Below are positions 1-64,000 of a stretch of DNA of 64,000 nt, piece after piece (the stretch's first letter is position 1; the number at the start of each line of letters is the position of its first letter). Source of the DNA: Salinibacterium sp. ZJ450. Its GTDB lineage: Bacteria > Actinomycetota > Actinomycetes > Actinomycetales > Microbacteriaceae. The translations under genes were made by a program, and so were the position numbers. The notes beneath the pieces were generated by a model. That model saw only the letters and a program-made list of their open reading frames with translations. It searched no databases and was not told where the DNA came from. The DNA lies in the NCBI RefSeq assembly GCF_011751885.2, contig NZ_CP061771.1, positions 930,001-994,000 of the forward strand, read 5' to 3'.

Positions 1-547
1 GGCAGCTGTCACGCCGCCGTGGAGGCGCTGATCGCAGTGGTGGAACGGCATGATCTGGCCGGGAACGAGATCGACCGCGGACTTACACGTCGACCCGATT
101 GTGCCGGCGATCATGCAGGTCTCACTGCCGCACGACCAGTACTCGGCCCGGTACAGCCCGACCTGGGTGATGGCCGTCGCCGCCACCGACAGGGCCGCCG
201 GGCCCGATCAGTTCTCGATGGCCGCGCTCGGTCGCGGCGAGGTGCATCGGTTGCGCGAGCGGGTTCGCGTGCACGCCGACCTGATCACCAGCGATGATGA
301 TCGCTTCGCCGGGCGGGTCGAGGTGCACGCTCGCGGACAGCGTTTCATCCAAGAGCTGAGACACGCTTCCGGGCACCCGCGCCGTCCGTTCGACGACGGC
401 ATGGCCGGGATGAAGCAGCGGGTGGCGCTCGGCATCGCGACATCCGCGGCCCATGTCACTGGGCTGGAAGTCGCGCTCGCCGACCTGGCCACGATGCCGC
501 GATTGCGCGCGCTCGGTGATCAGCTCAGGCGATTGCCCGCTCGGTAG
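1..547 (+). pseudogene. MmgE/PrpD family protein, C-terminal part, frameshifted and cut by window edge
   Basis: The C-terminal domain of a MmgE/PrpD (2-methylcitrate dehydratase-like) protein is readable in two frames. Frame 1 gives CHAAVEALIAVVERHDL up to about base 78. The continuation, HVDPIVP, SLPHDQYSARYSPTWVMAVA and a late GHPRRPFD, lies in frame 2 from about base 83 to the TAG at 545-547. Removing one G of the GG at 79-80 joins the frames cleanly. The gene is therefore inactivated, or this is a base-calling error. The 5' part lies outside the window. Family members dehydrate or isomerise tricarboxylic acids; no substrate can be named. The last 23 bases overlap the convergent FAD dehydrogenase gene. 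Confidence 0.7.
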
Positions 548-1961
548 TGTTCTGCAGCGAGAGCCGCGCGGCGTTCCGCCCTGCGATTCGACCGAAGGTG
601 ATTGACCGCATGACCGACGTGGATCCGGCGTACGCCTCGTAGTACAGGCCGGTCATCTCGCCTGCTCCGAACAGGCCATCGATGGGATGCCCGTCCGACG
701 TGATCACCTGGGCGTCGAGGTCGGTCTTCACGCCGCCGAAGGTGAACACGTTCGCGCAGATCTGCGGGTAGGCGAAGAACGGTCCCTCGGTCAGCGGGCG
801 GGCCCAATTAGATTTCACCGGCTGCCCGGCGGGGCGCGAGGCCAGACCGTCGAGCTTGCTCCAGCCGAACGGCACGTCATCGGCGCTCGCCGCATTGAAC
901 TCGGCAACGGTGCGCACGAGAGACCCGGCGGGCAGGCCGAGCAGGGTCTCCAACTCCTCAACGCTGTCGGCGGTGTATGGCTCGACGTCGGTGCCGATGG
1001 CGTGCTCGTACCCCGGGATCTGTTTCACCTGCTGGTCGAACACGGCGTAGCCGATGCTGTCGTCCTGCTGCAGGATGGTGCGCGCCACCGTCTCATAGGT
1101 GAGGTCCACCGTCTTCGCGCCCTCGTCGAGGAACCGCTCACCGGCACTGTTGACCAGGATGCCGTACGGGTAGGTCATCACCACGGCTTCCGCCACCGCG
1201 CTGCGCGGGTCTTTCGGCTCCGCATGGAACAGGTCGAACTGCCCCTCGGTGGCGGCGCCCACCTCGAGCGCCATCCGCAGCCCGTCGCCGCGGTTGTGGG
1301 CTCCACCACGGGAGATCGGCGGAACCCGATAGGCATTGCGGCCGACGTACTTGCTCATCATTTCGCGGTTGCCCTGGAAGCCTCCGCAGGCGAGCACCAC
1401 CGCGCCGGCGCCCAGCGTGCGCACCTGTCCGGTGCGCTCACGCACCCGAAGGCCGATGATCCGGCCACGGTCGTCGGTGATGAGCGATTCAGCGCTGGTC
1501 TCGTACAGCACGGTTGCGCTCGTCGCCTCCAGCCGTGCGAACAGCGGTTCGACGATGTTCACGCCGCCGCCCGCCGGCTGGTAGCGCGTCGCCGACAGGG
1601 TGAGGAAGATCGTCGGCAGGCTCTTCAGCTCAACGCCCTGTTCATGCAGCCAGTCGAACGCCTCGGGTACCTCGCGCACCAGTGCGTCGTAATAGTCACG
1701 GTTCGCGTAGCCCTTCGACGCCGACATCGCGTACTCAACGAGGTTCGGAACGGGTGTCGTGGTGTTCTGCAGGCGCAGATACGCGCCCGACCAGCGAGTA
1801 TTGCCGCCGCGGATGTCCTTCGTCGATCGCTCGAGCACGGCCACGCGCGCGCTGCCGCCGGTCTCCTCGACGGCGCTGAGCGCGGCGGACAGGCCGGCCG
1901 CGCCGGCACCGACCACGATGACGTCGAATTCATCGTCGAAAGCGGGGGTGGTGTCGGTCAC
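525..1961 (-). CDS. FAD-dependent dehydrogenase (fumarate reductase/TcuA/KstD-like flavoprotein)
   Basis: 478 residues. The N-terminal dinucleotide-binding motif VIVVGAGAAG lies near residues 14-23. A C-terminal GAGEMTGLYYEAYAGS stretch followed by SITFGRIAGRNAA is typical of FAD_binding_2 enzymes (fumarate reductase flavoprotein, tricarballylate dehydrogenase, 3-ketosteroid dehydrogenase). These oxidise CH-CH bonds next to a carbonyl or carboxylate, or reduce the double bond. There is no signal peptide, so it is cytosolic. It is the last gene of the leftward aromatic-degradation operon, 81 bases after the preceding hydrolase, which suggests it acts on an intermediate of that pathway. The substrate is unknown. 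Confidence 0.85.
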   Translation of the reverse strand: MTDTTPAFDDEFDVIVVGAGAAGLSAALSAVEETGGSARVAVLERSTKDIRGGNTRWSGAYLRLQNTTTPVPNLVEYAMSASKGYANRDYYDALVREVPEAFDWLHEQGVELKSLPTIFLTLSATRYQPAGGGVNIVEPLFARLEATSATVLYETSAESLITDDRGRIIGLRVRERTGQVRTLGAGAVVLACGGFQGNREMMSKYVGRNAYRVPPISRGGAHNRGDGLRMALEVGAATEGQFDLFHAEPKDPRSAVAEAVVMTYPYGILVNSAGERFLDEGAKTVDLTYETVARTILQQDDSIGYAVFDQQVKQIPGYEHAIGTDVEPYTADSVEELETLLGLPAGSLVRTVAEFNAASADDVPFGWSKLDGLASRPAGQPVKSNWARPLTEGPFFAYPQICANVFTFGGVKTDLDAQVITSDGHPIDGLFGAGEMTGLYYEAYAGSTSVMRSITFGRIAGRNAARLSLQNTTERAIA

Positions 1962-2042
1962 GGTTACTCCTTGTGGCTAGGGATGCTGCTGGTACGGATG
2001 TTCCAGATACGGATGTTGCAGTAGTACTGCGGATGCTGGTTC

Positions 2043-2885
2043 TCAGACGATCTCGGCAATGAAGCGCGTGAGGAGGGTCTCGAACTTCTGGGGGTGTTCA
2101 ATCTGCGTCCAGTGCCCGCACCGACCGATCACGTACAGGTTGGCGTTCGGCAGGTGCTCGGCGAAGTAGTGGCTCGCCTCGAGCGGGATGATGCGGTCAT
2201 CGCGGCCGTGGATGACAAGGACATCGTGATCGATGCTGGCGAGCTCGTCGGGGGTGAAGATGCGACGGGCGCCCGTGGGGTTGAAGCTCGCCCGGTGCGA
2301 ACGCGCGACATCCGCTCGCTCCACGTATGCCATGCGATCGGCGGCGACCGCGTCGATGCGTCCGGCGAGCAGTGCCGGCTCGTAGACGAACTCGCTGAGC
2401 AGGTCGCGCAGGCTGGTTTCGCTCGGCTCCGCGTAGAACTCACGGAGGTGCTGCAGCCCGGGTGACACGGTACTGGTGGGGGCGCCGCCGGAACCCATCA
2501 GCATGACCTTGCCGATGCGGTCGGGTGCGGCCAGCGTCATCAGCAGAGCCAGTTGTCCGCCCATGGAGTTGCCGACCAGGTGCACTCGGTCGAGTTCGAG
2601 CGTGTCGAGCAGCCCGAGCAGTGCCTCGGCACGCAGCTCGTTGAACGGCCCCATGCCCTGTGGGGGATCGAGCGGATGACTCGAGTCGCCGAACCCGATC
2701 ATGTCGGGGGCCACGCAGTGGAACGTGTCGCCGAGATCGCCGATGATCTGCTCCCAGTTGGACAGGCCGGTGGCACCCGGCCCCGAGCCGTGCAAGAACA
2801 GCACGGTCTCGTTGCCGGGCTCACCGGTTTCGTTCACCCGGAAGACGTGCTCGCCCACCGCGAGCTCGGAGCGGCGGATGCTCAC
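2043..2885 (-). CDS. Meta-cleavage product hydrolase (alpha/beta hydrolase, BphD/HsaD/MhpC-like), copy 2
   Basis: 280 residues from a GTG at 2885, which forms a GTGA overlap with the stop of the preceding hydroxylase gene; a longer open frame upstream only shadows that gene. The HGSGPGATG oxyanion-hole motif (residues 32-40), nucleophile motif GNSMGG (Ser107), Asp in GRDD (about 229) and CGHW (His258) are the signature of C-C bond hydrolases. These split 2-hydroxy-6-oxo-dienoates made by extradiol dioxygenases. It is paralogous to the hydrolase at 4060-4932 and forms a second hydroxylase-hydrolase pair with 2882-4057. Confidence 0.85.
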   Translation of the reverse strand: MSIRRSELAVGEHVFRVNETGEPGNETVLFLHGSGPGATGLSNWEQIIGDLGDTFHCVAPDMIGFGDSSHPLDPPQGMGPFNELRAEALLGLLDTLELDRVHLVGNSMGGQLALLMTLAAPDRIGKVMLMGSGGAPTSTVSPGLQHLREFYAEPSETSLRDLLSEFVYEPALLAGRIDAVAADRMAYVERADVARSHRASFNPTGARRIFTPDELASIDHDVLVIHGRDDRIIPLEASHYFAEHLPNANLYVIGRCGHWTQIEHPQKFETLLTRFIAEIV

Positions 2886-4057
2886 AGGTGCACCGCCGGC
2901 AGCTTGCTGCTGCCGAGAACCCGGCCGGCGTATGCGCGTCCGAGTGCGTCGGAGGCCAGGAACGCGTGCCCGGACGCGGCCATGACGTCCTGGAACTTTC
3001 CGTGCAGCGGGTGGTCGAGGTAGGCGGTGCGACCGCTCGCGGATCGCATCAGGTCGGACACGGCATCCGTCGCCGACTGGGCGCTCTTGGCCAGTTCCCA
3101 CCGGTAGAAGGCGCGGGCGTCTTCGCTCGGTACGCTGCCGGCCTCGGCGATTTCCATCAGTTCGGTGGCCGTGCGGCGCATCCGTAGGCTGGCGCCCCCG
3201 ATGGTGAAGGCTGCCTCCGCGAGATGGTCCTGAATCACGGCCTCGTCGCGGAGCAGCGTTCCGTAGTTAGTGCGTCTGGTGGTGGTTTCGGCGGTCCACA
3301 GGTCGAGGAAGCCGTGGACCGCGCCGAGTGCCCCCGCGGTGATGATCAGGTTGAACAGCACTGCCCACGGCACGCGGTAGAGCGCTGCGGGGTTGAGTTC
3401 TTGGCCGGGCAGGGGAGTGCCGAGCGCTTTGGTGTACAGCAGGTGCGACTGCACCCGGTGCTCTGGGACGAACGCGTTGTCGACCCGGACGTTGTTGCTG
3501 CCGGTGCCTTGGAGGCCCGCGGTGTGCCAGACGTCGTCGATCGTGTACTGGTCGAGGTTCAGGATGGCCGACATGAAGTCGGGGTGGCTTTCGCCGTCGA
3601 TCTCCCGTTCGCCGACGACCGCCCCGAGGATGACGCCGTCGCAGCGATCGATACCGGAGGAGAACGACCAGAGACCGGAGACCCGGTATCCGCCTGGGAC
3701 CTTCTCGAAGCTTCCGGTCGGGGTGTAAGACGAGGCGATGGCCCGTTCGGGGTTGTCGCCCCACACTTCCTGCTGGGTTTCGTCGGGGAACAGCGCGATC
3801 TGCCACGGGTGGACGCCCACGACCGATGCCACCCAACCGGCGGATGCTGATGCCCGACCGATCGCGACGATGCCGTCGGCGAAGTCGGTGATCGATGCCT
3901 CATCGCCACCCCAGCGCTTCGGCTGGAAGGCGCGGAGGATGCCGGTCTCGTGCACGAGTTGCCAGGAGCGGTCGCCGAGGTGGCGCTGCCTGGAGCTGTC
4001 GGCGTCGGCCTCGGCCAGGGCGGCCGCCGCCGCGCGGGCTTTCTCAGCGATAGTCAT
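2882..4057 (-). CDS. HsaA-like flavin-dependent aromatic hydroxylase (acyl-CoA dehydrogenase fold), copy 2
   Basis: 391 residues, the usual length of HsaA/HpaH-type group D monooxygenases. SAGWVASVVGVHPWQIALF, the ASSYTPTG segment, WSFSSGIDRCD and the WHTAGLQGTGSNNV segment match the core of the HsaA family (3-HSA hydroxylase). These enzymes hydroxylate phenols to catechols with reduced flavin from a separate reductase. No reductase is in this operon; the nearest is at 58846-59352. The ATG at 4057 lies 2 bases from the stop of the preceding hydrolase gene. It is paralogous to 5909-7099. The role is well supported, the substrate is not. Confidence 0.83.
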   Translation of the reverse strand: MTIAEKARAAAAALAEADADSSRQRHLGDRSWQLVHETGILRAFQPKRWGGDEASITDFADGIVAIGRASASAGWVASVVGVHPWQIALFPDETQQEVWGDNPERAIASSYTPTGSFEKVPGGYRVSGLWSFSSGIDRCDGVILGAVVGEREIDGESHPDFMSAILNLDQYTIDDVWHTAGLQGTGSNNVRVDNAFVPEHRVQSHLLYTKALGTPLPGQELNPAALYRVPWAVLFNLIITAGALGAVHGFLDLWTAETTTRRTNYGTLLRDEAVIQDHLAEAAFTIGGASLRMRRTATELMEIAEAGSVPSEDARAFYRWELAKSAQSATDAVSDLMRSASGRTAYLDHPLHGKFQDVMAASGHAFLASDALGRAYAGRVLGSSKLPAVHL

Positions 4058-4059
4058 GG

Positions 4060-4932
4060 TCAGATCAGTCCTTCTACGAAATCGGACAGGATGGTGCGGA
4101 ACCGGGTGGCCTGCTCGACCTGTGTCCAGTGCCCGCAGTGGTTGAGCACGTACAGGTCGGCGTTCGGCAGGTGTTCCGCCAGGTAGTAGCTCGACTCGAT
4201 CGGCACGATGGCGTCGTTGCGACCGTGCACCACGAGTGTCTTGTGCGGAATTGCCGCCAGTTCGTCGGGCGACCAGGTGCGGAACGGGCCCGGTGCGAAG
4301 GTTCCGAGGTGGGAGCGGCGGATGTCCTCCCGCGCGGCGACCTCGGCGCGTTGTGCGGAGATTTCCCGGATTCTGGGGCCGAACGCCTCCTTGTCGTGAA
4401 CGAACAGCAGCAGCAGTTCTTCCATGCTCTGTGCGGACGGGTTGTCGTAATACGTGACGAGCTGGATCAACCCGGGAAGGGGCTGCAGGTCGGGCATGCC
4501 GCCCGAGCCCATCAGCACCATCCGTTCGATGCGGTCGGGGATCAGGCCGGCGAGCTCGAGCGAGAACATGCCGCCCATCGAGTTGCCGACCAGGGTGACC
4601 GTGTCGAGCTCGAGTTCATCCATCATCCGGATGAGCTTGTCGATCCGCAGTTCCATGTTTGTCGCGAAGCCCTGTGGTGACGGGTCGGGGTGAGTGGAGT
4701 CTCCGAAGCCGATAATGTCTGGCGCGATGCAGTGGTACCGGTCGCCCAGCCCCTGCATGAGCGCTGCCCAGTTCGAGTGTCCGGAGACGCCCGGGCCGGA
4801 ACCGTGCAGCATGAGCAGGGCCGGCTGTCCGGGTGTGCCCGTCTGGTTGACGTGCATCGTCATCCCGTCGCCGACCGGCACATCCGCGGTGCGGATGGCC
4901 GGTGCGGCAACGGCGGTGGTGGTGGATGTCAC
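4060..4932 (-). CDS. Meta-cleavage product hydrolase (alpha/beta hydrolase), copy 1
   Basis: 290 residues from a GTG at 4932 that overlaps the TGA of the dioxygenase gene (GTGA), implying translational coupling. HGSGPGVSGHSNW near residues 43-55, GNSMGG with nucleophile Ser118, HGRND (Asp about 240) and CGHW (His268) identify a BphD/MhpC-type C-C hydrolase. It follows the extradiol dioxygenase directly, so it is the likelier partner for the ring-fission product. The paralogue at 2043-2885 may serve a second intermediate. Confidence 0.87.
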   Translation of the reverse strand: MTSTTTAVAAPAIRTADVPVGDGMTMHVNQTGTPGQPALLMLHGSGPGVSGHSNWAALMQGLGDRYHCIAPDIIGFGDSTHPDPSPQGFATNMELRIDKLIRMMDELELDTVTLVGNSMGGMFSLELAGLIPDRIERMVLMGSGGMPDLQPLPGLIQLVTYYDNPSAQSMEELLLLFVHDKEAFGPRIREISAQRAEVAAREDIRRSHLGTFAPGPFRTWSPDELAAIPHKTLVVHGRNDAIVPIESSYYLAEHLPNADLYVLNHCGHWTQVEQATRFRTILSDFVEGLI

Positions 4933-5912
4933 GGCTGCAGGACCGGTTCTGCCTGCGGCTGTCCATCGACCGAGCCCTCGGCGGGAGCCTCGGCCGAGGC
5001 CTCCACCGGTGCGGTTTCCACCGGGCGGATGATGCCGGGAGGCGCGGTCATGTAGCGCTCAGACCGGTGGTGGCCCCAGATGCTCGGATGGTTGTAGTCG
5101 CGAGCGATCCAGCTGAGATCGTCAACGACCAGACCGCCGTAGCCGTACTCGATCTGCAGGCTCGACGGGGTCGAGATGTAGGTCGAGATCATCAGGTCGT
5201 TAGTGTGTCGCCCGATTGAGAGCAGGGTGTCGGTGTCGTACTCCGGCAGCAGGTCGATCGTGGCTCCGAGGTCGTCGATGTTCGCCACCTCGAGCATGAG
5301 GTGGTTGAACCCGGTGAGCCCGGGGACCTCGGCGAGGGCGATTGAGTGGTGGCGACCGTTGCAGTGGTAGAAGCGCAGGTTGAAGATGTCGCTCTTGATC
5401 CGGTCGGAGAGGCGGAAGCCCAGGATGTCGGCGTAGAACTGGCTGCCCTCTTCGAGGTTCGGCACAATCAGCACGATGTGTCCGAGACCCTGGCTGCCGG
5501 TCACGAAGCCATCCATCTTGCGGGGCGACTTGAACGAGTTCGGGATGGTCAGTTTGCCCCAGACCAATTCGTGACGGTTGCCCCACGGGTCCTCGAACCA
5601 GTAGATCTCCACCACTTCGCGTTCGGCGGCGAGCGCCTCGTCACCCTGGGTGACGGTGACGCCTTGCCCCCGTAGGTGTTCGACGAAGGTGCGGAGGTCG
5701 GTTTCGTTGGCCATTCCCCATCCGGCGTAGGCGAATTCATCCTTTTCCGAAGGGTGGATGGCGATGCGGTAGTTGACGTTGTCGACGCGCAGGCGGACAG
5801 CACCGTCCGGTCCGTCGTCGACCATCTGGCAACCGAGCAGGCCGGTTCCATAGGTTCGCCACTCTTCGTACTTGGGAGAGGCGAATCCGACATAGGCGAG
5901 TTCTTGAATCAC
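4929..5912 (-). CDS. Type I extradiol dioxygenase (BphC/HsaC-like, two VOC domains)
   Basis: 327 residues from a GTG at 5912 (GTGA overlap with the preceding hydroxylase stop). Two vicinal-oxygen-chelate domains are visible. The C-terminal one keeps the iron ligands: His145 in QGLGHIVLIV, His204 in GFNHLMLEV and Glu255 in QIEYGYGG, close to His146/His210/Glu260 of BphC. It should open a catechol ring meta to the hydroxyls with O2. Compared with typical 290-300-residue relatives it has about 30 extra C-terminal residues rich in Pro, Ala and Glu. It is the only ring-cleaving enzyme in an operon with two hydroxylases and two hydrolases. Confidence 0.9.
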   Translation of the reverse strand: MIQELAYVGFASPKYEEWRTYGTGLLGCQMVDDGPDGAVRLRVDNVNYRIAIHPSEKDEFAYAGWGMANETDLRTFVEHLRGQGVTVTQGDEALAAEREVVEIYWFEDPWGNRHELVWGKLTIPNSFKSPRKMDGFVTGSQGLGHIVLIVPNLEEGSQFYADILGFRLSDRIKSDIFNLRFYHCNGRHHSIALAEVPGLTGFNHLMLEVANIDDLGATIDLLPEYDTDTLLSIGRHTNDLMISTYISTPSSLQIEYGYGGLVVDDLSWIARDYNHPSIWGHHRSERYMTAPPGIIRPVETAPVEASAEAPAEGSVDGQPQAEPVLQP

Positions 5913-7099
5913 AGCATTACCTCCGGGGCTTTCGTGTTGAGAAGTGAGGCACCGTAGTACTGGCCTACGGCGTCGGATGAGAGGAAGGCATGACCGAGAG
6001 CGGTCGTGACGTCCTGGAACAACTTGTGGAGCGGGTGGTCGATGAAGGCGGTGCGGCCGCTGGATACGCGCACCAAATGGTTGACCTGTTGGCCGACTTC
6101 CTGGCAGCTCTTGGTGATGTTCCAGCGGATGCGTGCGCGTTCCGGGCGTTCTAGGTAGACGTCTTCTTCCGCCGCCTGGGTGATGGTGTCGACCGCCTCG
6201 AACATCTTCTTCACTGCGGCGTCGTGAACCCATTCCGCGTTTGCCAGGTGCATCTGCATTAGCGGGTCGTCACTCAGTGAACCTCCCCAGTTCGATCGCC
6301 GCTCAGTTGTTTCGGCGGCCCATTGGTCGAGGAATCGACGGGTCAGGCCGAGCACCGGGGCGACCAGGACGAGGTTGAACATGACCGCCCAGGGCAGGCG
6401 GTACAGGGTCGATTCGTTCGTCTCGAAGCCTGGCGGTGGGCACGCCGGGTTGTATTCGTACTTCGGGTGCGAGAGGAAGCGGTGCTCTGGAACGAACTGG
6501 TCGTCGACCACGACGTCCTTGCTGCCGGTTCCCTTCAGGCCAGCCGTGTGCCAGGTGTCTTCGAGCTTGTACTGATCGCCGAGCAGCAGGATCGAGCCGT
6601 AGTTGGGAATCTCGAAGCCGCCTATGTCGAACATGCCGGCGTTGCCGCCGAGGATGACGGCCTGGCAGTGGTCGCCGCCGGACGAGAATGACCAGCGACC
6701 GTTGACTCGGTAGCCGCCTGGCGCCTTTTCCACTTTGCCGGTTGGGGCGTATGACGACGAGTTGGTGTGTGCCGGGTTGTCGCCCCACAGTTCCTGCTGC
6801 GTTTCTTCCGGGAAGAGGGCGATCTGCCAGGGGTGAGATCCCACTACGCCGGCGACCCAGCCCGCGGACGGTGCGTGTCGGGCGAGTTCGTAAACGTGGG
6901 TGAGCTGGTTGCGCAGGCTGATTTCGCCTCCGCCCCAGCGGGCCGGCTGCAGACCGCGCAGGATGCCGAGATCCTGCATCAGCTTCCACGTGTCCGAGGT
7001 GAGCATGCGATCAGTAGTCGCCTGCTGTTCGCCTCGCTCCAGCTCGGGTGCAAGTCGTCGTAATGCTGCGACGACATCTATTTCCGCGACAACGCTCAT
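5909..7099 (-). CDS. HsaA-like flavin-dependent aromatic hydroxylase, copy 1
   Basis: 396 residues, first gene of the leftward operon. The ILRGLQPARWGGGEISL segment, SAGWVAGVVGSHPWQIALF, SSSYAPTGKVEKAPGG and WHTAGLKGTGSKDVVVDD are those of group D flavin monooxygenases with the acyl-CoA dehydrogenase fold (HsaA, HpaH, C2-hydroxylases). Expected reaction: ortho-hydroxylation of a phenolic ring with FMNH2 or FADH2 and O2, giving the catechol for the dioxygenase encoded next. ATG at 7099, about 45 bases downstream of a perfect inverted repeat that may control it. Confidence 0.85.
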   Translation of the reverse strand: MSVVAEIDVVAALRRLAPELERGEQQATTDRMLTSDTWKLMQDLGILRGLQPARWGGGEISLRNQLTHVYELARHAPSAGWVAGVVGSHPWQIALFPEETQQELWGDNPAHTNSSSYAPTGKVEKAPGGYRVNGRWSFSSGGDHCQAVILGGNAGMFDIGGFEIPNYGSILLLGDQYKLEDTWHTAGLKGTGSKDVVVDDQFVPEHRFLSHPKYEYNPACPPPGFETNESTLYRLPWAVMFNLVLVAPVLGLTRRFLDQWAAETTERRSNWGGSLSDDPLMQMHLANAEWVHDAAVKKMFEAVDTITQAAEEDVYLERPERARIRWNITKSCQEVGQQVNHLVRVSSGRTAFIDHPLHKLFQDVTTALGHAFLSSDAVGQYYGASLLNTKAPEVML

Positions 7100-7143
7100 G
7101 CGTCGGGTCTCTCCTTCGTCATTGAAAGATGAAGTGCCAGCTA

Positions 7144-7171
7144 CTTCTCTGTAGTGGCCGCTACAGAGAAG
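7144..7171. promoter_or_regulatory. Perfect 11-bp inverted repeat between divergent genes (operator candidate)
   Basis: CTTCTCTGTAG (7144-7154), spacer TGGCCG, CTACAGAGAAG (7161-7171). It lies 45 bases upstream of the hydroxylase start (minus strand) and 165 bases upstream of the MFS start (plus strand). Arm length and spacing suit a dimeric repressor of TetR, GntR or IclR type. No regulator gene is adjacent, so its protein is unknown. A terminator is unlikely because both flanking genes are transcribed away from it. Confidence 0.65.
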
Positions 7172-7335
7172 ATAGCCGGAGGCGTGCGCATTAGCAAGCA
7201 GAAGAATTGCGAACGGGCCGGGCGGGCCGCAGCGCCCTGGCCTCGAGCCTGTGCCGGTGGGCTACCAACAGAGCGGGGTGGCCTTACCGTAGAGAGGTTG
7301 GCCATGGAGCCGACGAGGACGGGCGAAGGGGCAGC

Positions 7336-8529
7336 GTGCGAGGCGACGGTCAGAAACTGTGGACAGCGGCCTTCCTGCTCTCCATCATCGCCAACTTCTT
7401 CGTCGTCTCGATCTTGTACCTGTTGATGACAACGATGGCGTTGTATGCGGTCGAACGGTTCCAGGCGTCCGACAGCGTTGCCGGCCTCGCGGCAGGCTCA
7501 TTCATCGTCGGAGCGTTGGCCGGGCGAATCTTCGCGGGCAAGTTCCTTGATTTCGTCGGACGGCGCCGACTGTTCCTGGGCGCCCTGATCATCCTGGTGA
7601 TCGCCGCGCTGCTCTACATTCCGGTGAACAACTTGCTGCTGCTCCTCACGATTCGCACCATCCACGGCGTGGCATTCGGAGCGGCGAGCACGACGCTATC
7701 GGCATCGGTGATGGCGCTTATCCCGGCCGCTCGGCGCAGCGAGGGCACCGGCTACTTCGCGGTCTCGAACACCCTCGCGATCGCGATCGGGCCATTCGCC
7801 GCCGTGCTGCTGGTCGATGCCGCGACCTACGATGTGTTGTTCCTCGTCGCCGCCGGTTGTGCGCTTGCCGCGCTGATCGTCGGGCTGTTCGTGCGACTGC
7901 CTGAGCGGACGCCGACCGCCGACGAGCGCATGCACAAATGGCGGATGCGGTGGAGTGATGTGTTCGAACCGGGGGCGCTCGGCATCGCCAGTGTGGTGTT
8001 CGTGGCGGCCATCGCCTACTCCGGTGTGATGGCCTTCCTGAACTCGTACGCGCAGCAGAATGACATGGTCGTCGCGGCCAGCACGTTCTTCCTGATCTAT
8101 GCCGGTGTGGCGTTGCTGTCGCGGTTCTTCATCGGCCGCATCCAGGATCGGTACGGCGACAACGTCGTGGTCTATCCGATGCTGCTTGCCTTCGCGATCG
8201 GACTCGGACTGATCGCGATCGCCTCAAACGGAGTTGTGTTGCTGGTCGCGGGCGCCTTCCTCGGTATCGGCTTTGGTGGCCTGTTGCCGTGCGCACAGGC
8301 GATCGCGATCACGACGGCGCCGCTTCGTCGGGTGGGGGTGACGACATCCACCTATTTCATTGCCTTGGATGCCGGCACCGGCTTCGGGCCGCTGGTGCTC
8401 GGATCGCTCATTCCCGCGATCGGCTTCGAGGGCATGTATGCGGCCCTCGCCGTGCTGGTGCTCGCGTCGATGGTGCTCTATCACTTCGTGCACGGTGACA
8501 AGAAGTACCGGCAACGGTTCGCCGCGTAA
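7336..8529 (+). CDS. MFS transporter
   Basis: 397 residues from the GTG at 7336, preceded by a GAAGGGG ribosome-binding site; the open frame extends 5' but without membrane character. About 12 hydrophobic segments are present, with the MFS loop 2-3 motif (GRIFAGKFLDFVGRRRLF) near residue 65 and a central cytoplasmic loop around residues 185-205. It is probably an inner-membrane importer or exporter of small organic molecules. It diverges from the aromatic-degradation operon across the inverted repeat, so it may carry that pathway's substrate. Substrate and direction cannot be read from the sequence. Confidence 0.82.
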   Translation: MRGDGQKLWTAAFLLSIIANFFVVSILYLLMTTMALYAVERFQASDSVAGLAAGSFIVGALAGRIFAGKFLDFVGRRRLFLGALIILVIAALLYIPVNNLLLLLTIRTIHGVAFGAASTTLSASVMALIPAARRSEGTGYFAVSNTLAIAIGPFAAVLLVDAATYDVLFLVAAGCALAALIVGLFVRLPERTPTADERMHKWRMRWSDVFEPGALGIASVVFVAAIAYSGVMAFLNSYAQQNDMVVAASTFFLIYAGVALLSRFFIGRIQDRYGDNVVVYPMLLAFAIGLGLIAIASNGVVLLVAGAFLGIGFGGLLPCAQAIAITTAPLRRVGVTTSTYFIALDAGTGFGPLVLGSLIPAIGFEGMYAALAVLVLASMVLYHFVHGDKKYRQRFAA

Positions 8530-8579
8530 CGCGGGTCAGCGCCGGTAGTGCCGGTCAGCCGGGTCCGCATCGCCCGCCG

Positions 8580-9557
8580 TCAGCCGACGGTGAGCACGAT
8601 CTTCCCCACGTGTGCCGACGACTCCAGCCGACGGTGTGCCTCCGCCGCCTGCTCGAGCGGCATCCGGCTGTCGATCAGCGGGCGGAACTCACCCCGCTCG
8701 ACCCACGGCCAGGCATCCGTTCGCACCCGGCGCATGATCGCAGCCTTCTCGTGCAGCGGTCGCGCCCGCAGCGTCGTCGCGGTGATCGATCCGCGCTTGG
8801 CCATCAGCCGGCGCGGGTCGAAACTCGCCTGCTCGCCGCTCTGGTTCGCGATGATCAGGATTCGGCCGTCGGTCGCCAGCGCGTCGATGTCGCGGGCGAT
8901 GTATGGTCCGCCGATGATGTCGAGGATCACGTCGGCGCCCCGCCCGTCGGTCGCCTCGAGTACGCGTTCGACGAAGTCGTCGCTGCGGTAGTCGATCAGG
9001 ATGTCGGCGCCGAGTGTTCGGCAGGCCTCGAGCTTCGGAGCCGATGCCGTGACCGCGACTCGCGCTCCTGCCAGGCGCGCCAGCTGGATCGCGGTGGTGC
9101 CGATCCCGCTCGCTCCGCCATGCACGAGCAGCGTCTCGCCGGCCGTGAGTCGTCCGGCAAGGAACACGTTCGCCCACACCGTCGCGATCGCCTCGGGCAG
9201 CGCGGCCGCCTCGATCAGGTCGAGGGAGTCCGGCACCGGCAGCACGAGATCTTCGTTCACGACCACCTGTTCCGCGTAGCCGCCTCCGCCGAGCAGCGCG
9301 CAGACCCGGTCGCCGACGGCGAACCGGGTGACTTCGTCGCCGATTTCGGCGACCGTTCCGGACACCTCGAGCCCCGGCCACGCCGGCGAGCCGGGCGGCG
9401 ACGGGTAGTGCCCGCGCCGTTGCGCGACATCCGCACGGTTCACACCCGCTGCGACAACATGGATCCGGATGTCGCGGCCTCCGACCGGCGGCACATCGAC
9501 ATCGGCGGGGGTGAGCATCTCGGGCCCACCGGGCTCTGAAACGAGGATTGCGCGCAT
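8580..9557 (-). CDS. NAD(P)H:quinone oxidoreductase / zinc-independent MDR (QOR, PIG3-like)
   Basis: 325 residues. Medium-chain reductase with N-terminal GroES-like domain (AAGVNRADVAQRRGHYP, PAWPGLEVSGTV) and Rossmann motif LVHGGASGIGTTAIQLA near residue 145. The cysteine and histidine zinc ligands of alcohol dehydrogenases are absent, as in quinone oxidoreductases of the TP53I3/PIG3 group that reduce quinones with NADPH. Single gene, convergent with the MFS gene (50-base gap). Confidence 0.85.
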   Translation of the reverse strand: MRAILVSEPGGPEMLTPADVDVPPVGGRDIRIHVVAAGVNRADVAQRRGHYPSPPGSPAWPGLEVSGTVAEIGDEVTRFAVGDRVCALLGGGGYAEQVVVNEDLVLPVPDSLDLIEAAALPEAIATVWANVFLAGRLTAGETLLVHGGASGIGTTAIQLARLAGARVAVTASAPKLEACRTLGADILIDYRSDDFVERVLEATDGRGADVILDIIGGPYIARDIDALATDGRILIIANQSGEQASFDPRRLMAKRGSITATTLRARPLHEKAAIMRRVRTDAWPWVERGEFRPLIDSRMPLEQAAEAHRRLESSAHVGKIVLTVG

Positions 9558-9665
9558 CGACCCAGCTTAGGAGGCGTGGCTCGACGCGAACCGGTCACCG
9601 CAATTACGCACGTCCGTCCACGCTCCTCGTCGTCCCAGGGCCGCCAGCGCGAGTGCGGGTACGAC

Positions 9666-9698
9666 GAAGCCCGCACTGTTGCAGGCAGTGCGGGCTTC
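9666..9698 (-). terminator. Strong hairpin downstream of the DUF4190 gene
   Basis: A perfect 13-bp stem, GAAGCCCGCACTG / CAGTGCGGGCTTC, with a 7-base loop, 26 bases after the stop of the leftward gene at 9724. There is no clear U-tract, so it may be a weak intrinsic terminator or an mRNA end stabiliser. Confidence 0.6.
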
Positions 9699-9723
9699 CT
9701 GGTGGTGCTGTACTACTGCGCGA

Positions 9724-10854
9724 TTACTGCGCGGCGAAGAAGAACGTCTCGTCGCCGAATGAGTCGCTGAGAGCCCAGGTGCCCTGTTCCACGTCGGCGC
9801 TCGGCACCAGGATGACCACGTTGCCGGTGCCGCTGGCACCCGGGTAGAGGTCGTTGATGTCCGTCACGGCGGGTGAGGGAGCGACGACGCTCACGTCCGA
9901 TTTGGTGTGGGTGGTGCCGGCGGCCGAGACGAACTCGATGCTGACGTCGATCCACGGGGTGCCGGTGGTGTCACCGGTGTATGTGAAGGTGACCGGAACC
10001 ATCGCGTACTGGAAGCCCGCCGGGGGAGCCTCGTTGAACTGGTTGGCCGCGGCGACCGCGTCGTTGGCGTTCAGCGTGGGTGCGCCGAGGGTGATGTCGT
10101 AGGCCATGCCGTCAAATCCGGTGAGCTCCACGACCGAGCCAAGCGGTGCCGGGTTGGTGCGAGTGCCGATTGCATCGCTGGCCGCTGGCGACTCTTCCTC
10201 GCCTGCGGGCTCCTCAGCGAGCGGGGCCTCGCCGGTGATCTCCTGGTTCACTTCGGAGAAGAAATCGGGTTCCACCGACGCGATGAGCGCGACCGTGTAG
10301 ACGACCGACATGACGATCGAGAGCACGAGAGCGATACCGGACACGATGGTACCGATGGCCGCAATCCGCTTCAAGCGGTTCTTGAGCACCAGCGCGATGA
10401 TGCCGAGCACCAGACCGACGAACGCGATGAAGCCGGCCACGTAAGTGGCGACCGGAATGAGGGCCATCACGAAGGCCACAGCACCGACGATGAGAGCAGC
10501 GAGACCAAGACCGTTCTTGCCTTTCGGGGCGACAGCGGTCTGCGCGTACGCCGGAGCCTCACCGAAACCGGTAGCAGCGGGCTGCGCGTAGCTGGGCACG
10601 GCCGACTGGTCGGGCGCGACCGGCGGTGCCGGCGGTGCGTAGCTCGGAGTGGCGGCGGGAGCGGCGGGCGCTCCATTGGGCGCGGCCGAGGGGGCAGATG
10701 CGGGAGCCGACGGCGTACCAGCGGGCGTGACCGACGGCGCACCTGCGGGAGCAGCCGGGGCACCAAAGGGCGCGGCCGGAGCGGTCGGCGGAACCGGCGG
10801 GGTCGGCTGTGGGTCGGTGTCTGCTGTGGACGGAGGATTGTGCGTGTCGGTCAT
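9724..10854 (-). CDS. Membrane protein with Pro/Ala-rich N-terminus, DUF4190-like segments and DUF4352-like exported domain
   Basis: 376 residues. Residues 1-110 are low-complexity Pro/Ala/Gly, like the disordered cytoplasmic arms of actinobacterial membrane proteins. About three hydrophobic segments follow (115-135, 137-157, 165-192). An acidic linker of about 35 residues leads to an outward domain of about 150 residues (NPAPLGSVVEL, FQYAMVPVTFTYTG, GNVVILVPSADVEQGTW) resembling DUF4352/telokin-like folds. Function unknown; it probably sits in the membrane with the C-terminal domain outside. No ribosome-binding site is evident before the ATG. Confidence 0.7.
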   Translation of the reverse strand: MTDTHNPPSTADTDPQPTPPVPPTAPAAPFGAPAAPAGAPSVTPAGTPSAPASAPSAAPNGAPAAPAATPSYAPPAPPVAPDQSAVPSYAQPAATGFGEAPAYAQTAVAPKGKNGLGLAALIVGAVAFVMALIPVATYVAGFIAFVGLVLGIIALVLKNRLKRIAAIGTIVSGIALVLSIVMSVVYTVALIASVEPDFFSEVNQEITGEAPLAEEPAGEEESPAASDAIGTRTNPAPLGSVVELTGFDGMAYDITLGAPTLNANDAVAAANQFNEAPPAGFQYAMVPVTFTYTGDTTGTPWIDVSIEFVSAAGTTHTKSDVSVVAPSPAVTDINDLYPGASGTGNVVILVPSADVEQGTWALSDSFGDETFFFAAQ

Positions 10855-10979
10855 ATGAGGAATTCTATCGAATCACGGCCGACGTTCAGGTTGGGCGGAT
10901 AGTGGAGCCCTGCCCATGGTGCTTCCACCCGCAGATGTGGTAGCGCCCGGATCGCGCCCGCACCCGGCGCAGACCCACC

Positions 10980-11816
10980 CTAATCGCGCAGGAACGGCTC
11001 CTGCCGGCACCCCTCCTCGTCGACGATCACCACCGTCGACTCCGGCACCTCGACGAACGCGCCCTCGAGGTCGCTGAGCGGCTCGGAGACGATCACCCGC
11101 GACCGCTCACCGTGTGCCTTGAGTCTGTCGACATCCGGAAAATTCTGTTGCAGCGTCCGCATGTCCTCGGAGTGGAACAGGGTGCGCGACTGGTGCTCGG
11201 TGGAATAGCGGAACGCCCAGATCGTCGCGCCATCCGACACCGCGATCGAACCCTGCATCGGGAACTCCACGCCCAGCCGCCGTCCGATCTCTTCGACCCG
11301 ACGGATGCTGCGTGCCATCCCGCCGACCGGATCCTCGGACAGCCCGAGCGTCAGCGCCAGGTAGAACAGCGCCTCGGAGTCGGTGGTGCCGAGTACTTTG
11401 GGGAACAGGTCGGGATCGATCGCGAGCATCACGTCGCGTCGTATCCGCGCCCACTCGCGCAGCCCGCCGTTGTGCATGAACATCCAGTTCTCATGGCGGA
11501 ACGGATGACAGTTGGTGTCCTGTATCGGCGGGCCACTGGCCGCTCGCACGTGCGCGAAGAACAGCGGGCTTTCGACCGCGTGGGTGATCTCCCGCAGGTT
11601 CTCGTCGTACCAGGCGGGTTCGATGCTCTTGAACAGCCACGGCCTGCTGCGCTCGTGTCCATCGGTCACGTACCAGCCGAGCCCGAAGCCGTCGCCGTTC
11701 ACGGTCTCCTTGCCGAGCGGCGAGTTGAGCGACTGCGCCACCAGCGAGTGCGGGGTGTCGAGCACCACCGTCGCAGGGGTGAGCGGTTCGCCGGAGTAGG
11801 CCAGCCAGCGGCACAT
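10980..11816 (-). CDS. Class II glutamine amidotransferase (EgtC/YafJ-like)
   Basis: 278 residues starting MCRWLAYSGEPL. After Met removal Cys2 is the N-terminal nucleophile, which fixes the ATG at 11816. NGDGFGLGWY (about 40-49), FAHVRAASG and MHNGGL are the class II amidotransferase glutamine-pocket motifs. Such stand-alone Ntn hydrolases cleave gamma-glutamyl amide bonds; EgtC of ergothioneine synthesis is one member, but no egt genes are nearby, so the substrate is open. It ends in a gap before the DUF4190 gene. Confidence 0.85.
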   Translation of the reverse strand: MCRWLAYSGEPLTPATVVLDTPHSLVAQSLNSPLGKETVNGDGFGLGWYVTDGHERSRPWLFKSIEPAWYDENLREITHAVESPLFFAHVRAASGPPIQDTNCHPFRHENWMFMHNGGLREWARIRRDVMLAIDPDLFPKVLGTTDSEALFYLALTLGLSEDPVGGMARSIRRVEEIGRRLGVEFPMQGSIAVSDGATIWAFRYSTEHQSRTLFHSEDMRTLQQNFPDVDRLKAHGERSRVIVSEPLSDLEGAFVEVPESTVVIVDEEGCRQEPFLRD

Positions 11817-12066
11817 CTCGATCGCCTCCTCGCGGACATCGAGCCCGCGTCGGTTCGTCTGCCACGAGGCTACGCCCGACGCCGTGAACGCCCAACCCGG
11901 ATGTCGCGACCTGCGCCACGGGGACAGGTGTGCAGCGCGGATGTCGCGGCCCAACTGTGGGCGGCCCGACTGTGTGGAGGGACGGATGTCGCCACCCGAC
12001 TCTGCTCGGAGCGTGCGAAGACCCGGCCCGCGACATCCGCCCCACCCCTGATCTGTGAGCGCGCAG
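11817..12066. repeat. Non-coding gap with four copies of the GGATGTCGC word
   Basis: No plausible gene was seen between the amidotransferase start and the terminator at 12067. The 140 bases 11899-12038 contain GGATGTCGCGAC (11899), GGATGTCGCGG (11939), GGATGTCGCC (11984) and the reverse complement GCGACATCC (12030). This word recurs across the window, but nowhere else so closely. Confidence 0.5.
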
Positions 12067-12112
12067 AAAACGGCCGAGCGCTGCTGCCGCGGCGGCAGCG
12101 CTCGGCCGTTTT
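12067..12112. terminator. Bidirectional intrinsic terminator
   Basis: An 18-bp perfect stem, AAAACGGCCGAGCGCTGC (12067-12084) with its complement at 12095-12112, and a GC-rich 10-base loop. It is flanked by A4 and T4, giving a U-run in either direction. It lies 52 bases beyond the stop of the leftward alcohol dehydrogenase gene. Confidence 0.85.
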
Positions 12113-12164
12113 CACGGCGCTCGCACGCAGTCCAAGAGTGGTGCGAGCGCCGGTCAGGAAGGAA

Positions 12165-13121
12165 TTAGTCCTCGTACACCGCGATGAAGCGGCCGACGAC
12201 GCCGCCCTTGCGCAGCTTGTCGATCGCCTCGGGGATCTCGGCCTGGGTGATCAGGTTGATCGGCGGGTTCAGCTGGCCAGACTTCATCAGCGCGTAGAGG
12301 TTCTCGAGGTCCTCCTTGGTGCCCGACTTGGAGCCGCGGATGGTGAGCTGGTTGATGATGATCGGGTAGGTGTTGATGGTCGCCTCGAGGCGTCCCATGC
12401 CGACCTGCACGAACGTGCCGAACTCGGCGAGCGTCTCGATACCCGCGGCCGTGGTGGTGCCGAAGCCCGCGTAGTCGACGATCAGGTCGAGGTTCTTGTC
12501 CTTGAACGCGTCGATCGAGTCGGCGACTCCGGCGAGGCCGATCTCGTCGGCGAGCTTCTGCGTCTCGGGGTTGACCTCGGCGCCGTACACCTCTGCGCCG
12601 GCCAGCACCGCAACGCGAGCGCCGATGTAGCCGAGACCGCCGAGGCCGATGACGCCGACCTTCATGCCGGCCTTGGCTCCGCCGACGGCCATGATCGCGT
12701 GGTAGGCGGTGAGTCCGGCATCCGTCGCCATGGCGCCGAGCTCGAACGAGACCTCATCGGGCAGCTTCACCAGGTTGTCGTCGGTGGCGAGCATCTTGGG
12801 GCCGAAGCCGCCGTCCCACTTGCCGTAACCGAGGGCGTCGCCGTCCCTCATCACCGGGGAGAGGCCGACACGGTCGCCGACCTTCCAGTGGTCCATGCCT
12901 TCGCCGACCTCGGTGATGACACCGGCGCTCTCGTGGCCCATGGTGCGGGGGAGTACCGGGAACAGCGGCATCCATCCGGCATCGTCAATGGCGGTGACGT
13001 CGGAGTGGCACACCCCGGATGCCTTCACGCTGACGACGACCTGACCGGGGCCTGCCTGGGGTTCAGGGACCTCGTTGAGCTCGAGGGGGTTGTTGGTTCC
13101 GGTGAACTGCCATGCCTTCAT
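12165..13121 (-). CDS. Zinc-dependent alcohol dehydrogenase (MDR), lacking the structural-zinc lobe
   Basis: 318 residues. Catalytic zinc site: Cys of SGVCHSDV (about 37) and GHES (about 63). NAD(P) motif GVIGLGGLGYIGARVA near 175. The four-cysteine structural-zinc loop found in AdhP-type enzymes is missing; the sequence passes from RVGLSPVMRDG directly to YGKWDGGFGPKML. Expected reaction: reversible oxidation of a primary or secondary alcohol. RBS AAAGGAGA lies upstream of the ATG. Its upstream element resembles that of the SDR gene at 24105-24851. Confidence 0.85.
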   Translation of the reverse strand: MKAWQFTGTNNPLELNEVPEPQAGPGQVVVSVKASGVCHSDVTAIDDAGWMPLFPVLPRTMGHESAGVITEVGEGMDHWKVGDRVGLSPVMRDGDALGYGKWDGGFGPKMLATDDNLVKLPDEVSFELGAMATDAGLTAYHAIMAVGGAKAGMKVGVIGLGGLGYIGARVAVLAGAEVYGAEVNPETQKLADEIGLAGVADSIDAFKDKNLDLIVDYAGFGTTTAAGIETLAEFGTFVQVGMGRLEATINTYPIIINQLTIRGSKSGTKEDLENLYALMKSGQLNPPINLITQAEIPEAIDKLRKGGVVGRFIAVYED

Positions 13122-13150
13122 GGGGCATCTCCTTTGTCGATCTTTCGAAT

Positions 13151-13179
13151 CACTTTATGCATATGCATGCACTTGAGTT
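13151..13179 (-). promoter_or_regulatory. Palindromic element upstream of alcohol dehydrogenase, shared with the SDR gene
   Basis: ATGCATATGCAT (13157-13168) is a perfect palindrome 36-47 bases before the ATG, inside a longer block ending in ACTTGAGTT. The block CACTT-ATGCA-GCATG-TTGAGTT recurs upstream of the SDR at 24925-24952, which suggests a common regulator. Confidence 0.55.
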
Positions 13180-13218
13180 CACCCTACGCCTGTTTTAAGA
13201 ACGCTCGCTGAACGTCAG

Positions 13219-14217
13219 TCAGTCGTCCGTCAGATCCAACAGCGGCAGCGCGGCAGCTGCCATCTCGGCGTGTTCGTGGGCGACGCCGGGCACGGTGAGT
13301 AATTGCCAGTTGAACGGTGCGGCATCCTCGGCGGCCGCCGAGCGCGCCTGCTCGAAGAAATGGGTTCCGCGCGCGAGCCGGGTCTTGCCCTGCTTATCGG
13401 TGTTCCGGTCACGTTGCAGCAGGTCGTCGTGCGGATCGGTGTCGTCGAGGCCGAGCAGCACGATCAGCCGTTGCGCGAAGGCGGGGCGCATCTCCGACGC
13501 CGACACCGGCGCGTCCTCGGTGCCGTACGGGAAAGCGATCGAGTCATCCGGCACCGTGTACCAGCCGGCATTCGCGGCCACCGCCACTCGTGCACGGGCC
13601 TCCGGCATGAACTCGACGAAGCGGTGCACGAACTGTGCGCCGGCCGAGTGGCCGAACAACGCGTAGTCGGTCGCCGAGCTGCCGACCTCGTCGACGACGA
13701 GGTCGAACAGTTGCTCGATGGCGCCAAAGCTCCACTCGTCGTGCGGTCGCAGGTCACCGTCGCGGTCCACCGTTCGCCCCAGGTTGTAGGCCTCGACCCC
13801 GCGGTACTCGCGCTCCGAGAACTCCGGCACCAGCAGCAGGGTGTTGGTGCCCTTCAGCAGTGGCAGCCAGTCGGCCCGGTAATCCTTCCCATCCCGCTGC
13901 GCGCCGTGCATGACGATGAGGATGTCGGCGTCAGCCAGCGAGCCGTGCGGCGCGCTGTACCAGACCCGGATCGGGTTGTCCTCGAGTGGGCCGTCCGGAC
14001 GGAAGGTGAAGCGGCCTAGGCCGCCATGAATAACGGATGACGCGGACTTTGGAGGTGACGCGGGGGGAGTGTTGGATGGCACGGGTTCTCCTGGGGTGAT
14101 GGTGCAGCCGCTGAGCACGAGGCTTGCCGCGGCAACGGCGGCAGTGGCGGCAACGGCGGCGGCAACGAACGAGACGCGGATGCCGAGCAGCGACCGGCGG
14201 GTGCCTCCGCTATTCAC
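13219..14217 (-). CDS. Secreted lipoprotein alpha/beta hydrolase (PHB-depolymerase/esterase-like)
   Basis: 332 residues from a GTG at 14217 that overlaps the CapA stop by 8 bases. The N-terminus has a signal sequence ending in lipobox LVLSGC (Cys38), so it should be lipid-anchored outside the membrane. A hydrolase core follows: IVMHGAQRDGKDY, nucleophile elbow GHSAGAQF (Ser about 190) and a late GVAHEH carrying the probable catalytic His. The plan resembles LpqC/PHB depolymerase-type esterases. Last gene of a four-gene operon with CapA, an ABC exporter and a P-loop protein; its substrate may be a surface or exported product. Confidence 0.75.
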   Translation of the reverse strand: MNSGGTRRSLLGIRVSFVAAAVAATAAVAAASLVLSGCTITPGEPVPSNTPPASPPKSASSVIHGGLGRFTFRPDGPLEDNPIRVWYSAPHGSLADADILIVMHGAQRDGKDYRADWLPLLKGTNTLLLVPEFSEREYRGVEAYNLGRTVDRDGDLRPHDEWSFGAIEQLFDLVVDEVGSSATDYALFGHSAGAQFVHRFVEFMPEARARVAVAANAGWYTVPDDSIAFPYGTEDAPVSASEMRPAFAQRLIVLLGLDDTDPHDDLLQRDRNTDKQGKTRLARGTHFFEQARSAAAEDAAPFNWQLLTVPGVAHEHAEMAAAALPLLDLTDD

Positions 14218-15337
14218 GCTTCACCGGTGGCAGGCACACGCACGACATCCGCGCGGTCGTGCCGTCCACTCGCAGCCGGGGGCTGATGCTCGGCATGATT
14301 CGGGCGGTGTCCTCCGGGCCGCAGGCCTGCGGAACGTACCCGGTCTTCTTGTTGTTGGTGAGGATGCAGCGAACCGCCAACTGTGTCGGGGCAGTGGTGC
14401 TCAGCGTCACGCTCAGCAGCAGGCCGATTCCCTCCTTGCCGAAGCTCTTGAACCGTCCGGGAGCGCCGAAGACGAAGTTACCCAGGCTGTAGACCACGGG
14501 CACGCCGTCGACGAATTCGATCGGTGCCGCGATGTGCGGGCCAGTGCCGACGATCAGGTCGTACCCGGCATCCACCATCATCTGGGCCCAGTACCGCTGC
14601 GGCGGCAGGGTGTCGGTGTAGTTGTCGCCCCAGTGCACGTACGCGATGACCCAGTCGGCGCCTCCGGCTCGTGCCAGGTCGATGCCGCGTTGCACGGCCT
14701 CGGGGCTCAGCACCACGGTGCCTGGTTGGTCCTCGCTGGCGCTGTTTGCGTCGCCGAAGTCCTCGCCGAGCGCGACAATCCCGACCGTGCCGATCGGCGA
14801 CGTGAGCAGCAGTGGTTGCTCGGCCTCGGCGATGGTGCCACCGGCGCCGAAGGTGTCTATGCCGACCTGCTGGGAGAATTCTTGCGTGTCGCGCAGCCCG
14901 CTGACTCGCATGTCCATGGCGTGGTTGTTGCCGAGGCCGAGCACGTCGACACCGGCCCGCTGCAACGCCCCGGCCACCAGCGGAGTCGAGTTGTACGAGT
15001 ACGACTTGCCCGGGTTCGCCGGCACCGTTTGCTCACTGATCGGAGCTTCGGCATTGGCAATCACGACATCCCCGCGCAGCAGCGGCGCCACCTGACTGAA
15101 CGGCGCGTCGTAGCCGGACTGGTCGAGCAGTGGCTGTGCGCCGTCGCTCACCATCGTGTCGCCGGCGAACTGCAGTGTCCACTCCTGCGGCAGGGGGCTG
15201 TGCACCGCCACCTTGATCGTCTCGACGGCTGGCGCGGTGCGGGTGCGGTAGTCGGTGACGACTGTGAAGACGATGCCGATCAGCGCGGTCAGGCTGATCG
15301 CGATCAGCCAGCGGTCACGGCGGAGTGCGCGTCTCAT
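14210..15337 (-). CDS. CapA family membrane-anchored metallophosphatase-like protein
   Basis: 375 residues; ATG at 15337 forms an ATGA overlap with the ABC transporter stop. One N-terminal membrane segment (about residues 9-28) anchors an extracytoplasmic CapA domain: LQFAGDTMVSDG (about 56-67), VVIANAEAPIS, VLGLGNNHAMDM, VIAYVHWGDNY, VGTGPHIAAPIEF and VVYSLGNFVFG. These are the conserved blocks of PgsA/CapA (poly-gamma-glutamate capsule protein). PgsB and PgsC homologues are absent, so capsule polyglutamate synthesis is not implied. The coupling to an ABC exporter is unusual. Confidence 0.85.
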   Translation of the reverse strand: MRRALRRDRWLIAISLTALIGIVFTVVTDYRTRTAPAVETIKVAVHSPLPQEWTLQFAGDTMVSDGAQPLLDQSGYDAPFSQVAPLLRGDVVIANAEAPISEQTVPANPGKSYSYNSTPLVAGALQRAGVDVLGLGNNHAMDMRVSGLRDTQEFSQQVGIDTFGAGGTIAEAEQPLLLTSPIGTVGIVALGEDFGDANSASEDQPGTVVLSPEAVQRGIDLARAGGADWVIAYVHWGDNYTDTLPPQRYWAQMMVDAGYDLIVGTGPHIAAPIEFVDGVPVVYSLGNFVFGAPGRFKSFGKEGIGLLLSVTLSTTAPTQLAVRCILTNNKKTGYVPQACGPEDTARIMPSISPRLRVDGTTARMSCVCLPPVKRE

Positions 15338-17103
15338 CGGATCTCCTGGGAGGCAACGTGGGCGGGCTTGCGGGTGTGAGAGAGGAAGGACGAGGCATCC
15401 GTCACGGCACTGCCGCCCTGGGACGCCAGCCACAGCCGGTCGCGGAATTCCTCGCCGGAGACCGTCCCCGTCAGGTGGCCGTCGCTCAGCTCGAGCACGG
15501 AGTCGGCGAGGGCGACCTCGTTGGGATCGTGAGTGGCGAGCAGCACCGTGCCACGGTGCCGGCTGATGATCTGCAGGAGGGTGTTGCGGCCCTCCTCGTC
15601 GAGGCCGAGGGTCGGTTCATCCAGCAGCAGGATCGGCGGGGCACCCATGATGGCGCGGCCCAACGCGATGCGCTGCCGCTGACTGAGTGACAGGTTCCTG
15701 CCGCCCTCGGCCACCCAGCTGTCCAGTCCGCCCGGCAGCTCGGCGCACATGTCGTCGAGACCCGTGACGGCGAGCACCCGCTCTAGTTCCTCGGCGGGCG
15801 CATCGGGCATCGCATACAGGAGGTTGCGCCGCACCGTGCCGCGGGTGAGCGGCAGGTCGGGACCGACCGCCCCGATCCAGCGGGCGCTGGAATGCAGCGT
15901 GGTGTCCTTAAGTGTCTGACCGTCGATGAGGATCGATCCGTCATCCGGCTCGATCGTGCGGGCAAGGAGCCCGAGCAGCGTCGATTTGCCGGCGCCGCCG
16001 TGACCGGTCACCGCGACGAACTGTCCGCCCGGGATGTCGACCGTCACGTCTGTCAGCGCCCCCTCGACACTCACTCCGCGCAACTCGATGTCGCCCCGGC
16101 GAACCCGCAGCCGCTCGCTGTCCGGGTCCCTGAGTTCGCGGCTGGAGCTGCGCAGGAATTCGAGGATCTTCTGCTGCGACACCTGCGCGCGGTGCCAGTA
16201 GTCGTGGGCGAGCCCGAGCCGTCGGATCGGTCCGGCCAGCTGGCGCACCACGATCGCGAACGCGACCACGGTTCCCACCGTGCTGCTTCCCCTGCGCACT
16301 TCGAACAGCCCGGTGACCAGCACCGCGGCGACCGCGAGCATGGAGGTGGCGGCTGAGATGCCGCGCAGGTAACCGCGTAGCCGGGCGACCCGGATGAGCG
16401 CGCGCGTCAGGGTGTCGTTCTGTCGATCCAGTCGGCTGTACTCACCCTCGGTCCGGCCGAAGATCTGCACCACCGACAGGGTGTTCATCTGTTCGTCGAG
16501 GTTGCTCATCACCAGGGACCGGCGGCGGCGCATGGTGCGGGTGGCTCGGCGCATGGCGTGGCCCGCCGCGAGCGAGGCGGCGGCACCGGCGAGCAGCACG
16601 GCAACAATGGCCAGCGACATCCAGAGATTCAGGATGACGAGAGCGGTCGTCGTGCCGACGAGCACGATCAGCGCGATGAAGCCGCCGAGCACGCCGCGGC
16701 TCACCCACAGTCGTGTCATCGACAGGTCACCGAGGAAGCGGAGGAGCAGCCCGCCGCGGGCGCGGCCCTGGAACTGGCGGGTCGACATGCCCTGCAGATG
16801 CCGGTACATCCGCATCCGGAGCGTCTGCACCACTCGGTATCCGATCCGTTCGGTGATCGAGAATTCCGCGGCCCGGAGCCAGCCGGTGATCAGGGCGACC
16901 ACACCCAGGGCGATCCCCTGGGTGATGGCAGTCGTCCAGATGGCCGCGGCCTCGGCGCCGACGGTTGCGGGCGCGAGGGCGTCGATGATCGAGCGGATGA
17001 GCAGCACGTACGCCACCAGCGTTCCCACCTGGGCGAGGCCGAGCATCAGGACAAGGAGCACCTGGCCGCCTGTGATTCGCCACAGGCCGGAGGACTGACG
17101 CAT
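15334..17103 (-). CDS. ABC exporter, fused membrane and ATPase domains
   Basis: 589 residues from the ATG at 17103 (TGATG junction with the preceding gene). A type IV exporter membrane domain with about six segments spans residues 13-290. The ATPase has Walker A GHGGAGKST (367-375), an unusual signature LSLSQRQRIALGRA instead of LSGGQ, Walker B ILLLDEPTLGLD and switch histidine ATHDP. A homodimer is expected to export a peptide, lipid or small molecule. The flanking P-loop and CapA proteins suggest a dedicated substrate not yet named. Confidence 0.85.
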   Translation of the reverse strand: MRQSSGLWRITGGQVLLVLMLGLAQVGTLVAYVLLIRSIIDALAPATVGAEAAAIWTTAITQGIALGVVALITGWLRAAEFSITERIGYRVVQTLRMRMYRHLQGMSTRQFQGRARGGLLLRFLGDLSMTRLWVSRGVLGGFIALIVLVGTTTALVILNLWMSLAIVAVLLAGAAASLAAGHAMRRATRTMRRRRSLVMSNLDEQMNTLSVVQIFGRTEGEYSRLDRQNDTLTRALIRVARLRGYLRGISAATSMLAVAAVLVTGLFEVRRGSSTVGTVVAFAIVVRQLAGPIRRLGLAHDYWHRAQVSQQKILEFLRSSSRELRDPDSERLRVRRGDIELRGVSVEGALTDVTVDIPGGQFVAVTGHGGAGKSTLLGLLARTIEPDDGSILIDGQTLKDTTLHSSARWIGAVGPDLPLTRGTVRRNLLYAMPDAPAEELERVLAVTGLDDMCAELPGGLDSWVAEGGRNLSLSQRQRIALGRAIMGAPPILLLDEPTLGLDEEGRNTLLQIISRHRGTVLLATHDPNEVALADSVLELSDGHLTGTVSGEEFRDRLWLASQGGSAVTDASSFLSHTRKPAHVASQEIR

Positions 17104-18305
17104 CAGCGGGTTCCCGCTGCCGTTGCGGTCGCCGTCGGTGCGGTTCCGGCGTAATGCACCAGATAGCGCTTGTTCCGGGACCGGCCGGATGCCGCCGCGT
17201 TGCCAGCAGCGTCTTTGGGCTTCTCCTCTGGCCACTGTCCGGCCGGGGAGTACGGCACGCCCAGCAGGGGAGCGCTGATGGTGACATCGCGCAGCTGCTC
17301 GATCTTGAGCACCGGCAGGTGGGTGGCTTTTTCGGCTTCGTGGGCCGCGAGCGGTGACCGGGTGAGCATGCCCGACACGGCCAGCGTGTTGTAGCCGAGC
17401 TGTTGCAGGTGACTGATGCCGGCCGTGGCGCCCATGGCGTCGGGGGCGGCGAAGATGACGCCGTCGATGAGGTCGTGGAAGACCGCCGAATCGAGGAGGC
17501 GGGATGTCTCATCCTGGTAGATCCCGTCAGCCACCTCGACGAGGTTGACCAGGCTGCCGGAATAGGTGAGGTGATCAACGAGTTCGCGGAACTTGCGCTC
17601 CAGCTGGCTGAGCGGCTGCCGGTAGGTGGAGGAGAAGCCCACGTCGGTGAAGTCGAGCATGCGGTGTGCACCGGCATCGAGCATGCACCAGTAGTCGTTG
17701 CCGGATCCTGTGCCGGTGGCTTTCGCCGCGCCGGCGCGGATGCCGACCCGGCTGAGACCGTTCACCAAGTACCGCACCGTGGTGGTCTTGCCGGAGTTCA
17801 TCGCGGTTCCGAGCACTGCGATGGTCGGCGGTCGTGTCCGGGTGGGGACGACCGGGTCGAGCGCGAAGTCCATCACGTTGAGCGGGCGGCCGCGGTCATC
17901 GCCGATCAGTCCGACCGGCAGAATCTGTGTTGCGGTATGTACCGCTTGGCTGCGGCTGATCACGTGTGAGGCGATGCCTCCGGATGCCACGAGCTCGGTG
18001 CGTCCCAGTGAGTCGGGTACACGCGACTCGAACTGGTCGGTGGCGTAGCGGTCGCCGTAGGTGACGATGATTTCGTCGTCGAGATGCAGGACGGCTCGGC
18101 GTCCGTTCGGTTGTTCGATGTGTCGGTGATGGCCGAGCCGGGTGACGCGGGCGAGGACCAGATCTCCGGAGCGGGGTCGCATGGCTCCCAACACGATGGT
18201 GTGCATGGCGCCGTGCGGTACTCGCCTGGTGGTGAAGGCGGATTTCGCCAGGTCTCGCCGATCGGGGCCAAATCTCTGGACCGTGACTCTGGTTCGGGTG
18301 CGCAT
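17103..18305 (-). CDS. P-loop NTPase of unknown function (SIMIBI/DUF1611-like), first gene of the CapA operon
   Basis: 400 residues; RBS AAGGAC precedes the ATG at 18305. Residues 1-155 form an N-terminal domain without a recognised family (LGAMRPRSGDLVLARVTRLG). A nucleotide-binding domain follows with Walker A GTAMNSGKTT (166-175) and a C-terminal half rich in conserved-looking acidic and Gly segments (LVNLVEVADGIYQDETSRLL, GVIFAAPDAMGATAGI). The arrangement resembles dethiobiotin-synthetase-type or DUF1611 P-loop proteins. The last 40 residues are low-complexity. It heads four overlapping cistrons (P-loop, ABC exporter, CapA, lipoprotein hydrolase). No function is assigned. Confidence 0.75.
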   Translation of the reverse strand: MRTRTRVTVQRFGPDRRDLAKSAFTTRRVPHGAMHTIVLGAMRPRSGDLVLARVTRLGHHRHIEQPNGRRAVLHLDDEIIVTYGDRYATDQFESRVPDSLGRTELVASGGIASHVISRSQAVHTATQILPVGLIGDDRGRPLNVMDFALDPVVPTRTRPPTIAVLGTAMNSGKTTTVRYLVNGLSRVGIRAGAAKATGTGSGNDYWCMLDAGAHRMLDFTDVGFSSTYRQPLSQLERKFRELVDHLTYSGSLVNLVEVADGIYQDETSRLLDSAVFHDLIDGVIFAAPDAMGATAGISHLQQLGYNTLAVSGMLTRSPLAAHEAEKATHLPVLKIEQLRDVTISAPLLGVPYSPAGQWPEEKPKDAAGNAAASGRSRNKRYLVHYAGTAPTATATAAGTR

Positions 18306-18644
18306 GAAGTCCTTACCCGCGCGGCCCAGTGGGTCTGAGTTGGGTCTGACTGGGGTTGTGTTGGGGGTCGACCGCGCGTAAACCTCGGCCACGTTACGAG
18401 TCGGTAACGAGGTGCGCAATGGTTTTTCAGACTGCGGAGATAAGTACCATTTATCGGATTTTGGCTTACAGATGACTTGTGGAGCCGTGGGTTCGGCGTG
18501 GGTGCGGAGTTCGTTCGGAGTGCTCTTGGGGTCACGCGCGCGTGGCTGCGCATAAGAACGAGAAGGCGTTCGGGTGCCACCTTCTCGTCCAGTCCCGGCC
18601 CATATGACCCGTGCCGCGACTGCATTCGCCTCACCATTCGCCTG
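18306..18644. other. Intergenic region, probable promoter of the P-loop/CapA operon
   Basis: No coding sequence is supported in this stretch. It holds the leader of the leftward operon and a locally AT-richer segment (about 18420-18475) that could carry its promoter. No RNA gene or clear repeat was seen. Confidence 0.4.
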
Positions 18645-18669
18645 ACCGCCGGCGGGTTGTCCCGGCGGT
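18645..18669 (-). terminator. Hairpin downstream of the lipoprotein gene
   Basis: An 8-bp stem, ACCGCCGG (18645-18652) with CCGGCGGT (18662-18669), about 53 bases after the stop of the leftward gene at 18722. No T-run follows; assignment is tentative. Confidence 0.45.
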
Positions 18670-18721
18670 TAGTTTGGCGTGTTGCCTCCTCTGGTCAGCC
18701 AGTGGTGCCTTCTCTGATCCG

Positions 18722-19246
18722 CTATTCGGCCATCCGTTCGCCTGCGGGGCTGAGTACCCACCAGATGCCGCCGACGCCTTGGCCTGTGGTGTCACCGGCA
18801 GCCATGTCGCCGATGTAGTAGTACAGCGGCCAGCCGTTCAGTGTCACTTGGGTGGCGCCGTCGACGCCGGTGATGGTGCCGACCTCGCCGGTCACGTCCT
18901 CGACCTCGATCTCCTCGGCCGAGGCGGACTCGGTGGTCACGGCGGGCCAGTTGGTGGCGCACTGTCCTTCGCAGGTGCTCGTGCCGGACCCCTGAGTGTC
19001 GTTGTCGAACATGTACACGGTCATGCCGTTTCCGGCGACCACGATCTCACCGAGATCGGAGTCGGCGGTCATGAGCGCGTACTCCTCGCTGTCCGGGGCT
19101 TCGGTCTCCTCGGGCGCGGTGGTTTCGGATGTGCCCTCGTCGGTCGGCTGTTCGTCGGTGCCGTTGGAGCCGGCACCACCGGCACAGCCCGTCAACAGAA
19201 TGGCCAAGGCGGCGCCAGCCAGTCCGGTTGCGAATCTCAGCTTCAT
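18722..19246 (-). CDS. Lipoprotein with secreted repeat (Lipoprotein_15, PF03640-like)
   Basis: 174 residues. Signal peptide with lipobox LLTGC (Cys21), then an acidic Ser/Thr/Glu linker (about 25-55). Two Lipoprotein_15-type units follow, VVAGNGMTVYMFDNDTQGSG...CEGQCATNWPAV and VTLNGWPLYYYIGDMAAGD. The family is exported and of unknown function, often near ECF sigma or DUF2231 genes. It is preceded by a promoter-like sequence matching the one upstream of the nearby sigma factor operon, so it is a likely regulon member. Confidence 0.85.
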   Translation of the reverse strand: MKLRFATGLAGAALAILLTGCAGGAGSNGTDEQPTDEGTSETTAPEETEAPDSEEYALMTADSDLGEIVVAGNGMTVYMFDNDTQGSGTSTCEGQCATNWPAVTTESASAEEIEVEDVTGEVGTITGVDGATQVTLNGWPLYYYIGDMAAGDTTGQGVGGIWWVLSPAGERMAE

Positions 19247-19294
19247 GGGAACCCTCCCTCGTGGTCGCGCCCGCGATCGCGGTCACAGTCAGGA

Positions 19295-19321
19295 ACACGA
19301 CACCGGCGGGCAAATGGTTCA
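19295..19321 (-). promoter_or_regulatory. ECF-type promoter upstream of the lipoprotein gene
   Basis: On the minus strand TGAACC, a 16-base spacer and CGTGT end about 50 bases upstream of the ATG. The same -35, spacing and -10 pattern occurs before the sigma factor operon (20710-20736) and the DUF2231 gene (20841-20867). Confidence 0.6.
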
Positions 19322-19342
19322 CGACACGCCGCCTCTTTTCGC

Positions 19343-19414
19343 ACCGGATGAACGCGTGCCCCCACGCTCACCGGTTGAACGCGTGCCCACTCTCACCGGC
19401 TGAACGCGCAAGCC
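19343..19414. repeat. Three imperfect tandem copies of an ACCGGNTGAACGCG unit
   Basis: Units start at 19343, 19370 and 19395 (spacing 27 and 25). The first two share ACCGGNTGAACGCGTGCCC; the third diverges after TGAACGCG. The block lies about 100 bases upstream of the lipoprotein gene and just upstream of its ECF-like promoter. Confidence 0.5.
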
Positions 19415-19472
19415 CCCAACATTGATCCACCCGTTGATCGCGCCGAGCGCGAGGACATCCATCACCCGCGCC

Positions 19473-20186
19473 TCAATCCGACGGGCTGCCGCGCATCAGC
19501 GTTCTCCCGCTGCCGAGCGACCCGATCTCGACCGAAGCGATGTCGTCGAGGTCGACCGCGGTGCCGGCTTCCAGTCGGGCGGTAGTTCCGGGAAGTGCCC
19601 GCCAGCTCGACACTTCGCTGCGGTTGCCCTGGTCATCGATGACATACAACGCGTATGGCCGACCATCCGGGGCATCCGGCGATGCTTCGCCCTCGTAGCG
19701 GCACTCCAACTCGAGCCGGGTGCCCCAGCCGACTTGGGTGAAGGTCACCTCGGCGGTGATCGGGATGTCGCTGAGTGACTCGAGTGCCACGGCCTGCGAG
19801 TCGGTGTCGTCCGATCGGCCGAGGGTGAGCGGCACAAGGATCACCGCGAGCAGGATCGCGGCCGCCGCCGCGACCGCTGCGCCCACCCAGATCCGGGCTC
19901 GACGGATGCGGCGGACGTTGCGGCCGCGGCTCTGACGCAGGATGTCGTCCACCAGGTCGGCGCGCGGACCCTTGGCTGCGGCTTCCGTGTTATCCAGCAG
20001 TGCCCTGGCTCGTTCGCCGGAGAGTCGCGCCAGCAGGCCTGGCATGGGGCCGAGTTCCGCGACGGAGCGGCGGCATTCCTCACACGAGGCGAGGTGTTCC
20101 TCGTACTCGCGGCGCTCGGCCGGTGACAGTGCGCCGAGCACATATCCGGCATCCCATTGCGCGAAGCGCGGGTGGTCGGGGTTCAT
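19473..20186 (-). CDS. Anti-sigma factor (RskA-like, zinc-finger and single membrane segment)
   Basis: 237 residues; the ATG at 20186 overlaps the sigma stop as ATGA. The N-terminal anti-sigma domain has ALSPAERREYEEHLASCEEC with a His-x3-Cys-x2-Cys zinc site (about 34-41). One membrane segment (about 106-128) is followed by an extracytoplasmic RskA-type domain (ITAEVTFTQVGWGTRLELEC, YALYVIDDQG, TARLEAGTAVDLDDIASVEI). It should hold the co-encoded ECF sigma factor inactive and release it on an envelope signal. Confidence 0.88.
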   Translation of the reverse strand: MNPDHPRFAQWDAGYVLGALSPAERREYEEHLASCEECRRSVAELGPMPGLLARLSGERARALLDNTEAAAKGPRADLVDDILRQSRGRNVRRIRRARIWVGAAVAAAAAILLAVILVPLTLGRSDDTDSQAVALESLSDIPITAEVTFTQVGWGTRLELECRYEGEASPDAPDGRPYALYVIDDQGNRSEVSSWRALPGTTARLEAGTAVDLDDIASVEIGSLGSGRTLMRGSPSD

Positions 20187-20689
20187 CGTGTCACCCCCTT
20201 TTCCTGCAATGCGAGGCGCAGTGCGCGCAACCCGTAGTGCAACCGCGACTTGACTGTGCCCTGCGGGATGCCGAGCCGAAGGGCGACCTCGGCGATGCTG
20301 CATCCGCCGTAGTAGGCGTGCACGATCACAGCGCGGTGTTCGATGTCGAGTGACTCGAGTGCCTCTTCGATGAGCAGACTTTCAAAGAGGGCGTCTGTGC
20401 TGTCCTCCTGGGTGAGTTCCGGGGTTTCGGCGACGCCGATCTCGTGCCGGTGTCGGGCGCTGCGGGCCTCGTCGATCACGAGGTTGCGGGCGACGGTGAA
20501 CATCCAGGAGCGGGTGGATGCCAGCTCGCCGCGTCCGATCTGCGGGTTGCGCCAGGCGCGGAGGAGGGTCTCTTGCACGATGTCGTCCGCCTGGGTCGGG
20601 TTGCCGGTGAGGTGTACGACGAAGCGCCAGATGGAGGGCCCGTGGGCGTCGTACAACTCAATCAGCCGTAGTTCATCCTCTGGCGGCAT
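20183..20689 (-). CDS. ECF RNA polymerase sigma factor (SigK/SigL-like)
   Basis: 168 residues. Region 2 (IWRFVVHLTGNPTQADDIVQ, TLLRAWRNP, WMFTVARNLVIDEAR) and region 4 (LESLDIEHRAVIVHAYYGG, IPQGTVKSRLHYGLRALR) are complete, with no region 1 or 3, as in group 4 sigma factors. A strong RBS (AGGAGGTGAGGG) precedes the ATG. It is co-transcribed with its anti-sigma factor. An upstream TGAACC-N16-CGTTG sequence suggests autoregulation. Confidence 0.92.
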   Translation of the reverse strand: MPPEDELRLIELYDAHGPSIWRFVVHLTGNPTQADDIVQETLLRAWRNPQIGRGELASTRSWMFTVARNLVIDEARSARHRHEIGVAETPELTQEDSTDALFESLLIEEALESLDIEHRAVIVHAYYGGCSIAEVALRLGIPQGTVKSRLHYGLRALRLALQEKGVTR

Positions 20690-20709
20690 CCCTCACCTCC
20701 TGACCTGTA

Positions 20710-20736
20710 CAACGAGGCTGCGTGCTGGTTGGTTCA
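20710..20736 (-). promoter_or_regulatory. ECF-type promoter of the sigma/anti-sigma operon
   Basis: On the minus strand TGAACC (20736-20731), 16 bases, CGTTG (20714-20710), ending 21 bases before the sigma ATG. It is the best candidate for autoregulation and shares its pattern with two other promoters in this locus. Confidence 0.6.
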
Positions 20737-20840
20737 CGGATCTTTAGTGAGAACGGCTGGCTGGCTCGGATGTGGATGTGGTTCGCCGGTGACGGCCGCG
20801 AGGGCAGTGCGGTGGTCACCGGTTCGCCGGCGTAGTGCGG

Positions 20841-20867
20841 TGAACTGTTCGGGTCGCCACGCCGTTT
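20841..20867 (+). promoter_or_regulatory. ECF-type promoter of the DUF2231 gene
   Basis: TGAACT, 16 bases, CGTTT, with the -10 ending 8 bases before the ATG at 20876. If used, the transcript would begin at or next to the start codon and be leaderless. No ribosome-binding site is visible. Confidence 0.55.
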
Positions 20868-20875
20868 CTCTAAGC

Positions 20876-21541
20876 ATGGATGCCTTTGCGCTCAATGTCT
20901 TCGCTAGCGACGTGATTCAGGTCGGCGGGCTGCCGTTGCATCCGCTCATCGTTCACGCCACCGTGGTGCTCACCCCGCTCACGGTGCTCGCCCTGCTGTT
21001 GGGGCAGTTCTGGCCCGCGGCCCGACGGCGGCTCGGCATCGTGACCCCGCTGGCTGCACTCGTGGTGCTCGTCCTGGTGCCGATCACGGTCCTGGCCGGG
21101 CAGTCGTTGAAGCAGGTGGTCGGGCCGATCCCCGCCGTTCTGCACCATGAGGCGTTGGGACTGATGCTGCTGCCGTGGGTGATCGCACTATTCGTTGTGG
21201 CCGTGGCGCAGTGGGTGTGGTTCCGATACGGGGTACCGCGGATGCAGCTGTCGTCGACGGGCTCGCTGGGTGCGGCGCGCGCGGACGAGGCGGCGCGAAC
21301 TGCCCGGACCGTGCGCGCGAACGACGCTCCCCGAACGGCGCGCGGGGCTGACGCTGTCCAGACTGCGCGCGCGGACGACTCTGCCCGGACTGCGCCCGGG
21401 GCTCGGACCACACCGACGGCACGCCTGATCACCGTCGCGCTGGCCGTGGCGTCGGTAGTGGTGGGCGTCGGCACGGTCGTCATGATCGCGCTGATCGGTG
21501 ACTCCGGAGCGCGTGCGGTGTGGGGGACGCTGCTCGGCTGA
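20876..21541 (+). CDS. DUF2231 membrane protein with Ala/Arg repeat linker
   Basis: 221 residues from ATG 20876. LPLHPLIVHATVVLTPL near residue 20 is the DUF2231 signature. Three hydrophobic segments lie within residues 25-110 and a fourth at 183-205. Between them, residues 125-178 are a low-complexity Ala/Arg/Asp/Thr tract made of loose ten-residue units such as ARADEAARTA, VRANDAPRTA and ARADDSARTA. DUF2231 proteins are small membrane proteins often linked to haem or redox genes; the role is unknown. The promoter suggests control by the adjacent ECF sigma factor. Confidence 0.8.
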   Translation: MDAFALNVFASDVIQVGGLPLHPLIVHATVVLTPLTVLALLLGQFWPAARRRLGIVTPLAALVVLVLVPITVLAGQSLKQVVGPIPAVLHHEALGLMLLPWVIALFVVAVAQWVWFRYGVPRMQLSSTGSLGAARADEAARTARTVRANDAPRTARGADAVQTARADDSARTAPGARTTPTARLITVALAVASVVVGVGTVVMIALIGDSGARAVWGTLLG

Positions 21542-21547
21542 CTCACG

Positions 21548-23101
21548 TCATCCGCCATCAGCATTGTCACCACCACCCTCAGCTCGGACCGGCTCATCGG
21601 ACGCTGGCGGCGGACCTGACGCGGTGAGCCTTCGCAAGTCCCGCAGGGCAGGACTCCTCGACGACAGCGCGATCGGCGTCTGGTCAGGATCTCGATCCGT
21701 GGGCGGGATGAGCATGTAATGCCCGGAGTCGTTCCGAATGATGCGCCAGCCGTTGTTGTGCAGCAGCATGTGATGGAAACGACAGAGCAGTATCCCGTCC
21801 GCGACATCGGTCTTCCCATGATCTCGGACCCATTCGTCGATGTGATGAGCCTCCGTGAACCCGGGCGAACAATCGCAACCCGGCCACCCACAGCCACCAT
21901 CTCTGGCAGCCAGCGCGATGCGCTGTGCTCGGCTGAAGAGGCGCTGCTCACGTCCCAGATTCAGCGGTTGACCATAGGAGTCGAAGCCGATATCGATGGT
22001 GCCGGCGGTGCAGGCGATTCGTTCGACTGTGGCGATGGAAACGGGGAACTCGGCTCCTTCAAGGTGGCCTGCTCCCTGACGTTGATCAAGATTCGGACTA
22101 GCAACGAGTACCCGTACGGCAGGCATCCGCGAGCCGACGATGCGTTTGGTCTCGGTTGTTCCTGCCGTCGCGGCGACGCGCAGCAGGTCCACCATCGCAT
22201 CGTGGAGATACTGATCGGTGGTGCGCGGGTCATCGATCACCGATTGCGCCCAGGCCTTGTCCGCCTCGTTGACGAAACGTGGCCCGCCTCGCCGAGGCGA
22301 CGTGATGCGACTGCAAATGTCGTCGATCAGGGCTGCCGTCTCGATGTCGGGATCGATGATGTATCGGGGCAGCCCGTTCGGGCCCTTCACCCGCCGGAAT
22401 GCGCGGGCCTCATGCAGCCGTGCTTCCCGTTCTGCGACGAGTTGGTCGTCAAGCTCGTCTCGAAGCTGTCGGGCGAGCAGCATGGCACGGTCGGCATCGA
22501 CTGGTCCGCCCGCGTCGTGCGCGGAATGCAGTATTCCCAGAAGGGTCGTCACCACGTTAGCCAGTGCCTCGGCGCTCACCTGCTCGCTGGGCTCGCCGAC
22601 CCCGCGGGCCACCGAATCCAGCACGTCGACGGACAGCCAACCGGCTGTTACCGCGGCGCTCGCCGGAGCCAGCCACGGTCGACTAGGCGCCAGCGAAGGA
22701 TCGTCCAGCCCGAGCCCGCCCTGGTCGGAATCCCGGTCCCGCTCCCGCAGGATGCCGCCGGCCCGGACCTGTCGGCCCGCGTCACGAAAGGTGGTGCCGG
22801 TGATGTGCTGGATGAACTTCTCCGGCGAACGGAACCCCTGACGCTGCGCGAGGCCGCTGTACCCGTTCTCGCGCGTGGATCGGGCCGCGACTTCCCCGGC
22901 GACAACGGCGCAGCGGGTGTCCAAGGCCCGGCGAATCTCGGCAAGATCGCGGTTGGCCGCGACCAAAGTGTCGTCATCGAGTTCGCCAAAGAGAGACGAC
23001 TGCGCTGGCAGTCGCTCCACCGCCGCGAGGGCGGAAGCCATCGCGGCGGTGAGCTGATCGGAGAACTCGGACATGGTTACATTCTGCAATTCTTCGAACA
23101 T
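21548..23101 (-). CDS. DUF222 / HNH endonuclease domain protein (13E12 repeat family)
   Basis: 517 residues. A long DUF222 domain (about 20-370) is followed by an HNH motif: CGWPGCDCSPGFTEAHHIDEW and DGILLCRFHHMLLHNNGW, with the zinc cysteines and catalytic histidines intact. These proteins are numerous in Actinobacteria and are often carried in several copies; their cellular role is unproven. Two ATGs (23101 and 23074) are possible and neither has a convincing RBS. Convergent with DUF2231, 6 bases apart. Confidence 0.88.
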   Translation of the reverse strand: MFEELQNVTMSEFSDQLTAAMASALAAVERLPAQSSLFGELDDDTLVAANRDLAEIRRALDTRCAVVAGEVAARSTRENGYSGLAQRQGFRSPEKFIQHITGTTFRDAGRQVRAGGILRERDRDSDQGGLGLDDPSLAPSRPWLAPASAAVTAGWLSVDVLDSVARGVGEPSEQVSAEALANVVTTLLGILHSAHDAGGPVDADRAMLLARQLRDELDDQLVAEREARLHEARAFRRVKGPNGLPRYIIDPDIETAALIDDICSRITSPRRGGPRFVNEADKAWAQSVIDDPRTTDQYLHDAMVDLLRVAATAGTTETKRIVGSRMPAVRVLVASPNLDQRQGAGHLEGAEFPVSIATVERIACTAGTIDIGFDSYGQPLNLGREQRLFSRAQRIALAARDGGCGWPGCDCSPGFTEAHHIDEWVRDHGKTDVADGILLCRFHHMLLHNNGWRIIRNDSGHYMLIPPTDRDPDQTPIALSSRSPALRDLRRLTASGPPPASDEPVRAEGGGDNADGG

Positions 23102-23140
23102 AGATTCGAGAGCGTCTGCGACATCCGTGGAGAGGGAACG

Positions 23141-23527
23141 CTAGCGCGGCGAGGTGGAGGAGGGGCGAGCGCAGAATTGGTCACGCAATCGCTCGACCAC
23201 GGTCCCAACAGGGAACCTGAGCGCAACCATCCGGGTGTCGTGTGCGAAGCTGCGTGCGCAATCGCTGCAGCACCAACTCCGCACGCCGTCACGCACGGCG
23301 CGTTCGTACTCGCGGAGCCCGATCGGCAGGTCGGCGACTATCGCCGTGGTGGTGAGCTCGCCCGAGGCGACTCCCCAGAACCCGATCGAGCACCGGCAAT
23401 CCCAGTTCTCGGCATCCTGCACTTCGCCGCACGGACCGCTGTCAAAGACGAGTTCGCCGTCAATCGTGTCTGAGAAATCGACTTCACGCGCACCCTGGGT
23501 CTTCCGGGTGGCAACCAGTACCTTCAC
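23141..23527 (-). CDS. Conserved small protein of unknown function (DUF7715-like)
   Basis: About 128 residues from GTG 23527. The upstream ATG at 23539 contains the GGAGGAC ribosome-binding site of that GTG, so the shorter start is preferred. Opening VKVLVATRKTQGAREVDFSD, a Cys-rich CGEVQDAENWDCRC segment and WCCSDCARSF match a small actinobacterial family I recall as DUF7715; function unknown. Four to six cysteines could bind a metal. Confidence 0.65.
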   Translation of the reverse strand: MKVLVATRKTQGAREVDFSDTIDGELVFDSGPCGEVQDAENWDCRCSIGFWGVASGELTTTAIVADLPIGLREYERAVRDGVRSWCCSDCARSFAHDTRMVALRFPVGTVVERLRDQFCARPSSTSPR

Positions 23528-23738
23528 ACTGTCCTCCAAATGTGGATGGGTGGTCCGGCACTGCTATGAGAGTAGGTTGGACCACCGACATTCGTAGGGG
23601 AGGGGCGGATGCCGCGGACGCTTGATGATTACCCGGGGGCGGATGCCGCGGCCTGCGCCTGATGGCCGCCTTCGGCAATCGCGACTGACGCTCCGGGCCA
23701 TCGTCCCTCCGAGCCGGTCGGATTCCCAGCTCGATCGA

Positions 23739-24042
23739 TCAGCCCAGCGTGGCCCCGTACTCGCCCAACCGTCGATCGCGACGACGTGGCGCCTTCGACG
23801 AGGGCCTGCGCAACGAGCATCCGGTCGAAGGGGTCTCGGTGGTGCCACGCCAGCTCGCGGAGTGCCGAAGGGTGGGCGGCAGTGAACGGCAGCTCGGTGA
23901 AGCCTTCACGTGCGGCCGACTGCGCGAATGTCACGCTCGGGTGACATTCGACTTTCTCGGGTGCCTTAGCGACATCGATCGCTGTGCGACGACGGGGCAC
24001 GCCCGTTCGTGTGCCATGCGCCACCGCCACCGCCACCGCCAC
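23739..24042 (-). pseudogene. Degenerate VapC-type PIN-domain toxin
   Basis: The C-terminal half of a PIN toxin is recognisable (GFTELPFTAAHPSALRELAW, HHRDPFDRMLVAQALVEGAT). After GAT the reading frame breaks; the expected end, RDRRLGEYGATLG then stop at 23741-23739, lies in another frame, consistent with a net loss of about five bases. The N-terminal catalytic Asp region is missing, replaced by a CCACCG repeat stretch (24019-24042). No antitoxin is adjacent. It is a decayed toxin-antitoxin locus. Confidence 0.65.
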
Positions 24043-24058
24043 TGCGACTCCGGAAATG

Positions 24059-24090
24059 CGGAACGCTCCTGAGAATTCAGGAGCGTTCCG
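24059..24090 (-). terminator. Intrinsic terminator-like hairpin after the SDR gene
   Basis: A 14-bp perfect stem, CGGAACGCTCCTGA / TCAGGAGCGTTCCG, with loop GAAT, 14 bases past the SDR stop on the minus strand. No strong U-tract. Confidence 0.75.
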
Positions 24091-24104
24091 TAATTCGCAA
24101 GGTG

Positions 24105-24851
24105 CTATCCGGCGATCAGCCCGCCGTCGATGACGTGCTCGGTGCCGCTGATGTAGGACGACGCGTTGGACGCGAGGAACAGCACCAGCTCAGATACCTC
24201 GATCGTCTCGGCCATGCGGCGCAGCGGGACCTGGTCCGCGATGCCGCCGCCGGTCTCGTCGGTGGCTGCGGCCATCATCGGGGTCTTGATGTAGCCGGGG
24301 TGGACCGAGTTCACGCGGATGTTGTCGGGGCCGTACTGCAACGCGACGTGCTTGGTCATGCCGCGGGAGGCGAACTTGCTGCCGACGTAGGCGAGGTTCG
24401 GAGAGCCGACCACCGAAAGCATGCCGGCAGTCGAGGAGATGTTGACGATCGATCCGCCGCCAGCCTTCTGCATGGAGGGGATGACGGTCTTCATGCCGAA
24501 GAACTGCGAGTGCTGGTTCACTGCGACGACCTTGAGGTAGTCCTCTTCGCTGAACTCGACCGTTTCAACCACCGGGCCGATGATTCCGGCGTTGTTCACG
24601 AGCACGGTGACCGGGCCGAACTCCTTCTCGGCGGTCTCGACCACCGTCTGCCAACCGGCGAGGGAGGTCACGTCATGCTTGAGGAACCGGGCGTTCTCAC
24701 CCAGTTCGCTCGCCAGCTTGTTGCCGCGCTCTTCGTTGACGTCGGTCAACAGCACCTTTGCGCCCTCGGCAACGAAGAGACGAGCATGTGACTCGCCCAT
24801 TCCCTGCGCAGCACCGGTGATGATTGCTACCTTGCCATCAAGTCTGGCCAT
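24105..24851 (-). CDS. Short-chain dehydrogenase/reductase (SDR, classical)
   Basis: 248 residues from ATG 24851, chosen for the AAGGAGC RBS and family length. NAD(P) motif TGAAQGMGESHA (about 12-23), NNAG (about 87), catalytic Ser in NISSTAG and YVGSKFA (Tyr-x3-Lys). It oxidises an alcohol or reduces a ketone; relatives include 3-alpha/20-beta-hydroxysteroid and cyclohexanol dehydrogenases. Single gene. It shares its upstream palindromic element with the zinc alcohol dehydrogenase at 12165-13121, so the two may respond to the same signal. Confidence 0.88.
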   Translation of the reverse strand: MARLDGKVAIITGAAQGMGESHARLFVAEGAKVLLTDVNEERGNKLASELGENARFLKHDVTSLAGWQTVVETAEKEFGPVTVLVNNAGIIGPVVETVEFSEEDYLKVVAVNQHSQFFGMKTVIPSMQKAGGGSIVNISSTAGMLSVVGSPNLAYVGSKFASRGMTKHVALQYGPDNIRVNSVHPGYIKTPMMAAATDETGGGIADQVPLRRMAETIEVSELVLFLASNASSYISGTEHVIDGGLIAG

Positions 24852-24924
24852 GATTTGCTCCTTGTGGGGACGTGCGCCGGGTTTCCTCGACGCCGATTGC
24901 TGTGACTGCATGGTTCGCTGGTCA

Positions 24925-24952
24925 CACTTATGCAAACGCATGAAATTGAGTT
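24925..24952 (-). promoter_or_regulatory. Palindromic element upstream of the SDR gene, shared with alcohol dehydrogenase
   Basis: ATGCAAACGCAT (24930-24941) inside CACTTATGCAAACGCATG, then AAATTGAGTT. It aligns over about 28 bases with 13151-13179 and lies about 80 bases upstream of the SDR ATG. Confidence 0.5.
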
Positions 24953-25095
24953 TCTATTCCACGATCGCGGCAAGCGAGCATCCGCCCCCGATTGACCCGC
25001 CCCGAAGCCGTGCCTACCCTACGAATGAGGACGCTCCGGCAAGACCCCGAAACCCGAGGTCCCGAAACCCGAGCCCTCGCAGTCGGAGGTGTCCG

Positions 25096-25725
25096 ATGGA
25101 TGCTCCAGCCAAAAACGCCCGCATGGCGTGGGTGGCAATCGCGCTCGCCGTAGTGGCGGCACTCGCCGGGATCGCCCTGATCCTGATGTTCCTGCTCGAA
25201 GTGCCGACTAACGGCCCGTATTACTTCGGCACCACCAACGACATTCTCGGCGGCCTCAGTTTCCTGATGCTCCCCGTGCTCGTCGTGTACCTGACCCGGG
25301 CGATCGCGAACTCGCTCGGCACCCAGCTGGCACTGTGGATCGTCGTCGCGGTCTTGCTCCTGGCCGCGCTCTCCTCTTTCCTCCTTGCCGCCGAACTGCT
25401 GTCCTACAACGAATCAACCGCGATCACCATCGTCGGCTTCCTGACGCAGGCGGCATGGCTGATCTGGGTGTGTCGAACCTACCGCGAAGCCTCGGCCATG
25501 CCGCAAGCCACGGCGCGACTCGGTGAGCTGGTCGGCGCCGGGTACGGCGTCGCCATCGGACTCATCGGCATCGCCGCCCTTCTGCCATCGATGTCCGTGT
25601 CCCAACTCGTGATCGGCGTCCCGGGAGTGCTGCTCTTCGCGCTCGCCTGGGCGGCGACGCCGGTCTGGTACTTCCTGCTGGCCCGGTACCTGCGACCGGC
25701 CCCGATATCAACGGTTTCGAGGTAA
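25096..25725 (+). CDS. Polytopic membrane protein, unknown function
   Basis: 209 residues from ATG 25096 with RBS GGAGGTG; the longer open frame upstream is not coding. Six hydrophobic segments at about 10-33, 48-66, 75-97, 104-121, 139-158 and 165-190. No motif I can assign. Its stop abuts the RBS of the next gene, so the two form an operon. Confidence 0.65.
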   Translation: MDAPAKNARMAWVAIALAVVAALAGIALILMFLLEVPTNGPYYFGTTNDILGGLSFLMLPVLVVYLTRAIANSLGTQLALWIVVAVLLLAALSSFLLAAELLSYNESTAITIVGFLTQAAWLIWVCRTYREASAMPQATARLGELVGAGYGVAIGLIGIAALLPSMSVSQLVIGVPGVLLFALAWAATPVWYFLLARYLRPAPISTVSR

Positions 25726-25727
25726 CC

Positions 25728-26309
25728 ATGCCAATAGACATGCACCGGATGTCGCAGCCTGCAGCTGTCGCGGTGGGAAGTCTCGCCGGCCTCACCTGGG
25801 CCGCCGGCTTCCGCGAGTACATGGCGGCGATGGCGGGCCCGGACTCGAAGGTCTCCTGGTACGGCACCTTCGTCGGCGTGCTGCTGCCGGCGACGGCGGT
25901 TGGCGGCCTGTTCGGGTGGGCGGAGCATCGGCGGCGCAACAACCAGCCGTTGCCGCACCGCGGCGCGATCGCGGCCGCTCCAATGGTCATGGGCGTGCTG
26001 CCGCTGACCGCGCCCGGTGCCCTGGAAACGCTGAGGACGACCGGCCAGGGGAGCGCCGCAGGCGGGGTCGCCCTCGCTGCGATCGGCGGGGGATACGCGC
26101 TCGCGGGTCGCGGCCCGAGCTGGTCCCGCATCACCACCGGCGTGCTCGCCGCGGCGGTGGCGGCAGCCGCCGGGGCCAGCGTTCCGACCGTCAGCGGCAA
26201 GCGTCTCGCGCTCAACACCCCGCGCGGTGCCCTGACAGCGGTGCTCGGCACCGGCTCGGTGCTGATCCTCGCGATTGCCGCATCGCTGCCGTTCCGCGGC
26301 CGCGACTAG
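25728..26309 (+). CDS. Small membrane protein, unknown function
   Basis: 193 residues from ATG 25728 with the GAGGTAA RBS overlapping the preceding stop. Hydrophobic segments at about 12-30, 48-66, 85-100, 115-160 and 172-188. A basic loop (WAEHRRRNNQPLPHRG) lies near the middle. No recognised family. Cotranscribed with 25096-25725. Confidence 0.65.
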   Translation: MPIDMHRMSQPAAVAVGSLAGLTWAAGFREYMAAMAGPDSKVSWYGTFVGVLLPATAVGGLFGWAEHRRRNNQPLPHRGAIAAAPMVMGVLPLTAPGALETLRTTGQGSAAGGVALAAIGGGYALAGRGPSWSRITTGVLAAAVAAAAGASVPTVSGKRLALNTPRGALTAVLGTGSVLILAIAASLPFRGRD

Positions 26310-26321
26310 GCCGGAAGTGCA

Positions 26322-26343
26322 GGTGAGGAGCCGCCGCCTCACC
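26322..26343. terminator. Small hairpin between convergent genes
   Basis: GGTGAGG / CCTCACC with an 8-base loop lies between the rightward membrane gene and the end of the leftward cupin gene. Stem of 7 bp, no U-tract; it could act in both directions. Confidence 0.4.
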
Positions 26344-26671
26344 CCACCAGCGTGAGCATTAGCCGCGAGTCCTCCACAGCCTCCACCTTGTGCCGTTCGC
26401 CGCTGTCCATCCGAATCAGCGCGCCCGGCGTGAGCTCGACCGTGCGTTCGCCGGCGGTCACCCGCAGCCGCCCATCGAGCGCCTGCATGATCAGCGTCTT
26501 CGGCGCCGCGTGCTCCTTCAGCACGAAGCCGGCCTCGAAGGCGAGCACGACCACGCGCACGTCCGGCGACGTCAACACGGTGAAATGACCGAGCTTGCCC
26601 GCTTCGACCGGAGCGCGCTCGAGCAGGTCGTCAACGACGGTAACGGATGCCGAGGACTCAGGGTTCGTCAT
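26339..26671 (-). CDS. Cupin-domain protein
   Basis: 110 residues from ATG 26671. The small single-domain beta-barrel pattern FEAGFVLKEHAAPKTLIMQALDGRLRV...LTPGALIRMDSGERHKVEA corresponds to the two cupin motifs, with His in KEH and GERH as possible metal ligands. Role unknown; such proteins range from isomerases to sensors. 45 bases upstream of it ends the DUF1905 gene. Confidence 0.75.
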   Translation of the reverse strand: MTNPESSASVTVVDDLLERAPVEAGKLGHFTVLTSPDVRVVVLAFEAGFVLKEHAAPKTLIMQALDGRLRVTAGERTVELTPGALIRMDSGERHKVEAVEDSRLMLTLVG

Positions 26672-26716
26672 ACAACAGAGGCTAGCCAGCGAACGGATGT
26701 CGCGGACCGCCACCTG

Positions 26717-27019
26717 TCAGAAATCAACCAACTCCAGCTCAACCGTCACGACCTGGCCCGGCTCGATCGCCTCGGCCGCGCGCACCGCCTTCTTGATCGG
26801 CAGCGCGTACGTGCCGTCCGACTTGGTCGGAAAGATCGAGGTGCGCCACCGCGTCTCGCCGATGCGCACGTCGACCCGCACCGATCCGAAGCCGCTGGTC
26901 AGACCCTCGACCACCTGCGTGATCTCAGCCGCCTGCTCGGCGGGGACGCTCACGAACGTCCAGATGTCGTTCCTGCGCGCATTCCACCGCCAGAGTTCGG
27001 CCTCGAACACGTAGTGCAT
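26717..27019 (-). CDS. DUF1905 domain protein
   Basis: 100 residues from ATG 27019. The pattern FEAELWRWNARRNDIWTFVSVP, GFGSVRVDVRIGETRWRTSIFP and YALPIKKAVRAAEAIEPGQVV is the complete DUF1905 fold, a small beta-barrel. Function unknown. The open frame upstream of the ATG is low-quality and was left out. Confidence 0.82.
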   Translation of the reverse strand: MHYVFEAELWRWNARRNDIWTFVSVPAEQAAEITQVVEGLTSGFGSVRVDVRIGETRWRTSIFPTKSDGTYALPIKKAVRAAEAIEPGQVVTVELELVDF

Positions 27020-27104
27020 GGGTTCAGGGTGACGCAGTGGGGAAGGCTGTGCAAGAGCGGAGCAACCCTGGTGACGGATTCGTCGCGCTGACAGGAGTGC
27101 CTGT

Positions 27105-27521
27105 TTACTCGACCGCGTCGACCCGGCACTCGATGCCGGGCGCACCCAGAATCCGGCGGTCCCGGGTTAGCAGGGTGGCGCCGGTCTGTTCCGCCAGGGC
27201 CACATAGGCGGCGTCGTAGCTGCTGAGGTTCTCGCCGAGTTGCCAGACGCGGGCCGCGACCGTGTCCCAGGGCCACAGCTCGATGCTCAGGTCGCCGAAG
27301 CCGTCGAATGCGAGGGAGGCTTCGGCCGGCGAGAGCAGGCCGGCGTTCCGGCGGCGGCGCAGCACGTTGGCGACCTCGAACGGCAGTACCGCGGGGGCGA
27401 GCATGGTTGCCGTGGCCAGTCGTCGGCCGATCGAGTCCGCGGCAGGGTTCGGGTCGATCAACACCGAGAGGACCACGGATGCATCGACCACCAGTAGTTC
27501 GCTACGTGCGGTCGGCATCAA
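27105..27521 (-). CDS. PIN-domain toxin (VapC/FitB-like)
   Basis: 138 residues. Acidic catalytic residues of the PIN ribonuclease fold: VVDASVVLSVL (Asp about 13), FEVANVLRR (Glu about 49), SYDAAYVALAE (Asp about 102) and TRDRRI (Asp about 120). It overlaps the antitoxin gene by 20 bases, the usual toxin-antitoxin arrangement. Expected to cleave RNA when not bound by the antitoxin. Confidence 0.87.
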   Translation of the reverse strand: MMPTARSELLVVDASVVLSVLIDPNPAADSIGRRLATATMLAPAVLPFEVANVLRRRRNAGLLSPAEASLAFDGFGDLSIELWPWDTVAARVWQLGENLSSYDAAYVALAEQTGATLLTRDRRILGAPGIECRVDAVE

Positions 27522-27735
27522 TGTCGCTCAGCAGGTCGGCGGCTTCCACCGCGGGGTAATGGGCGGCGCGAGCGCGAGCCCGGGCGATCGCCTCGATCGG
27601 GCTGGGCCTGGATGCCAGCGCGATGAGCTCGGCGCTCAGATACTCCTGCAGCGAGCGGCCCGATCGGGCGGCGCGCGCGGCGAGTTCGTCCCGCACGTCG
27701 TCGGGGACCGCGCGGATGGTGATGGTGACGGCCAT
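27502..27735 (-). CDS. FitA-like ribbon-helix-helix antitoxin
   Basis: 77 residues. The N-terminal MAVTITIRAVPDDVRDELA and the SGRSLQEYLSAELI segment form a ribbon-helix-helix domain, followed by a toxin-binding tail. First gene of the pair with the PIN toxin; it should bind the toxin and repress its own promoter. Intact in length and frame. Confidence 0.85.
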   Translation of the reverse strand: MAVTITIRAVPDDVRDELAARAARSGRSLQEYLSAELIALASRPSPIEAIARARARAAHYPAVEAADLLSDIDADRT

Positions 27736-27936
27736 GCAGCTAGATTAGCGCGCAGGCATGCATTCTGCAGCCACGCGGAGGATGTGGCAGTGGCGACGCG
27801 CGTGCTCTTCAGCACCGCGGCGTAGAAGCGTGGCCGAGATCACGCTCGCCGACATCATCGAGACACTCCCGCCCTCAGTGCCCGCCCGCACGCGCTCTCG
27901 CGTCGAATCAACCGCGCAACCTCGCTTCGGCGCTGG

Positions 27937-29469
27937 TCACTGGCGCACGCTCTTGACTGCTTCATGGATTGTGGTGCGGTGGAGCCCGATGGTGCGGACA
28001 ACACTGAAGTCCAGCCGCTCAAGTTCATCGAGGGCCCACCGTGAGTGCCGGTCGCTCACGACCCACACCCGATCGATGCCTGCCATGCGTTGCGGCAGCT
28101 CGGTGAGCGGAAGAGTGTCATCCCACAGCCAGCGCGAGCGCTCGTACGGCTGCTCCAGCAGCACATCGCGCAATCCGTCGAAGTTGTCGGGATACAGATG
28201 CCAGGCCGAGCGGGCCTTGAGTGACGAGCGGATCTTGTCCTGAAAGAGCACCCCGTCGCCGGCGGCCGCCGAGTTGCCGATCATCTGGGCCACTTGCCGC
28301 CAGTCGCTACCGTTTTTTGCGTGGGGTGCTCGTTGATCCGTCCACGACGGAAGTGACGTCGCAAGAACGGCCAGAACGAGCAGCCACGACACAGCCCTGC
28401 GTGCAGGCTGGGCAATGGCCATCCCGAGGAGCAGAGCCGCTGCTGGAGCCGCGAAGGTCAGGTACCTCATCGAATACAGCGGAATCACGGGATGAACCAG
28501 CAGCAGGATGGCGCACGGCAGGAAGAGCCAACAGAGCGCGACGAGCAGCGCATCGGGCGGATTGCCCGTGGCCAGAAACCAGCCGCGAACTCGGGCGAAC
28601 GTGATCCCGACACCCACCACCGCAACGATAAGCAGCCAGGCGAGCGCGGCAAACCACTCGTTGCCGAACCACTGCTCGATCAGCAGCCGGTCGAAACGAG
28701 TCTGGGTTGTGCCCTCGAGAAACGACACCTGATTGCGCTGGATGATCGCGAGCACGATCACTGGAAGCGCGATCGCCAGGCCACCGCCTGCCGCTCGCGC
28801 GAAGGCGCGAAGCGTGGACCGTGAGCGGGTCACGGACAGCAGCACGACCGCATGCACGACCAGCATGAGGCCGAGGTAGAGGAAGAGGTAGATGCTCATG
28901 GCAAGGCCGATCGCGTACAGCATCCAGCCACGTTTCAGCGGACGCATCCTGTCATCGATCAGCCGCAGGAGCAGCAGGGTTAGCCAGACTGCACACGCCG
29001 CCGACATGGCGTATGCACGTGTCTCCGTCCCCATCAGGGTGAGACGAGGCAGTACAGCACAGGCGATGCCGGAGAAGAGGGCGACGCGATGCCCGCCCAA
29101 CCGTGCCGCCAGCAAGGTCAGCCCCGCGACGGTGAGGCCGATGGCCAGCGCGCTCGGCACCCGGGTGGCGAACTCGGATGCTCCAAACAGCATGATCCAG
29201 CCGTGCAGGAACAGATAGTAGGCGCCGTGGACGGCGTCGATGTTGAGCACCATCGGCGCGAGCGATGACAGGGGGCGCGACGCTGACATCACGCTCGCCG
29301 CTTCGTCCCCCCAGAACGACGGGATCCACGAGCCGGCGGCGGAAACGGCGACGCCAGCCAAACCCAGCGCAACAGCCAGTCGCTTGTCGCCGGTTGCAGC
29401 AACGGCGGGCGGCACCGTCGGTGCCGGTGGCTGTGTGTTCAGTGACTGACTCACGGGGACAGCCCACAT
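27937..29469 (-). CDS. GT39-like membrane glycosyltransferase (ArnT/PMT_2 family)
   Basis: 510 residues, about 11-12 membrane segments. The first luminal loop carries SFWGDEAASVMSASRPL, the acidic DE pair typical of polyprenyl-phosphate-sugar transferases, and a following HGAYYLFLHGW segment of the PMT_2 family. A soluble C-terminal domain lies at about 390-510. Likely role: transfer of a sugar from a polyprenyl donor to an envelope acceptor. The product is not identifiable. Single gene; the ATG or the GTG four codons later could be the start. Confidence 0.75.
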   Translation of the reverse strand: MWAVPVSQSLNTQPPAPTVPPAVAATGDKRLAVALGLAGVAVSAAGSWIPSFWGDEAASVMSASRPLSSLAPMVLNIDAVHGAYYLFLHGWIMLFGASEFATRVPSALAIGLTVAGLTLLAARLGGHRVALFSGIACAVLPRLTLMGTETRAYAMSAACAVWLTLLLLRLIDDRMRPLKRGWMLYAIGLAMSIYLFLYLGLMLVVHAVVLLSVTRSRSTLRAFARAAGGGLAIALPVIVLAIIQRNQVSFLEGTTQTRFDRLLIEQWFGNEWFAALAWLLIVAVVGVGITFARVRGWFLATGNPPDALLVALCWLFLPCAILLLVHPVIPLYSMRYLTFAAPAAALLLGMAIAQPARRAVSWLLVLAVLATSLPSWTDQRAPHAKNGSDWRQVAQMIGNSAAAGDGVLFQDKIRSSLKARSAWHLYPDNFDGLRDVLLEQPYERSRWLWDDTLPLTELPQRMAGIDRVWVVSDRHSRWALDELERLDFSVVRTIGLHRTTIHEAVKSVRQ

Positions 29470-29511
29470 CCCCGGCGTCTAGGAGTCAAGAGCGGCCGAA
29501 GCGAACTCGCC

Positions 29512-29540
29512 TTGACTTCTGGCAATACAGCGTGTAAACC
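29512..29540 (+). promoter_or_regulatory. Sigma-70-like promoter of the rightward catabolic operon
   Basis: TTGACT (29512-29517), 17-base spacer, TAAACC (29535-29540), 120 bases before the first gene at 29661. The -35 lies in the right arm of an AGTCAAG/CTTGACT inverted repeat (29484-29490 and 29511-29517), which could be an operator. Confidence 0.5.
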
Positions 29541-29660
29541 TAAAGGACAGGTAATCAAGCTACCGTGTTCGGCGAGGAATCCATCCAGAGGTCGAGGTGG
29601 ATGATCCTGTGCAACGCGTGACGCCAACGAGGGTGTGACGCAGACCGAAAGGTTGTGCCA

Positions 29661-30641
29661 ATGACGGCTACCACCAGCACCAACACCGTCAATACAGTCC
29701 TCGGCCCCATTCCCGCTGATGAACTCGGCGTGGTCGCGGTGCACGAAGCCCTGCTCTCCGTGATCCCGGGCGCCCAGTACGCCCCGGACATCAGCATGGA
29801 CCGCGCAGAGATCTTCGAGATCCTGGCCGAGAAGCTGACCGACTTCCGCGACAACGGCGGTAAGACGATCGTCGACAGCACCGGCATGTTCCACGGCCGC
29901 GACGTGAACCTGTACGAAGCGCTCTCCCGCTCGACCGGCGTGCACATCGTCGCCTCGACGGGCATGGGCCCCGAGGAGATGCTCGGCGGCTACTTCCTCA
30001 CCCCGCAGACCAACCCGCCGACGCCATGGCCCGCCGAGAAGTTCGCCGACCTCTTCGCCAAGGAGGTCACCGAGGGCATGGTGGTTCCGCGGGTCGAGCG
30101 ACGCGGTGCCGCGGGCATGGTGACCACCACGGCCACCCGCGACGGCATGACGCCGACCGATGAGAGCCTGTTCCGTGGCGCAGCGCGAACCGCGCTCAGC
30201 ACCGGCATCCCGGTGTCCATCCGATACGGTGCCGACGCGCTGCACGATCTCGACATCGTCCTTGACGAGACCCTCCCGGCGAACCGGGTGCTCGTCGGCG
30301 GCCTCGACCGCAAGGACGCCGCGGCCGGTGCCGCCCTCGAGGTGGCCCGCCGCGGAGCATTCGTCGGGCTCGACCACGTCGGTCTCGACGATGACGAGGA
30401 CTACCTGACCGACCGCGAGCGTGCCGACCTGGTGCTGGAACTGGTCAAGGCCGGCCACGGTCACCAGGTCCTGCTCTCGAGCAATGCGATCGGCGTCGCC
30501 AAGGGACAGCCCGACTATGACCTGCCGTTCAGCCACGTGGTGTCGACGTTCGTGCCCTTCCTCAAGTCGCTCGGGCTCAGCGTAGAGGATGCCCAGCGCA
30601 TCCTGGTCGACAACCCGCGCGACCTGCTGACGGTGCGTTGA
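29661..30641 (+). CDS. Phosphotriesterase-like protein lacking the metal ligands
   Basis: 326 residues from ATG 29661 (RBS AAAGG). Clear paralogue of the next gene (NTVLG-I-A-ELG start, GVHIVA-TG, DFRDNGGKTIVD). However the metal-site residues have changed: HEH has become HEA, the carboxylated Lys is Thr (GMVTTTATR), THLAID is SIRYGAD, GHADDG is GGLDRK and SADAN is SSNAI. Only one of six ligands remains. It is full-length with an intact frame, so it is probably a pseudoenzyme, a partner subunit or an enzyme with another chemistry, rather than a decaying gene. First gene of the operon. Confidence 0.8.
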   Translation: MTATTSTNTVNTVLGPIPADELGVVAVHEALLSVIPGAQYAPDISMDRAEIFEILAEKLTDFRDNGGKTIVDSTGMFHGRDVNLYEALSRSTGVHIVASTGMGPEEMLGGYFLTPQTNPPTPWPAEKFADLFAKEVTEGMVVPRVERRGAAGMVTTTATRDGMTPTDESLFRGAARTALSTGIPVSIRYGADALHDLDIVLDETLPANRVLVGGLDRKDAAAGAALEVARRGAFVGLDHVGLDDDEDYLTDRERADLVLELVKAGHGHQVLLSSNAIGVAKGQPDYDLPFSHVVSTFVPFLKSLGLSVEDAQRILVDNPRDLLTVR

Positions 30642-30729
30642 CCGCGCGTCAAGCGACCGCTCGGCGCGCGACATCCGGCCAATCACACACGACTGATCAA
30701 ACAGCCATCGACTCTCTAAGGTGACGACG

Positions 30730-31683
30730 TTGTCAAAGGTAAACACAGTGCTGGGAACCATCTCAGCCGAAGAATTGGGACTCGTGGCCATCCACGAGCA
30801 CATCGGGTACGGCATGCCCGGCAGTGAGCTGGACAGCAAGTGGTGGAAGACGCCGGAACAGGCGTATGAGGAGACGGTGCCGAAGCTGCGCGCGTTCCAC
30901 GAGTACGGCGGCGGCACCTTCGTCGACGCCACCGGCATCTGCAACGGTCGCGACATCGACTACTACAAGTCCCTGTCGAAGAAGACCGGCGTGCACATCG
31001 TGGCCTGCACCGGCTTCGTCGGCGGCGACACCGCCCTGGCGCACTTCGCCCGGGCGAGCGTGGACTACCTGACCAAGGTCTTCGTCCACGAGATCACGGT
31101 CGGGATCGGCGACACCGGCAGCCGCGCTGGCGTCATCAAGGTCGGCGTGAGCCGCGGCGGACGGATGACGGAACTCGACAAGCGCATCTACCGGGCCGCC
31201 GCCCGTGCCTCGGTCACCACCGGGGTGCCGATCCTCACCCACCTGGCGATCGACCCGCAGCCCGCTGTCGACATCTTCCGGGAGGAAGGCCTGCCGCTCG
31301 ACCGCGTGCTCTTCGGCCACGCCGATGACGGACTGAACGCGCCGATCACCCCGCACGACTACATCGCCGAGCAGGGCGGCCGCATCGGCTTCGACACCTT
31401 CGGCTACGAGACCGAGCTCGAGGATCCACCGTTCTGGGCCCGACCGCGCAAGGAGCGTCTGGACCACTTCGTCAGCCTCGTGCACAAGGGATACCTCGAC
31501 CTGCTCCTGGTCTCCGCCGACGCGAACTGCAGCCCGCTCGGCTGGCCGGGCGTCAAGGGCCACACGGTGAACTACATCTTCGAAAAGATGATCCCCGACT
31601 TCCGCGAAGCCGGTCTCGACGACGCCTCCATCAAGAAGATCCTCGAAGAGAACCCGGCCGACTTCCTGTCGATCAAGCTCTGA
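30730..31683 (+). CDS. Phosphotriesterase-family metal-dependent hydrolase (amidohydrolase superfamily)
   Basis: 317 residues from TTG 30730, preferred because AAGGTGA lies five bases before it; a GTG at 30721 is the alternative. All binuclear metal ligands are present: HEH (22-24), bridging Lys in GVIKVG, His in ILTHLAID, His in LFGHADDG and Asp in VSADANCSP. Family members hydrolyse lactones, phosphotriesters or amides. With its metal-less paralogue and four further catabolic genes, a lactonase or amidase step is the likeliest role (inference). Confidence 0.85.
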   Translation: MSKVNTVLGTISAEELGLVAIHEHIGYGMPGSELDSKWWKTPEQAYEETVPKLRAFHEYGGGTFVDATGICNGRDIDYYKSLSKKTGVHIVACTGFVGGDTALAHFARASVDYLTKVFVHEITVGIGDTGSRAGVIKVGVSRGGRMTELDKRIYRAAARASVTTGVPILTHLAIDPQPAVDIFREEGLPLDRVLFGHADDGLNAPITPHDYIAEQGGRIGFDTFGYETELEDPPFWARPRKERLDHFVSLVHKGYLDLLLVSADANCSPLGWPGVKGHTVNYIFEKMIPDFREAGLDDASIKKILEENPADFLSIKL

Positions 31684-31756
31684 CCCTCAATACCCACTAC
31701 CACCACACATCCTCTTGCCCGGGGCCCACCCCTGGACACAAGAAAGCGAGCGAACA

Positions 31757-32878
31757 ATGCAGTCCTCGGACCTCCACAACCTGAACATCGCCATCATCGG
31801 CGCGGGCTACGGCGGCGCTGCCGCAGCCAAGGCCCTCAGCCTCCTCGGCGCCACCGTCAACGTGTACGAGCAGGCACCCTTCTCCGGTGAGGTCGGCGCC
31901 GGCATCGGCCTGCGCCCGGCGACCATGCAGCGGTTCCGCCAGTGGGGGATGTTCGACGCGATCGCGAAGGTGACCTCGCCGAGTGACTACTTCGAGATCC
32001 TCACGGCGACCGGTGAGCCGATCATGAAGGATGCCTGGCCGGAGTCCGGTGACCTCAAGCAGACCCACCTCGTCCACCGCCGGGACTTCATCGACGCCCT
32101 GCTCGGTGTGCTTCCCGAAGGCATGGTGCACTTCAACCACCGGCTCGAGAAGGTCGAGGACAAGGGTGACCGTGCTGTTCTCACCTTCTCCGACGGCAAG
32201 ACCGTCGAAGCCGATCTGGTCATCGGCGCCGACGGCATCAAGTCGGCGGTGCGCGAGCAGCTCTTCAGCAAGAAGGGCCCGGTGTTCTCGGGCGAGCACG
32301 CCTACCGCGCGGTGATCTCGGCCGACGCCGCCCACGGCATGGTCGTCGACGACAACCTCCGGATGTACATCGGCCACGGCACCAAGATTTACCTGCTGCC
32401 GCTGCGCCACCGCAACCAGGTGTCCTTCGACATCACCGTGCTGAACCCGGACAGCACCTGGACGCCGACCGTGACCATCGACGACATGCTGAAGACCGTC
32501 GAAGGCTTCGACGAGCGGCTCGTGGCAATCACCCGCGAACTCGACCTGTCGACGGTGAGCATCAAGGCGGTGTACGACATCGACCCGATCGATGTGTGGC
32601 ACTCGGACTCCGTCGCCCTCATCGGTGATGCGGCCCACTCGATGCTGCACCACCAGGGCCAGGGAGCGAACTCGGCCATCGAGGACGCCGGCGCGCTCGC
32701 CGACGCCCTCGCCGAGGCCGACTCGGTCAAGGAGGCGCTCGCGCTGTACCAGGCCACCCGTAAGCCGGTGACCGACGAGCTGCAGCGCATCTCGCGTCAG
32801 GGCTGGAGCGAGGGAGAACTCGACGACGTCTTCCCCGGACAGAAGCCCGCGGCCCAGTCCGCGGCCTCGGCTCAGTAG
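31757..32878 (+). CDS. Group A FAD-dependent monooxygenase (salicylate/3-hydroxybenzoate hydroxylase-like)
   Basis: 373 residues from ATG 31757. FAD motif IAIIGAGYGGAAAAKAL (about 10-26), DG motif ADLVIGADGIKSAVR (about 158) and GD motif VALIGDAAHSMLHHQGQGAN (about 290). These single-component NAD(P)H enzymes hydroxylate activated aromatic or heteroaromatic rings. Third gene of the operon. The C-terminal 20 residues are Ala/Ser/Gln-rich. The substrate is unknown. Confidence 0.88.
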   Translation: MQSSDLHNLNIAIIGAGYGGAAAAKALSLLGATVNVYEQAPFSGEVGAGIGLRPATMQRFRQWGMFDAIAKVTSPSDYFEILTATGEPIMKDAWPESGDLKQTHLVHRRDFIDALLGVLPEGMVHFNHRLEKVEDKGDRAVLTFSDGKTVEADLVIGADGIKSAVREQLFSKKGPVFSGEHAYRAVISADAAHGMVVDDNLRMYIGHGTKIYLLPLRHRNQVSFDITVLNPDSTWTPTVTIDDMLKTVEGFDERLVAITRELDLSTVSIKAVYDIDPIDVWHSDSVALIGDAAHSMLHHQGQGANSAIEDAGALADALAEADSVKEALALYQATRKPVTDELQRISRQGWSEGELDDVFPGQKPAAQSAASAQ

Positions 32879-32895
32879 CAGGCAGGCTAGACACC

Positions 32896-33840
32896 ATGCC
32901 GATTCATCCTGAAATTGCCAAGATCCTGAGCACCCTTCCTGCGCCAGACGGTTCGCCGCTCAACCCTGCGGCCATGCGCGCGGGGGAGGCCGCGCACGTC
33001 CCGCCGCTTGAGGGCCGGCTGCCGCTGTACGCCGTCGAGGATGTCGCGGCGTCCACGACATCCGGAACCGTGCCCGTGCGCATCTACACCCCGGCCGACG
33101 CGAAGTCCTACGGTCTGCTGGTGTACTTCCACGGCGGCGCGTTCTTCCTCGGCAGCCTCGACACCCACGATCACGTTGCGCGGGCGCTGGCCAAGGAGAC
33201 CGGCTACAAGGTGATCTCGGTCGGCTACCGGCTGGCCCCCGAGGCGGCCTTCCCGGCCGGCCTCGACGACTGCTACGGGGTGGTCCGCTGGGCCGCCGAG
33301 CAGGGCGAGCGCCTCGGCTGGGACGGCCAGAACCTGGCCATCGCCGGCGACAGCTCGGGCGGCACGTTCGTGGCCGCCGTCGTAGCGAAGGCCCACGACG
33401 ACGGCTTCGACCGCATCACCCAGCAGGTGCTGTTCTACCCGTCCCTCGACCTGGACTTCGACGTCGACCGCTACCCCTCGCTGCGCGAGAACGCCGAGGG
33501 GTACGGCCTCGAAACGGCCGGACTGAAGCCGTTCAACTCCTTCTATCTCAATAGTGGGGCGGATGCCGCGGACCCCCTGGTTTCCCCGATCAAGCGTGAG
33601 GACCTCACCGGCCTGCCGCCGGCGCTGATCATCACCGCCGAGTACGACCCGCTGCGCGACGAGGGCGAGCTCTACGGCCAGCGCCTGCAGGTCGCCGGCG
33701 TGCCCGCGACGGTCAGTCGCTACCCGGGCGCCAATCACGGGTTCGTGCAGAACTTCTCCTGGATCCCGGAGTTCTACGAGGCATTCCGCGAGACCGCTGA
33801 CTTCCTGAATCAACCCAGCCTCAGCCAGGACCGCGCGTAA
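32896..33840 (+). CDS. HSL-family alpha/beta hydrolase (esterase/lipase)
   Basis: 314 residues. HGGAFFLGS (about 79-87) is the HSL oxyanion motif, GDSSGG (Ser about 155) the nucleophile elbow, EYDPLRDEGELYG (Asp about 250) and GANHGFVQ (His about 280) complete the triad. Ester hydrolysis in the cytosol. Its stop overlaps the next start (TAATG), so it is translationally coupled. Confidence 0.9.
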   Translation: MPIHPEIAKILSTLPAPDGSPLNPAAMRAGEAAHVPPLEGRLPLYAVEDVAASTTSGTVPVRIYTPADAKSYGLLVYFHGGAFFLGSLDTHDHVARALAKETGYKVISVGYRLAPEAAFPAGLDDCYGVVRWAAEQGERLGWDGQNLAIAGDSSGGTFVAAVVAKAHDDGFDRITQQVLFYPSLDLDFDVDRYPSLRENAEGYGLETAGLKPFNSFYLNSGADAADPLVSPIKREDLTGLPPALIITAEYDPLRDEGELYGQRLQVAGVPATVSRYPGANHGFVQNFSWIPEFYEAFRETADFLNQPSLSQDRA

Positions 33841-34805
33841 TGACGCAGCACGTCGACATCCATCCACTCGTATCGCCGTGGGGCAGGTTCGGGCTCTACA
33901 GCTTCTTCATCGACGCGCCCGAGCCGGCGATCGTGGACACCGGCATCGCTTCCTCGCCGGCCGAGGGCATGGCGCCCGCGCTGGAGGCGCTCGGGCGGCG
34001 CATCGAGGACGTCCGCTGGATCCTGCTGACCCATGGTCACATCGACCACCTCGGCGGGGCGCACGCCCTGTGGGAGCTCACCGGCCGACGCGCGAAGGTC
34101 GTCATTCACGAAGCGGATGCCGCGATGCTGCGCTCCCGCCGCGCCCACGTCGACGAGTACCTGACCGGTCGCGCGCAATATCTGCACGACCCGGACGGCG
34201 AGGCGAAGCAGACGGCCGCCGGGAACGCGGTCATCTCCGGGGAGATGGAACCCACCGTTCTGGTCACCGGCGGCGAGACCCTCTCGCTCGGCGGTGACGT
34301 CACCGTGTCGGTGCACTCAATCCCGGGGCACACCCCAGGCGCGGTCGCCTATGTTGTCGACGGGCAGAACGACGTGTTCGTCGGCGATGCGGTGCAAGTG
34401 CACGGCGCGGCCAATGGCTTCCCCGGCTACGAGGACCCGGCCGGTTACCGCGCGAGCCTCGAATACCTGCGTGACGAGATCCGTCCGCAACACCTTTACC
34501 TCGGGCATCCCTACCGCCGCGGCGACGGCACGCCCTACGGCGTCGAACTCGACGCGGACGAGGCCCGGGAAGCGCTCCAGGAGAGCCTCGACCTCGAAGC
34601 GCGGATCAGCGACGTCGCCAACCGCTACCTGCAGGACGGCGTGCAGCAGACCGATTCGGTGTACTCCCCGTTCGCCCGGGTCGCCGACGAGCTCGGCTAC
34701 GACAAAGACCCCACCCTGGAGCCGTCGCCGTTCTTCACGACGCTGCACGGCTACGCGACGCAGTTCGCCCAGAACACTCGCAATGAAAAAGGAGCAACAC
34801 GCTGA
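33840..34805 (+). CDS. MBL-fold metallo-hydrolase
   Basis: 321 residues. THGHIDHLGG (about 61-70) is the HxHxDH motif; His in IPGHTPG, Asp in VFVGDAVQ and a final LGHP complete the metal site, as in glyoxalase II, lactonase and related enzymes. The C-terminal 90 residues form a helical extension. Possible thioesterase or lactonase in the operon's pathway. Overlaps the CocE gene by TGATG. Confidence 0.85.
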   Translation: MTQHVDIHPLVSPWGRFGLYSFFIDAPEPAIVDTGIASSPAEGMAPALEALGRRIEDVRWILLTHGHIDHLGGAHALWELTGRRAKVVIHEADAAMLRSRRAHVDEYLTGRAQYLHDPDGEAKQTAAGNAVISGEMEPTVLVTGGETLSLGGDVTVSVHSIPGHTPGAVAYVVDGQNDVFVGDAVQVHGAANGFPGYEDPAGYRASLEYLRDEIRPQHLYLGHPYRRGDGTPYGVELDADEAREALQESLDLEARISDVANRYLQDGVQQTDSVYSPFARVADELGYDKDPTLEPSPFFTTLHGYATQFAQNTRNEKGATR

Positions 34806-36520
34806 TGGTTGACGTGACGACGTGGGATGCCGGTGGGCAGAAAATCTCCATCCTCAAGGACCTCCGCGTGCCGATGCGCGACGGCGTCGAGCTCGCCGCC
34901 GACGCCTATCAGGGAGTGGACGACAAGCCGCGCCCGGCACTCGTCGCGCTGAGCCCCTACGGCAAGGAACTGCAGGCGCTGGCTCTGACGACCCCGCCGC
35001 AGCGGCGCCCCAGCCCGATGTGGGACGGCTGCATCGAGGCGGGCGACATCGCCCGCATCGTGGCGGAGGACTACGTCCACGTCATCGGTGACCTGCGTGG
35101 GTCCGGGGCATCCGACGGAGAGCACATCGGCAACTACAACGCCGGCGGCGTCTCGCTCGGCCAGGATGCCTACGACTTCATCGAGTGGGTCGCCGCGCAG
35201 CCGTGGTGCGACGGCAACGTGGGCATGGTCGGCATCTCCTACTTCGGCTCCATGCAGGTGCTGGCGGCCGCCGAGCGCCCGCCGAGCCTGAAGGCGATCT
35301 TCGTCAGCGGCGGCCACTACGACTTCTACGAGACCACCTACCACGGTGGTGTTATGTGGTTCATGCCGCGCGCCGCCCGCGAGGGTCGCGGCGGCGACTC
35401 CGGCTGGGCGTTCACCGACAACGTCAAGTCCCGGATGATCGAGAAGTACTCGCCCGAGGAACTCAAAGCGCTCGTCGCCAAACGGCTGCAGGATCCGGAT
35501 GTCGCGGCCTGGCCGAACCTGGTGCATGTGCTGAACTACCCGAAGAACCACGAGGCCTGGTTCGACATCGTGATGAACGATCTCGACGGCGACTGGTACG
35601 AGGAGCGCAACCCGATCACGCTGGCGCCGAACATCGACATCCCGGTCTGGCTGCAGCTCGACCAGGGCCGCGGCTGGACGCTGGATGGCACCATCGAGTT
35701 GTTCGACTCGTTGAAGGGTCCGAAGAAGCTGACCGTCGGTCCGTACCCGCCGATGCAGTCGCGCCCCTTCGTCGAGGAGCACGACAAGATGTTCCGCTGG
35801 TACGACTACTGGATCAAGGGCATCGACAACGGCGTAATGGACGAGCCGGCCGTCAGCGTGTTCGTTGAGGGCTCGCGCGAGATCGTGACCGCCGACCAGT
35901 GGCCGCCTAAGGAGATCGAGTACAAGTCGCTCTACCTGCGCCCACGGCACAAGCTCTCCACCGAGCCCGAGCTGATGGGTGCGGAGTACGCCGCCCCGGA
36001 CGGTTTCTACCAGGCGCCGCTGACGGTGACCGACAAGGTGGAGATCATCAACTGGTCCACCGCGCCGTTCGAGGAAGACACCGAGCTGATCGGCACCGGT
36101 GCCGCGCACATCTTCGCGGAGATCGACCAGCCAGACACGAACTTCATCATGCGGCTGTGGGATGTCGCGCCGACCGGCAAGCGGCAGCTGATCACAACCG
36201 GCTACCTCAAGGCCTCGCACCGCGAGCTCGACGAGCGCACCACCGAGGGCAACCCGTTCCACCCGCACACCCGCACCGAGCCGGTGGAGCCGGGCAAGAT
36301 CGAGGAGTACGTGCTGCGGCTCTACCCGTTCGCGAACACCTTCAAGCCGGGTCACCGCCTGGTGGCGGAGCTGTCGAACGCCGAACCGCTGGTCGACGAG
36401 CACAACTCGCTGCTGCCCCCGGACGCCTTCCACCTGCCAGTGGGCCGCCCGGTCACGCACAAGATCTACCGGGACGCCGCCCACCAGTCCCGGCTGGTGC
36501 TCCCGTTCACTGTGCGCTGA
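34805..36520 (+). CDS. CocE/NonD family hydrolase (X-Pro dipeptidyl-peptidase-like)
   Basis: 571 residues. N-terminal LRVPMRDGVELAADAY, VIGDLRGSGASDGE and nucleophile elbow VGMVGISYFGSMQ (Ser about 142) belong to the S15/CocE alpha/beta domain. A C-terminal jelly-roll domain (about 400-560) ends with FKPGHRLVAELSN. The family cleaves esters and amides such as cocaine and glutaryl-7-ACA. Last gene of the operon, followed by a terminator. No signal peptide. Confidence 0.88.
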   Translation: MVDVTTWDAGGQKISILKDLRVPMRDGVELAADAYQGVDDKPRPALVALSPYGKELQALALTTPPQRRPSPMWDGCIEAGDIARIVAEDYVHVIGDLRGSGASDGEHIGNYNAGGVSLGQDAYDFIEWVAAQPWCDGNVGMVGISYFGSMQVLAAAERPPSLKAIFVSGGHYDFYETTYHGGVMWFMPRAAREGRGGDSGWAFTDNVKSRMIEKYSPEELKALVAKRLQDPDVAAWPNLVHVLNYPKNHEAWFDIVMNDLDGDWYEERNPITLAPNIDIPVWLQLDQGRGWTLDGTIELFDSLKGPKKLTVGPYPPMQSRPFVEEHDKMFRWYDYWIKGIDNGVMDEPAVSVFVEGSREIVTADQWPPKEIEYKSLYLRPRHKLSTEPELMGAEYAAPDGFYQAPLTVTDKVEIINWSTAPFEEDTELIGTGAAHIFAEIDQPDTNFIMRLWDVAPTGKRQLITTGYLKASHRELDERTTEGNPFHPHTRTEPVEPGKIEEYVLRLYPFANTFKPGHRLVAELSNAEPLVDEHNSLLPPDAFHLPVGRPVTHKIYRDAAHQSRLVLPFTVR

Positions 36521-36528
36521 TTCCGATT

Positions 36529-36564
36529 GAGACGCCCGCGCTGCGGCGCCGGCGCGGGCGTCTC
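36529..36564 (+). terminator. Terminator of the rightward catabolic operon
   Basis: A 13-bp perfect stem, GAGACGCCCGCGC / GCGCGGGCGTCTC, with a 10-base loop, 9 bases after the CocE stop. GC-rich, weak U-tract. Confidence 0.75.
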
Positions 36565-36627
36565 TGCGGAAGTGGCGGTGAAGCCTCGAACGCTCCGGCG
36601 GCAATTTTGAAAACGGGCCCCAAAAGT

Positions 36628-36710
36628 GGAATGTCACTGCAGCGTGACTCGCCCCGGTTTCGTGCTGTCGCCTCGACGAGTGCGGGGCTGTCACTGCAGA
36701 GTGACATTCC
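36628..36710. promoter_or_regulatory. Paired palindromes upstream of LuxR copy 1
   Basis: Two near-palindromes, GTCACTGCAGCGTGAC (36633-36648) and GTCACTGCAGAGTGAC (36690-36705), are 57 bases apart. The outer flanks GGAATGTCACT / AGTGACATTCC (36628-36638, 36700-36710) make the whole block an inverted repeat. It lies about 140 bases before the LuxR ATG and has no counterpart upstream of LuxR copy 2. Operator pair or a small repeat element. Confidence 0.55.
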
Positions 36711-36847
36711 CGAATGGCGGCGGTGCGATCTTGCGTGAGTGACGCAAGCCGAGCGCGATCTGGACCACCCGCAACCGCGAAGGCTGACGAACGGAGGGAA
36801 GTCCATTGCGCCCGCCCCCGCCACGGTCGCATCATTGCCCTGAGACC

Positions 36848-38545
36848 ATGCCCACCCCACTCGGCGTCGGGCGCGCCGCTCTCGCCGTAGGCGACTGGGC
36901 GACCGCCCGCGACGCTTTCACCGAAGCAACCTACGACGACGACTCGGCGGACGCCCTCGACGGGCTCGCCCGCGCCGCGTGGTGGCTGGGCGACGTCGAG
37001 GCCGCCATCGACTACCGCATCCGCGCCCACAACGCGTTCAGACAGGAAGGCCGATTCGCGGATGCCGCCACCAGCGCCGTCTGGATCTCACGGCAGCTGC
37101 GACAGCTGTTCCGCAACGCGGCAGCCGCCGACGGCTGGCTCGCCCGCGCCGAAACCCTCGCCAGCGACGACATCCCGGGGCACGGCAACGACGGCAGCAC
37201 GCTGGGCTGGATTGCGCTCGCCAGATCAGAGGCGACACCGGATGCCGCGGAAGCAGCCGCATCGGCGCGCGACGCTCTCGACCGGGCGCGCGCACACTCC
37301 GACGCCGACCTCGAGATCGAGGCGCTCGCCCGCTTGGGTCTGCTCACCATCGCCACCGGTGAGGTCGACACCGGGGTGCACCAGTTGGACGAGGCGATGG
37401 CCGCGGCCAGTGCCGGCGCGGCGTCCGATCTCAGCAGCGTCGCCACCGCCTACTGCACGCTGCTCGAAGCAGCCGAGGTGCTCGGCGACGACGCCCGGTT
37501 CGCGCAGTGGACCGCCGCGATCACCGCGTTCGCCAGCGGCCCCGGGTTCGGCCCGCTCACCGCACCCGACGCGCCCGCCGCGTACGGACCGCTCTCGTCG
37601 TTCTGCGGCGCCTGCTGCGGAGGCCTCTACCTAGTCACTGGCAGGCTGGCCGACGCCGAAACAGAACTGGTGGCCGCGATCGCCGAGTTGGAGTTGCGCG
37701 GCATGGCCTCGCGGTGCGTGCACCCGGTCACTCGGCTCGCGGAACTGCGCGTCCTGCAGGGCAGGCTCGATGAGGCGCGGGTCCTGCTGGAACGGTACGA
37801 AGACCTGCCCGAGGCTGTGCGTCCGCTGGCGGTGCTCGACCTCGCCGCGGGCTCGCCCGCGATCGCGGTGGCCCGGCTCACCCGCCGGCTCGACGAACTC
37901 GGCGGCCTCGAGGTCGCCGCCCTGCCGTTGCTGACCGTGCTGGTCGACGCGCAGCTTGCCGCCGCTGACACCGCCGCCGCGGAGAACACGGCAGGACGAG
38001 TGGCGGATGTTGCGGAACGCACGCGCAGCGATCGGCACCGTGCCGAGGCACTGTTTGCGAGCGGCAAGGTGGCCGCGGCCGTCGGGGATCCCAACGCCGA
38101 GACCCCGCTGCGCGACGCGGCGCGCCTGTTCAGCGAAGCGGGGCTCGCCCTGCAGGCCTGCCGAGCCCGGCTGGCACTGGCCCGGGCGCTCGTTGCGGAC
38201 GGCGACGTCCCGGTCGCGATCTCCGAGGCACGGGCCGCGCTCGCCGCGTTCGACCGGCTGGGTGCGCGATCAGATGCGGGTGCGACATCCGCATTTCTGC
38301 GTGAGCTGGGAGTGCGCGGCCGCACCGGCCCGAAGAATCTTGACCTGCTGAGCCAGCGCGAACGGGAGGTGCTCGGCCTTGTCGCGCAGGGCCTCACGAA
38401 CGCCGAGATCGCCGAGCGGCTGTTCATCAGCGTGAAGACCGCCGGTCACCACGTCAGCAGCATCCTGACGAAACTGGGCGTCCGCAGCCGCACCGAGGCG
38501 GCCGCGTTCGCCGCGGTGCACGCCGAGATGCGGGCGTCGGAATAG
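36848..38545 (+). CDS. LuxR-family regulator with TPR-like sensor region, copy 1
   Basis: 565 residues from ATG 36848. A TTG at 36806, five bases after GGAGGGAA, is a credible alternative start adding 14 residues. Residues 1-490 are Ala-rich helical repeats of TPR/SARP type (GRAALAVGDWATARDAF and similar). The C-terminus is a LuxR helix-turn-helix: LLSQREREVLGLVAQGLTNA, EIAERLFISVKTAGHHVSSI, LTKLGVRSRTEA. No ATPase motif is visible, unlike MalT/LAL regulators. Paired with a SnoaL-like gene downstream; the pair recurs at 59419-61646. Confidence 0.85.
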   Translation: MPTPLGVGRAALAVGDWATARDAFTEATYDDDSADALDGLARAAWWLGDVEAAIDYRIRAHNAFRQEGRFADAATSAVWISRQLRQLFRNAAAADGWLARAETLASDDIPGHGNDGSTLGWIALARSEATPDAAEAAASARDALDRARAHSDADLEIEALARLGLLTIATGEVDTGVHQLDEAMAAASAGAASDLSSVATAYCTLLEAAEVLGDDARFAQWTAAITAFASGPGFGPLTAPDAPAAYGPLSSFCGACCGGLYLVTGRLADAETELVAAIAELELRGMASRCVHPVTRLAELRVLQGRLDEARVLLERYEDLPEAVRPLAVLDLAAGSPAIAVARLTRRLDELGGLEVAALPLLTVLVDAQLAAADTAAAENTAGRVADVAERTRSDRHRAEALFASGKVAAAVGDPNAETPLRDAARLFSEAGLALQACRARLALARALVADGDVPVAISEARAALAAFDRLGARSDAGATSAFLRELGVRGRTGPKNLDLLSQREREVLGLVAQGLTNAEIAERLFISVKTAGHHVSSILTKLGVRSRTEAAAFAAVHAEMRASE

Positions 38546-38634
38546 GGAGAGTTCCCCATGCTTCGTGCGCTGCCCGGCGGGAAACTGACGGCATGACACA
38601 CATCGCCAACACAACGAGTGCAAAGGAGCCTGAC

Positions 38635-39045
38635 ATGACCGACACGAAGGCGGTGGCGAAGCGCTTCTACGACATCATGAGCGACTGGTCGCCCAGCAAG
38701 CTCGACGCGATCTGTTCACCGACCCTGCGCGGACACGCCGGCGCGGGCGCCGACCTGGATGAGCTGAAGCAGTCCATCTCGGGATTTGTCGACGCCTTTT
38801 CCGACTTTCACGCGACGGTGAAGTACCTCGTCGGCGAAGGCGACCTTGTTAGCGCTTGGGTCACCTACGAAGGCACGCACACCGGCACGTTCGCGGGAGT
38901 GCCCGGCAGCGGGCGGCCGATCAAGATCGCGGGATGGGACCTGCTGCGAGTCGAGCACGACCGCATCGTGGAGATCACCCAGTACTGCGACGTGTTCACC
39001 CTGATGAACCAGATCGGGGCGTTGCCTACGGCGGCCCCGGCTTAG
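38635..39045 (+). CDS. SnoaL/NTF2-like protein, copy 1
   Basis: 136 residues from ATG 38635 with RBS AAAGGAG. Cone-fold pattern AKRFYDIMSDWSPSKLD, LKQSISGFVDAFSDFHATV, VTYEGTHTGTFAGVPGSGRP and IVEITQYCDVFTLMNQIG is typical of SnoaL-like polyketide cyclase or ester-cyclase-like proteins (COG5485). Possible small-molecule binding or isomerase role, perhaps as a ligand sensor with the LuxR protein. Overlaps the convergent GH66 stop by 4 bases. Confidence 0.85.
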   Translation: MTDTKAVAKRFYDIMSDWSPSKLDAICSPTLRGHAGAGADLDELKQSISGFVDAFSDFHATVKYLVGEGDLVSAWVTYEGTHTGTFAGVPGSGRPIKIAGWDLLRVEHDRIVEITQYCDVFTLMNQIGALPTAAPA

Positions 39046-40724
39046 CTACCGTCGATCGGAATCAACACAATGCCCCATTCCGCAAGCGGCGGCAGTTCGA
39101 ACACAACGCTCGACTGGCCAGCTGACAGCGCGTCATGCTGACGTCCGGCCCCCATACCCGTCGGCGTGAGTTGAATCATCTCAGGCGACTCTGGCGCTGC
39201 GAACCAGACGCTTGAGCCCGGGTTGATCGGCGCGATTTTGACGACGATCGGGTCGCCGTGGCCGATGACGCTGGTCTCGCTCTTGCCTGCATCCCACCTG
39301 GTTTCGCTCTGCGAAACCAGGTTGATCAGGTGCACCACGAGCCCGTGTGGGGTGCGCACGACGCGCGTCCATACTGCACCGGCCTCTGCCTTCGTCGAGA
39401 AACGGGTCGACCCGTGTTCGAAAACGACGTCCTCGTTGATCCCACCGGTGAAGAACTCGGTGACGTCCGCGTGCTCGGGGCCATAAAACAGGTCACCGTA
39501 GCGCACCTGGAAGTCGTACCAGGTCGCGAAGAAGTCCAGGCTCCCCGCGGCCAGCGGGTGATTGTCGGGGTAGTACGGGTGAACCAGCGCGTTGCCGTCT
39601 TCGCCGAGCAGTAGGTGGCTCGCGCCGTGCGACCATGCAGTCGCCATTACCAGCGCCGCCGCAGCGTTTGCCCGCACCTCACCATCTCGATAGCACGAGA
39701 GATAGGCCGAGAGGATCGGCGGGTGCTCCGGTCGATGTGCTCTGGCGGACAGCGCCAGGCCGGCCAAGTCCTGGAGCGTCGAGTGCGGCTCCCAGACTTC
39801 TATGTAGGTGGCATCCTGACCAGTGCCAGCCGTCGCATAGGTGGGGAAGTCGTTCACGTTATTGAACATGAATGGGGTGTCCGGCAGGCGCTCGCGGATC
39901 GCATTGAGCAGGGTGACGAAGGATGCTGCTAAATCAACGGATGCGCCGTCCGACCGTCGCGCAAATTTCGGCCAACCGTACTGGTCGAGGTGGAAACCCT
40001 CGATCTTTGACTCTCGTACCACTCGCTCGAGTTCGGCGAGGTAGTGCTCGAGCCATGCGGGCTCGCTGGGGTCGACGAGCACAAGGAAGTTCTCGCCGAG
40101 GCGATACGGCTCGCCGTCAGAGCGTGTGAGGATCGACCCTTGCCAATTTTCGACCTCCGACGCGCCGATCGCGTAGACGGCTGAGTAGCCGAGCGGCGAT
40201 GTTCCGCCGTCCGACAGGGCCTGCGACATCCGGTTCACGACCGAGATTTCACGCTCCTGCCCGAGTGGGTCGAGGTAGTGCTCGCTCGGTGGCATGAGGG
40301 TCGAGTGCCGGTACGCCCAGTCGTAGAGCTGGGCGATGTTGAGATGCATGCGTCGGAAGTTCCGAGCCACGGCGTCGATGTCGACATCGCTAGTGAGTCG
40401 CACGACGAATCCGTAGCGCGGCCGGGCGAACGGCGTCGCGAGCACGTCGAACGCGGTCGCGCCTCCGGTACCGTCCGCTGCTGCGAAGCGCACCCCGTAA
40501 CCGCCGCACTCGAACTGCCCGAGCGACGCGGACGTCGCGCCGGCATCGACCAGAACAGTCCGCAGCACATGGTGCAGCTGAGTGACGTGGAGTTCGCCGT
40601 CCGAGGCCAGGGGCGTCCCGAAGTCGATGGTGACTTCCTCACCGGGGGAGTAGCCCGCCCGGTCTGGCATGAGCAGGGCAGTGCTGACTGCGACAGTGCT
40701 GTTGACCACAGTGCTGTCTACCAC
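39042..40724 (-). CDS. GH66 glycoside hydrolase (dextranase / cycloisomalto-oligosaccharide glucanotransferase family)
   Basis: 560 residues from GTG 40724, overlapping the GH15 stop. Features of GH66: N-terminal DRAGYSPGEEVTIDFG, YDWAYRHSTLMPP, GTSPLGYSAVYAIGASE, the nucleophile Asp in GFHLDQYG (about 276), acid/base Glu in DATYIEVWEP (about 338) and HGASHLLLGED. It should cut alpha-1,6-glucan. There is no signal peptide, unlike secreted dextranases, so it would act in the cytosol on imported oligosaccharides. Last gene of the sugar operon. Confidence 0.82.
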   Translation of the reverse strand: MVDSTVVNSTVAVSTALLMPDRAGYSPGEEVTIDFGTPLASDGELHVTQLHHVLRTVLVDAGATSASLGQFECGGYGVRFAAADGTGGATAFDVLATPFARPRYGFVVRLTSDVDIDAVARNFRRMHLNIAQLYDWAYRHSTLMPPSEHYLDPLGQEREISVVNRMSQALSDGGTSPLGYSAVYAIGASEVENWQGSILTRSDGEPYRLGENFLVLVDPSEPAWLEHYLAELERVVRESKIEGFHLDQYGWPKFARRSDGASVDLAASFVTLLNAIRERLPDTPFMFNNVNDFPTYATAGTGQDATYIEVWEPHSTLQDLAGLALSARAHRPEHPPILSAYLSCYRDGEVRANAAAALVMATAWSHGASHLLLGEDGNALVHPYYPDNHPLAAGSLDFFATWYDFQVRYGDLFYGPEHADVTEFFTGGINEDVVFEHGSTRFSTKAEAGAVWTRVVRTPHGLVVHLINLVSQSETRWDAGKSETSVIGHGDPIVVKIAPINPGSSVWFAAPESPEMIQLTPTGMGAGRQHDALSAGQSSVVFELPPLAEWGIVLIPIDGS

Positions 40725-41812
40725 TGTGTTGCCTCGGCGTCCGACTCCATCAGGATGAACTTCGCGTGCGACCAGAGCAGTGGGTCGGCGACCGGGCCCC
40801 AGCGGTCGATCCACGGTTCAACGAACCCGGCGTCTTGCGGCTCATCCATGATCTGCTCGGCGAGCTCGCCGCCGGTCGAAGCCTGCCGCACCACCCAGTC
40901 GCGGGCACGCGCGTGGCCCTCGTCGTTGCCGGCGAGTCGGTCATGCCAGCCTAGCCAGGCGGTCAGCAGCAACCAGGGGTTGCCGCCATAGTAGGTGTCG
41001 CCGTCATACCGGCGGATCCCACCCGTCGGCGATGCGAGTTCGTTCCGGATGCGCTCGATCGTCGCAGTCATGACCGGCTCGTCGGCATCCACGAGGCCGA
41101 ATGGTGTGGCGATCGAGATCAGGCTGGCGTCCACGCGTGAATCCTCCGGTCCTTTCACGAACGCACCGTCGGCGACGCACTTGGCGCGCATGAATGCAAC
41201 AATCTCGTCCGCGACTCGATCGTGCGCGGGCTCATCGAGCAGGCGGCTCGCCGCGCGAAGCCCTGCGGCGATGGCCGCGAGTGTCGAGGTGTGACGGCGG
41301 TCGCCGAACTCCTCCCAGTAATCGAAGCAGGGCAGTCGCCAGGCCGAGCTCAGGTAGCGCGCGGTGAGCTCCACCGCGCGATGGTATGCCGTCGCCGGCG
41401 CGCCCTGAAGGTGCGAGTGCAGCGCGAACATCCAAGTTCCGTAGCCGTCGAGCTGAAAGTTCGGCCACGCCTCCCCGGCAACCAGTTCTGGCTCGCCGTC
41501 GAGGGTGTAGCGCGTTGGGAGCATGTCCTCAGGGCGCAGCGGCTCGCCCGCCTCGAGGCGGACGAGGATTGCCTCGATCCGCGCGGCCTGGCTCTCGATC
41601 ACGGTGGCTGCCCAGCGGTGGAACGTCTCGGCCGAGTCGGCCCGGCCGCCGGCATCCATTGCCAGTGCCACGTACGCGCCATCTCGAAGCCACGCGAAGT
41701 GGTACTCGGTAAAGTTCGGGCTGGCGATGTACGCGCCCGATGCGGACTGGCCGCCCTCGATTACGCGCAGGCCGGCGGTCAAGACCTCGCGGGTTGTCAG
41801 TGTGGTGGTCAT
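40718..41812 (-). CDS. GH15 glucoamylase/glucodextranase-like glycoside hydrolase
   Basis: 364 residues from ATG 41812 (TAATG junction with the permease stop). An alpha/alpha toroid with GH15 motifs: FHFAWLRDGAYVALAMD segment (about 40), YGTWMFALHSHL, CFDYWEEFGDRRHTSTLAA with the general acid Glu, and FVEPWIDRWGP with the second carboxylate region. Removes glucose from alpha-1,4 or alpha-1,6 chain ends. No signal peptide; presumably works with GH66 on imported isomalto-oligosaccharides. Confidence 0.82.
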   Translation of the reverse strand: MTTTLTTREVLTAGLRVIEGGQSASGAYIASPNFTEYHFAWLRDGAYVALAMDAGGRADSAETFHRWAATVIESQAARIEAILVRLEAGEPLRPEDMLPTRYTLDGEPELVAGEAWPNFQLDGYGTWMFALHSHLQGAPATAYHRAVELTARYLSSAWRLPCFDYWEEFGDRRHTSTLAAIAAGLRAASRLLDEPAHDRVADEIVAFMRAKCVADGAFVKGPEDSRVDASLISIATPFGLVDADEPVMTATIERIRNELASPTGGIRRYDGDTYYGGNPWLLLTAWLGWHDRLAGNDEGHARARDWVVRQASTGGELAEQIMDEPQDAGFVEPWIDRWGPVADPLLWSHAKFILMESDAEATQW

Positions 41813-42654
41813 TAGCTCTTGAGCGCTCCAGAGGTTAGGCCAGCAACGAAGTAGCGCTGGAACACGATGTAGACGATGAGAACGGGAATGATGGCGATCA
41901 GCGACGCGGCGAAGACAAGCCCCCAACTCGTGGAGTGCTGACCCTGGAACAGTGCGATCGCGATGGGCAAGGTGCGCACCTCGACGTCGTTGAGCACGGT
42001 GAGCGCCCAGGCGAACTCGTCCCACGTGCCGAGGAAAGCGAAGATCACGCAGGTCGCTAGGGCCGGCTTTGACAGGGGGAGTGCAAGGTGCCAGTAGCGC
42101 CGCCAGGGGCCGGCGCCGTCGATCAGCATGGCCTCATCGAGTTCCTTGGGGATCGACTCGAAGAAGCCCGCGAGCAAGAACGTGTTGAAGCCGAGCGCTG
42201 TACCGACATAGAACGGCACCAGGCCGGGCAGCGAGTTGAGCAGGTTCAGGTCCCGAGCCAGGAGGAACTGCGGGATGATCAGCATCATCGTCGGGATCGT
42301 CAGACCGACGATGATCAGAGTGAACAGGATGCGCTTTCCAGGGAACCGCAGACGGCTGAAGGCGTACGCCATCATCGACGACAACAGCACGATGAGCACA
42401 GTGCTCGCCACCGCAACGACGGCGGAGTTGAGGAAGTACCGTGCGAAGTTTTCGACCCCGAAGACCGCCGCGTAGTTCTCCAGCGTCGGGTCTTCCGGAA
42501 TCAGCTGCAGCGGATCGCCGAGCACCAGGGAGCGCGTCTTGAACGACGTCGAAAGCATGTACAGGAATGGATAGACGAGAATGAACGCGGCGAAGGCCAG
42601 CAGCGCATATCGGATCGCATGGCTGAGGTTTCGGCGTCGACGCGAGGTGATCAT
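41812..42654 (-). CDS. Carbohydrate ABC transporter permease (MalG-like)
   Basis: 280 residues, six membrane segments. EAMLIDGAGPWRRYWHLALP is the EAA loop that contacts the ATPase; LFQGQHSTSWGLVFAASLIA near the end is typical of MalG/MsmG. Partner of the permease at 42656-43624. The start lies 1 base after the preceding stop. Confidence 0.92.
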   Translation of the reverse strand: MITSRRRRNLSHAIRYALLAFAAFILVYPFLYMLSTSFKTRSLVLGDPLQLIPEDPTLENYAAVFGVENFARYFLNSAVVAVASTVLIVLLSSMMAYAFSRLRFPGKRILFTLIIVGLTIPTMMLIIPQFLLARDLNLLNSLPGLVPFYVGTALGFNTFLLAGFFESIPKELDEAMLIDGAGPWRRYWHLALPLSKPALATCVIFAFLGTWDEFAWALTVLNDVEVRTLPIAIALFQGQHSTSWGLVFAASLIAIIPVLIVYIVFQRYFVAGLTSGALKS

Positions 42655-42655
42655 G

Positions 42656-43624
42656 TCAGCTCCTCAGGCTTCGTCGGGTCCACCAGTACTGCAGCACTGA
42701 GACGATGAGCACCAGCGCGGTCAGCGAGAACGAGACGGCACTGCCGTAGCCGAAATCGAGGAACTTGAACGCCTGGTCGTACATGTAGGTGAGGGGGACT
42801 TGGGTCTCGTTGCCGGGGCCGCCGCCGGTCATCAGCAGCACCGAGATGAACACGTTGAAGCCACCGATGACCAGGAGGATCAACACTGTGGCGAGCGCAC
42901 CGCGGATGGCGGGCAGTGAGACGTAACGGAATTGCCCTATGGCACCGGCGCCGTCAATCGCCGCCGCTTCATGCAACTCCTTCGGAACCGCAGTCAGCGC
43001 GGCTAAGAAGATGATCATCGACCAGCCGATACCCTTCCAGACGCCGAGTGCGGAGATCGCGATCATCCCGGTCCATCGGTCCTGGAACCAGCTCACGTTC
43101 TCGCCGGCGACCCCGAGCAGATCGACCACCACGAAGTTGGCGAGGCCGTCGCCCGAAGAGAAGATGTAACGGAACAGCAGCGAAACGACGACCCAACTGG
43201 TGACCACGGGCAGGTAGAAGAGCACCCGGAACGCCACCCGTCCGGGCAGCTTGCTGTCGAGCAGTACCGCGAGGAACAGTCCGATGATGATCTGCAGCGG
43301 CACCGTCACCAGCGTGTAGGCCCCTGCGTTCACCAGCGAGTTCAGGAACACCGGGTCGGCGAACGCTCGTGCGTAGTTGTCGAGGCCGACCCACGGGCTG
43401 TCGGCGCCCGGCGTGATGCTCCAGTCGCGCAGGCTGAGCAGCATGGTCTGCACGGCGGGGTAGAGCATGATCAGCGCGTAAAGCGCAAAGCCTGGAAGCA
43501 CGAATCCATATGCCGCGAGGACCTCGCGCCGCCCTCCGCCGGCGGCGGGCAGGGCTCGCCGCCGGCGGATGACCGGACTAGTCGCGACCGGTTGTGGCGG
43601 CGCGATGGTTGGTGTCGTGGTCAC
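42656..43624 (-). CDS. Carbohydrate ABC transporter permease (MalF/UgpA-like)
   Basis: 322 residues from GTG 43624 with RBS AGGAAG. Cytoplasmic N-terminus (about 35 residues), then six membrane segments; the EAA loop is EAAAIDGAGAIGQFRYVSLP, and GGPGNETQVPLTYMYDQAF follows. Forms the heterodimeric channel with the MalG-like protein. Confidence 0.92.
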   Translation of the reverse strand: MTTTPTIAPPQPVATSPVIRRRRALPAAGGGRREVLAAYGFVLPGFALYALIMLYPAVQTMLLSLRDWSITPGADSPWVGLDNYARAFADPVFLNSLVNAGAYTLVTVPLQIIIGLFLAVLLDSKLPGRVAFRVLFYLPVVTSWVVVSLLFRYIFSSGDGLANFVVVDLLGVAGENVSWFQDRWTGMIAISALGVWKGIGWSMIIFLAALTAVPKELHEAAAIDGAGAIGQFRYVSLPAIRGALATVLILLVIGGFNVFISVLLMTGGGPGNETQVPLTYMYDQAFKFLDFGYGSAVSFSLTALVLIVSVLQYWWTRRSLRS

Positions 43625-43679
43625 ATCTTTACTTCCTGCTTGGAGGTACAGGTGGTGTAGTTAGAGCCTTGCTGGGCGT

Positions 43680-44981
43680 CTACTTGTACTGCGCAAGCAG
43701 CGCATCGGCCTCGACCGCAACGGCGTCGAGCGCGTCCTTCACCGTCTTGTCACCGCTGACCGCGGCGCGGATCTCGTCCTGCAAGATGGCGTCGATCTTG
43801 CTCCATGCAGGAGTCACCGGACGGGGCTTCGCGGTGGCGAGCTGTTCCACGAATGGCGTGTAGTACTCGTTCACGTCTGCGAGCTTGTCGCCCAGACTCT
43901 TCAGCACCGACATCTGGCCGACCTCGGCCATCGCGAGTTGCGATTCCTCGGACAGCAGGTATCGCAGGAACTCGGCGGCGGCCGCCTTATTCTCCGACGA
44001 TTGCGTCAGCACGATGTCCTCGCCGCCGACCACCGAGATGCTTCCGCCAGCGCCAGCCGGCACCTGGGCTGCCTGCAACTCGAAGTCAGGGTACTGGCTA
44101 GCGAAGATTGGGTACATCCACGGCCCGTCGAGGATTGCGGAGTACGCTCCCTGCGCCAACCCGTCGCTTGTGGCTAGACCGCCGGTGTCACCCAGGAGGA
44201 TGTCAGGTAGGTATCCCTGCTCGTACAGATCGACCAGCGTTTGCACCCCCTCGATCGACTCTGGGCTGTTGATGTAGCCGCTGGCCTTCGTCACGTCGTC
44301 GTTGACGATGTCGCCGCCTGCGCTCCAGATCCAGGGCAGCACGTTCCAGCCGCTCGCGCCATTGTCTGCGAACGCGAACGCACCGGAGTCCTTGAGCGCC
44401 GGCGCGGCATCGAGCAACTCGTCAACCGTCGTGGGCACCTCGACCCCCGCCGCCTCGAGCGCGTCGCTGTTGTACAGCAGCACCCGGGTGTTCGTGTCGA
44501 GCGGGAGCCCGAAGTAGGCGTCCTTCCACTTGTTCGTGGCGAGGCTTCCGGGGTAGGTGTTGTCGGCGATTTCCTGGAAGTCGGGCATTTCTTCGCTCAG
44601 GGGAACGAGCACGCCAAGCTCGGCGAGTTCGGGTACCCAGCCGATGTCCGCCCGCACCAGGTCCGGAAGCTGGTCGCCGGCAACCGCCGTGATGAGCTTC
44701 TGGTGCAGGTCGTCGTACGGCACCGGAACGGACTTCACGTCGACCTCAGGGAATTTATCCTCGAACGCCGGAATGATGACGTCATCCAGGGTTGCAACTT
44801 CGGGGGAGTCCGCGCTGTAGGCGTGCCAGAACGTAACGGTGCCCGAGATGTCCGTCGCACCCGGCTCGCCGATAGCGGACACCGCCGTGTCCGTCGCGTT
44901 GTCGCTCGCGCATCCGCTGAGAGCGAGGGCACTGGCCGCGACAGCTGCGGCCGTCACCATGTACATGTTTTTCACGTTCAT
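43680..44981 (-). CDS. Sugar ABC transporter substrate-binding lipoprotein
   Basis: 433 residues from ATG 44981 (RBS GGAAGG). Signal peptide with lipobox LALSGC (Cys about 24). Family 1 solute-binding protein: TVTFWHAYSADSPE, LPDLVRADIGWVPELAELG, YFGLPLDTNTRVLLYNSDAL. Captures an oligosaccharide for the two permeases. No ATPase gene is in the operon; a shared MsiK-type ATPase encoded elsewhere is likely. Confidence 0.92.
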   Translation of the reverse strand: MNVKNMYMVTAAAVAASALALSGCASDNATDTAVSAIGEPGATDISGTVTFWHAYSADSPEVATLDDVIIPAFEDKFPEVDVKSVPVPYDDLHQKLITAVAGDQLPDLVRADIGWVPELAELGVLVPLSEEMPDFQEIADNTYPGSLATNKWKDAYFGLPLDTNTRVLLYNSDALEAAGVEVPTTVDELLDAAPALKDSGAFAFADNGASGWNVLPWIWSAGGDIVNDDVTKASGYINSPESIEGVQTLVDLYEQGYLPDILLGDTGGLATSDGLAQGAYSAILDGPWMYPIFASQYPDFELQAAQVPAGAGGSISVVGGEDIVLTQSSENKAAAAEFLRYLLSEESQLAMAEVGQMSVLKSLGDKLADVNEYYTPFVEQLATAKPRPVTPAWSKIDAILQDEIRAAVSGDKTVKDALDAVAVEADALLAQYK

Positions 44982-45043
44982 GCCTTCCAATCGAACTTCG
45001 TTGTCCGGCATGCGTGCATGCATGCCCTCTGGTGCTGGGATTA

Positions 45044-45072
45044 GTTTTACGGCAAAAATAAATGGGTGTCAA
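45044..45072 (-). promoter_or_regulatory. Promoter of the sugar operon with overlapping ROK-type site
   Basis: On the minus strand TTGACA (45072-45067), 17 bases, TAAAAC (45049-45044), 63 bases before the binding-protein ATG. The plus strand here reads GTTTTACGGCAAAAATAAAT (45044-45063), similar to the site at 45106-45125, so a repressor bound here would cover the -10. Confidence 0.7.
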
Positions 45073-45105
45073 TAGTGGGCATACGGGGGTCAAAGGGCCA
45101 TACTT

Positions 45106-45125
45106 GTTTTAGTAACAAAAGTAAT
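45106..45125. promoter_or_regulatory. Second ROK-type operator, upstream of the ROK gene
   Basis: GTTTTAGTAACAAAAGTAAT contains the inverted repeat TTGTT/AACAA (45104-45108, 45114-45118) and resembles 45044-45063 (GTTTTA, CAAAA and TAA shared). It ends 24 bases before the ROK start, fitting autoregulation. Confidence 0.55.
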
Positions 45126-45149
45126 GCCTAGGGCAGAGGAGGACCCGCG

Positions 45150-46298
45150 ATGGTGTTGAATGCCCCGTCTTGGACGCCGAGTCCGGGCCCCACGCGTGAT
45201 GTCGCGCTGGAGGTGCTGCTCAATGGGCCGATCTCACGCAGTGAGATAGCGCGTCGGCTCGATTTGTCGCCCGGATCTCTGACACGTCTGGCCACTCCGC
45301 TGATTGAATCGGGGATGCTCGTCGAAACCGGTGAGCGCAGTGACGGTCGGGCCGGTCGACCATCGCGGCTGATCGACGTCGTTCCGGAGTCGCACTACTT
45401 CATTGGCATGAAGGTCACGGGCGGGGAAGTGCTCGGCGTGGCGACCGATCTTCGCGCGAATGTCCTCGCCACCTCCTCGTTGCGGCTGTCTGCTAGAGAC
45501 CCGCAGACTGTGGCCGACGCCATCGTGGAACTCACCGATTTGCTCAGCCGTGACGTGCCTTCGGTCACTGCTGTCGGTATCGGCATCGGCGGTCGCGTTG
45601 GTGATCGCGGCATCGTGCGCAGCGCACCGTTCCTCGACTGGACCGACGTTGATCTCGGCGCAATGCTCGAGCAGCGGCTCGGAATGCCGACCGTTATCGA
45701 GAACGACTTGACCGCATTTACGGCGTACGAGAACTGGTTCGGCGCCGGACGAGACGCGGATCGGTTCGCTGTGCTGACGCTCGGCGCCGGTGTTGGTTAC
45801 GGCCTGGTTGTCGGCGGCGAGGTGGTCGTGAACGATGACTCGGGCATCGGTCTGGTCGGCCATTGGCCACTCGATCCGTTCGGGCCAGTATGTACCTCCG
45901 GCCATCGTGGCTGCGCGCAGAGCGTGCTCACCCAGTCGGCGATTGTGCACGGTGTGTCGACAGCGCTGGGCAGGTCCGTCGACTACGACGAAGCTCTCGG
46001 CCTAGCCGAGGCTGGCGAGCCGGCCGCCCGACGCGTCGTCGACGACGCCGGTCGGGGTCTCGGCAAACTGCTTGCCGCCATCGCAAACCTCACGCTCCCC
46101 GAACTCATGATCGTCGGGGGCGAAGGGGTGCGACTGGTGAAATCCGCGGACGCTGCTCTGCGCGAGAGCCTGGCAGAGTACCGCGACCCCCGGGCAAGCG
46201 CGCTCGAGATCGTGACGACCAGCGGCGACGACCGGGAGTGGTGTCGCGGTGCTGCGGTCGTTGCGATTCAAACGTACGTGCTCGGGCGTCTTCGCTGA
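45150..46298 (+). CDS. ROK-family transcriptional repressor
   Basis: 382 residues. N-terminal winged helix (ISRSEIARRLDLSPGSLTRL, about 27-47) followed by a ROK sugar-kinase-like domain: GIGIGGRVGDRGIV, VIENDLTAFTAYENWFG and the zinc motif GHWPLDPFGPVCTSGHRGCAQ (about 232-252) with three Cys/His ligands. Typical XylR/NagC-type repressor that senses a sugar. It diverges from the alpha-glucan operon and is the obvious regulator. Confidence 0.92.
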   Translation: MVLNAPSWTPSPGPTRDVALEVLLNGPISRSEIARRLDLSPGSLTRLATPLIESGMLVETGERSDGRAGRPSRLIDVVPESHYFIGMKVTGGEVLGVATDLRANVLATSSLRLSARDPQTVADAIVELTDLLSRDVPSVTAVGIGIGGRVGDRGIVRSAPFLDWTDVDLGAMLEQRLGMPTVIENDLTAFTAYENWFGAGRDADRFAVLTLGAGVGYGLVVGGEVVVNDDSGIGLVGHWPLDPFGPVCTSGHRGCAQSVLTQSAIVHGVSTALGRSVDYDEALGLAEAGEPAARRVVDDAGRGLGKLLAAIANLTLPELMIVGGEGVRLVKSADAALRESLAEYRDPRASALEIVTTSGDDREWCRGAAVVAIQTYVLGRLR

Positions 46299-46317
46299 CG
46301 CGAGAGCGGCTGCTCGA

Positions 46318-47337
46318 TCAGCCGGCAGCGCCCAGCAAATCCGCGTGGTGGATCTCGGCAACGTTCGGATGCGCCCGCAGGCGGTACCGCAGCGCATTGT
46401 CCCCGTAGGTGTCGAGGATCGGGCTGTTCGTCGGGTCGACGGAGAGCCCGCGAGCCGCAGCGGCCAGCTCCGGGCTGAGTTCGAGCCGCGGCATCACGGT
46501 GTCGAGCGCCGGGTTGAAGAAGAACGGCACCGAGATGCGGTCGGTACCGATCGGCGGCGAGAAGACCTTGTGCAGCGTGGCCTTGAGGTAGCCGCCGGTG
46601 GCCAGCTCGAGCATCTCACCGATGTTCACGACGAACGCCCCGGGAATCGACGGCGCATCGATCCACTCGCCCTCGTACTCGACCTGCAGACCTTCCTTGC
46701 CCGGCTCCACGAGCAGCAGCGTCAGCACGCCACCATCCCGGTGCGCACCGACGCCCTGCTTGCGCTCCTCCGCCCCGGACTCACCCGGGTACCGCACGAT
46801 CTTGGTCAGCGCGAACGGCTTGTCGGCAAACGCCTCATCGAAGGCATCCTCCGGCGCGCCGAGCGCCAGCGCCCACATCCGCAACAGTCGCAGCGAGACC
46901 CGGCTGAGTTCATCGTTCCAGCGCTCGGCGACCTCACGCAGCTCCGGCAGTGCCTCGGGCCACAGGTTCGGGCCTTCGAGCCGCCAATAGTCGGCGGTTT
47001 CGGATGTCGGTTCGACGGCATCCCGTTCGGGTCCGATATCGATCTGCTCGCGCCAGTCGACGTCACCGTGGGTGAGTTCGCCGCCGACCCGGGTGTACCC
47101 GCGGAACTGCGGGCTGTATATGTTCTCGAGCTTGAGCTTCTCGTCGGTGGGCAGGTCGAAGAACCGGCGCGAGAGAGCGAGCAGGTCGTCGATGAGCTGA
47201 TGGTCGACACCATGGCCGACGAGATAGAAGAACCCGACCTCGTGGGTCGCGCGCAGCAGATCGGCGCGGAACGCGGCTGCTTCGTCAGCGCCGGCGTCCA
47301 GTCGGGAGAAGTCGAGGATCGGGAGGGATGAGCTCAT
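46318..47337 (-). CDS. 2-oxoglutarate/Fe(II) oxygenase, isopenicillin N synthase-like
   Basis: 339 residues. N-terminal DIOX_N segment (LPILDFSRL, EVGFFYLVGHGV, LSRRFFDLPTDEKLKLEN). The catalytic core has GAHRDGGVLTLL (His and Asp ligands), TLHKVFSPP (third His) and RISVPFFFNP (Arg-x-Ser for 2-oxoglutarate). Oxidises an unknown small molecule. Single gene, convergent with ROK (19 bases). Confidence 0.9.
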   Translation of the reverse strand: MSSSLPILDFSRLDAGADEAAAFRADLLRATHEVGFFYLVGHGVDHQLIDDLLALSRRFFDLPTDEKLKLENIYSPQFRGYTRVGGELTHGDVDWREQIDIGPERDAVEPTSETADYWRLEGPNLWPEALPELREVAERWNDELSRVSLRLLRMWALALGAPEDAFDEAFADKPFALTKIVRYPGESGAEERKQGVGAHRDGGVLTLLLVEPGKEGLQVEYEGEWIDAPSIPGAFVVNIGEMLELATGGYLKATLHKVFSPPIGTDRISVPFFFNPALDTVMPRLELSPELAAAARGLSVDPTNSPILDTYGDNALRYRLRAHPNVAEIHHADLLGAAG

Positions 47338-47356
47338 ACGTCAATGCTGGCATGCG

Positions 47357-48226
47357 TCACGGATGCTCCTGGACATGTGACAACCGAGGCCGCGCATGCA
47401 CGGGCATTCCGCCCTTCCGTTGCTCTGGCCGCGCAGGAGCGATGATCACCGGCACGCGACCCTGAGCGTCGGGCAGGTCGTCTCCACCGAGAACCTGACA
47501 CCGTTCGAAACGGTACTCCGCCCAGAGCGCAGCGGTCCACGCGCAGAGCGCCGCGTCGAGCAGGTCCTCGCGGTGTTTGTATGGGATGTCGAGCAGCGGC
47601 GACGGCTCGTCGAGCAGTTGCGCGGTGACCGGGTGGGAGCGCAGATCGAGGGGCGGCCGCGCATCGGTGAGCCGCGACATCCGTCTCAGGAGTTCGTCGC
47701 ATTCGGCTGCGCGGAAGGCGCGCTTCGCTGCCATGTCCGAGAGCGCCGGGTTGAACCGTTTGTACCGCGGCCGTTCGATGTCGTAACCCAGCTCGGCGGC
47801 GCCGACCAGCGTGGTGTAGGGGTAGCACTCGAAGAACTGCACGACGTCGGCGCGAGGCGGTTGTGACCCGTCGGTGTAGGCCCATCCGGCCAGCTCCAGG
47901 CGTTGCCGCAGCGTGACGCCGCCCAGCCACGGTCGGCCGAGATTGGACGGATTCGCGTACACCTGCCAGCGTCCGTAGCGCTGCGCAACCTCACGTTCGC
48001 ACTCGCGGATGCCGGTTGGATTCGCCACCACCAGCGGTGCGTCGATCGCGACAACGTCGCCGGGGGAGGCGGTGCGCAGCAGCCACCCCGCCACCGTGTC
48101 GATGCCGCGAGCCCATCCGGCGTCGAGGACGGTTCCGGATGCGGCGAGGCAAACCAGCCCGGACTCTTTGGCAGCCCTGGCCACGGTGCCCTCGCCCCAA
48201 GCCAGGTCGACGCCGATGTAGTTCAC
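47357..48226 (-). CDS. DUF429 family protein (RNase H-like fold), copy 1
   Basis: 289 residues from GTG 48226, matching the start of the paralogue at 62641-63549. YIGVDLAWGEGT opening, VVAIDAPLVVANPTG, FFECYPYTTLV and KHREDLLDAALCAWTAALWA are the acidic blocks of the DUF429 RNase H-like family. Nuclease activity is predicted for the family but not shown. Single gene. Confidence 0.87.
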   Translation of the reverse strand: MNYIGVDLAWGEGTVARAAKESGLVCLAASGTVLDAGWARGIDTVAGWLLRTASPGDVVAIDAPLVVANPTGIRECEREVAQRYGRWQVYANPSNLGRPWLGGVTLRQRLELAGWAYTDGSQPPRADVVQFFECYPYTTLVGAAELGYDIERPRYKRFNPALSDMAAKRAFRAAECDELLRRMSRLTDARPPLDLRSHPVTAQLLDEPSPLLDIPYKHREDLLDAALCAWTAALWAEYRFERCQVLGGDDLPDAQGRVPVIIAPARPEQRKGGMPVHARPRLSHVQEHP

Positions 48227-48299
48227 AAAGACACGGTAATGCTGGCCATGCGCGCCCAACCGTGCTCAACTGGTCCCCACTGCGCAGGGAGGAGCCGCC

Positions 48300-48860
48300 G
48301 TGGGCCGCTTGAACTACACAGGCATCGTCTCGCTCGACGGCTACATCAACGATGCGGCGGGCAACTTCGACTGGGCCGCGCCCGACGAGGAGGTGCACGC
48401 CTTCATCAACGACCTCGAGCGTTCCGCAGGAACGTACCTCTACGGGCGGCGAATGTACGAGGTGATGAAGTTCTGGCAAACCGTGCCGGAGCAGCCGGAC
48501 GAGTCCGCTGTGATGATCGATTTCGCCGAGGTCTGGCGCGCCGCTGAGAAGATCGTCTTCTCGACCTCGCTCGAAGCGGTCGATACCCCGCGAACCCGGA
48601 TCGAGCGGACTTTCGACCCGTATGCCGTCGCCCGGCTGAAGGCGGACCAGGAGCGTGACCTCTCGATCGGCGGGGCGACGCTCGCCGCGACAGCGATCGC
48701 GGCCGGCCTCGTCGACGAGTTCCACCTGTTCCTGACTCCGGTCATCGTCGGGGGTGGCACGCCGTTCTTTCCCGACGGGGTCAAAGCAGGCCTCCGGCTC
48801 GAGGACGAACGCCGCTTCGCCAGCGGGATCGTCTACCTGCGGTACACCTCCCAGGTTTAA
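48300..48860 (+). CDS. Dihydrofolate reductase-like protein (RibD C-terminal family)
   Basis: 186 residues from GTG 48300 with RBS GGGAGGAG. NYTGIVSLDGYINDAAGNFDW, RRMYEVMKFWQT, LSIGGATLAATAIAAGLVDE and VIVGGGTPFFPDG are the RibD_C/YyaP pattern. NADPH-dependent reductase fold, true substrate unknown. Divergent from DUF429. Confidence 0.87.
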   Translation: MGRLNYTGIVSLDGYINDAAGNFDWAAPDEEVHAFINDLERSAGTYLYGRRMYEVMKFWQTVPEQPDESAVMIDFAEVWRAAEKIVFSTSLEAVDTPRTRIERTFDPYAVARLKADQERDLSIGGATLAATAIAAGLVDEFHLFLTPVIVGGGTPFFPDGVKAGLRLEDERRFASGIVYLRYTSQV

Positions 48861-48910
48861 GCCGACGATCCCCAGACCGGCCGACTCAAAATCCGCTCAT
48901 GCTAGGTTGA

Positions 48911-48946
48911 AGAGGTGCCGCCGCTTATATCACGCGGCATTCCTCT
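48911..48946. promoter_or_regulatory. Inverted repeat between the RibD-like gene and tmm
   Basis: AGAGGTGCCGC (48911-48921) pairs with GCGGCA-TT-CCTCT (48934-48946). It could terminate the upstream gene (50 bases after its stop) or act as an operator for tmm (134 bases before its start). Confidence 0.45.
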
Positions 48947-49079
48947 CTAGCAATAGTGCCGCGAACGTCTTTCTGCGGCTGGCTGGAGACGATTTCTACC
49001 CCGCCACCGCGTCGGCGACCAATCGCCACTGCCATGGATGGACGGATGAACTCAGGCTGAAAAGGCGGAAAGGTACTAT

Positions 49080-50456
49080 TTGCGCAAGCGCATCGCGATC
49101 ATCGGAGCTGGACCCAGCGGAATGGCCCAGCTGCGGGCCTTCGAATCGGCACAGAAGGCGGGTCGCGAGATCCCCGACATCGTGTGCTTTGAGAAGCAGG
49201 ATGATTGGGGCGGCCAGTGGAACTACAACTGGCGCACCGGCACCGACCAGCACGGTGAACCCGTGCACTCGAGCATGTACCGAAACCTCTGGTCGAACGG
49301 GCCGAAGGAAGCACTGGAGTTCGCCGAGTACACCTTCGATGACCACTTCGGCCGCGCGATCTCGTCCTATCCTCCTCGCGCGGTGCTCTGGGACTACATC
49401 GATGGCCGCGCCCGCAAGAGCGACGTGAAGAAGTTCGTGCGCTTCGCCACGGCAGTGCGCTGGGTCGAGTTCCACGAGGACACCCAGACCTTCACCGTGA
49501 CCGTCGAGAACCTTGCGACCAAGACCACGTACTCCGAGGAGTTCGACCACGTCATCGTGGGCTCCGGCCACTTCACCGTTCCCAACGTGCCGACCTTCGC
49601 CGGAATCGAGACCTTCACCGGCAGTCTGCGTCACGCGCACGACTTCCGGGGCGCTGAAGCCCTTGCCGGCAAGGACGTTCTCCTCGTCGGTGCCAGCTAC
49701 TCGGCTGAGGACATCGGCGTGCAGGCGCACAAAATGGGCGCCCGCTCGGTGACCATCAGCTACCGCTCGCGGCCGATGGGATTCGACTGGCCCGAGGGCA
49801 TGTCCGAGGTGCCGCTCGTCGACCATTTCGACGGTTCGGTCGTGCACTTCATCGACGGAACGAGCAAACGGTTCGACGCCGTGGTGCTCTGCACGGGGTA
49901 CCTCCACCATTACCCGTTCCTCCCGTCCGATCTCGCACTGGACTCCCGCAACACCCTGTACCCCGACACGCTTTACCGTGGCGTCGTTCGCGAGAACAAC
50001 GACAGGCTGTTCTTCCTCGGTGCCCAGGACCAGTGGTTCACCTTCAACATGTTCGACGCGCAGGCCTGGTACGTGCGCGACCTGATTCTCGGCGACGCGG
50101 TTGTTCCGGATGTCGCAGAGCAGCGCCGCAGCATGGACGAGTGGCTGGAACGCCTGGCTTCCCTCGACGGCGCCGAGGACGAGGTGCGGTTCCAGGCGGA
50201 CTACATCAAGGACCTCATCACCGCCACGGATTACCCGATGTTCGACCTCGAAGAGGTCTCGAGGATCTTCCTGGCCTGGAAGCACGATAAGCAGCGCGAC
50301 ATCCTCACCTACCGCGACCGGGTGTATCCCTCCGTGATGACCGGCACCATGGCAGCCGTGCACCACACGCCGTGGCTGAAGGAACTCGACGACAGCCCTG
50401 AGCGGTACCACTCCCGGCCAGAGGATGCGGCTAAGGGCACCCGCCGCGCCGCCTGA
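49080..50456 (+). CDS. tmm: Trimethylamine monooxygenase (flavin-containing monooxygenase)
   Basis: 458 residues from TTG 49080, supported by RBS GGAAAGG seven bases before it; no other in-frame start precedes the FAD motif. FAD motif RIAIIGAGPSGMAQLRAF, NADPH motif LLVGASYSAEDIG and FMO signature FTGSLRHAHDF are present. Long stretches such as WGGQWNYNWRTG, SMYRNLWSNGPKEALEFAEY and LFFLGAQDQWFTFNMFDAQA match bacterial Tmm, which oxidises trimethylamine to its N-oxide with NADPH and O2. No tdm or TMAO transporter is adjacent. A terminator follows. Confidence 0.88.
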   Translation: MRKRIAIIGAGPSGMAQLRAFESAQKAGREIPDIVCFEKQDDWGGQWNYNWRTGTDQHGEPVHSSMYRNLWSNGPKEALEFAEYTFDDHFGRAISSYPPRAVLWDYIDGRARKSDVKKFVRFATAVRWVEFHEDTQTFTVTVENLATKTTYSEEFDHVIVGSGHFTVPNVPTFAGIETFTGSLRHAHDFRGAEALAGKDVLLVGASYSAEDIGVQAHKMGARSVTISYRSRPMGFDWPEGMSEVPLVDHFDGSVVHFIDGTSKRFDAVVLCTGYLHHYPFLPSDLALDSRNTLYPDTLYRGVVRENNDRLFFLGAQDQWFTFNMFDAQAWYVRDLILGDAVVPDVAEQRRSMDEWLERLASLDGAEDEVRFQADYIKDLITATDYPMFDLEEVSRIFLAWKHDKQRDILTYRDRVYPSVMTGTMAAVHHTPWLKELDDSPERYHSRPEDAAKGTRRAA

Positions 50457-50462
50457 TCGGCC

Positions 50463-50500
50463 GACTCCGAGGACGGGTACGGAGTACCCGCCTCGGAGTC
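50463..50500 (+). terminator. Terminator after tmm
   Basis: GACTCCGAGG (50463-50472) pairs with CCTCGGAGTC (50491-50500), and inner CGGGTA with TACCCG; one bulged A, 5-base loop. It begins 7 bases after the tmm stop. Confidence 0.82.
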
Positions 50501-50529
50501 CCATCGAGCAACTTGTGATATCTACCGTT

Positions 50530-50551
50530 TATCGATATCTTTCTATCGATA
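50530..50551 (+). promoter_or_regulatory. Direct TATCGATA repeats upstream of DUF2975/XRE (operator candidate)
   Basis: Two copies of the palindrome TATCGATA (50530-50537 and 50544-50551), 14 bases apart, 18 bases before the ATG, with a related GATATC just upstream. Suited to autoregulation by the XRE protein encoded in the same operon. Confidence 0.55.
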
Positions 50552-50568
50552 CGGAAGAAGGCACCATC

Positions 50569-51054
50569 ATGGGAAAGCTCACCATCCTCGCGCTGCGCAT
50601 CGTGATCGCGCTTGCGCTGATCGGGTCACTCGCCGTGCAGATCGTCATGATGCCGCTGGTCTGGGTGGATCTGGAAGGCACTGAGGATCGCATCCGGGTG
50701 CTGCTCATCGGCATCCTCGTCCTCGGCATCCTGACCATGCAAGTCAGTGCCCTTTGCGTGTGGCGGCTTCTGACGATGGTGCGACGAGGTTCGGTGTTCA
50801 CCCGTGCTGCATTCCGGTACGTCGATATCATCATCGGGGCGATCGCGGCGGCGTCCCTCCTCACGTTCCTGCTCGCAGTCCTGTTGGCGCCTGGCGACGC
50901 GGCGCCCGGCATCGTCGGACTCATCTGCGGCGCGGCGCTGGTCGTCGCCGGCGTGGCTCTGATCGTCTTGGTGCTGCGGATGCTGCTGGCCCAGGCGGTC
51001 GCGAGGGAGATCGAGGCGCAGCAGCTGCGGTCCGAGCTGAACGAGGTGATCTGA
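50569..51054 (+). CDS. DUF2975 membrane protein
   Basis: 161 residues from ATG 50569 (RBS GAAGAAGG). Four membrane segments (about 6-28, 44-66, 88-112, 120-142) and the RRGSVFTRAAFRYVD loop of the DUF2975 family. Usually encoded with a small XRE regulator, as here (TGATG overlap). Function unknown. Confidence 0.85.
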   Translation: MGKLTILALRIVIALALIGSLAVQIVMMPLVWVDLEGTEDRIRVLLIGILVLGILTMQVSALCVWRLLTMVRRGSVFTRAAFRYVDIIIGAIAAASLLTFLLAVLLAPGDAAPGIVGLICGAALVVAGVALIVLVLRMLLAQAVAREIEAQQLRSELNEVI

Positions 51055-51272
51055 TGCCCATCGTCGTCGACATCGACGTGATGCTCGCTCGGCGCAAAAT
51101 GGCCGTCGGAACCCTCGCCGAGCGGGTCGGCGTCACGCCCGCGAACATCGCGGTGCTCAAGAACGGGCGCGCCAAGGCGGTGCGTTTCACCACGCTGGAG
51201 GCGCTGTGCGAGGTGCTCCAGTGTCAGCCCGGTGACCTGCTGCGCTGGGAGCCCGAGAGCGAGGAGTCCTAG
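51054..51272 (+). CDS. XRE-family regulator (YozG-like, 72 residues)
   Basis: A single helix-turn-helix domain: VDIDVMLARRKMAVGTLAER, VGVTPANIAVLKNGRAKAVR, FTTLEALCEVLQCQPGDLLR. The small Cro/CI type encoded together with DUF2975 proteins; probably controls this operon. The 3' part overlaps the end of the convergent methyltransferase frame. Confidence 0.88.
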   Translation: MPIVVDIDVMLARRKMAVGTLAERVGVTPANIAVLKNGRAKAVRFTTLEALCEVLQCQPGDLLRWEPESEES

Positions 51273-52098
51273 CTGCCCTGCGAGCCGTCACGAGCAAGTA
51301 CTCCCACTCGAGTTCGCCCGACCCTCGGTCGAACCGTCGCGCGAGCTCAACCAGGTCCTGATCGAGCGCGGCGACCCGTTCCGGGTCATCCGCGATGTTG
51401 CGGTAGGTCGCGATCGTCGGGCCGTAGCGCAGCTTGAAGTAGTCGCGAAACGCCTCAGCCGAGTCGAACATCGTCACCGGCAGCGCCTTGCGTTTCGCGG
51501 TGAACTCAGTCACCCGGTCTCCGAGCAGAGCCCGAACATGCGCCTCGTCGCCCCAGCGTGGCGGAGGTGTGGAACCGGGAGGAGGCGGGGGCGAATACGG
51601 CTTCATGGTGGCGAACATCTGCCCGATGAAGCCCTCGGGCGTCCAATTGATCAGCCCGATCATGCCGCCCGGTCGACAGACTCTGGTCAGTTCGCTCGCA
51701 CTGGCCTCGTGGTGTGGGGCGAACATGATCCCGAGGGTGGAAATCACGGTGTCGAACTCGCCGTCGGCAAATGGCAAAGCCTCGGCGTCGGCCTGCACCC
51801 AGTCGAGCTGGAGGCCGAGTTCTTCGGCGTGGCGCCCGCCGATTTCCAGGAGTTCGGGAGTGAGGTCGCTGGCCACGACGCTGGCTCCGGCTTGTGCGGC
51901 GGCAATAGCGGCATTCCCCGATCCGGCAGCGATGTCGAGTACTCGTTGGCCGGGACCTATGCCGCAGGCCTCGACGATCGCGGTGCCCAGCCCGGGCAGA
52001 AGGTCAGACGCGAGCATGGGGTAATCGCCGAGGGCCCACATTGCACGGTGTCTCGCTTTCAGCGCCTTGTCAGCATCGGTGCCGGTGGCATCGGTCAT
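51187..52098 (-). CDS. Class I SAM-dependent methyltransferase
   Basis: 303 residues. SAM motif I VLDIAAGSGNAAIAAAQ (about 53-69), acidic motif II VVASDLTPELL, and post motif VQADAEALPFADGEFDTVIS; UbiE/Coq5-like. The family end would fall near EYLLVTARR. The last 30 residues (Pro/Arg-rich) run 86 bases into the XRE gene. Shifting one base after AGGGCAGC would give an immediate TAG, so the extension may be a frameshift product. Substrate unknown. Confidence 0.78.
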   Translation of the reverse strand: MTDATGTDADKALKARHRAMWALGDYPMLASDLLPGLGTAIVEACGIGPGQRVLDIAAGSGNAAIAAAQAGASVVASDLTPELLEIGGRHAEELGLQLDWVQADAEALPFADGEFDTVISTLGIMFAPHHEASASELTRVCRPGGMIGLINWTPEGFIGQMFATMKPYSPPPPPGSTPPPRWGDEAHVRALLGDRVTEFTAKRKALPVTMFDSAEAFRDYFKLRYGPTIATYRNIADDPERVAALDQDLVELARRFDRGSGELEWEYLLVTARRAARTPRSRAPSAAGHRADTGAPRTAPPAW

Positions 52099-52219
52099 CG
52101 TGTTTCCCTTCGTTCAAGCGGGGCCTGTGCTGCCCTGCTGGATTCCCCGCTTTTCAGCGTGCGCCGGAACGGGAACCGATACAAGGCGTCGAACCGCAGC
52201 ACCACCGGAAGGCGGCCGA

Positions 52220-52692
52220 AGGCTAGGCCTCCGCCACGCCGGCGGTCCGGCGCTCGACGACGTCGCGGCCGAGTTAGGAATCAGGGCTATGAGGTCGAGC
52301 AGGGCACGCTGGACGGCGGGACCGGCGTCGATGAACCGGTGCTGCGGGTGGCGATGGATTCGTACCGCCCGTTCCACTACCAGGTCGCGGTCGTCGAGGC
52401 GCCGGTTCCGATGTTCAGTGGCCGGATGTCGCGGGAGACCGACGTCTACTTCCGTCTCGAGGTATTCACGCAGACCGGCTCGGGCGGCTATGACCTGATG
52501 GGCCTCACCAAGCAGCAGGTGATCGATGACGTGCTCGACCGCTACGAGGCGCACCTCGCGTTCCTCACCTACTCGTCGGCAACCGATACCGCATCGGTGC
52601 TGACGCCGCCGATGCCGCATGCGACGGGGCCGCAGCCCGTGCTGCCTAAGGACGCGGACGATGCGCAGGATGTCGGCGGCAGACGCGACTGA
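52220..52692 (+). pseudogene. Remnant of a BCCT choline/betaine transporter (BetT-type C-terminal domain)
   Basis: The cytosolic C-terminal domain typical of BetT is readable: NQGYEVEQ, FHYQVAVVEAPVPMFSGRMS, RETDVYFRLEVFTQTGSGGY, DLMGLTKQQVIDDVLDRYEA. Its upstream piece PALDDVAAEL lies in a different frame, so a frameshift sits near 52275. None of the 12 membrane segments is found before it. Without its membrane part it cannot transport. Its place near tmm suggests a past quaternary-amine locus. Confidence 0.7.
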
Positions 52693-52814
52693 TCCGCGAG
52701 AGGCAGCGGATCGTTCGGCAAAGATGACTCCGCCGGTGCGCCCGCGGAGGGGGCACGTCGGATGTCGCATCCAGCATGCCCTTCGCGCCTACAGGCTTCA
52801 CGAGTAATCCGACT

Positions 52815-52842
52815 ATTCAAGTTTGTACACTCAAGCTTGAAT
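52815..52842 (+). promoter_or_regulatory. Operator candidate upstream of the flavin-type ABC transporter
   Basis: ATTCAAG (52815-52821) and CTTGAAT (52836-52842) form an inverted repeat; the inner TCAAGCTTGA (52831-52840) is itself a perfect palindrome. It lies 60 bases before the binding-protein start. No FMN riboswitch consensus was recognised in the gap 52693-52901. Confidence 0.5.
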
Positions 52843-52901
52843 ATGTTACGTTGAGCGCGTTATCCAATGACGGATACGGCCCGAGGAAGGATTTACATCC
52901 C

Positions 52902-54002
52902 GTGACTGCTTTTCTTGAAAAGGGCGCTCGACGCCGAGGATTCTATCTGGCCGGGGCTCTGGCCGCTGCGCTGACACTCAGTGCGTGCGCTACGACAGCT
53001 CCAGCCGCGAATCCTCCCGGCGGGGCATCCGCGAGTGAGGATTGCGAGCGCAACCGCGACGCTGGCACCATCACCTACATTTCGGGGTACGGCTACTCGG
53101 CCAGCGCCGGCCAACTCGATGTATTCCTCGCGAAAGAGATGGGCTTCTTCGACGAGCTGTGCCTCGACGTCGAGATCAACGCATCCGGAGCCAACGGGCA
53201 GCAGCTCGTCTCATCCGGGCAGGCGCAGTTCACCGCTCTGGGCTCGGCCTCGGACGTGATGCTCGCCGCCGCCAACAGCCAGAACCTGACCGCGATCGCC
53301 ACCTACGGCAGCGTCTCGCCGTTCTCGATCTTCGCGAACGAGAACGTCAAGAGTCTGAAGGACCTCGAGGGCAAGAAGCTCGGATACTTCATTAACCTCA
53401 CGCCGATCGCGTCGGCGATGCTGGATGCCGCGGGCGTTGACGTCTCCAAGGTTGAACTCATCAAGATGACCAACTACGACCCGACCGTGGTCACCCGCGG
53501 ACAGGTCGACGCAATCGTCGGCTACGCCTCGAACCAACCGCAAACGCTGAAGGCGATGAACCTGCCGTTCAACGAATTCCTGCCCGAGGAACTCGACGTG
53601 CAGGGCACCTACAACGTGATGGAGGTGAACACCGAATTCCTCACCGAAAACCGTGAGGTCGTCGCCGACTTCATGCGCGCGAGCCTGAAAGCGCTCGAGT
53701 ACTGCCTCGAGAACGACGACGAGTGCATCGACATGATCAGCAAGCTCGCTGAGGACAATGGGCAGGGCTCCGCTTTCCCGCGCGAGCAGCTCGAACGCAC
53801 CTGGAGTGTCGAGTCCACCTGGGTGGTGAGCAACCCCGAACTGTCTCCCGGTGTCCAGACGGCCGCGCAGTGGGAACACGAGTATGAACTCGTCAAGCGC
53901 TACGGCGATGTCAAGGACCTGCCCGCGGTGAACGAGATGATGGACACCAAGCTCGTCGCCAGCCTGTACAAGGATGGCGCGCTCATCTGGCCCGGGGAAT
54001 GA
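52902..54002 (+). CDS. NMT1/THI5-like ABC substrate-binding lipoprotein (candidate riboflavin-binding)
   Basis: 366 residues from GTG 52902. Signal peptide with lipobox LTLSAC (Cys about 28). NMT1 fold: AKEMGFFDELCLDVEINASG, SSGQAQFTALGSASDVMLAA, LKDLEGKKLGYF, TRGQVDAIVGYASNQPQTL. The family binds heterocycles and sulfonates; RibY riboflavin receptors belong to it. First gene of an ABC set (ATGA overlap with the ATPase) upstream of the riboflavin lyase candidate, hence the flavin proposal (inference). Confidence 0.85.
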   Translation: MTAFLEKGARRRGFYLAGALAAALTLSACATTAPAANPPGGASASEDCERNRDAGTITYISGYGYSASAGQLDVFLAKEMGFFDELCLDVEINASGANGQQLVSSGQAQFTALGSASDVMLAAANSQNLTAIATYGSVSPFSIFANENVKSLKDLEGKKLGYFINLTPIASAMLDAAGVDVSKVELIKMTNYDPTVVTRGQVDAIVGYASNQPQTLKAMNLPFNEFLPEELDVQGTYNVMEVNTEFLTENREVVADFMRASLKALEYCLENDDECIDMISKLAEDNGQGSAFPREQLERTWSVESTWVVSNPELSPGVQTAAQWEHEYELVKRYGDVKDLPAVNEMMDTKLVASLYKDGALIWPGE

Positions 54003-54862
54003 GACGTTCCATGCTCACGCACAGCGAGGACCGCCGGGGAGAGTCGACCCGACTCTCCCCGGCGGGAACGCCGGTCGCCGACGGCGGCGTCCAGATCAGT
54101 GGTGTCACCAAGAGTTACGGCCCCGAGGGGGCGCGCACCGTCGTGCTCGACAATGTCGACCTCTCCATTCGTATGGGGGAGTTCGTCTCGGTCATCGGGC
54201 CGAGCGGATGCGGCAAATCCACGCTTCTGAAGGTGGTCGCCGGACTCATCGAAGCGGATGCCGGCACCGTCACCGTCGACGGAAGCTCGCTCAGTACCGC
54301 CGCCCAGAACAAGATGGTCGGCCTCGTTCCGCAGTCGCCCGCACTGCTGCCGTGGCGGACCGTGCTCGACAACGTGAGACTGCCCATCTCGGTGAACCGC
54401 CAGGCCAACCACGGGAAAGCGCTCCGCGATCCGAAGGAGATCCTGGAGAAGTTCGGCTTGGGCCACGCCATCGACAAGTATCCGTCCCAGCTCTCCGGCG
54501 GAATGCAGCAGCGGGTGGCCATCGCGCGGGCCTTCGTCTTCGACCCGAGCGTTCTGCTGATGGATGAACCGTTCTCCGCGCTCGATGAGATGAACCGGGA
54601 CCAGCAGCGACTAGGTCTGCTTGATTTCTGGCAGTCCAACCAGAAGGCCGTGCTCTTCGTGACCCACTCTGTTCCCGAGGCGATCATGCTCTCGGATCGG
54701 ATCGTGGTGATGGCGGCGCACCCGGGACGGGTGGCCGAGGTCATCGATGTGAACCTTCCCCGCCCGCGGGACGCCGACGTGTACGCCACCGACGAATTCC
54801 GCGATCTAGAGGGAACCGTGAGGGCCACCCTGCGAAGCGTGATGGAGATGAAGCATGCCTGA
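53999..54862 (+). CDS. ABC transporter ATP-binding protein (SsuB/TauB-like)
   Basis: 287 residues from ATG 53999 overlapping the previous stop. Walker A GPSGCGKST (about 66-74), Q-loop LVPQSPALLPWRTV, signature LSGGMQQRVAIARAF, Walker B VLLMDEPFSALD and switch His in VTHSVPEAI. Energises the NMT1-type importer. Confidence 0.93.
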   Translation: MRRSMLTHSEDRRGESTRLSPAGTPVADGGVQISGVTKSYGPEGARTVVLDNVDLSIRMGEFVSVIGPSGCGKSTLLKVVAGLIEADAGTVTVDGSSLSTAAQNKMVGLVPQSPALLPWRTVLDNVRLPISVNRQANHGKALRDPKEILEKFGLGHAIDKYPSQLSGGMQQRVAIARAFVFDPSVLLMDEPFSALDEMNRDQQRLGLLDFWQSNQKAVLFVTHSVPEAIMLSDRIVVMAAHPGRVAEVIDVNLPRPRDADVYATDEFRDLEGTVRATLRSVMEMKHA

Positions 54863-55727
54863 CACCCAAACAGCGAACGGCGAGACAGCCCGCGAGGGCA
54901 TCGTCGCGCTCGCAACCGCCCCGCCAGTTCTGGGCAAGCCCCGTGAGTCACGACAGTCGTCGCGTCGGTTCGGCTGGGGCATATGGCTGCCGCCGGCAAT
55001 CACCTTCGTGATCGTCGGTCTGCTCTGGCAGGTCGTCGCGATCGCAAACCCCTACGTCATCCCCACGATTGACGCCATTATCGCCAGTCTGCTCGACGAC
55101 CCCCTGATGTACTGGACCAACATGCTGGTCACGCTGCAGGAGGTGCTCATCGGCGCCACCGCCGGCATCCTCGTGGGCTTCCTGATCGCGGTGGTGATGG
55201 CGGAGTTCGAGATCATGGAGCGGGCCGTGATGCCCCTGTTCGTCGTGATCATGGTGACTCCAATCGTGGCGATCGCACCCGCCCTCGTCGTCGCATTCGG
55301 GTTCGGCATGATGCCCAAGTACATCGTCACGGCGCTTGTCGTGTTCTTCCCGATGCTGGTCAACTCCCTGGCCGGCCTTCGGGACGTCGATGGACGGGCC
55401 CTCGACGTGCTGCGCACCGTGCACGCCAGCCGGTGGGAGATCTTCCGCCACCTCCGGTTACCCGGAAGCATGCCGTTTGTCTTCGCAGGCCTGCGCGTCG
55501 CACTGCCGCTCGCCATCGTCGGCGCCGCCGTCGCCGAGTTCGTCGCCGCCGGGCAGCAGGCCGGCCTCGGCTCCCTCGTGACCATCGCGGCCGCGCAAGC
55601 CAACCTGCCGGTCACGTGGGCAAGCATCGTTCTGCTCTGCGTGCTGGGGGTGCTGCTGGTCTCACTGCTCGCGCTGGTTCGCAAGCGCGTGCTCTGGTGG
55701 AGCAACGGCGAGACCGTCGCCAGATAG
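54855..55727 (+). CDS. ABC transporter permease (SsuC/RibX-like)
   Basis: 290 residues, overlapping the ATPase by 8 bases. Six membrane segments; the EAA-type loop is DVLRTVHASRWEIFRHLRLPGSMPFVFAG (split over residues 175-205). Typical SsuC/TauC/ThiX family. Completes the importer with the two preceding genes. Confidence 0.92.
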   Translation: MPDTQTANGETAREGIVALATAPPVLGKPRESRQSSRRFGWGIWLPPAITFVIVGLLWQVVAIANPYVIPTIDAIIASLLDDPLMYWTNMLVTLQEVLIGATAGILVGFLIAVVMAEFEIMERAVMPLFVVIMVTPIVAIAPALVVAFGFGMMPKYIVTALVVFFPMLVNSLAGLRDVDGRALDVLRTVHASRWEIFRHLRLPGSMPFVFAGLRVALPLAIVGAAVAEFVAAGQQAGLGSLVTIAAAQANLPVTWASIVLLCVLGVLLVSLLALVRKRVLWWSNGETVAR

Positions 55728-55846
55728 CTGACACGACGGCACGCTCCGTCACTTTTTGAATGCTCGCGACGCGGGCGTTGTTACCCCTACATAGGGCTCT
55801 CGCGCACCATGCTGCGCTACTGCTTTCCCACAAGAAGGGCAATATA

Positions 55847-57211
55847 ATGAGAAAACTCCGGTTTGGACTGTTTGAGAACGTTCAGGCAAACGACTCCGGC
55901 ACCGCGACCTGGCGGCACCCCGCCAACAAGCGCGACCACTTCGATTCGCTGGACTATTGGAAGCAGATCGCGCAGATCTGCGAAGACGCACGCCTGGACT
56001 TCGTGTTCCTCGCCGACGCGTGGGGCTGGTCGGAAGTGAACGGGGAGCGGCCCGACATCAGCACGATCGAGAGCCTCGACCTTCCTCGCCTCGACCCCGC
56101 GATTGTCGCCGCCGCGATGGTGGCAGAGACCGACCGGCTGGGAGTGGTCATCACCGGCTCGACCCTGCTCGAGCAGCCGTATGCGTTCGCGCGCAGGATG
56201 GCGACCCTCGACCACATCTCGGGCGGACGCGTGGGCTGGAATGTGGTCACCACGGGTACCGCAGAGACCGCAGCGGGCGCCTTCGGCATCCCGATGGTCG
56301 CCCATGATGAGCGTTACGACATGGCTGACGACTTCATGGAGCTCGTCTACAAACTCTGGGAAGGCAGCTGGGAGCCGGACGCCCTCGAGCGGGACAAGAC
56401 CGGTCGGTTCGCCGACCCGGCCAAGGTGCACCGGATCGACCACGAGGGCCCCTACTTCCGCTCGCGCGGGTACGGCAACTCCTCCTACTCGCCGCAAGGC
56501 ACCCCGGTGCTCTTCCAAGCGGGTTCCTCCGATCGAGGCGTGCAGTTCGGCGGCAAACACGGGGAGGCCATATTCCTGGGTGGTTCGTCCGTGACGAAGA
56601 TGGCCGAGAAGGTGAGGTCGATCCGTGCCGAGGCGCTGGCGGCGGGGCGCGCGCCGGAATCCATCAAGATCATGGCGGCGCTGCCGACCGTCGTGGCGCC
56701 GACGCGCGAGGAGGCCCAGGCGAAGTTCCAGTCGATCCTCGACGCGCAGAACCCTGAGGTCGCCGTCGCCTCGTACGCCATGTTCACCGGCCTCGACCTT
56801 TCGTCCTACGACCCGGCCACGCCGATGACCGATCTGCACACCGAGCTTTCGCAGACGCAGGTGGCTCGCTTCGCCGGACTGACGGTCGGCGACGTCCTCG
56901 CCGATTGGCACGCCCAGGGAGTGCGCGGCAAGCCGATCGTCGGCTCGCCGGACGAGGTCGCGGACGCGCTCTGCGAACTCGCCGAGGGTGCAGATCTGGA
57001 TGGCTACCTGATCACGCCACTCGTCCAGCCCGGCTCGACCATCGACTTTGTCGAGCTGGTGCTGCCGATTCTGCGCGAGCGTGGGGTGGCGGCATCCGAT
57101 TACGACGCCCCCACCCTGCGGCAGCGCCTGATCGGCTCCGATACGGCGACGCTGGGCGATGACCACCCGGCCGCGGCATACCGGGCGTCGCGCCGGATGC
57201 TTTCGCAGTAG
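55847..57211 (+). CDS. rcaE: NtaA/DszA-type flavin-dependent monooxygenase, candidate riboflavin lyase
   Basis: 454 residues from ATG 55847 (RBS AAGAAGGG). Bacterial luciferase-like fold of the NtaA/SnaA/DszA group: LDFVFLADAWGWSE, FARRMATLDHISGGRVGWNV, GRFADPAKVHRIDHEGPYF, FQAGSSDRGVQFGGKHGEAI. These use FMNH2 and O2. The neighbours (heterocycle-type ABC importer, ribokinase, PadR regulator, flavin reductase) match the riboflavin catabolic cluster of Microbacterium maritypicum, where RcaE splits riboflavin into lumichrome and ribose. Family is certain; the substrate rests on context. EDTA-, NTA- or sulfone-type substrates are the alternatives. Confidence 0.72.
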   Translation: MRKLRFGLFENVQANDSGTATWRHPANKRDHFDSLDYWKQIAQICEDARLDFVFLADAWGWSEVNGERPDISTIESLDLPRLDPAIVAAAMVAETDRLGVVITGSTLLEQPYAFARRMATLDHISGGRVGWNVVTTGTAETAAGAFGIPMVAHDERYDMADDFMELVYKLWEGSWEPDALERDKTGRFADPAKVHRIDHEGPYFRSRGYGNSSYSPQGTPVLFQAGSSDRGVQFGGKHGEAIFLGGSSVTKMAEKVRSIRAEALAAGRAPESIKIMAALPTVVAPTREEAQAKFQSILDAQNPEVAVASYAMFTGLDLSSYDPATPMTDLHTELSQTQVARFAGLTVGDVLADWHAQGVRGKPIVGSPDEVADALCELAEGADLDGYLITPLVQPGSTIDFVELVLPILRERGVAASDYDAPTLRQRLIGSDTATLGDDHPAAAYRASRRMLSQ

Positions 57212-57220
57212 GGCACGGAC

Positions 57221-58096
57221 ATGTCGATGGGTGTGGTGTGCGTTGTCGGGAGCGTCAACCTCGACCTGATGGTGCGCGTCGAACGCTCGCCCGGCATCGG
57301 TGAGACCGTGCTGGGCGAGCAGGTCGCTCGACTGCCCGGTGGCAAAGGGTTCAACCAGGCGGTTGCGGCCGCCAGGTCGGGTGCTCCCACCCGGTTCTGC
57401 GGAGCGGTCGGGGACGATGCGGATGGCAGGTTCCTGCGCGAGGCGTTGGTGAATGCGGGTCTGGATGATGCGTTCCTCGGCGTGAATGCCGAGAAGCCGA
57501 CCGGCCTGGCGCACGTCGCCATGCTGCCGGAGTCCGGCAACTCGATCATCGTGTCGCAGGGTGCGAATGCATCGTTGACTCCGGATGCCGCTACCGCTGC
57601 CGTCGCGGGAGCGCGGGTTGTCCTAGTACAGCTCGAGATCCCTACGGCGACGGCCGCCGCAGCGCTCTCGCGCGGCCGTCAGATCGGAGCGACGACAATT
57701 CTCAACGCCGCCCCGACGCAGGCTTTCGAGCCGTCGCTGCTTGCCGACGTCGACATCCTGGTGGTGAACGATTCCGAGGAGGCCGACCTGGGCGGTCTTG
57801 ACGCGCTGCTCCACGCCGGCGCCCGGTCTGTGCTCGTGACGCTCGGCTCCCGGGGAGCTGTGTGGCAGAACCAAGAGGGAGAGCGCATTGAGGTTCCCGC
57901 CTTCGTGGTCGCCGCGGTCGATACGACGGGCGCGGGGGACGCGTTCTGCGGCGCTCTTGCGGCCGCACTTTCCGCCGACTTCGATATGGCGACCGCGTTG
58001 CGACGAGCGTCAGCGGCCGGAGCGATCGTCGCGACGGCGCTCGGTGCTCAGACGGAAACGCTTTCTCGCGAGGCGATCGAGGACCTCGCGGCATGA
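57221..58096 (+). CDS. rcaD: Ribokinase (PfkB family)
   Basis: 291 residues, 9 bases after the monooxygenase stop. GSVNLDLMVRVERSP (about 9-23), GGKGFNQAVAAARSG (about 39-53) and the catalytic DTTGAGDAFCGALAA (about 230-244, Asp base) mark a ribokinase-type PfkB kinase. It would phosphorylate the ribose released from riboflavin. An ordinary ribose pathway is possible, but no ribose transporter is present. Confidence 0.85.
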   Translation: MSMGVVCVVGSVNLDLMVRVERSPGIGETVLGEQVARLPGGKGFNQAVAAARSGAPTRFCGAVGDDADGRFLREALVNAGLDDAFLGVNAEKPTGLAHVAMLPESGNSIIVSQGANASLTPDAATAAVAGARVVLVQLEIPTATAAAALSRGRQIGATTILNAAPTQAFEPSLLADVDILVVNDSEEADLGGLDALLHAGARSVLVTLGSRGAVWQNQEGERIEVPAFVVAAVDTTGAGDAFCGALAAALSADFDMATALRRASAAGAIVATALGAQTETLSREAIEDLAA

Positions 58097-58112
58097 GGCT
58101 CGGCGCGCGCGG

Positions 58113-58715
58113 TCACTCCGCTGTAGCGGCGACTCTCGCTTCGCTGTCGGCTTCGCCGGCGAAGACGTAATCGCCTGCCACCAGGCGATCGTGCAGCTGC
58201 TGTGCCCACACCTGCTCACCGCGCAGGCGTCCGGAGGACAGCTCGAAAATCTCCCGGACGTACGCAGGTGTAGTCGGCGAGCGACGAACGTCCTCGATGT
58301 TGTAGTTGTTGCTCGCGAGCTTGGCGTCGATCTCCTTGACCCGGTGCTCGAGTGCCTCGAGAACCTCGTCGCGGCGAAGGGCGTACATGAACGAGGTCAA
58401 CGCCATGACGGGCTTGATGTCGAAGGTCTCGACGTTCCAGAGCGCGCGGCGCAGCAGACGCAGGAACTCCACCTCGCCGGCCTGGGTCATCCGGTAGGTG
58501 GTCCGCTCGGGCCGTTTCCCCTCGGTTTCGGTGCTGGCCTCCTCGATGTAGCCATCCTTCTCGAGCGAGCGCAGCGCGTTATAGATCGACCCGGGCTGGA
58601 TGTTCGCCCACTCGTCGACGTGCCACGTGAGGAGTTCGCGTCGCAGGAAGTAGCCGTGCACGGGCTGGAATTGGTGCACCGCACCGAGCACAACGAGACG
58701 GGTGGTGGTCGACAT
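58113..58715 (-). CDS. PadR-family transcriptional regulator
   Basis: 200 residues. N-terminal winged helix HGYFLRRELLTW, GSIYNALRSLEKDGYIEE, ERTTYRMTQAGEVEFLRLLR, and a long C-terminal helical dimerisation domain. PadR proteins are repressors released by small ligands. Divergent from the flavin reductase and convergent with the ribokinase, it is the probable regulator of this cluster, possibly sensing a flavin or its product. Confidence 0.9.
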   Translation of the reverse strand: MSTTTRLVVLGAVHQFQPVHGYFLRRELLTWHVDEWANIQPGSIYNALRSLEKDGYIEEASTETEGKRPERTTYRMTQAGEVEFLRLLRRALWNVETFDIKPVMALTSFMYALRRDEVLEALEHRVKEIDAKLASNNYNIEDVRRSPTTPAYVREIFELSSGRLRGEQVWAQQLHDRLVAGDYVFAGEADSEARVAATAE

Positions 58716-58776
58716 GGCTCAATCGTAGGGCAGCGGAATTCCGGTGCGACGGCACTTGCTGCACGGTCTTACAACG

Positions 58777-58806
58777 ATTAGTCTAAAGCGTATTAGTCAA
58801 AGTTGA
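58777..58806. promoter_or_regulatory. Candidate PadR operator between the PadR and flavin reductase genes
   Basis: Two direct copies of ATTAGTC (58777-58783 and 58792-58798) 15 bases apart and the inverted repeat TCAA-AG-TTGA (58797-58806), 40-70 bases before the flavin reductase ATG. AT-rich in a GC-rich setting. Confidence 0.5.
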
Positions 58807-58845
58807 TTACTGCCGAATCTTAGGCCGGTCAGAAGGAGTCACTAC

Positions 58846-59352
58846 ATGTCCGTCGAGACAACTACCCGGGACCGGTCGGATCTGCTCGCCCTGCGGAAGG
58901 CGTTCTCGCTCTTCCCGACGGGCGTTGTCGCTGTCTGTGCTCTGATCGATGGGGAGCCCGTCGGCATCGCGGTGAACTCATTCACGTCCGTTTCACTGGA
59001 TCCGCCACTCGTGGGAATCAGCGTCGCCCGCACCTCGACGACCTGGCCGCGCTTGTCCGGCTCTGCGGGCCTGGGTCTCAGTGTGTTGGGAGCAGACCAG
59101 GGCCAACTGTGCCGGAGTCTCGCTTCAAAGAAGGACGATCGCTTCGGCGATGCGCCGCGGCACGTTACCGACGCCGGTGCGGTGTTCCTCGAGGGCGCGG
59201 CGCTCTGGCTCGAGTGCACGGTGCGCTCGGTCTTTGAGGGCGGTGACCATGAGGTCATCTTGCTTGAGGTGGTCAGCTCGGAGCTGTATCCCGATGTCGA
59301 ACCGCTCGTCTTCCACCAGAGTCAGTTCCGAGCCCTTGAGGCGGCGATCTGA
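58846..59352 (+). CDS. rcaB: Flavin reductase (HsaB/RcaB-like)
   Basis: 168 residues from ATG 58846 (RBS AGAAGGAG). Flavin_Reduct domain: LRKAFSLFPTGVVAVCALID, VGIAVNSFTSVSLDPPLVGI, and a late YPDVEPLVFHQSQFRAL. Reduces free FMN or FAD with NAD(P)H for partner monooxygenases. The nearest partner is the NtaA-type enzyme; the two HsaA-like hydroxylases 45 kb away also need such a reductase and none other is seen in the window. Confidence 0.87.
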   Translation: MSVETTTRDRSDLLALRKAFSLFPTGVVAVCALIDGEPVGIAVNSFTSVSLDPPLVGISVARTSTTWPRLSGSAGLGLSVLGADQGQLCRSLASKKDDRFGDAPRHVTDAGAVFLEGAALWLECTVRSVFEGGDHEVILLEVVSSELYPDVEPLVFHQSQFRALEAAI

Positions 59353-59418
59353 CCGGTGGGGGAGCGGCCTCGCCCATTGCGTCGCCACCGGGCACGGTCG
59401 CATCATTGCCCTGAGACC

Positions 59419-61116
59419 ATGCCCACCCCACTCGGCGTCGGGCGCGCCGCTCTCGCCGTCGGCGACTGGGCTGCCGCGCGCAACGCCTTCACCGAAGCGA
59501 CCCAGGGCGACGACTCGGCCGACGCCCTCGACGGACTCGCCCACGCCGCATGGTGGCTGAACGACGTCCCTGCCGCCTTAGATCTCCGCATCCGCGCCCA
59601 CAACGCGTTCCGTCAAGAGGGACGACGAGCGGATGCCGCCACCAGCGCCGTCTGGATCTCCCGCCAATTCCGCCAGCTGTTCCGCAACACCGCAGCCGCC
59701 GACGGCTGGCTCGCGCGGGCCGAGACGCTGGCGGGGGAGGGCAGCCCGGGGGACAGTAGGAACGACAGCACCCAGGGTTGGATCGCCCTCGCCCGCTCCG
59801 AGGCGACACCGGATGCCGCAACCGCAGCCGCCTCAGCCCACGACGCTCTCAACTGGGCGCGCGCACACTCCGACCCCGACCTCGAGATCGAGGCGCTAGC
59901 CCGCCTCGGCCTGCTCACGATCGCGACCGGTGAGGTCGACGCCGGGGTCCACCACCTCGATGAGGCGATGGCCGCGGCCAGTGCCGGCGCGGCATCCGAT
60001 CTCACCAGCGTCGCCACCGCCTACTGCACCCTGCTCGAGGCCGCCGAACTGCTCGGCGATGACGCCCGCTTCGCGCAGTGGACCGCCGCGATCACCGCGT
60101 TCGGCAGCGGCCCCGGGTTCGGCCCGCTCATCGCACCGGGCTCACCCACCGCGTACGGACCGCTCTCCTCGTTCTGCGGCGCCTGCTGCGGAGGCCTCTA
60201 CCTGGTCACCGGCCGGCTGGCCGACGCCGAGGCCGAACTGCTGGCCGCGATCGCCGAGCTGGAGTCCAGCGGCATGGCCTCGCGCTGCGTGCACCCGGTC
60301 ACCCGGCTCGCGGAACTCCGCGTGCTGCAGGGCCGGCTCGACGAGGCGCGAACCCTGCTCGAACTCTACGAGGACCTGCCCGAGGCGGTGCGTCCGCTGG
60401 CCGTGCTCGACCTCGCCGCCGGCTCGCCCGACATCGCGGTCGCCCGGCTCAGCCGGCGGCTCGACGAAATCGGCGGACTCGAGGTCGCCGCCCTGCCGCT
60501 GCTGACCGTGCTGGTCGACGCGCAGCTAGCCGCCGGCGACAGGGCCGCCGCGCAGGTCACGACACAGAGGGTGACGGATGTCGCGGACCGCACCCACAGC
60601 ACTCGGCACCGTGCCGAGGCATTGTTCGCCCGAGGCAAGGTGGCCGCGGCCGCCGGTGAACCGAACGCCGAGGCGCCGCTGCGCGACGCGGCCCGCCTGT
60701 TCAGCGAATGCGAGCTCGGCCTGCAGGCCTGCCGGGCCCGCGTGGCACTGGCCCGGGCGCTTGCTGCAGAAGGCGACATCCCGATCGCGATCACGGAGGC
60801 AAGGGCTGCACTCGCCGCGTTCGACCGCCTCGGCGCGCGACCCGATGCGGACGCAGCATCCGCCTTTCTGCGTGAGCTGGGGGTGCGCGGCCGCACCGGT
60901 CCGAAGAATCTGGACCTGCTCAGCCAGCGCGAACGGGAGGTGCTCGGCCTCGTGGCGCAGGGCCTCACCAATGCCGAGATCGCCGAGCGGCTGTTCATCA
61001 GCGTGAAGACCGCCGGGCACCATGTTGGCAGCATCCTGATGAAACTGGGCGTCCGTAGTCGTACCGAGGCGGCCGCGTTCGCCGCGGTGCATGCCGAACT
61101 GCGGATGCCGGAATAG
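59419..61116 (+). CDS. LuxR-family regulator with TPR-like region, copy 2
   Basis: 565 residues, same length as copy 1 (36848-38545), nearly identical in the C-terminal helix-turn-helix (LLSQREREVLGLVAQGLTNA through KLGVRSRTEA) and very similar throughout. The in-frame extension upstream keeps CATCATTGCCCTGAGACC before the ATG in both copies. It starts 66 bases after the flavin reductase stop, so it may be expressed with the flavin cluster. Confidence 0.83.
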   Translation: MPTPLGVGRAALAVGDWAAARNAFTEATQGDDSADALDGLAHAAWWLNDVPAALDLRIRAHNAFRQEGRRADAATSAVWISRQFRQLFRNTAAADGWLARAETLAGEGSPGDSRNDSTQGWIALARSEATPDAATAAASAHDALNWARAHSDPDLEIEALARLGLLTIATGEVDAGVHHLDEAMAAASAGAASDLTSVATAYCTLLEAAELLGDDARFAQWTAAITAFGSGPGFGPLIAPGSPTAYGPLSSFCGACCGGLYLVTGRLADAEAELLAAIAELESSGMASRCVHPVTRLAELRVLQGRLDEARTLLELYEDLPEAVRPLAVLDLAAGSPDIAVARLSRRLDEIGGLEVAALPLLTVLVDAQLAAGDRAAAQVTTQRVTDVADRTHSTRHRAEALFARGKVAAAAGEPNAEAPLRDAARLFSECELGLQACRARVALARALAAEGDIPIAITEARAALAAFDRLGARPDADAASAFLRELGVRGRTGPKNLDLLSQREREVLGLVAQGLTNAEIAERLFISVKTAGHHVGSILMKLGVRSRTEAAAFAAVHAELRMPE

Positions 61117-61235
61117 GGAAGGTTCCCCATGCTCCGCACGCTGCCCGGCGGGAAGCTGGCGGCATGACACACATCACAAGCACCACGGGTGCATATCGAG
61201 CAGCCGAAACAGATTCTCAGGGCAAGGAGCCTGAC

Positions 61236-61646
61236 ATGAACGACCCCAAGGCGCTGGCAAGGCGCTTCTACGACATGATGAGCGACTGGTCGCCGGACAA
61301 GCTCGACGAGATCTGCTCGCCGACCCTGCGCGGGCACGCCGGAGCGGGTGCCGACCTGGATGAGCTGAAGCAGTCCATCACCGGGTTCGTCGATGCGTTC
61401 TCCGACTTCCACGCGGAGGTTCGGTACCTGGTTCGCGAAGACGACCTAGTGAGTGCCTGGGTCACCTACGAGGGGACGCACACCGGCAAGTTCGCGGGAG
61501 TTCCCGGCACGGGGCGTCCGATCAAGATCGCGGGCTGGGACCTGCTGCGGATCCAGGATGACCGGATGGTCGAGATCACCCAGTACTGCGACGTTTTCGT
61601 GCTGATGAACCAGATCGGGGCGTTGCCGACGGCGGCGCCGGCGTAG
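61236..61646 (+). CDS. SnoaL/NTF2-like protein, copy 2
   Basis: 136 residues from ATG 61236 (RBS AAGGAG), close paralogue of 38635-39045 with the same length and pattern (RRFYDMMSDWSPDKLDEICS, THTGKFAGVPGTGRPIKIAG). The leader between the LuxR stop and this gene is conserved with copy 1, apart from about 30 extra bases just before the RBS here. Confidence 0.85.
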   Translation: MNDPKALARRFYDMMSDWSPDKLDEICSPTLRGHAGAGADLDELKQSITGFVDAFSDFHAEVRYLVREDDLVSAWVTYEGTHTGKFAGVPGTGRPIKIAGWDLLRIQDDRMVEITQYCDVFVLMNQIGALPTAAPA

Positions 61647-61812
61647 GGCTCAAGTGGATGATAACGACACGCCGTTGGAACCACGAGCAAGCCGCGTCCT
61701 CTCGATCGACCGACGCTGGTACCGGAACGGTCGCAGGAAAAGGAAGGGGAGATCGATCCGGCTGGACTCCCCGTATGTGCAGCAGGTCAGCTTGTCAGCG
61801 ACGCGCTCCCAA

Positions 61813-62442
61813 CTAAGATGCTCGAACGATTTGACCATTGTGATACGAAATGCTTTCCTCAGAGATCTCATGGCCATCGACCTGCCTGATCTCGTGGCGA
61901 TTGAGGATTATTGCCCCCATGTCGCATAGAGCGTGGTCGTTTGGGCACAACACAATAATGTTCCCCGGTACATCGGGACCATTATGAGGCGCGCCGAGCG
62001 GAATGATGTGATGGGCCTCCGAGTACGTCGCACCGCCGGCTGTGCCTAGGGCGAGCCCGCATAGCTGACACGCGTTCCGGTGGATCAATTTGAGCTGTCG
62101 TGCCAGCGTCGTGTCACGTAGGACCCTGTATGTCGCTTGTTGGATGCGGCCGGGAGTTTCATTTCCACCACTCATGTCCGCACCAATCGGGGTTGGATGG
62201 GCTAAACCTCGAAGGCCCCAGATTCCGCGACCGATACCTTCAACTGAGAAGAACAGGTCGCTATTTCCCTTGTAGCCAACAGAGTCTGAAGACCTGTCCT
62301 GAATTGTTCGCTGGACAATCTGCTTCCAGGACGGCGGGCGACCACTGCGGAGATTCGCAACCTCTGAGTAAATTTGATCGTAGGTTCCCGTGCCCCCCAA
62401 TTCTGTGAGCGCCCGCACGATGTCTTCTGACCAAGTTCCCAT
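61813..62442 (-). CDS. HNH endonuclease with N-terminal winged-helix-like domain
   Basis: 209 residues. The N-terminal 75 residues (DIVRALTELGGTGTYDQIYS, WKQIVQRTIQDRS) look like a HARE/Mrr-type winged helix. The C-terminal HNH: CQLCG, YSEAHHIIPLG, GNIIVLCPNDHALCDMGAI, with zinc cysteines and catalytic histidine intact. Possibly a modification-dependent restriction enzyme. Codon use is less GC-rich than its neighbours, suggesting transfer. Confidence 0.85.
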   Translation of the reverse strand: MGTWSEDIVRALTELGGTGTYDQIYSEVANLRSGRPPSWKQIVQRTIQDRSSDSVGYKGNSDLFFSVEGIGRGIWGLRGLAHPTPIGADMSGGNETPGRIQQATYRVLRDTTLARQLKLIHRNACQLCGLALGTAGGATYSEAHHIIPLGAPHNGPDVPGNIIVLCPNDHALCDMGAIILNRHEIRQVDGHEISEESISYHNGQIVRAS

Positions 62443-62640
62443 AAAAGGAACCTACGGAAGAATACTCAGTTCGAACTAGCCCCACTTGAAGGGGGTCTTA
62501 CAACGACCCGCCGCTGATAGAGCTGGCACGCCAATCACGCGACTTTCTTACGAGATTGTCATCGCCGCCAGTGGACGATATCGAATGCCTGCCCGTGGTG
62601 ATCCGTACATGGCTCAGCTGCAGCACGTTCGTGGTCGCAA

Positions 62641-63549
62641 TCAGCACGTCGGTCGAGATCGCGGGGGACTGGTGAGTCGGAGGGGGCGCGGTGTGATGAA
62701 CGACTGGACGAGGATGATGGGCCGGCGGACAGCGCCGGCGCGCTGCTCTGGACGCGCGGGTGCGATGATCACCGGTATGCGACCCTGGCCGTCCGGCAGA
62801 TCGTGTAGCCCGAGAACCTGACAACGCTCAGTTCCGAACTGCGCCCACATCGCGGCAGTCCAGGCGCAGAGGGCTGCGTCGAGCAGATCCTCGCGATGCT
62901 TGTACGGGATGTCGAGCAGAGGCGAAGGTTCATTGAGCAGCTCTGCGGTGGTTGGATGTGAGCGCAGATCGAGTGGTGGCTGCTCGTCGGTGAGCCGCGA
63001 CATCCGCCGCAGCAACTCGTCGCATTCGGCCGCGCGGAACGCCCGCTTCGCCGCCACATCCGGCAGCGCTAGGTTCAATCGCTTGTACCGCGGACGTTCG
63101 ATCGCGTAGCCCAGCTCGGGGGCGCCGACGAGGGTGGTGTATGGGTAACACTCGAAGAATTGCACGACGTCGGTGCGGGGCTGCTGGGACCCGTCGGTGT
63201 AAACCCATCCGGCCTGCTCCAGGCGCTGGCGCAGCGTGACGCCGCCCAGCCAACCGAGCCTCAGGTTGGATGCGTTGGCCGCAACCCGCCAACGTCCATA
63301 GCGTTGACCTACTTCGCGTTCGCACTCGCGCATTCCGGTCGCGTTGGCGACGACGAGAGGTGCATCGATGGCCACAACGTCACCGGGAGCGGCTGTACGC
63401 AGCAACCATTCGACGACTGCATCGATGCCGCGGGCCCATCCGGCATGGACGACAGTTCCGGATGCGTCGAGGCAGACGAGCCCGGACTCCTTGGCCGCCT
63501 TCGCTGCGGTTCCCTCACCCCAGGCTAGGTCGACGCCGATGTAGTTCAT
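62641..63549 (-). CDS. DUF429 family protein, copy 2
   Basis: 302 residues from ATG 63549. Paralogue of 47357-48226 over its whole length (YIGVDLAWGEGT, VVAIDAPLVVANATG, FFECYPYTTLVGA, KHREDLLDAALCAWTAAMWA) with a different, longer tail after PARPEQR. Function unknown, RNase H-like fold predicted. Confidence 0.85.
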   Translation of the reverse strand: MNYIGVDLAWGEGTAAKAAKESGLVCLDASGTVVHAGWARGIDAVVEWLLRTAAPGDVVAIDAPLVVANATGMRECEREVGQRYGRWRVAANASNLRLGWLGGVTLRQRLEQAGWVYTDGSQQPRTDVVQFFECYPYTTLVGAPELGYAIERPRYKRLNLALPDVAAKRAFRAAECDELLRRMSRLTDEQPPLDLRSHPTTAELLNEPSPLLDIPYKHREDLLDAALCAWTAAMWAQFGTERCQVLGLHDLPDGQGRIPVIIAPARPEQRAGAVRRPIILVQSFITPRPLRLTSPPRSRPTC

Positions 63550-63628
63550 GCCGTCGCCATTGTGGAAGTCCGGTGAACGGCTGCTCTATGAATCGTGCAC
63601 TCTCGCACGTTGATTGATTTGTCCCTCA

Positions 63629-63994
63629 TCAGGAAGCTCGCGTGGGTCGTATCTGTCCCCCGACGACCCAGCGAGCTGCAACGACAATGATGGCGATAAA
63701 GCTCAAGTCCTCCGCAAGTCGCGCGCGTTCGTAGCGGCGGATGGATCGTTCATATGCGCTCGGGTCCGCCGGCGTGCTGACGTTGTCCTTGAACCAAGCT
63801 GTCGCCTTGTCGCCCCGATTCCATTCACTCAACCGAGTACTCAGCGCCGACGCCGCCAGAATGCGTTTCCTGAGTGATTGAGCCACCAAGACCTCCTGCA
63901 TCTGGCCGAGCACCCAGACGCCGACAGTCGTGTCCTTGCGTGGAAGGTCGACAGTAAGTCGAACTAGGGCGAGAGGCAAATCTGTATCTGACAC
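63629..63994 (-). CDS. Hypothetical protein, possibly continuing beyond the window
   Basis: 121 residues from GTG 63994. The frame stays open to the window end, so the true start may lie outside. Mostly polar helical sequence (LPRKDTTVGVWVLGQMQEVL, SLRKRILAASALSTRLSEWN) with one hydrophobic segment near the C-terminus (LSFIAIIVVAARWVVGG). No family recognised. Confidence 0.45.
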   Translation of the reverse strand: MSDTDLPLALVRLTVDLPRKDTTVGVWVLGQMQEVLVAQSLRKRILAASALSTRLSEWNRGDKATAWFKDNVSTPADPSAYERSIRRYERARLAEDLSFIAIIVVAARWVVGGQIRPTRAS

Positions 63995-64000
63995 GCGGTG

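Follow-up and report, generated by a model that had tools for sequence, protein, structure and literature searches.

A phosphotriesterase-family protein that has lost five of six metal ligands is conserved beside an intact paralogue and is a candidate pseudoenzyme subunit

Results

Genes and features at the locus

The window, that is the whole stretch of 64,000 nucleotides of the Salinibacterium sp. ZJ450 chromosome that was analysed, carries two consecutive genes of the phosphotriesterase (PTE) family, here named P1 and P2, which lie on the same strand and are separated by 79 bases. They are followed by four genes that accompany the pair in nearly all of the related loci compared, and by a regulator. 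Counts refer to the best 80 of the 115 P1 relatives described below.

29661-30641, + strand: P1 (PTEa), phosphotriesterase-family protein without the metal ligands, 326 aa (PF02126, 115.5 bits)
30721-31683, + strand: P2 (PTEb), phosphotriesterase-family metallohydrolase with the full ligand set, 320 aa (PF02126, 169 bits)
31715-32878, + strand: FAD-dependent aromatic monooxygenase (FMO; PF01494), adjoining P2 in 80/80 loci (best 80 of 115)
32896-33840, + strand: alpha/beta hydrolase, hormone-sensitive-lipase-like (ABH; PF07859), present in 80/80 loci (best 80 of 115)
33840-34805, + strand: metallo-beta-lactamase-fold hydrolase (MBL; PF00753), present in 79/80 loci (best 80 of 115)
34805-36520, + strand: CocE/NonD-family hydrolase (TIGR00976, 236.4 bits), present in 79/80 loci (best 80 of 115)
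36806-38545, + strand: LuxR-type regulator that follows the operon in this genome (PF00196)

In a profile search, PF02126 covered nearly the full length of both P1 and P2; P1 was matched over residues 19-323, its 115.5 bits standing against a cut-off of 22.4 bits. The two proteins are 32% identical in a pairwise alignment of 330 aligned columns. The AF2 model of P1, built on a 28-row alignment, reached a pLDDT of 81.7 and a pTM of 0.85, and that of P2 a pLDDT of 82.6. Superposition of the P1 model on the PTE/OpdA structures gave a Z of 38 and an rmsd of 2.3-2.4 over about 300 residues (specifically, rmsd 2.4 and 303 aligned residues for OpdA), as is proper to a (beta/alpha)8 barrel. In conclusion, profile matches and predicted folds identify both P1 and P2 as phosphotriesterase-family (PF02126) barrels. 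The genome holds three PF02126 genes, namely P1, P2 and one located elsewhere, which has a complete, Glu-bridged site.

Other parts of the window contain a PIN-domain protein, a putative VapC-type toxin (27105-27521, - strand; PF01850, 44.5 bits), and a DUF222-domain protein of 517 aa (21548-23101, - strand; PF02720, 59.4 bits).

Metal ligands of P1 and P2

Alignment of P2 to P1 and to solved PTE-family chains located all six metal ligands of P2, at H25, H27, K140, H174, H200 and D267. This is the set of a catalytic phosphotriesterase or lactonase, in which an HxH motif, a bridging Lys or Glu, two single His and an Asp hold two metals. P1, in contrast, lacks this set: its sole ligand is the first His, H28, the counterpart of P2 H25, and at the remaining five positions H27 of P2 corresponds to A30 of P1, K140 to T155, H174 to R188, H200 to G214 and D267 to N275.

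The same positions were then read across 95 P1-type rows (the window included, the frameshifted copy at L012 left out), 94 P2-type rows and 24 reference PF02126 proteins. Among the P1-type rows, the second His, the Lys, the third His and the fourth His were each found in 0/95, and the Asp in a single row (L088). The second-His position is occupied by A or S in all 95 rows, the third-His position by R in 94 and by S in one, the bridging-Lys position by A, T, V or I, the fourth-His position by G, D, A or N, and the Asp position by N, S, G, R or the single D, while the first-His position reads H in 93 rows and S in two. These two rows are L102, from a Caballeronia plasmid, and L107, and in both of them all six ligands are gone; Ser at the Arg position occurs in L010 and in L012.

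On the P2 side, the four His and the Lys were each present in 94/94 rows and the Asp in 93/94, the one exception being a gap in a broken draft copy. The 24 references, from which L115 (no usable match) and L132 (a fragment) were left out, retain the four His and the Asp in 24/24, with a bridging Lys in 17 and a bridging Glu in 7. The Glu-bridged references are L111, L112, L118, L120, L123, L133 and L138, one of which is the additional PTE that the window's genome encodes besides P1 and P2.

In conclusion, judged from these alignments, the five-ligand difference is neither chance nor misalignment, and the ligand loss in the P1 type is old and fixed. By ligand counts and predicted fold, P1 presents the first trait of a pseudoenzyme, catalytic residues lost within a retained fold.

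Constraint on P1

P1 is open in one frame at 94/95 loci. The sole exception is L012 (G270), where the N-terminal part lies in another frame, through either a real change or an assembly error. Over 15 chosen close pairs, dN/dS ranged from 0.070 to 0.325 for P1 (median 0.139) and from 0.031 to 0.147 for P2 (median 0.068). This range indicates that P1 is constrained, with purifying selection approximately twofold less tight than on P2, and retention under such selection (dN/dS 0.07-0.33 in the 15 chosen pairs) is the second trait of a pseudoenzyme that P1 presents. In addition, 92 P1 positions are identical in at least 94 of the 95 rows, and 40 of these near-invariant positions are private to P1, their residues occurring in less than 30% of the P2 rows and of the references.

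A first-pass annotation of this DNA had described the loss of five of six ligands in P1 and had ascribed it to coordinated loss and not to decay. The count proved exact when aligned residue by residue, and within the 95 rows no close relative retains any ligand beyond the first His and the one Asp. The second part holds as well, given the open frames, the low dN/dS and the absence of the ligands throughout the rows; homologues are not scattered with frameshifts, 94/95 loci being open and one (L012) shifted, and the metal-less form stands beside the intact one at every locus examined.

Distribution and origin of the pair

A scan of genome contigs returned 115 P1 relatives, the best 80 of which, with identities of 72-87%, were kept; these best 80 of 115 loci belong to Actinomycetota by record annotation. 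P1-type genes are carried by at least 10 among 398 genomes of the family and by at least 2 among 396 genomes of a phylum sample, the window's own genome counted. Both carrier counts are lower bounds, drawn from the best 80 of 115 relatives and from at most five candidates scored per genome. Among 72,556 plasmid records, a single match exceeded 50% identity (56.9%, Caballeronia insecticola plasmid p2). No P1 relative was found in the viral contigs, and the phage collection yielded only distant PTE-family matches, below 60% identity.

A P2-type gene lies beside P1 in 80/80 kept loci (best 80 of 115), in 10/10 carrier genomes of the family search, in the one additional carrier genome that the phylum search brought up and on the Caballeronia plasmid p2. 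Conversely, 5/5 P2 matches found in other genomes by the order search adjoin P1. A P2-type gene was found at 95/95 P1-type loci, an obligate co-occurrence that recalls the arrangement of the pseudo-dihydroorotase (pDHO) discussed below. The gap between the two genes runs from -13 to 54 bases, with a median of 39, at 95 loci other than the window. Three P2 copies, at L050, L064 and L076, are broken in draft assemblies. No natural fusion of P1 and P2 was found among the loci; an apparent 678-codon shared frame in G006 was rejected on account of in-frame stops between the two genes in the DNA.

In a tree of 68 chosen rows (22 P1, 22 P2 and 24 references), the P1 and P2 types form one clade each (SH-aLRT 100), and the two clades are sisters (97) with the references outside, a placement for which the program warns of long stems where P1 and P2 join.

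The surrounding operon

The best solved relatives of the monooxygenase adjoining P2 are 6-hydroxynicotinate 3-monooxygenase, tropone 2-monooxygenase and salicylate hydroxylase, and its solved relatives include decarboxylating hydroxylases. Its identity to the window's monooxygenase falls into two classes, below 66% in 14/80 loci and at or above this value in 66/80, and it looks as if the monooxygenase had been replaced in some operons with the P1-P2 pair kept. The MBL-fold gene is inverted in 12/79 loci (L020, L024, L027, L028, L030, L033, L036, L040, L049, L054, L090 and L093). The LuxR-type regulator of the window found no match in the 80 loci (best 80 of 115) at E 1e-20, and is therefore placed outside the conserved module.

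Upstream of P1, a P450 of one cluster is present in 43/80 loci and a ferredoxin reductase of one cluster in 45/80, and other loci carry transporters of the MFS type or regulators of the TetR or LysR type; representatives of these genes were checked by Pfam. On the Caballeronia plasmid, the row reads TetR, P450, ferredoxin, reductase, P1, P2, monooxygenase, alpha/beta hydrolase, MBL and CocE. This record (NC_021295.1, L102) thus holds the whole actinobacterial operon, together with the P450 system, in a betaproteobacterial host, which suggests that the complete pathway was transferred to plasmid p2.

In the window's genome, the P450 and the reductase are found elsewhere on the chromosome, at C1:1420500-1436500 (L145; P450 at 6920-8527, - strand, and reductase at 10011-11186, + strand), accompanied by a LysR-type regulator and MFS transporters. 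This P450 is CYP199-like, its solved relatives being the CYP199A family, and is 54% identical to that of Caballeronia. Since the P450, the reductase and their companions lie approximately 0.47 Mb from P1, the module is split in this genome.

No ring-cleavage gene was found in the conserved operon. Judging by the solved relatives of the P450 and of the monooxygenase, the operon's substrate may be an acid with an aromatic or heteroaromatic ring. An organophosphate, considered for the name of the family, was set aside for want of support.

Coupled divergence of P1 and P2

Distance matrices of the six operon genes were compared over 73 of 81 loci, the 8 loci without six complete genes being left out. 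The P1-P2 pair showed a correlation of r 0.84 and a partial r of 0.69, the highest of the 15 pairs. The next-highest partial r was 0.52 (FMO-ABH), and the other adjacent gene pairs gave -0.05 (P2-FMO), 0.14 (ABH-MBL) and 0.02 (MBL-CocE). P1-P2 ranked first in 6/6 subsets (all loci, dereplicated, without Micrococcaceae, without Streptomycetaceae, Micrococcaceae only, and without L102), and had the top partial correlation in only 258/500 subsamples of 60% of the dereplicated set. Linkage adds to this distance correlation.

Covariation between the two proteins was read from 92 joined rows, without L012 (frameshift) and without L050, L064 and L076 (broken P2 in drafts). The top inter-protein pair was P42 of P1 with V120 of P2 (z 9.4), the combination being P with V, or F/Y with Q/H, in 89/92 rows. 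The two residues align with P70 and F149 of OpdA; P42 falls within the interface segment, and F149 is presumably an interface residue of PTE. On the joint tree each column changes three times, and because only one well-supported independent pair remains, we treat this covariation as a suggestive pointer, to which no significance is attached.

Conserved loops private to P1

Two segments of P1 were delimited by their alignment to the solved enzymes.

29763-29804, + strand: P1 loop (residues 35-48), the counterpart of OpdA 62-76 and thus within segment 60-79 of the PTE dimer interface; residues 36-48 pair with OpdA 63-76
29967-30104, + strand: P1-specific invariant region, residues 103-148, lengthened by ~10-11 residues following OpdA S137 and by a further insert

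In the first segment, the counterpart of P1 Y40 in 4g2d, which we take to be SisLac, is residue 34, at position 35 of the chain. In SisLac, residue 34 is described as the pivot of the homodimer (PMC3468530), and the canonical PTE dimer interface as consisting of segments 60-79 and 301-313 in a report that also describes a monomeric, inactive, one-zinc form of PTE (PMC10619419). In the second segment, G103-P104, at the start of the invariant loop, align with SsoPox 97-98, residues described as lining the groove between the monomers (PMC7084321). Residues 103-148 contain 26 of the 40 invariant residues private to P1.

The stretches modelled with low confidence in P1 are residues 35-44, 77-79, 104-118 and 141-146. 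Their mean conservation is 0.909, against 0.817 for the rest of the protein, and 18 of 317 circular shifts gave a value as high; the 35-44 stretch taken alone (0.787) is not above the average of 0.817. In the predicted structure, low model confidence therefore coincides, weakly, with conserved P1 loops. In conclusion, the presence in P1 of conserved, private loops that align with the inter-subunit side speaks for a role in binding.

Discussion

The data presented above depict a PTE-family barrel stripped of most of its metal site and kept next to a sister protein with an intact one. Because the pair has been kept together across many soil bacteria, P1 would appear to serve as a functional partner subunit, and its gene not to be on the way to loss. 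Specifically, we consider it probable that P1, as a pseudoenzyme subunit, associates with P2 and stabilises or shapes the active site of P2, within a catabolic operon. This reading of the pair is built on the homology and predicted fold of the two proteins, the loss of ligands in P1, the sister clades, the co-occurrence of the genes and the purifying selection.

How the pair may have arisen and may work can be outlined as follows. A single phosphotriesterase-like gene would have been duplicated, giving P1 and P2, and P1 would have lost the binuclear metal centre and been retained as a non-catalytic subunit. Active sites of the PTE family are described as lying near the dimer interface (PMC3468530). 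P1, presumably without metal and activity, would most likely replace one protomer in a P1-P2 heterodimer, where it may stabilise P2, shape or gate the active site of P2, or hold the substrate. Arg188, which hardly varies, may occupy the emptied site and hold the barrel together without metal. P2 would use its metals to hydrolyse an intermediate, which is probably an ester, a lactone or an amide. Together, P1 and P2 would serve a catabolic operon comprising the flavin monooxygenase, the alpha/beta hydrolase, the MBL-fold hydrolase and the CocE-type hydrolase, which a CYP199-like P450, a ferredoxin reductase, an MFS transporter and a TetR regulator adjoin in many genomes, and whose pathway substrate would be aromatic.

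We also put forward, tentatively and as a prospect that falls somewhat short of even, a more specific proposal: P1 and P2 may form an obligate hetero-oligomeric hydrolase, in which the metal-free paralogue builds half of the inter-subunit groove and sets the specificity of the single remaining site. This would be a half-of-sites arrangement made permanent by duplication, at work in an undescribed oxidative-hydrolytic catabolic pathway of many Actinomycetota and of a Burkholderiales plasmid.

The first-pass annotation had left the choice between a pseudoenzyme subunit and new chemistry. According to the latter, P1 would be an enzyme or a binding protein acting without a binuclear centre on a pathway intermediate, by means of the invariant Arg188, His28 and Glu29 and of the private Q116, R144, E146, R147, R148, D216 and R217. 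The constancy of these residues speaks for it, with Arg in place of the third His in 94/95 rows, His28 in 93/95 and Glu29 in 95/95, as do the many polar residues among the 92 positions invariant in at least 94/95 rows and the fact that metal-free hydrolysis exists in the amidohydrolase superfamily (LigI). LigI-like chemistry, however, requires the barrel Asp, which is gone in 94/95 rows of P1. Moreover, Arg188 has become Ser in L010 and L012, and His28 in L102 and L107, although the operon is the same; the remaining lost-ligand positions drift among small residues, and the strongest private conservation is found in loops, away from the old metal site. Because the replacements at four of the five lost ligands vary, and because even the Arg and the kept His become Ser in a few lineages, the pseudoenzyme subunit is the better supported of the two, and new chemistry appears unlikely.

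A retained fold with catalysis lost, in a protein whose gene is invariably the first hydrolase gene of the catabolic operon, would also suit a ligand-binding barrel that senses the substrate and reports it to another pathway protein, independently of P2. Such a sensor or regulator is nevertheless improbable, since P1 has no signalling domain, TetR, LysR or GntR regulators already lie near many loci, and the distances of P1 track those of P2 and not those of the other operon genes. The co-occurrence data do not differ between a subunit and a partner that P2 needs only during maturation, as a chaperone or for metal loading, and a 1:1 gene pairing fits a stable and a transient complex alike; but the private conservation lies at interface-type loops, as for a standing dimer, and we know of no PTE-family enzyme that needs a paralogous chaperone, so that we hold this role to be very improbable. 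Lastly, a neutral remnant, a duplicate in the course of decay that continues to be transcribed as part of the operon, might account for the roughly twofold faster change of P1 (median dN/dS 0.139 vs 0.068, 15 pairs) and for the one frameshifted copy in 95, but is hardly credible in view of 94/95 open frames, 92 near-invariant positions, dN/dS far below 1 and conservation from Actinomycetota to a betaproteobacterial plasmid.

If P1 is indeed a pseudoenzyme subunit, an ancient pair of a dead and a live protomer would make the reason for PTE dimers directly testable, and likewise the shaping of one protomer's active site by the other, in a family that serves both as a model for enzyme evolution and as a bioremediation tool. 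The operon, for its part, marks a catabolic pathway so far undescribed. Annotation pipelines label P1 a 'phosphotriesterase', as in the Caballeronia record, a name that is probably wrong as to activity.

By profile and predicted fold, P1 and P2 belong to the family of PTE/OpdA, SsoPox and SisLac (PF02126); P2 shares every ligand with these enzymes, whereas P1 lacks five of the six and has private inserts. QsdA of Rhodococcus is a PTE-family lactonase encoded in an actinobacterial catabolic operon, and to our knowledge it has no metal-less twin. The PTE-family enzymes treated in the reports cited above are described as homodimers (PMC3468530, PMC10619419). No description of a phosphotriesterase paired with a metal-less paralogue was found in the open literature searched, which is no proof of novelty, subscription papers and preprints lying outside it; nothing pertinent to the operon's gene set was found there either.

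The closest precedent that we can offer, by analogy, is pDHO of the class A2 aspartate transcarbamoylase (ATCase) of Pseudomonas, described as inactive, devoid of the zinc ligands and required for the activity of its partner (PMC7053772). Like P1, pDHO as described there is an amidohydrolase-type barrel that has no zinc ligands and is encoded together with its partner. The two differ in that pDHO supports an unrelated enzyme, the ATCase, whereas the partner of P1 would be its own active paralogue, P2.
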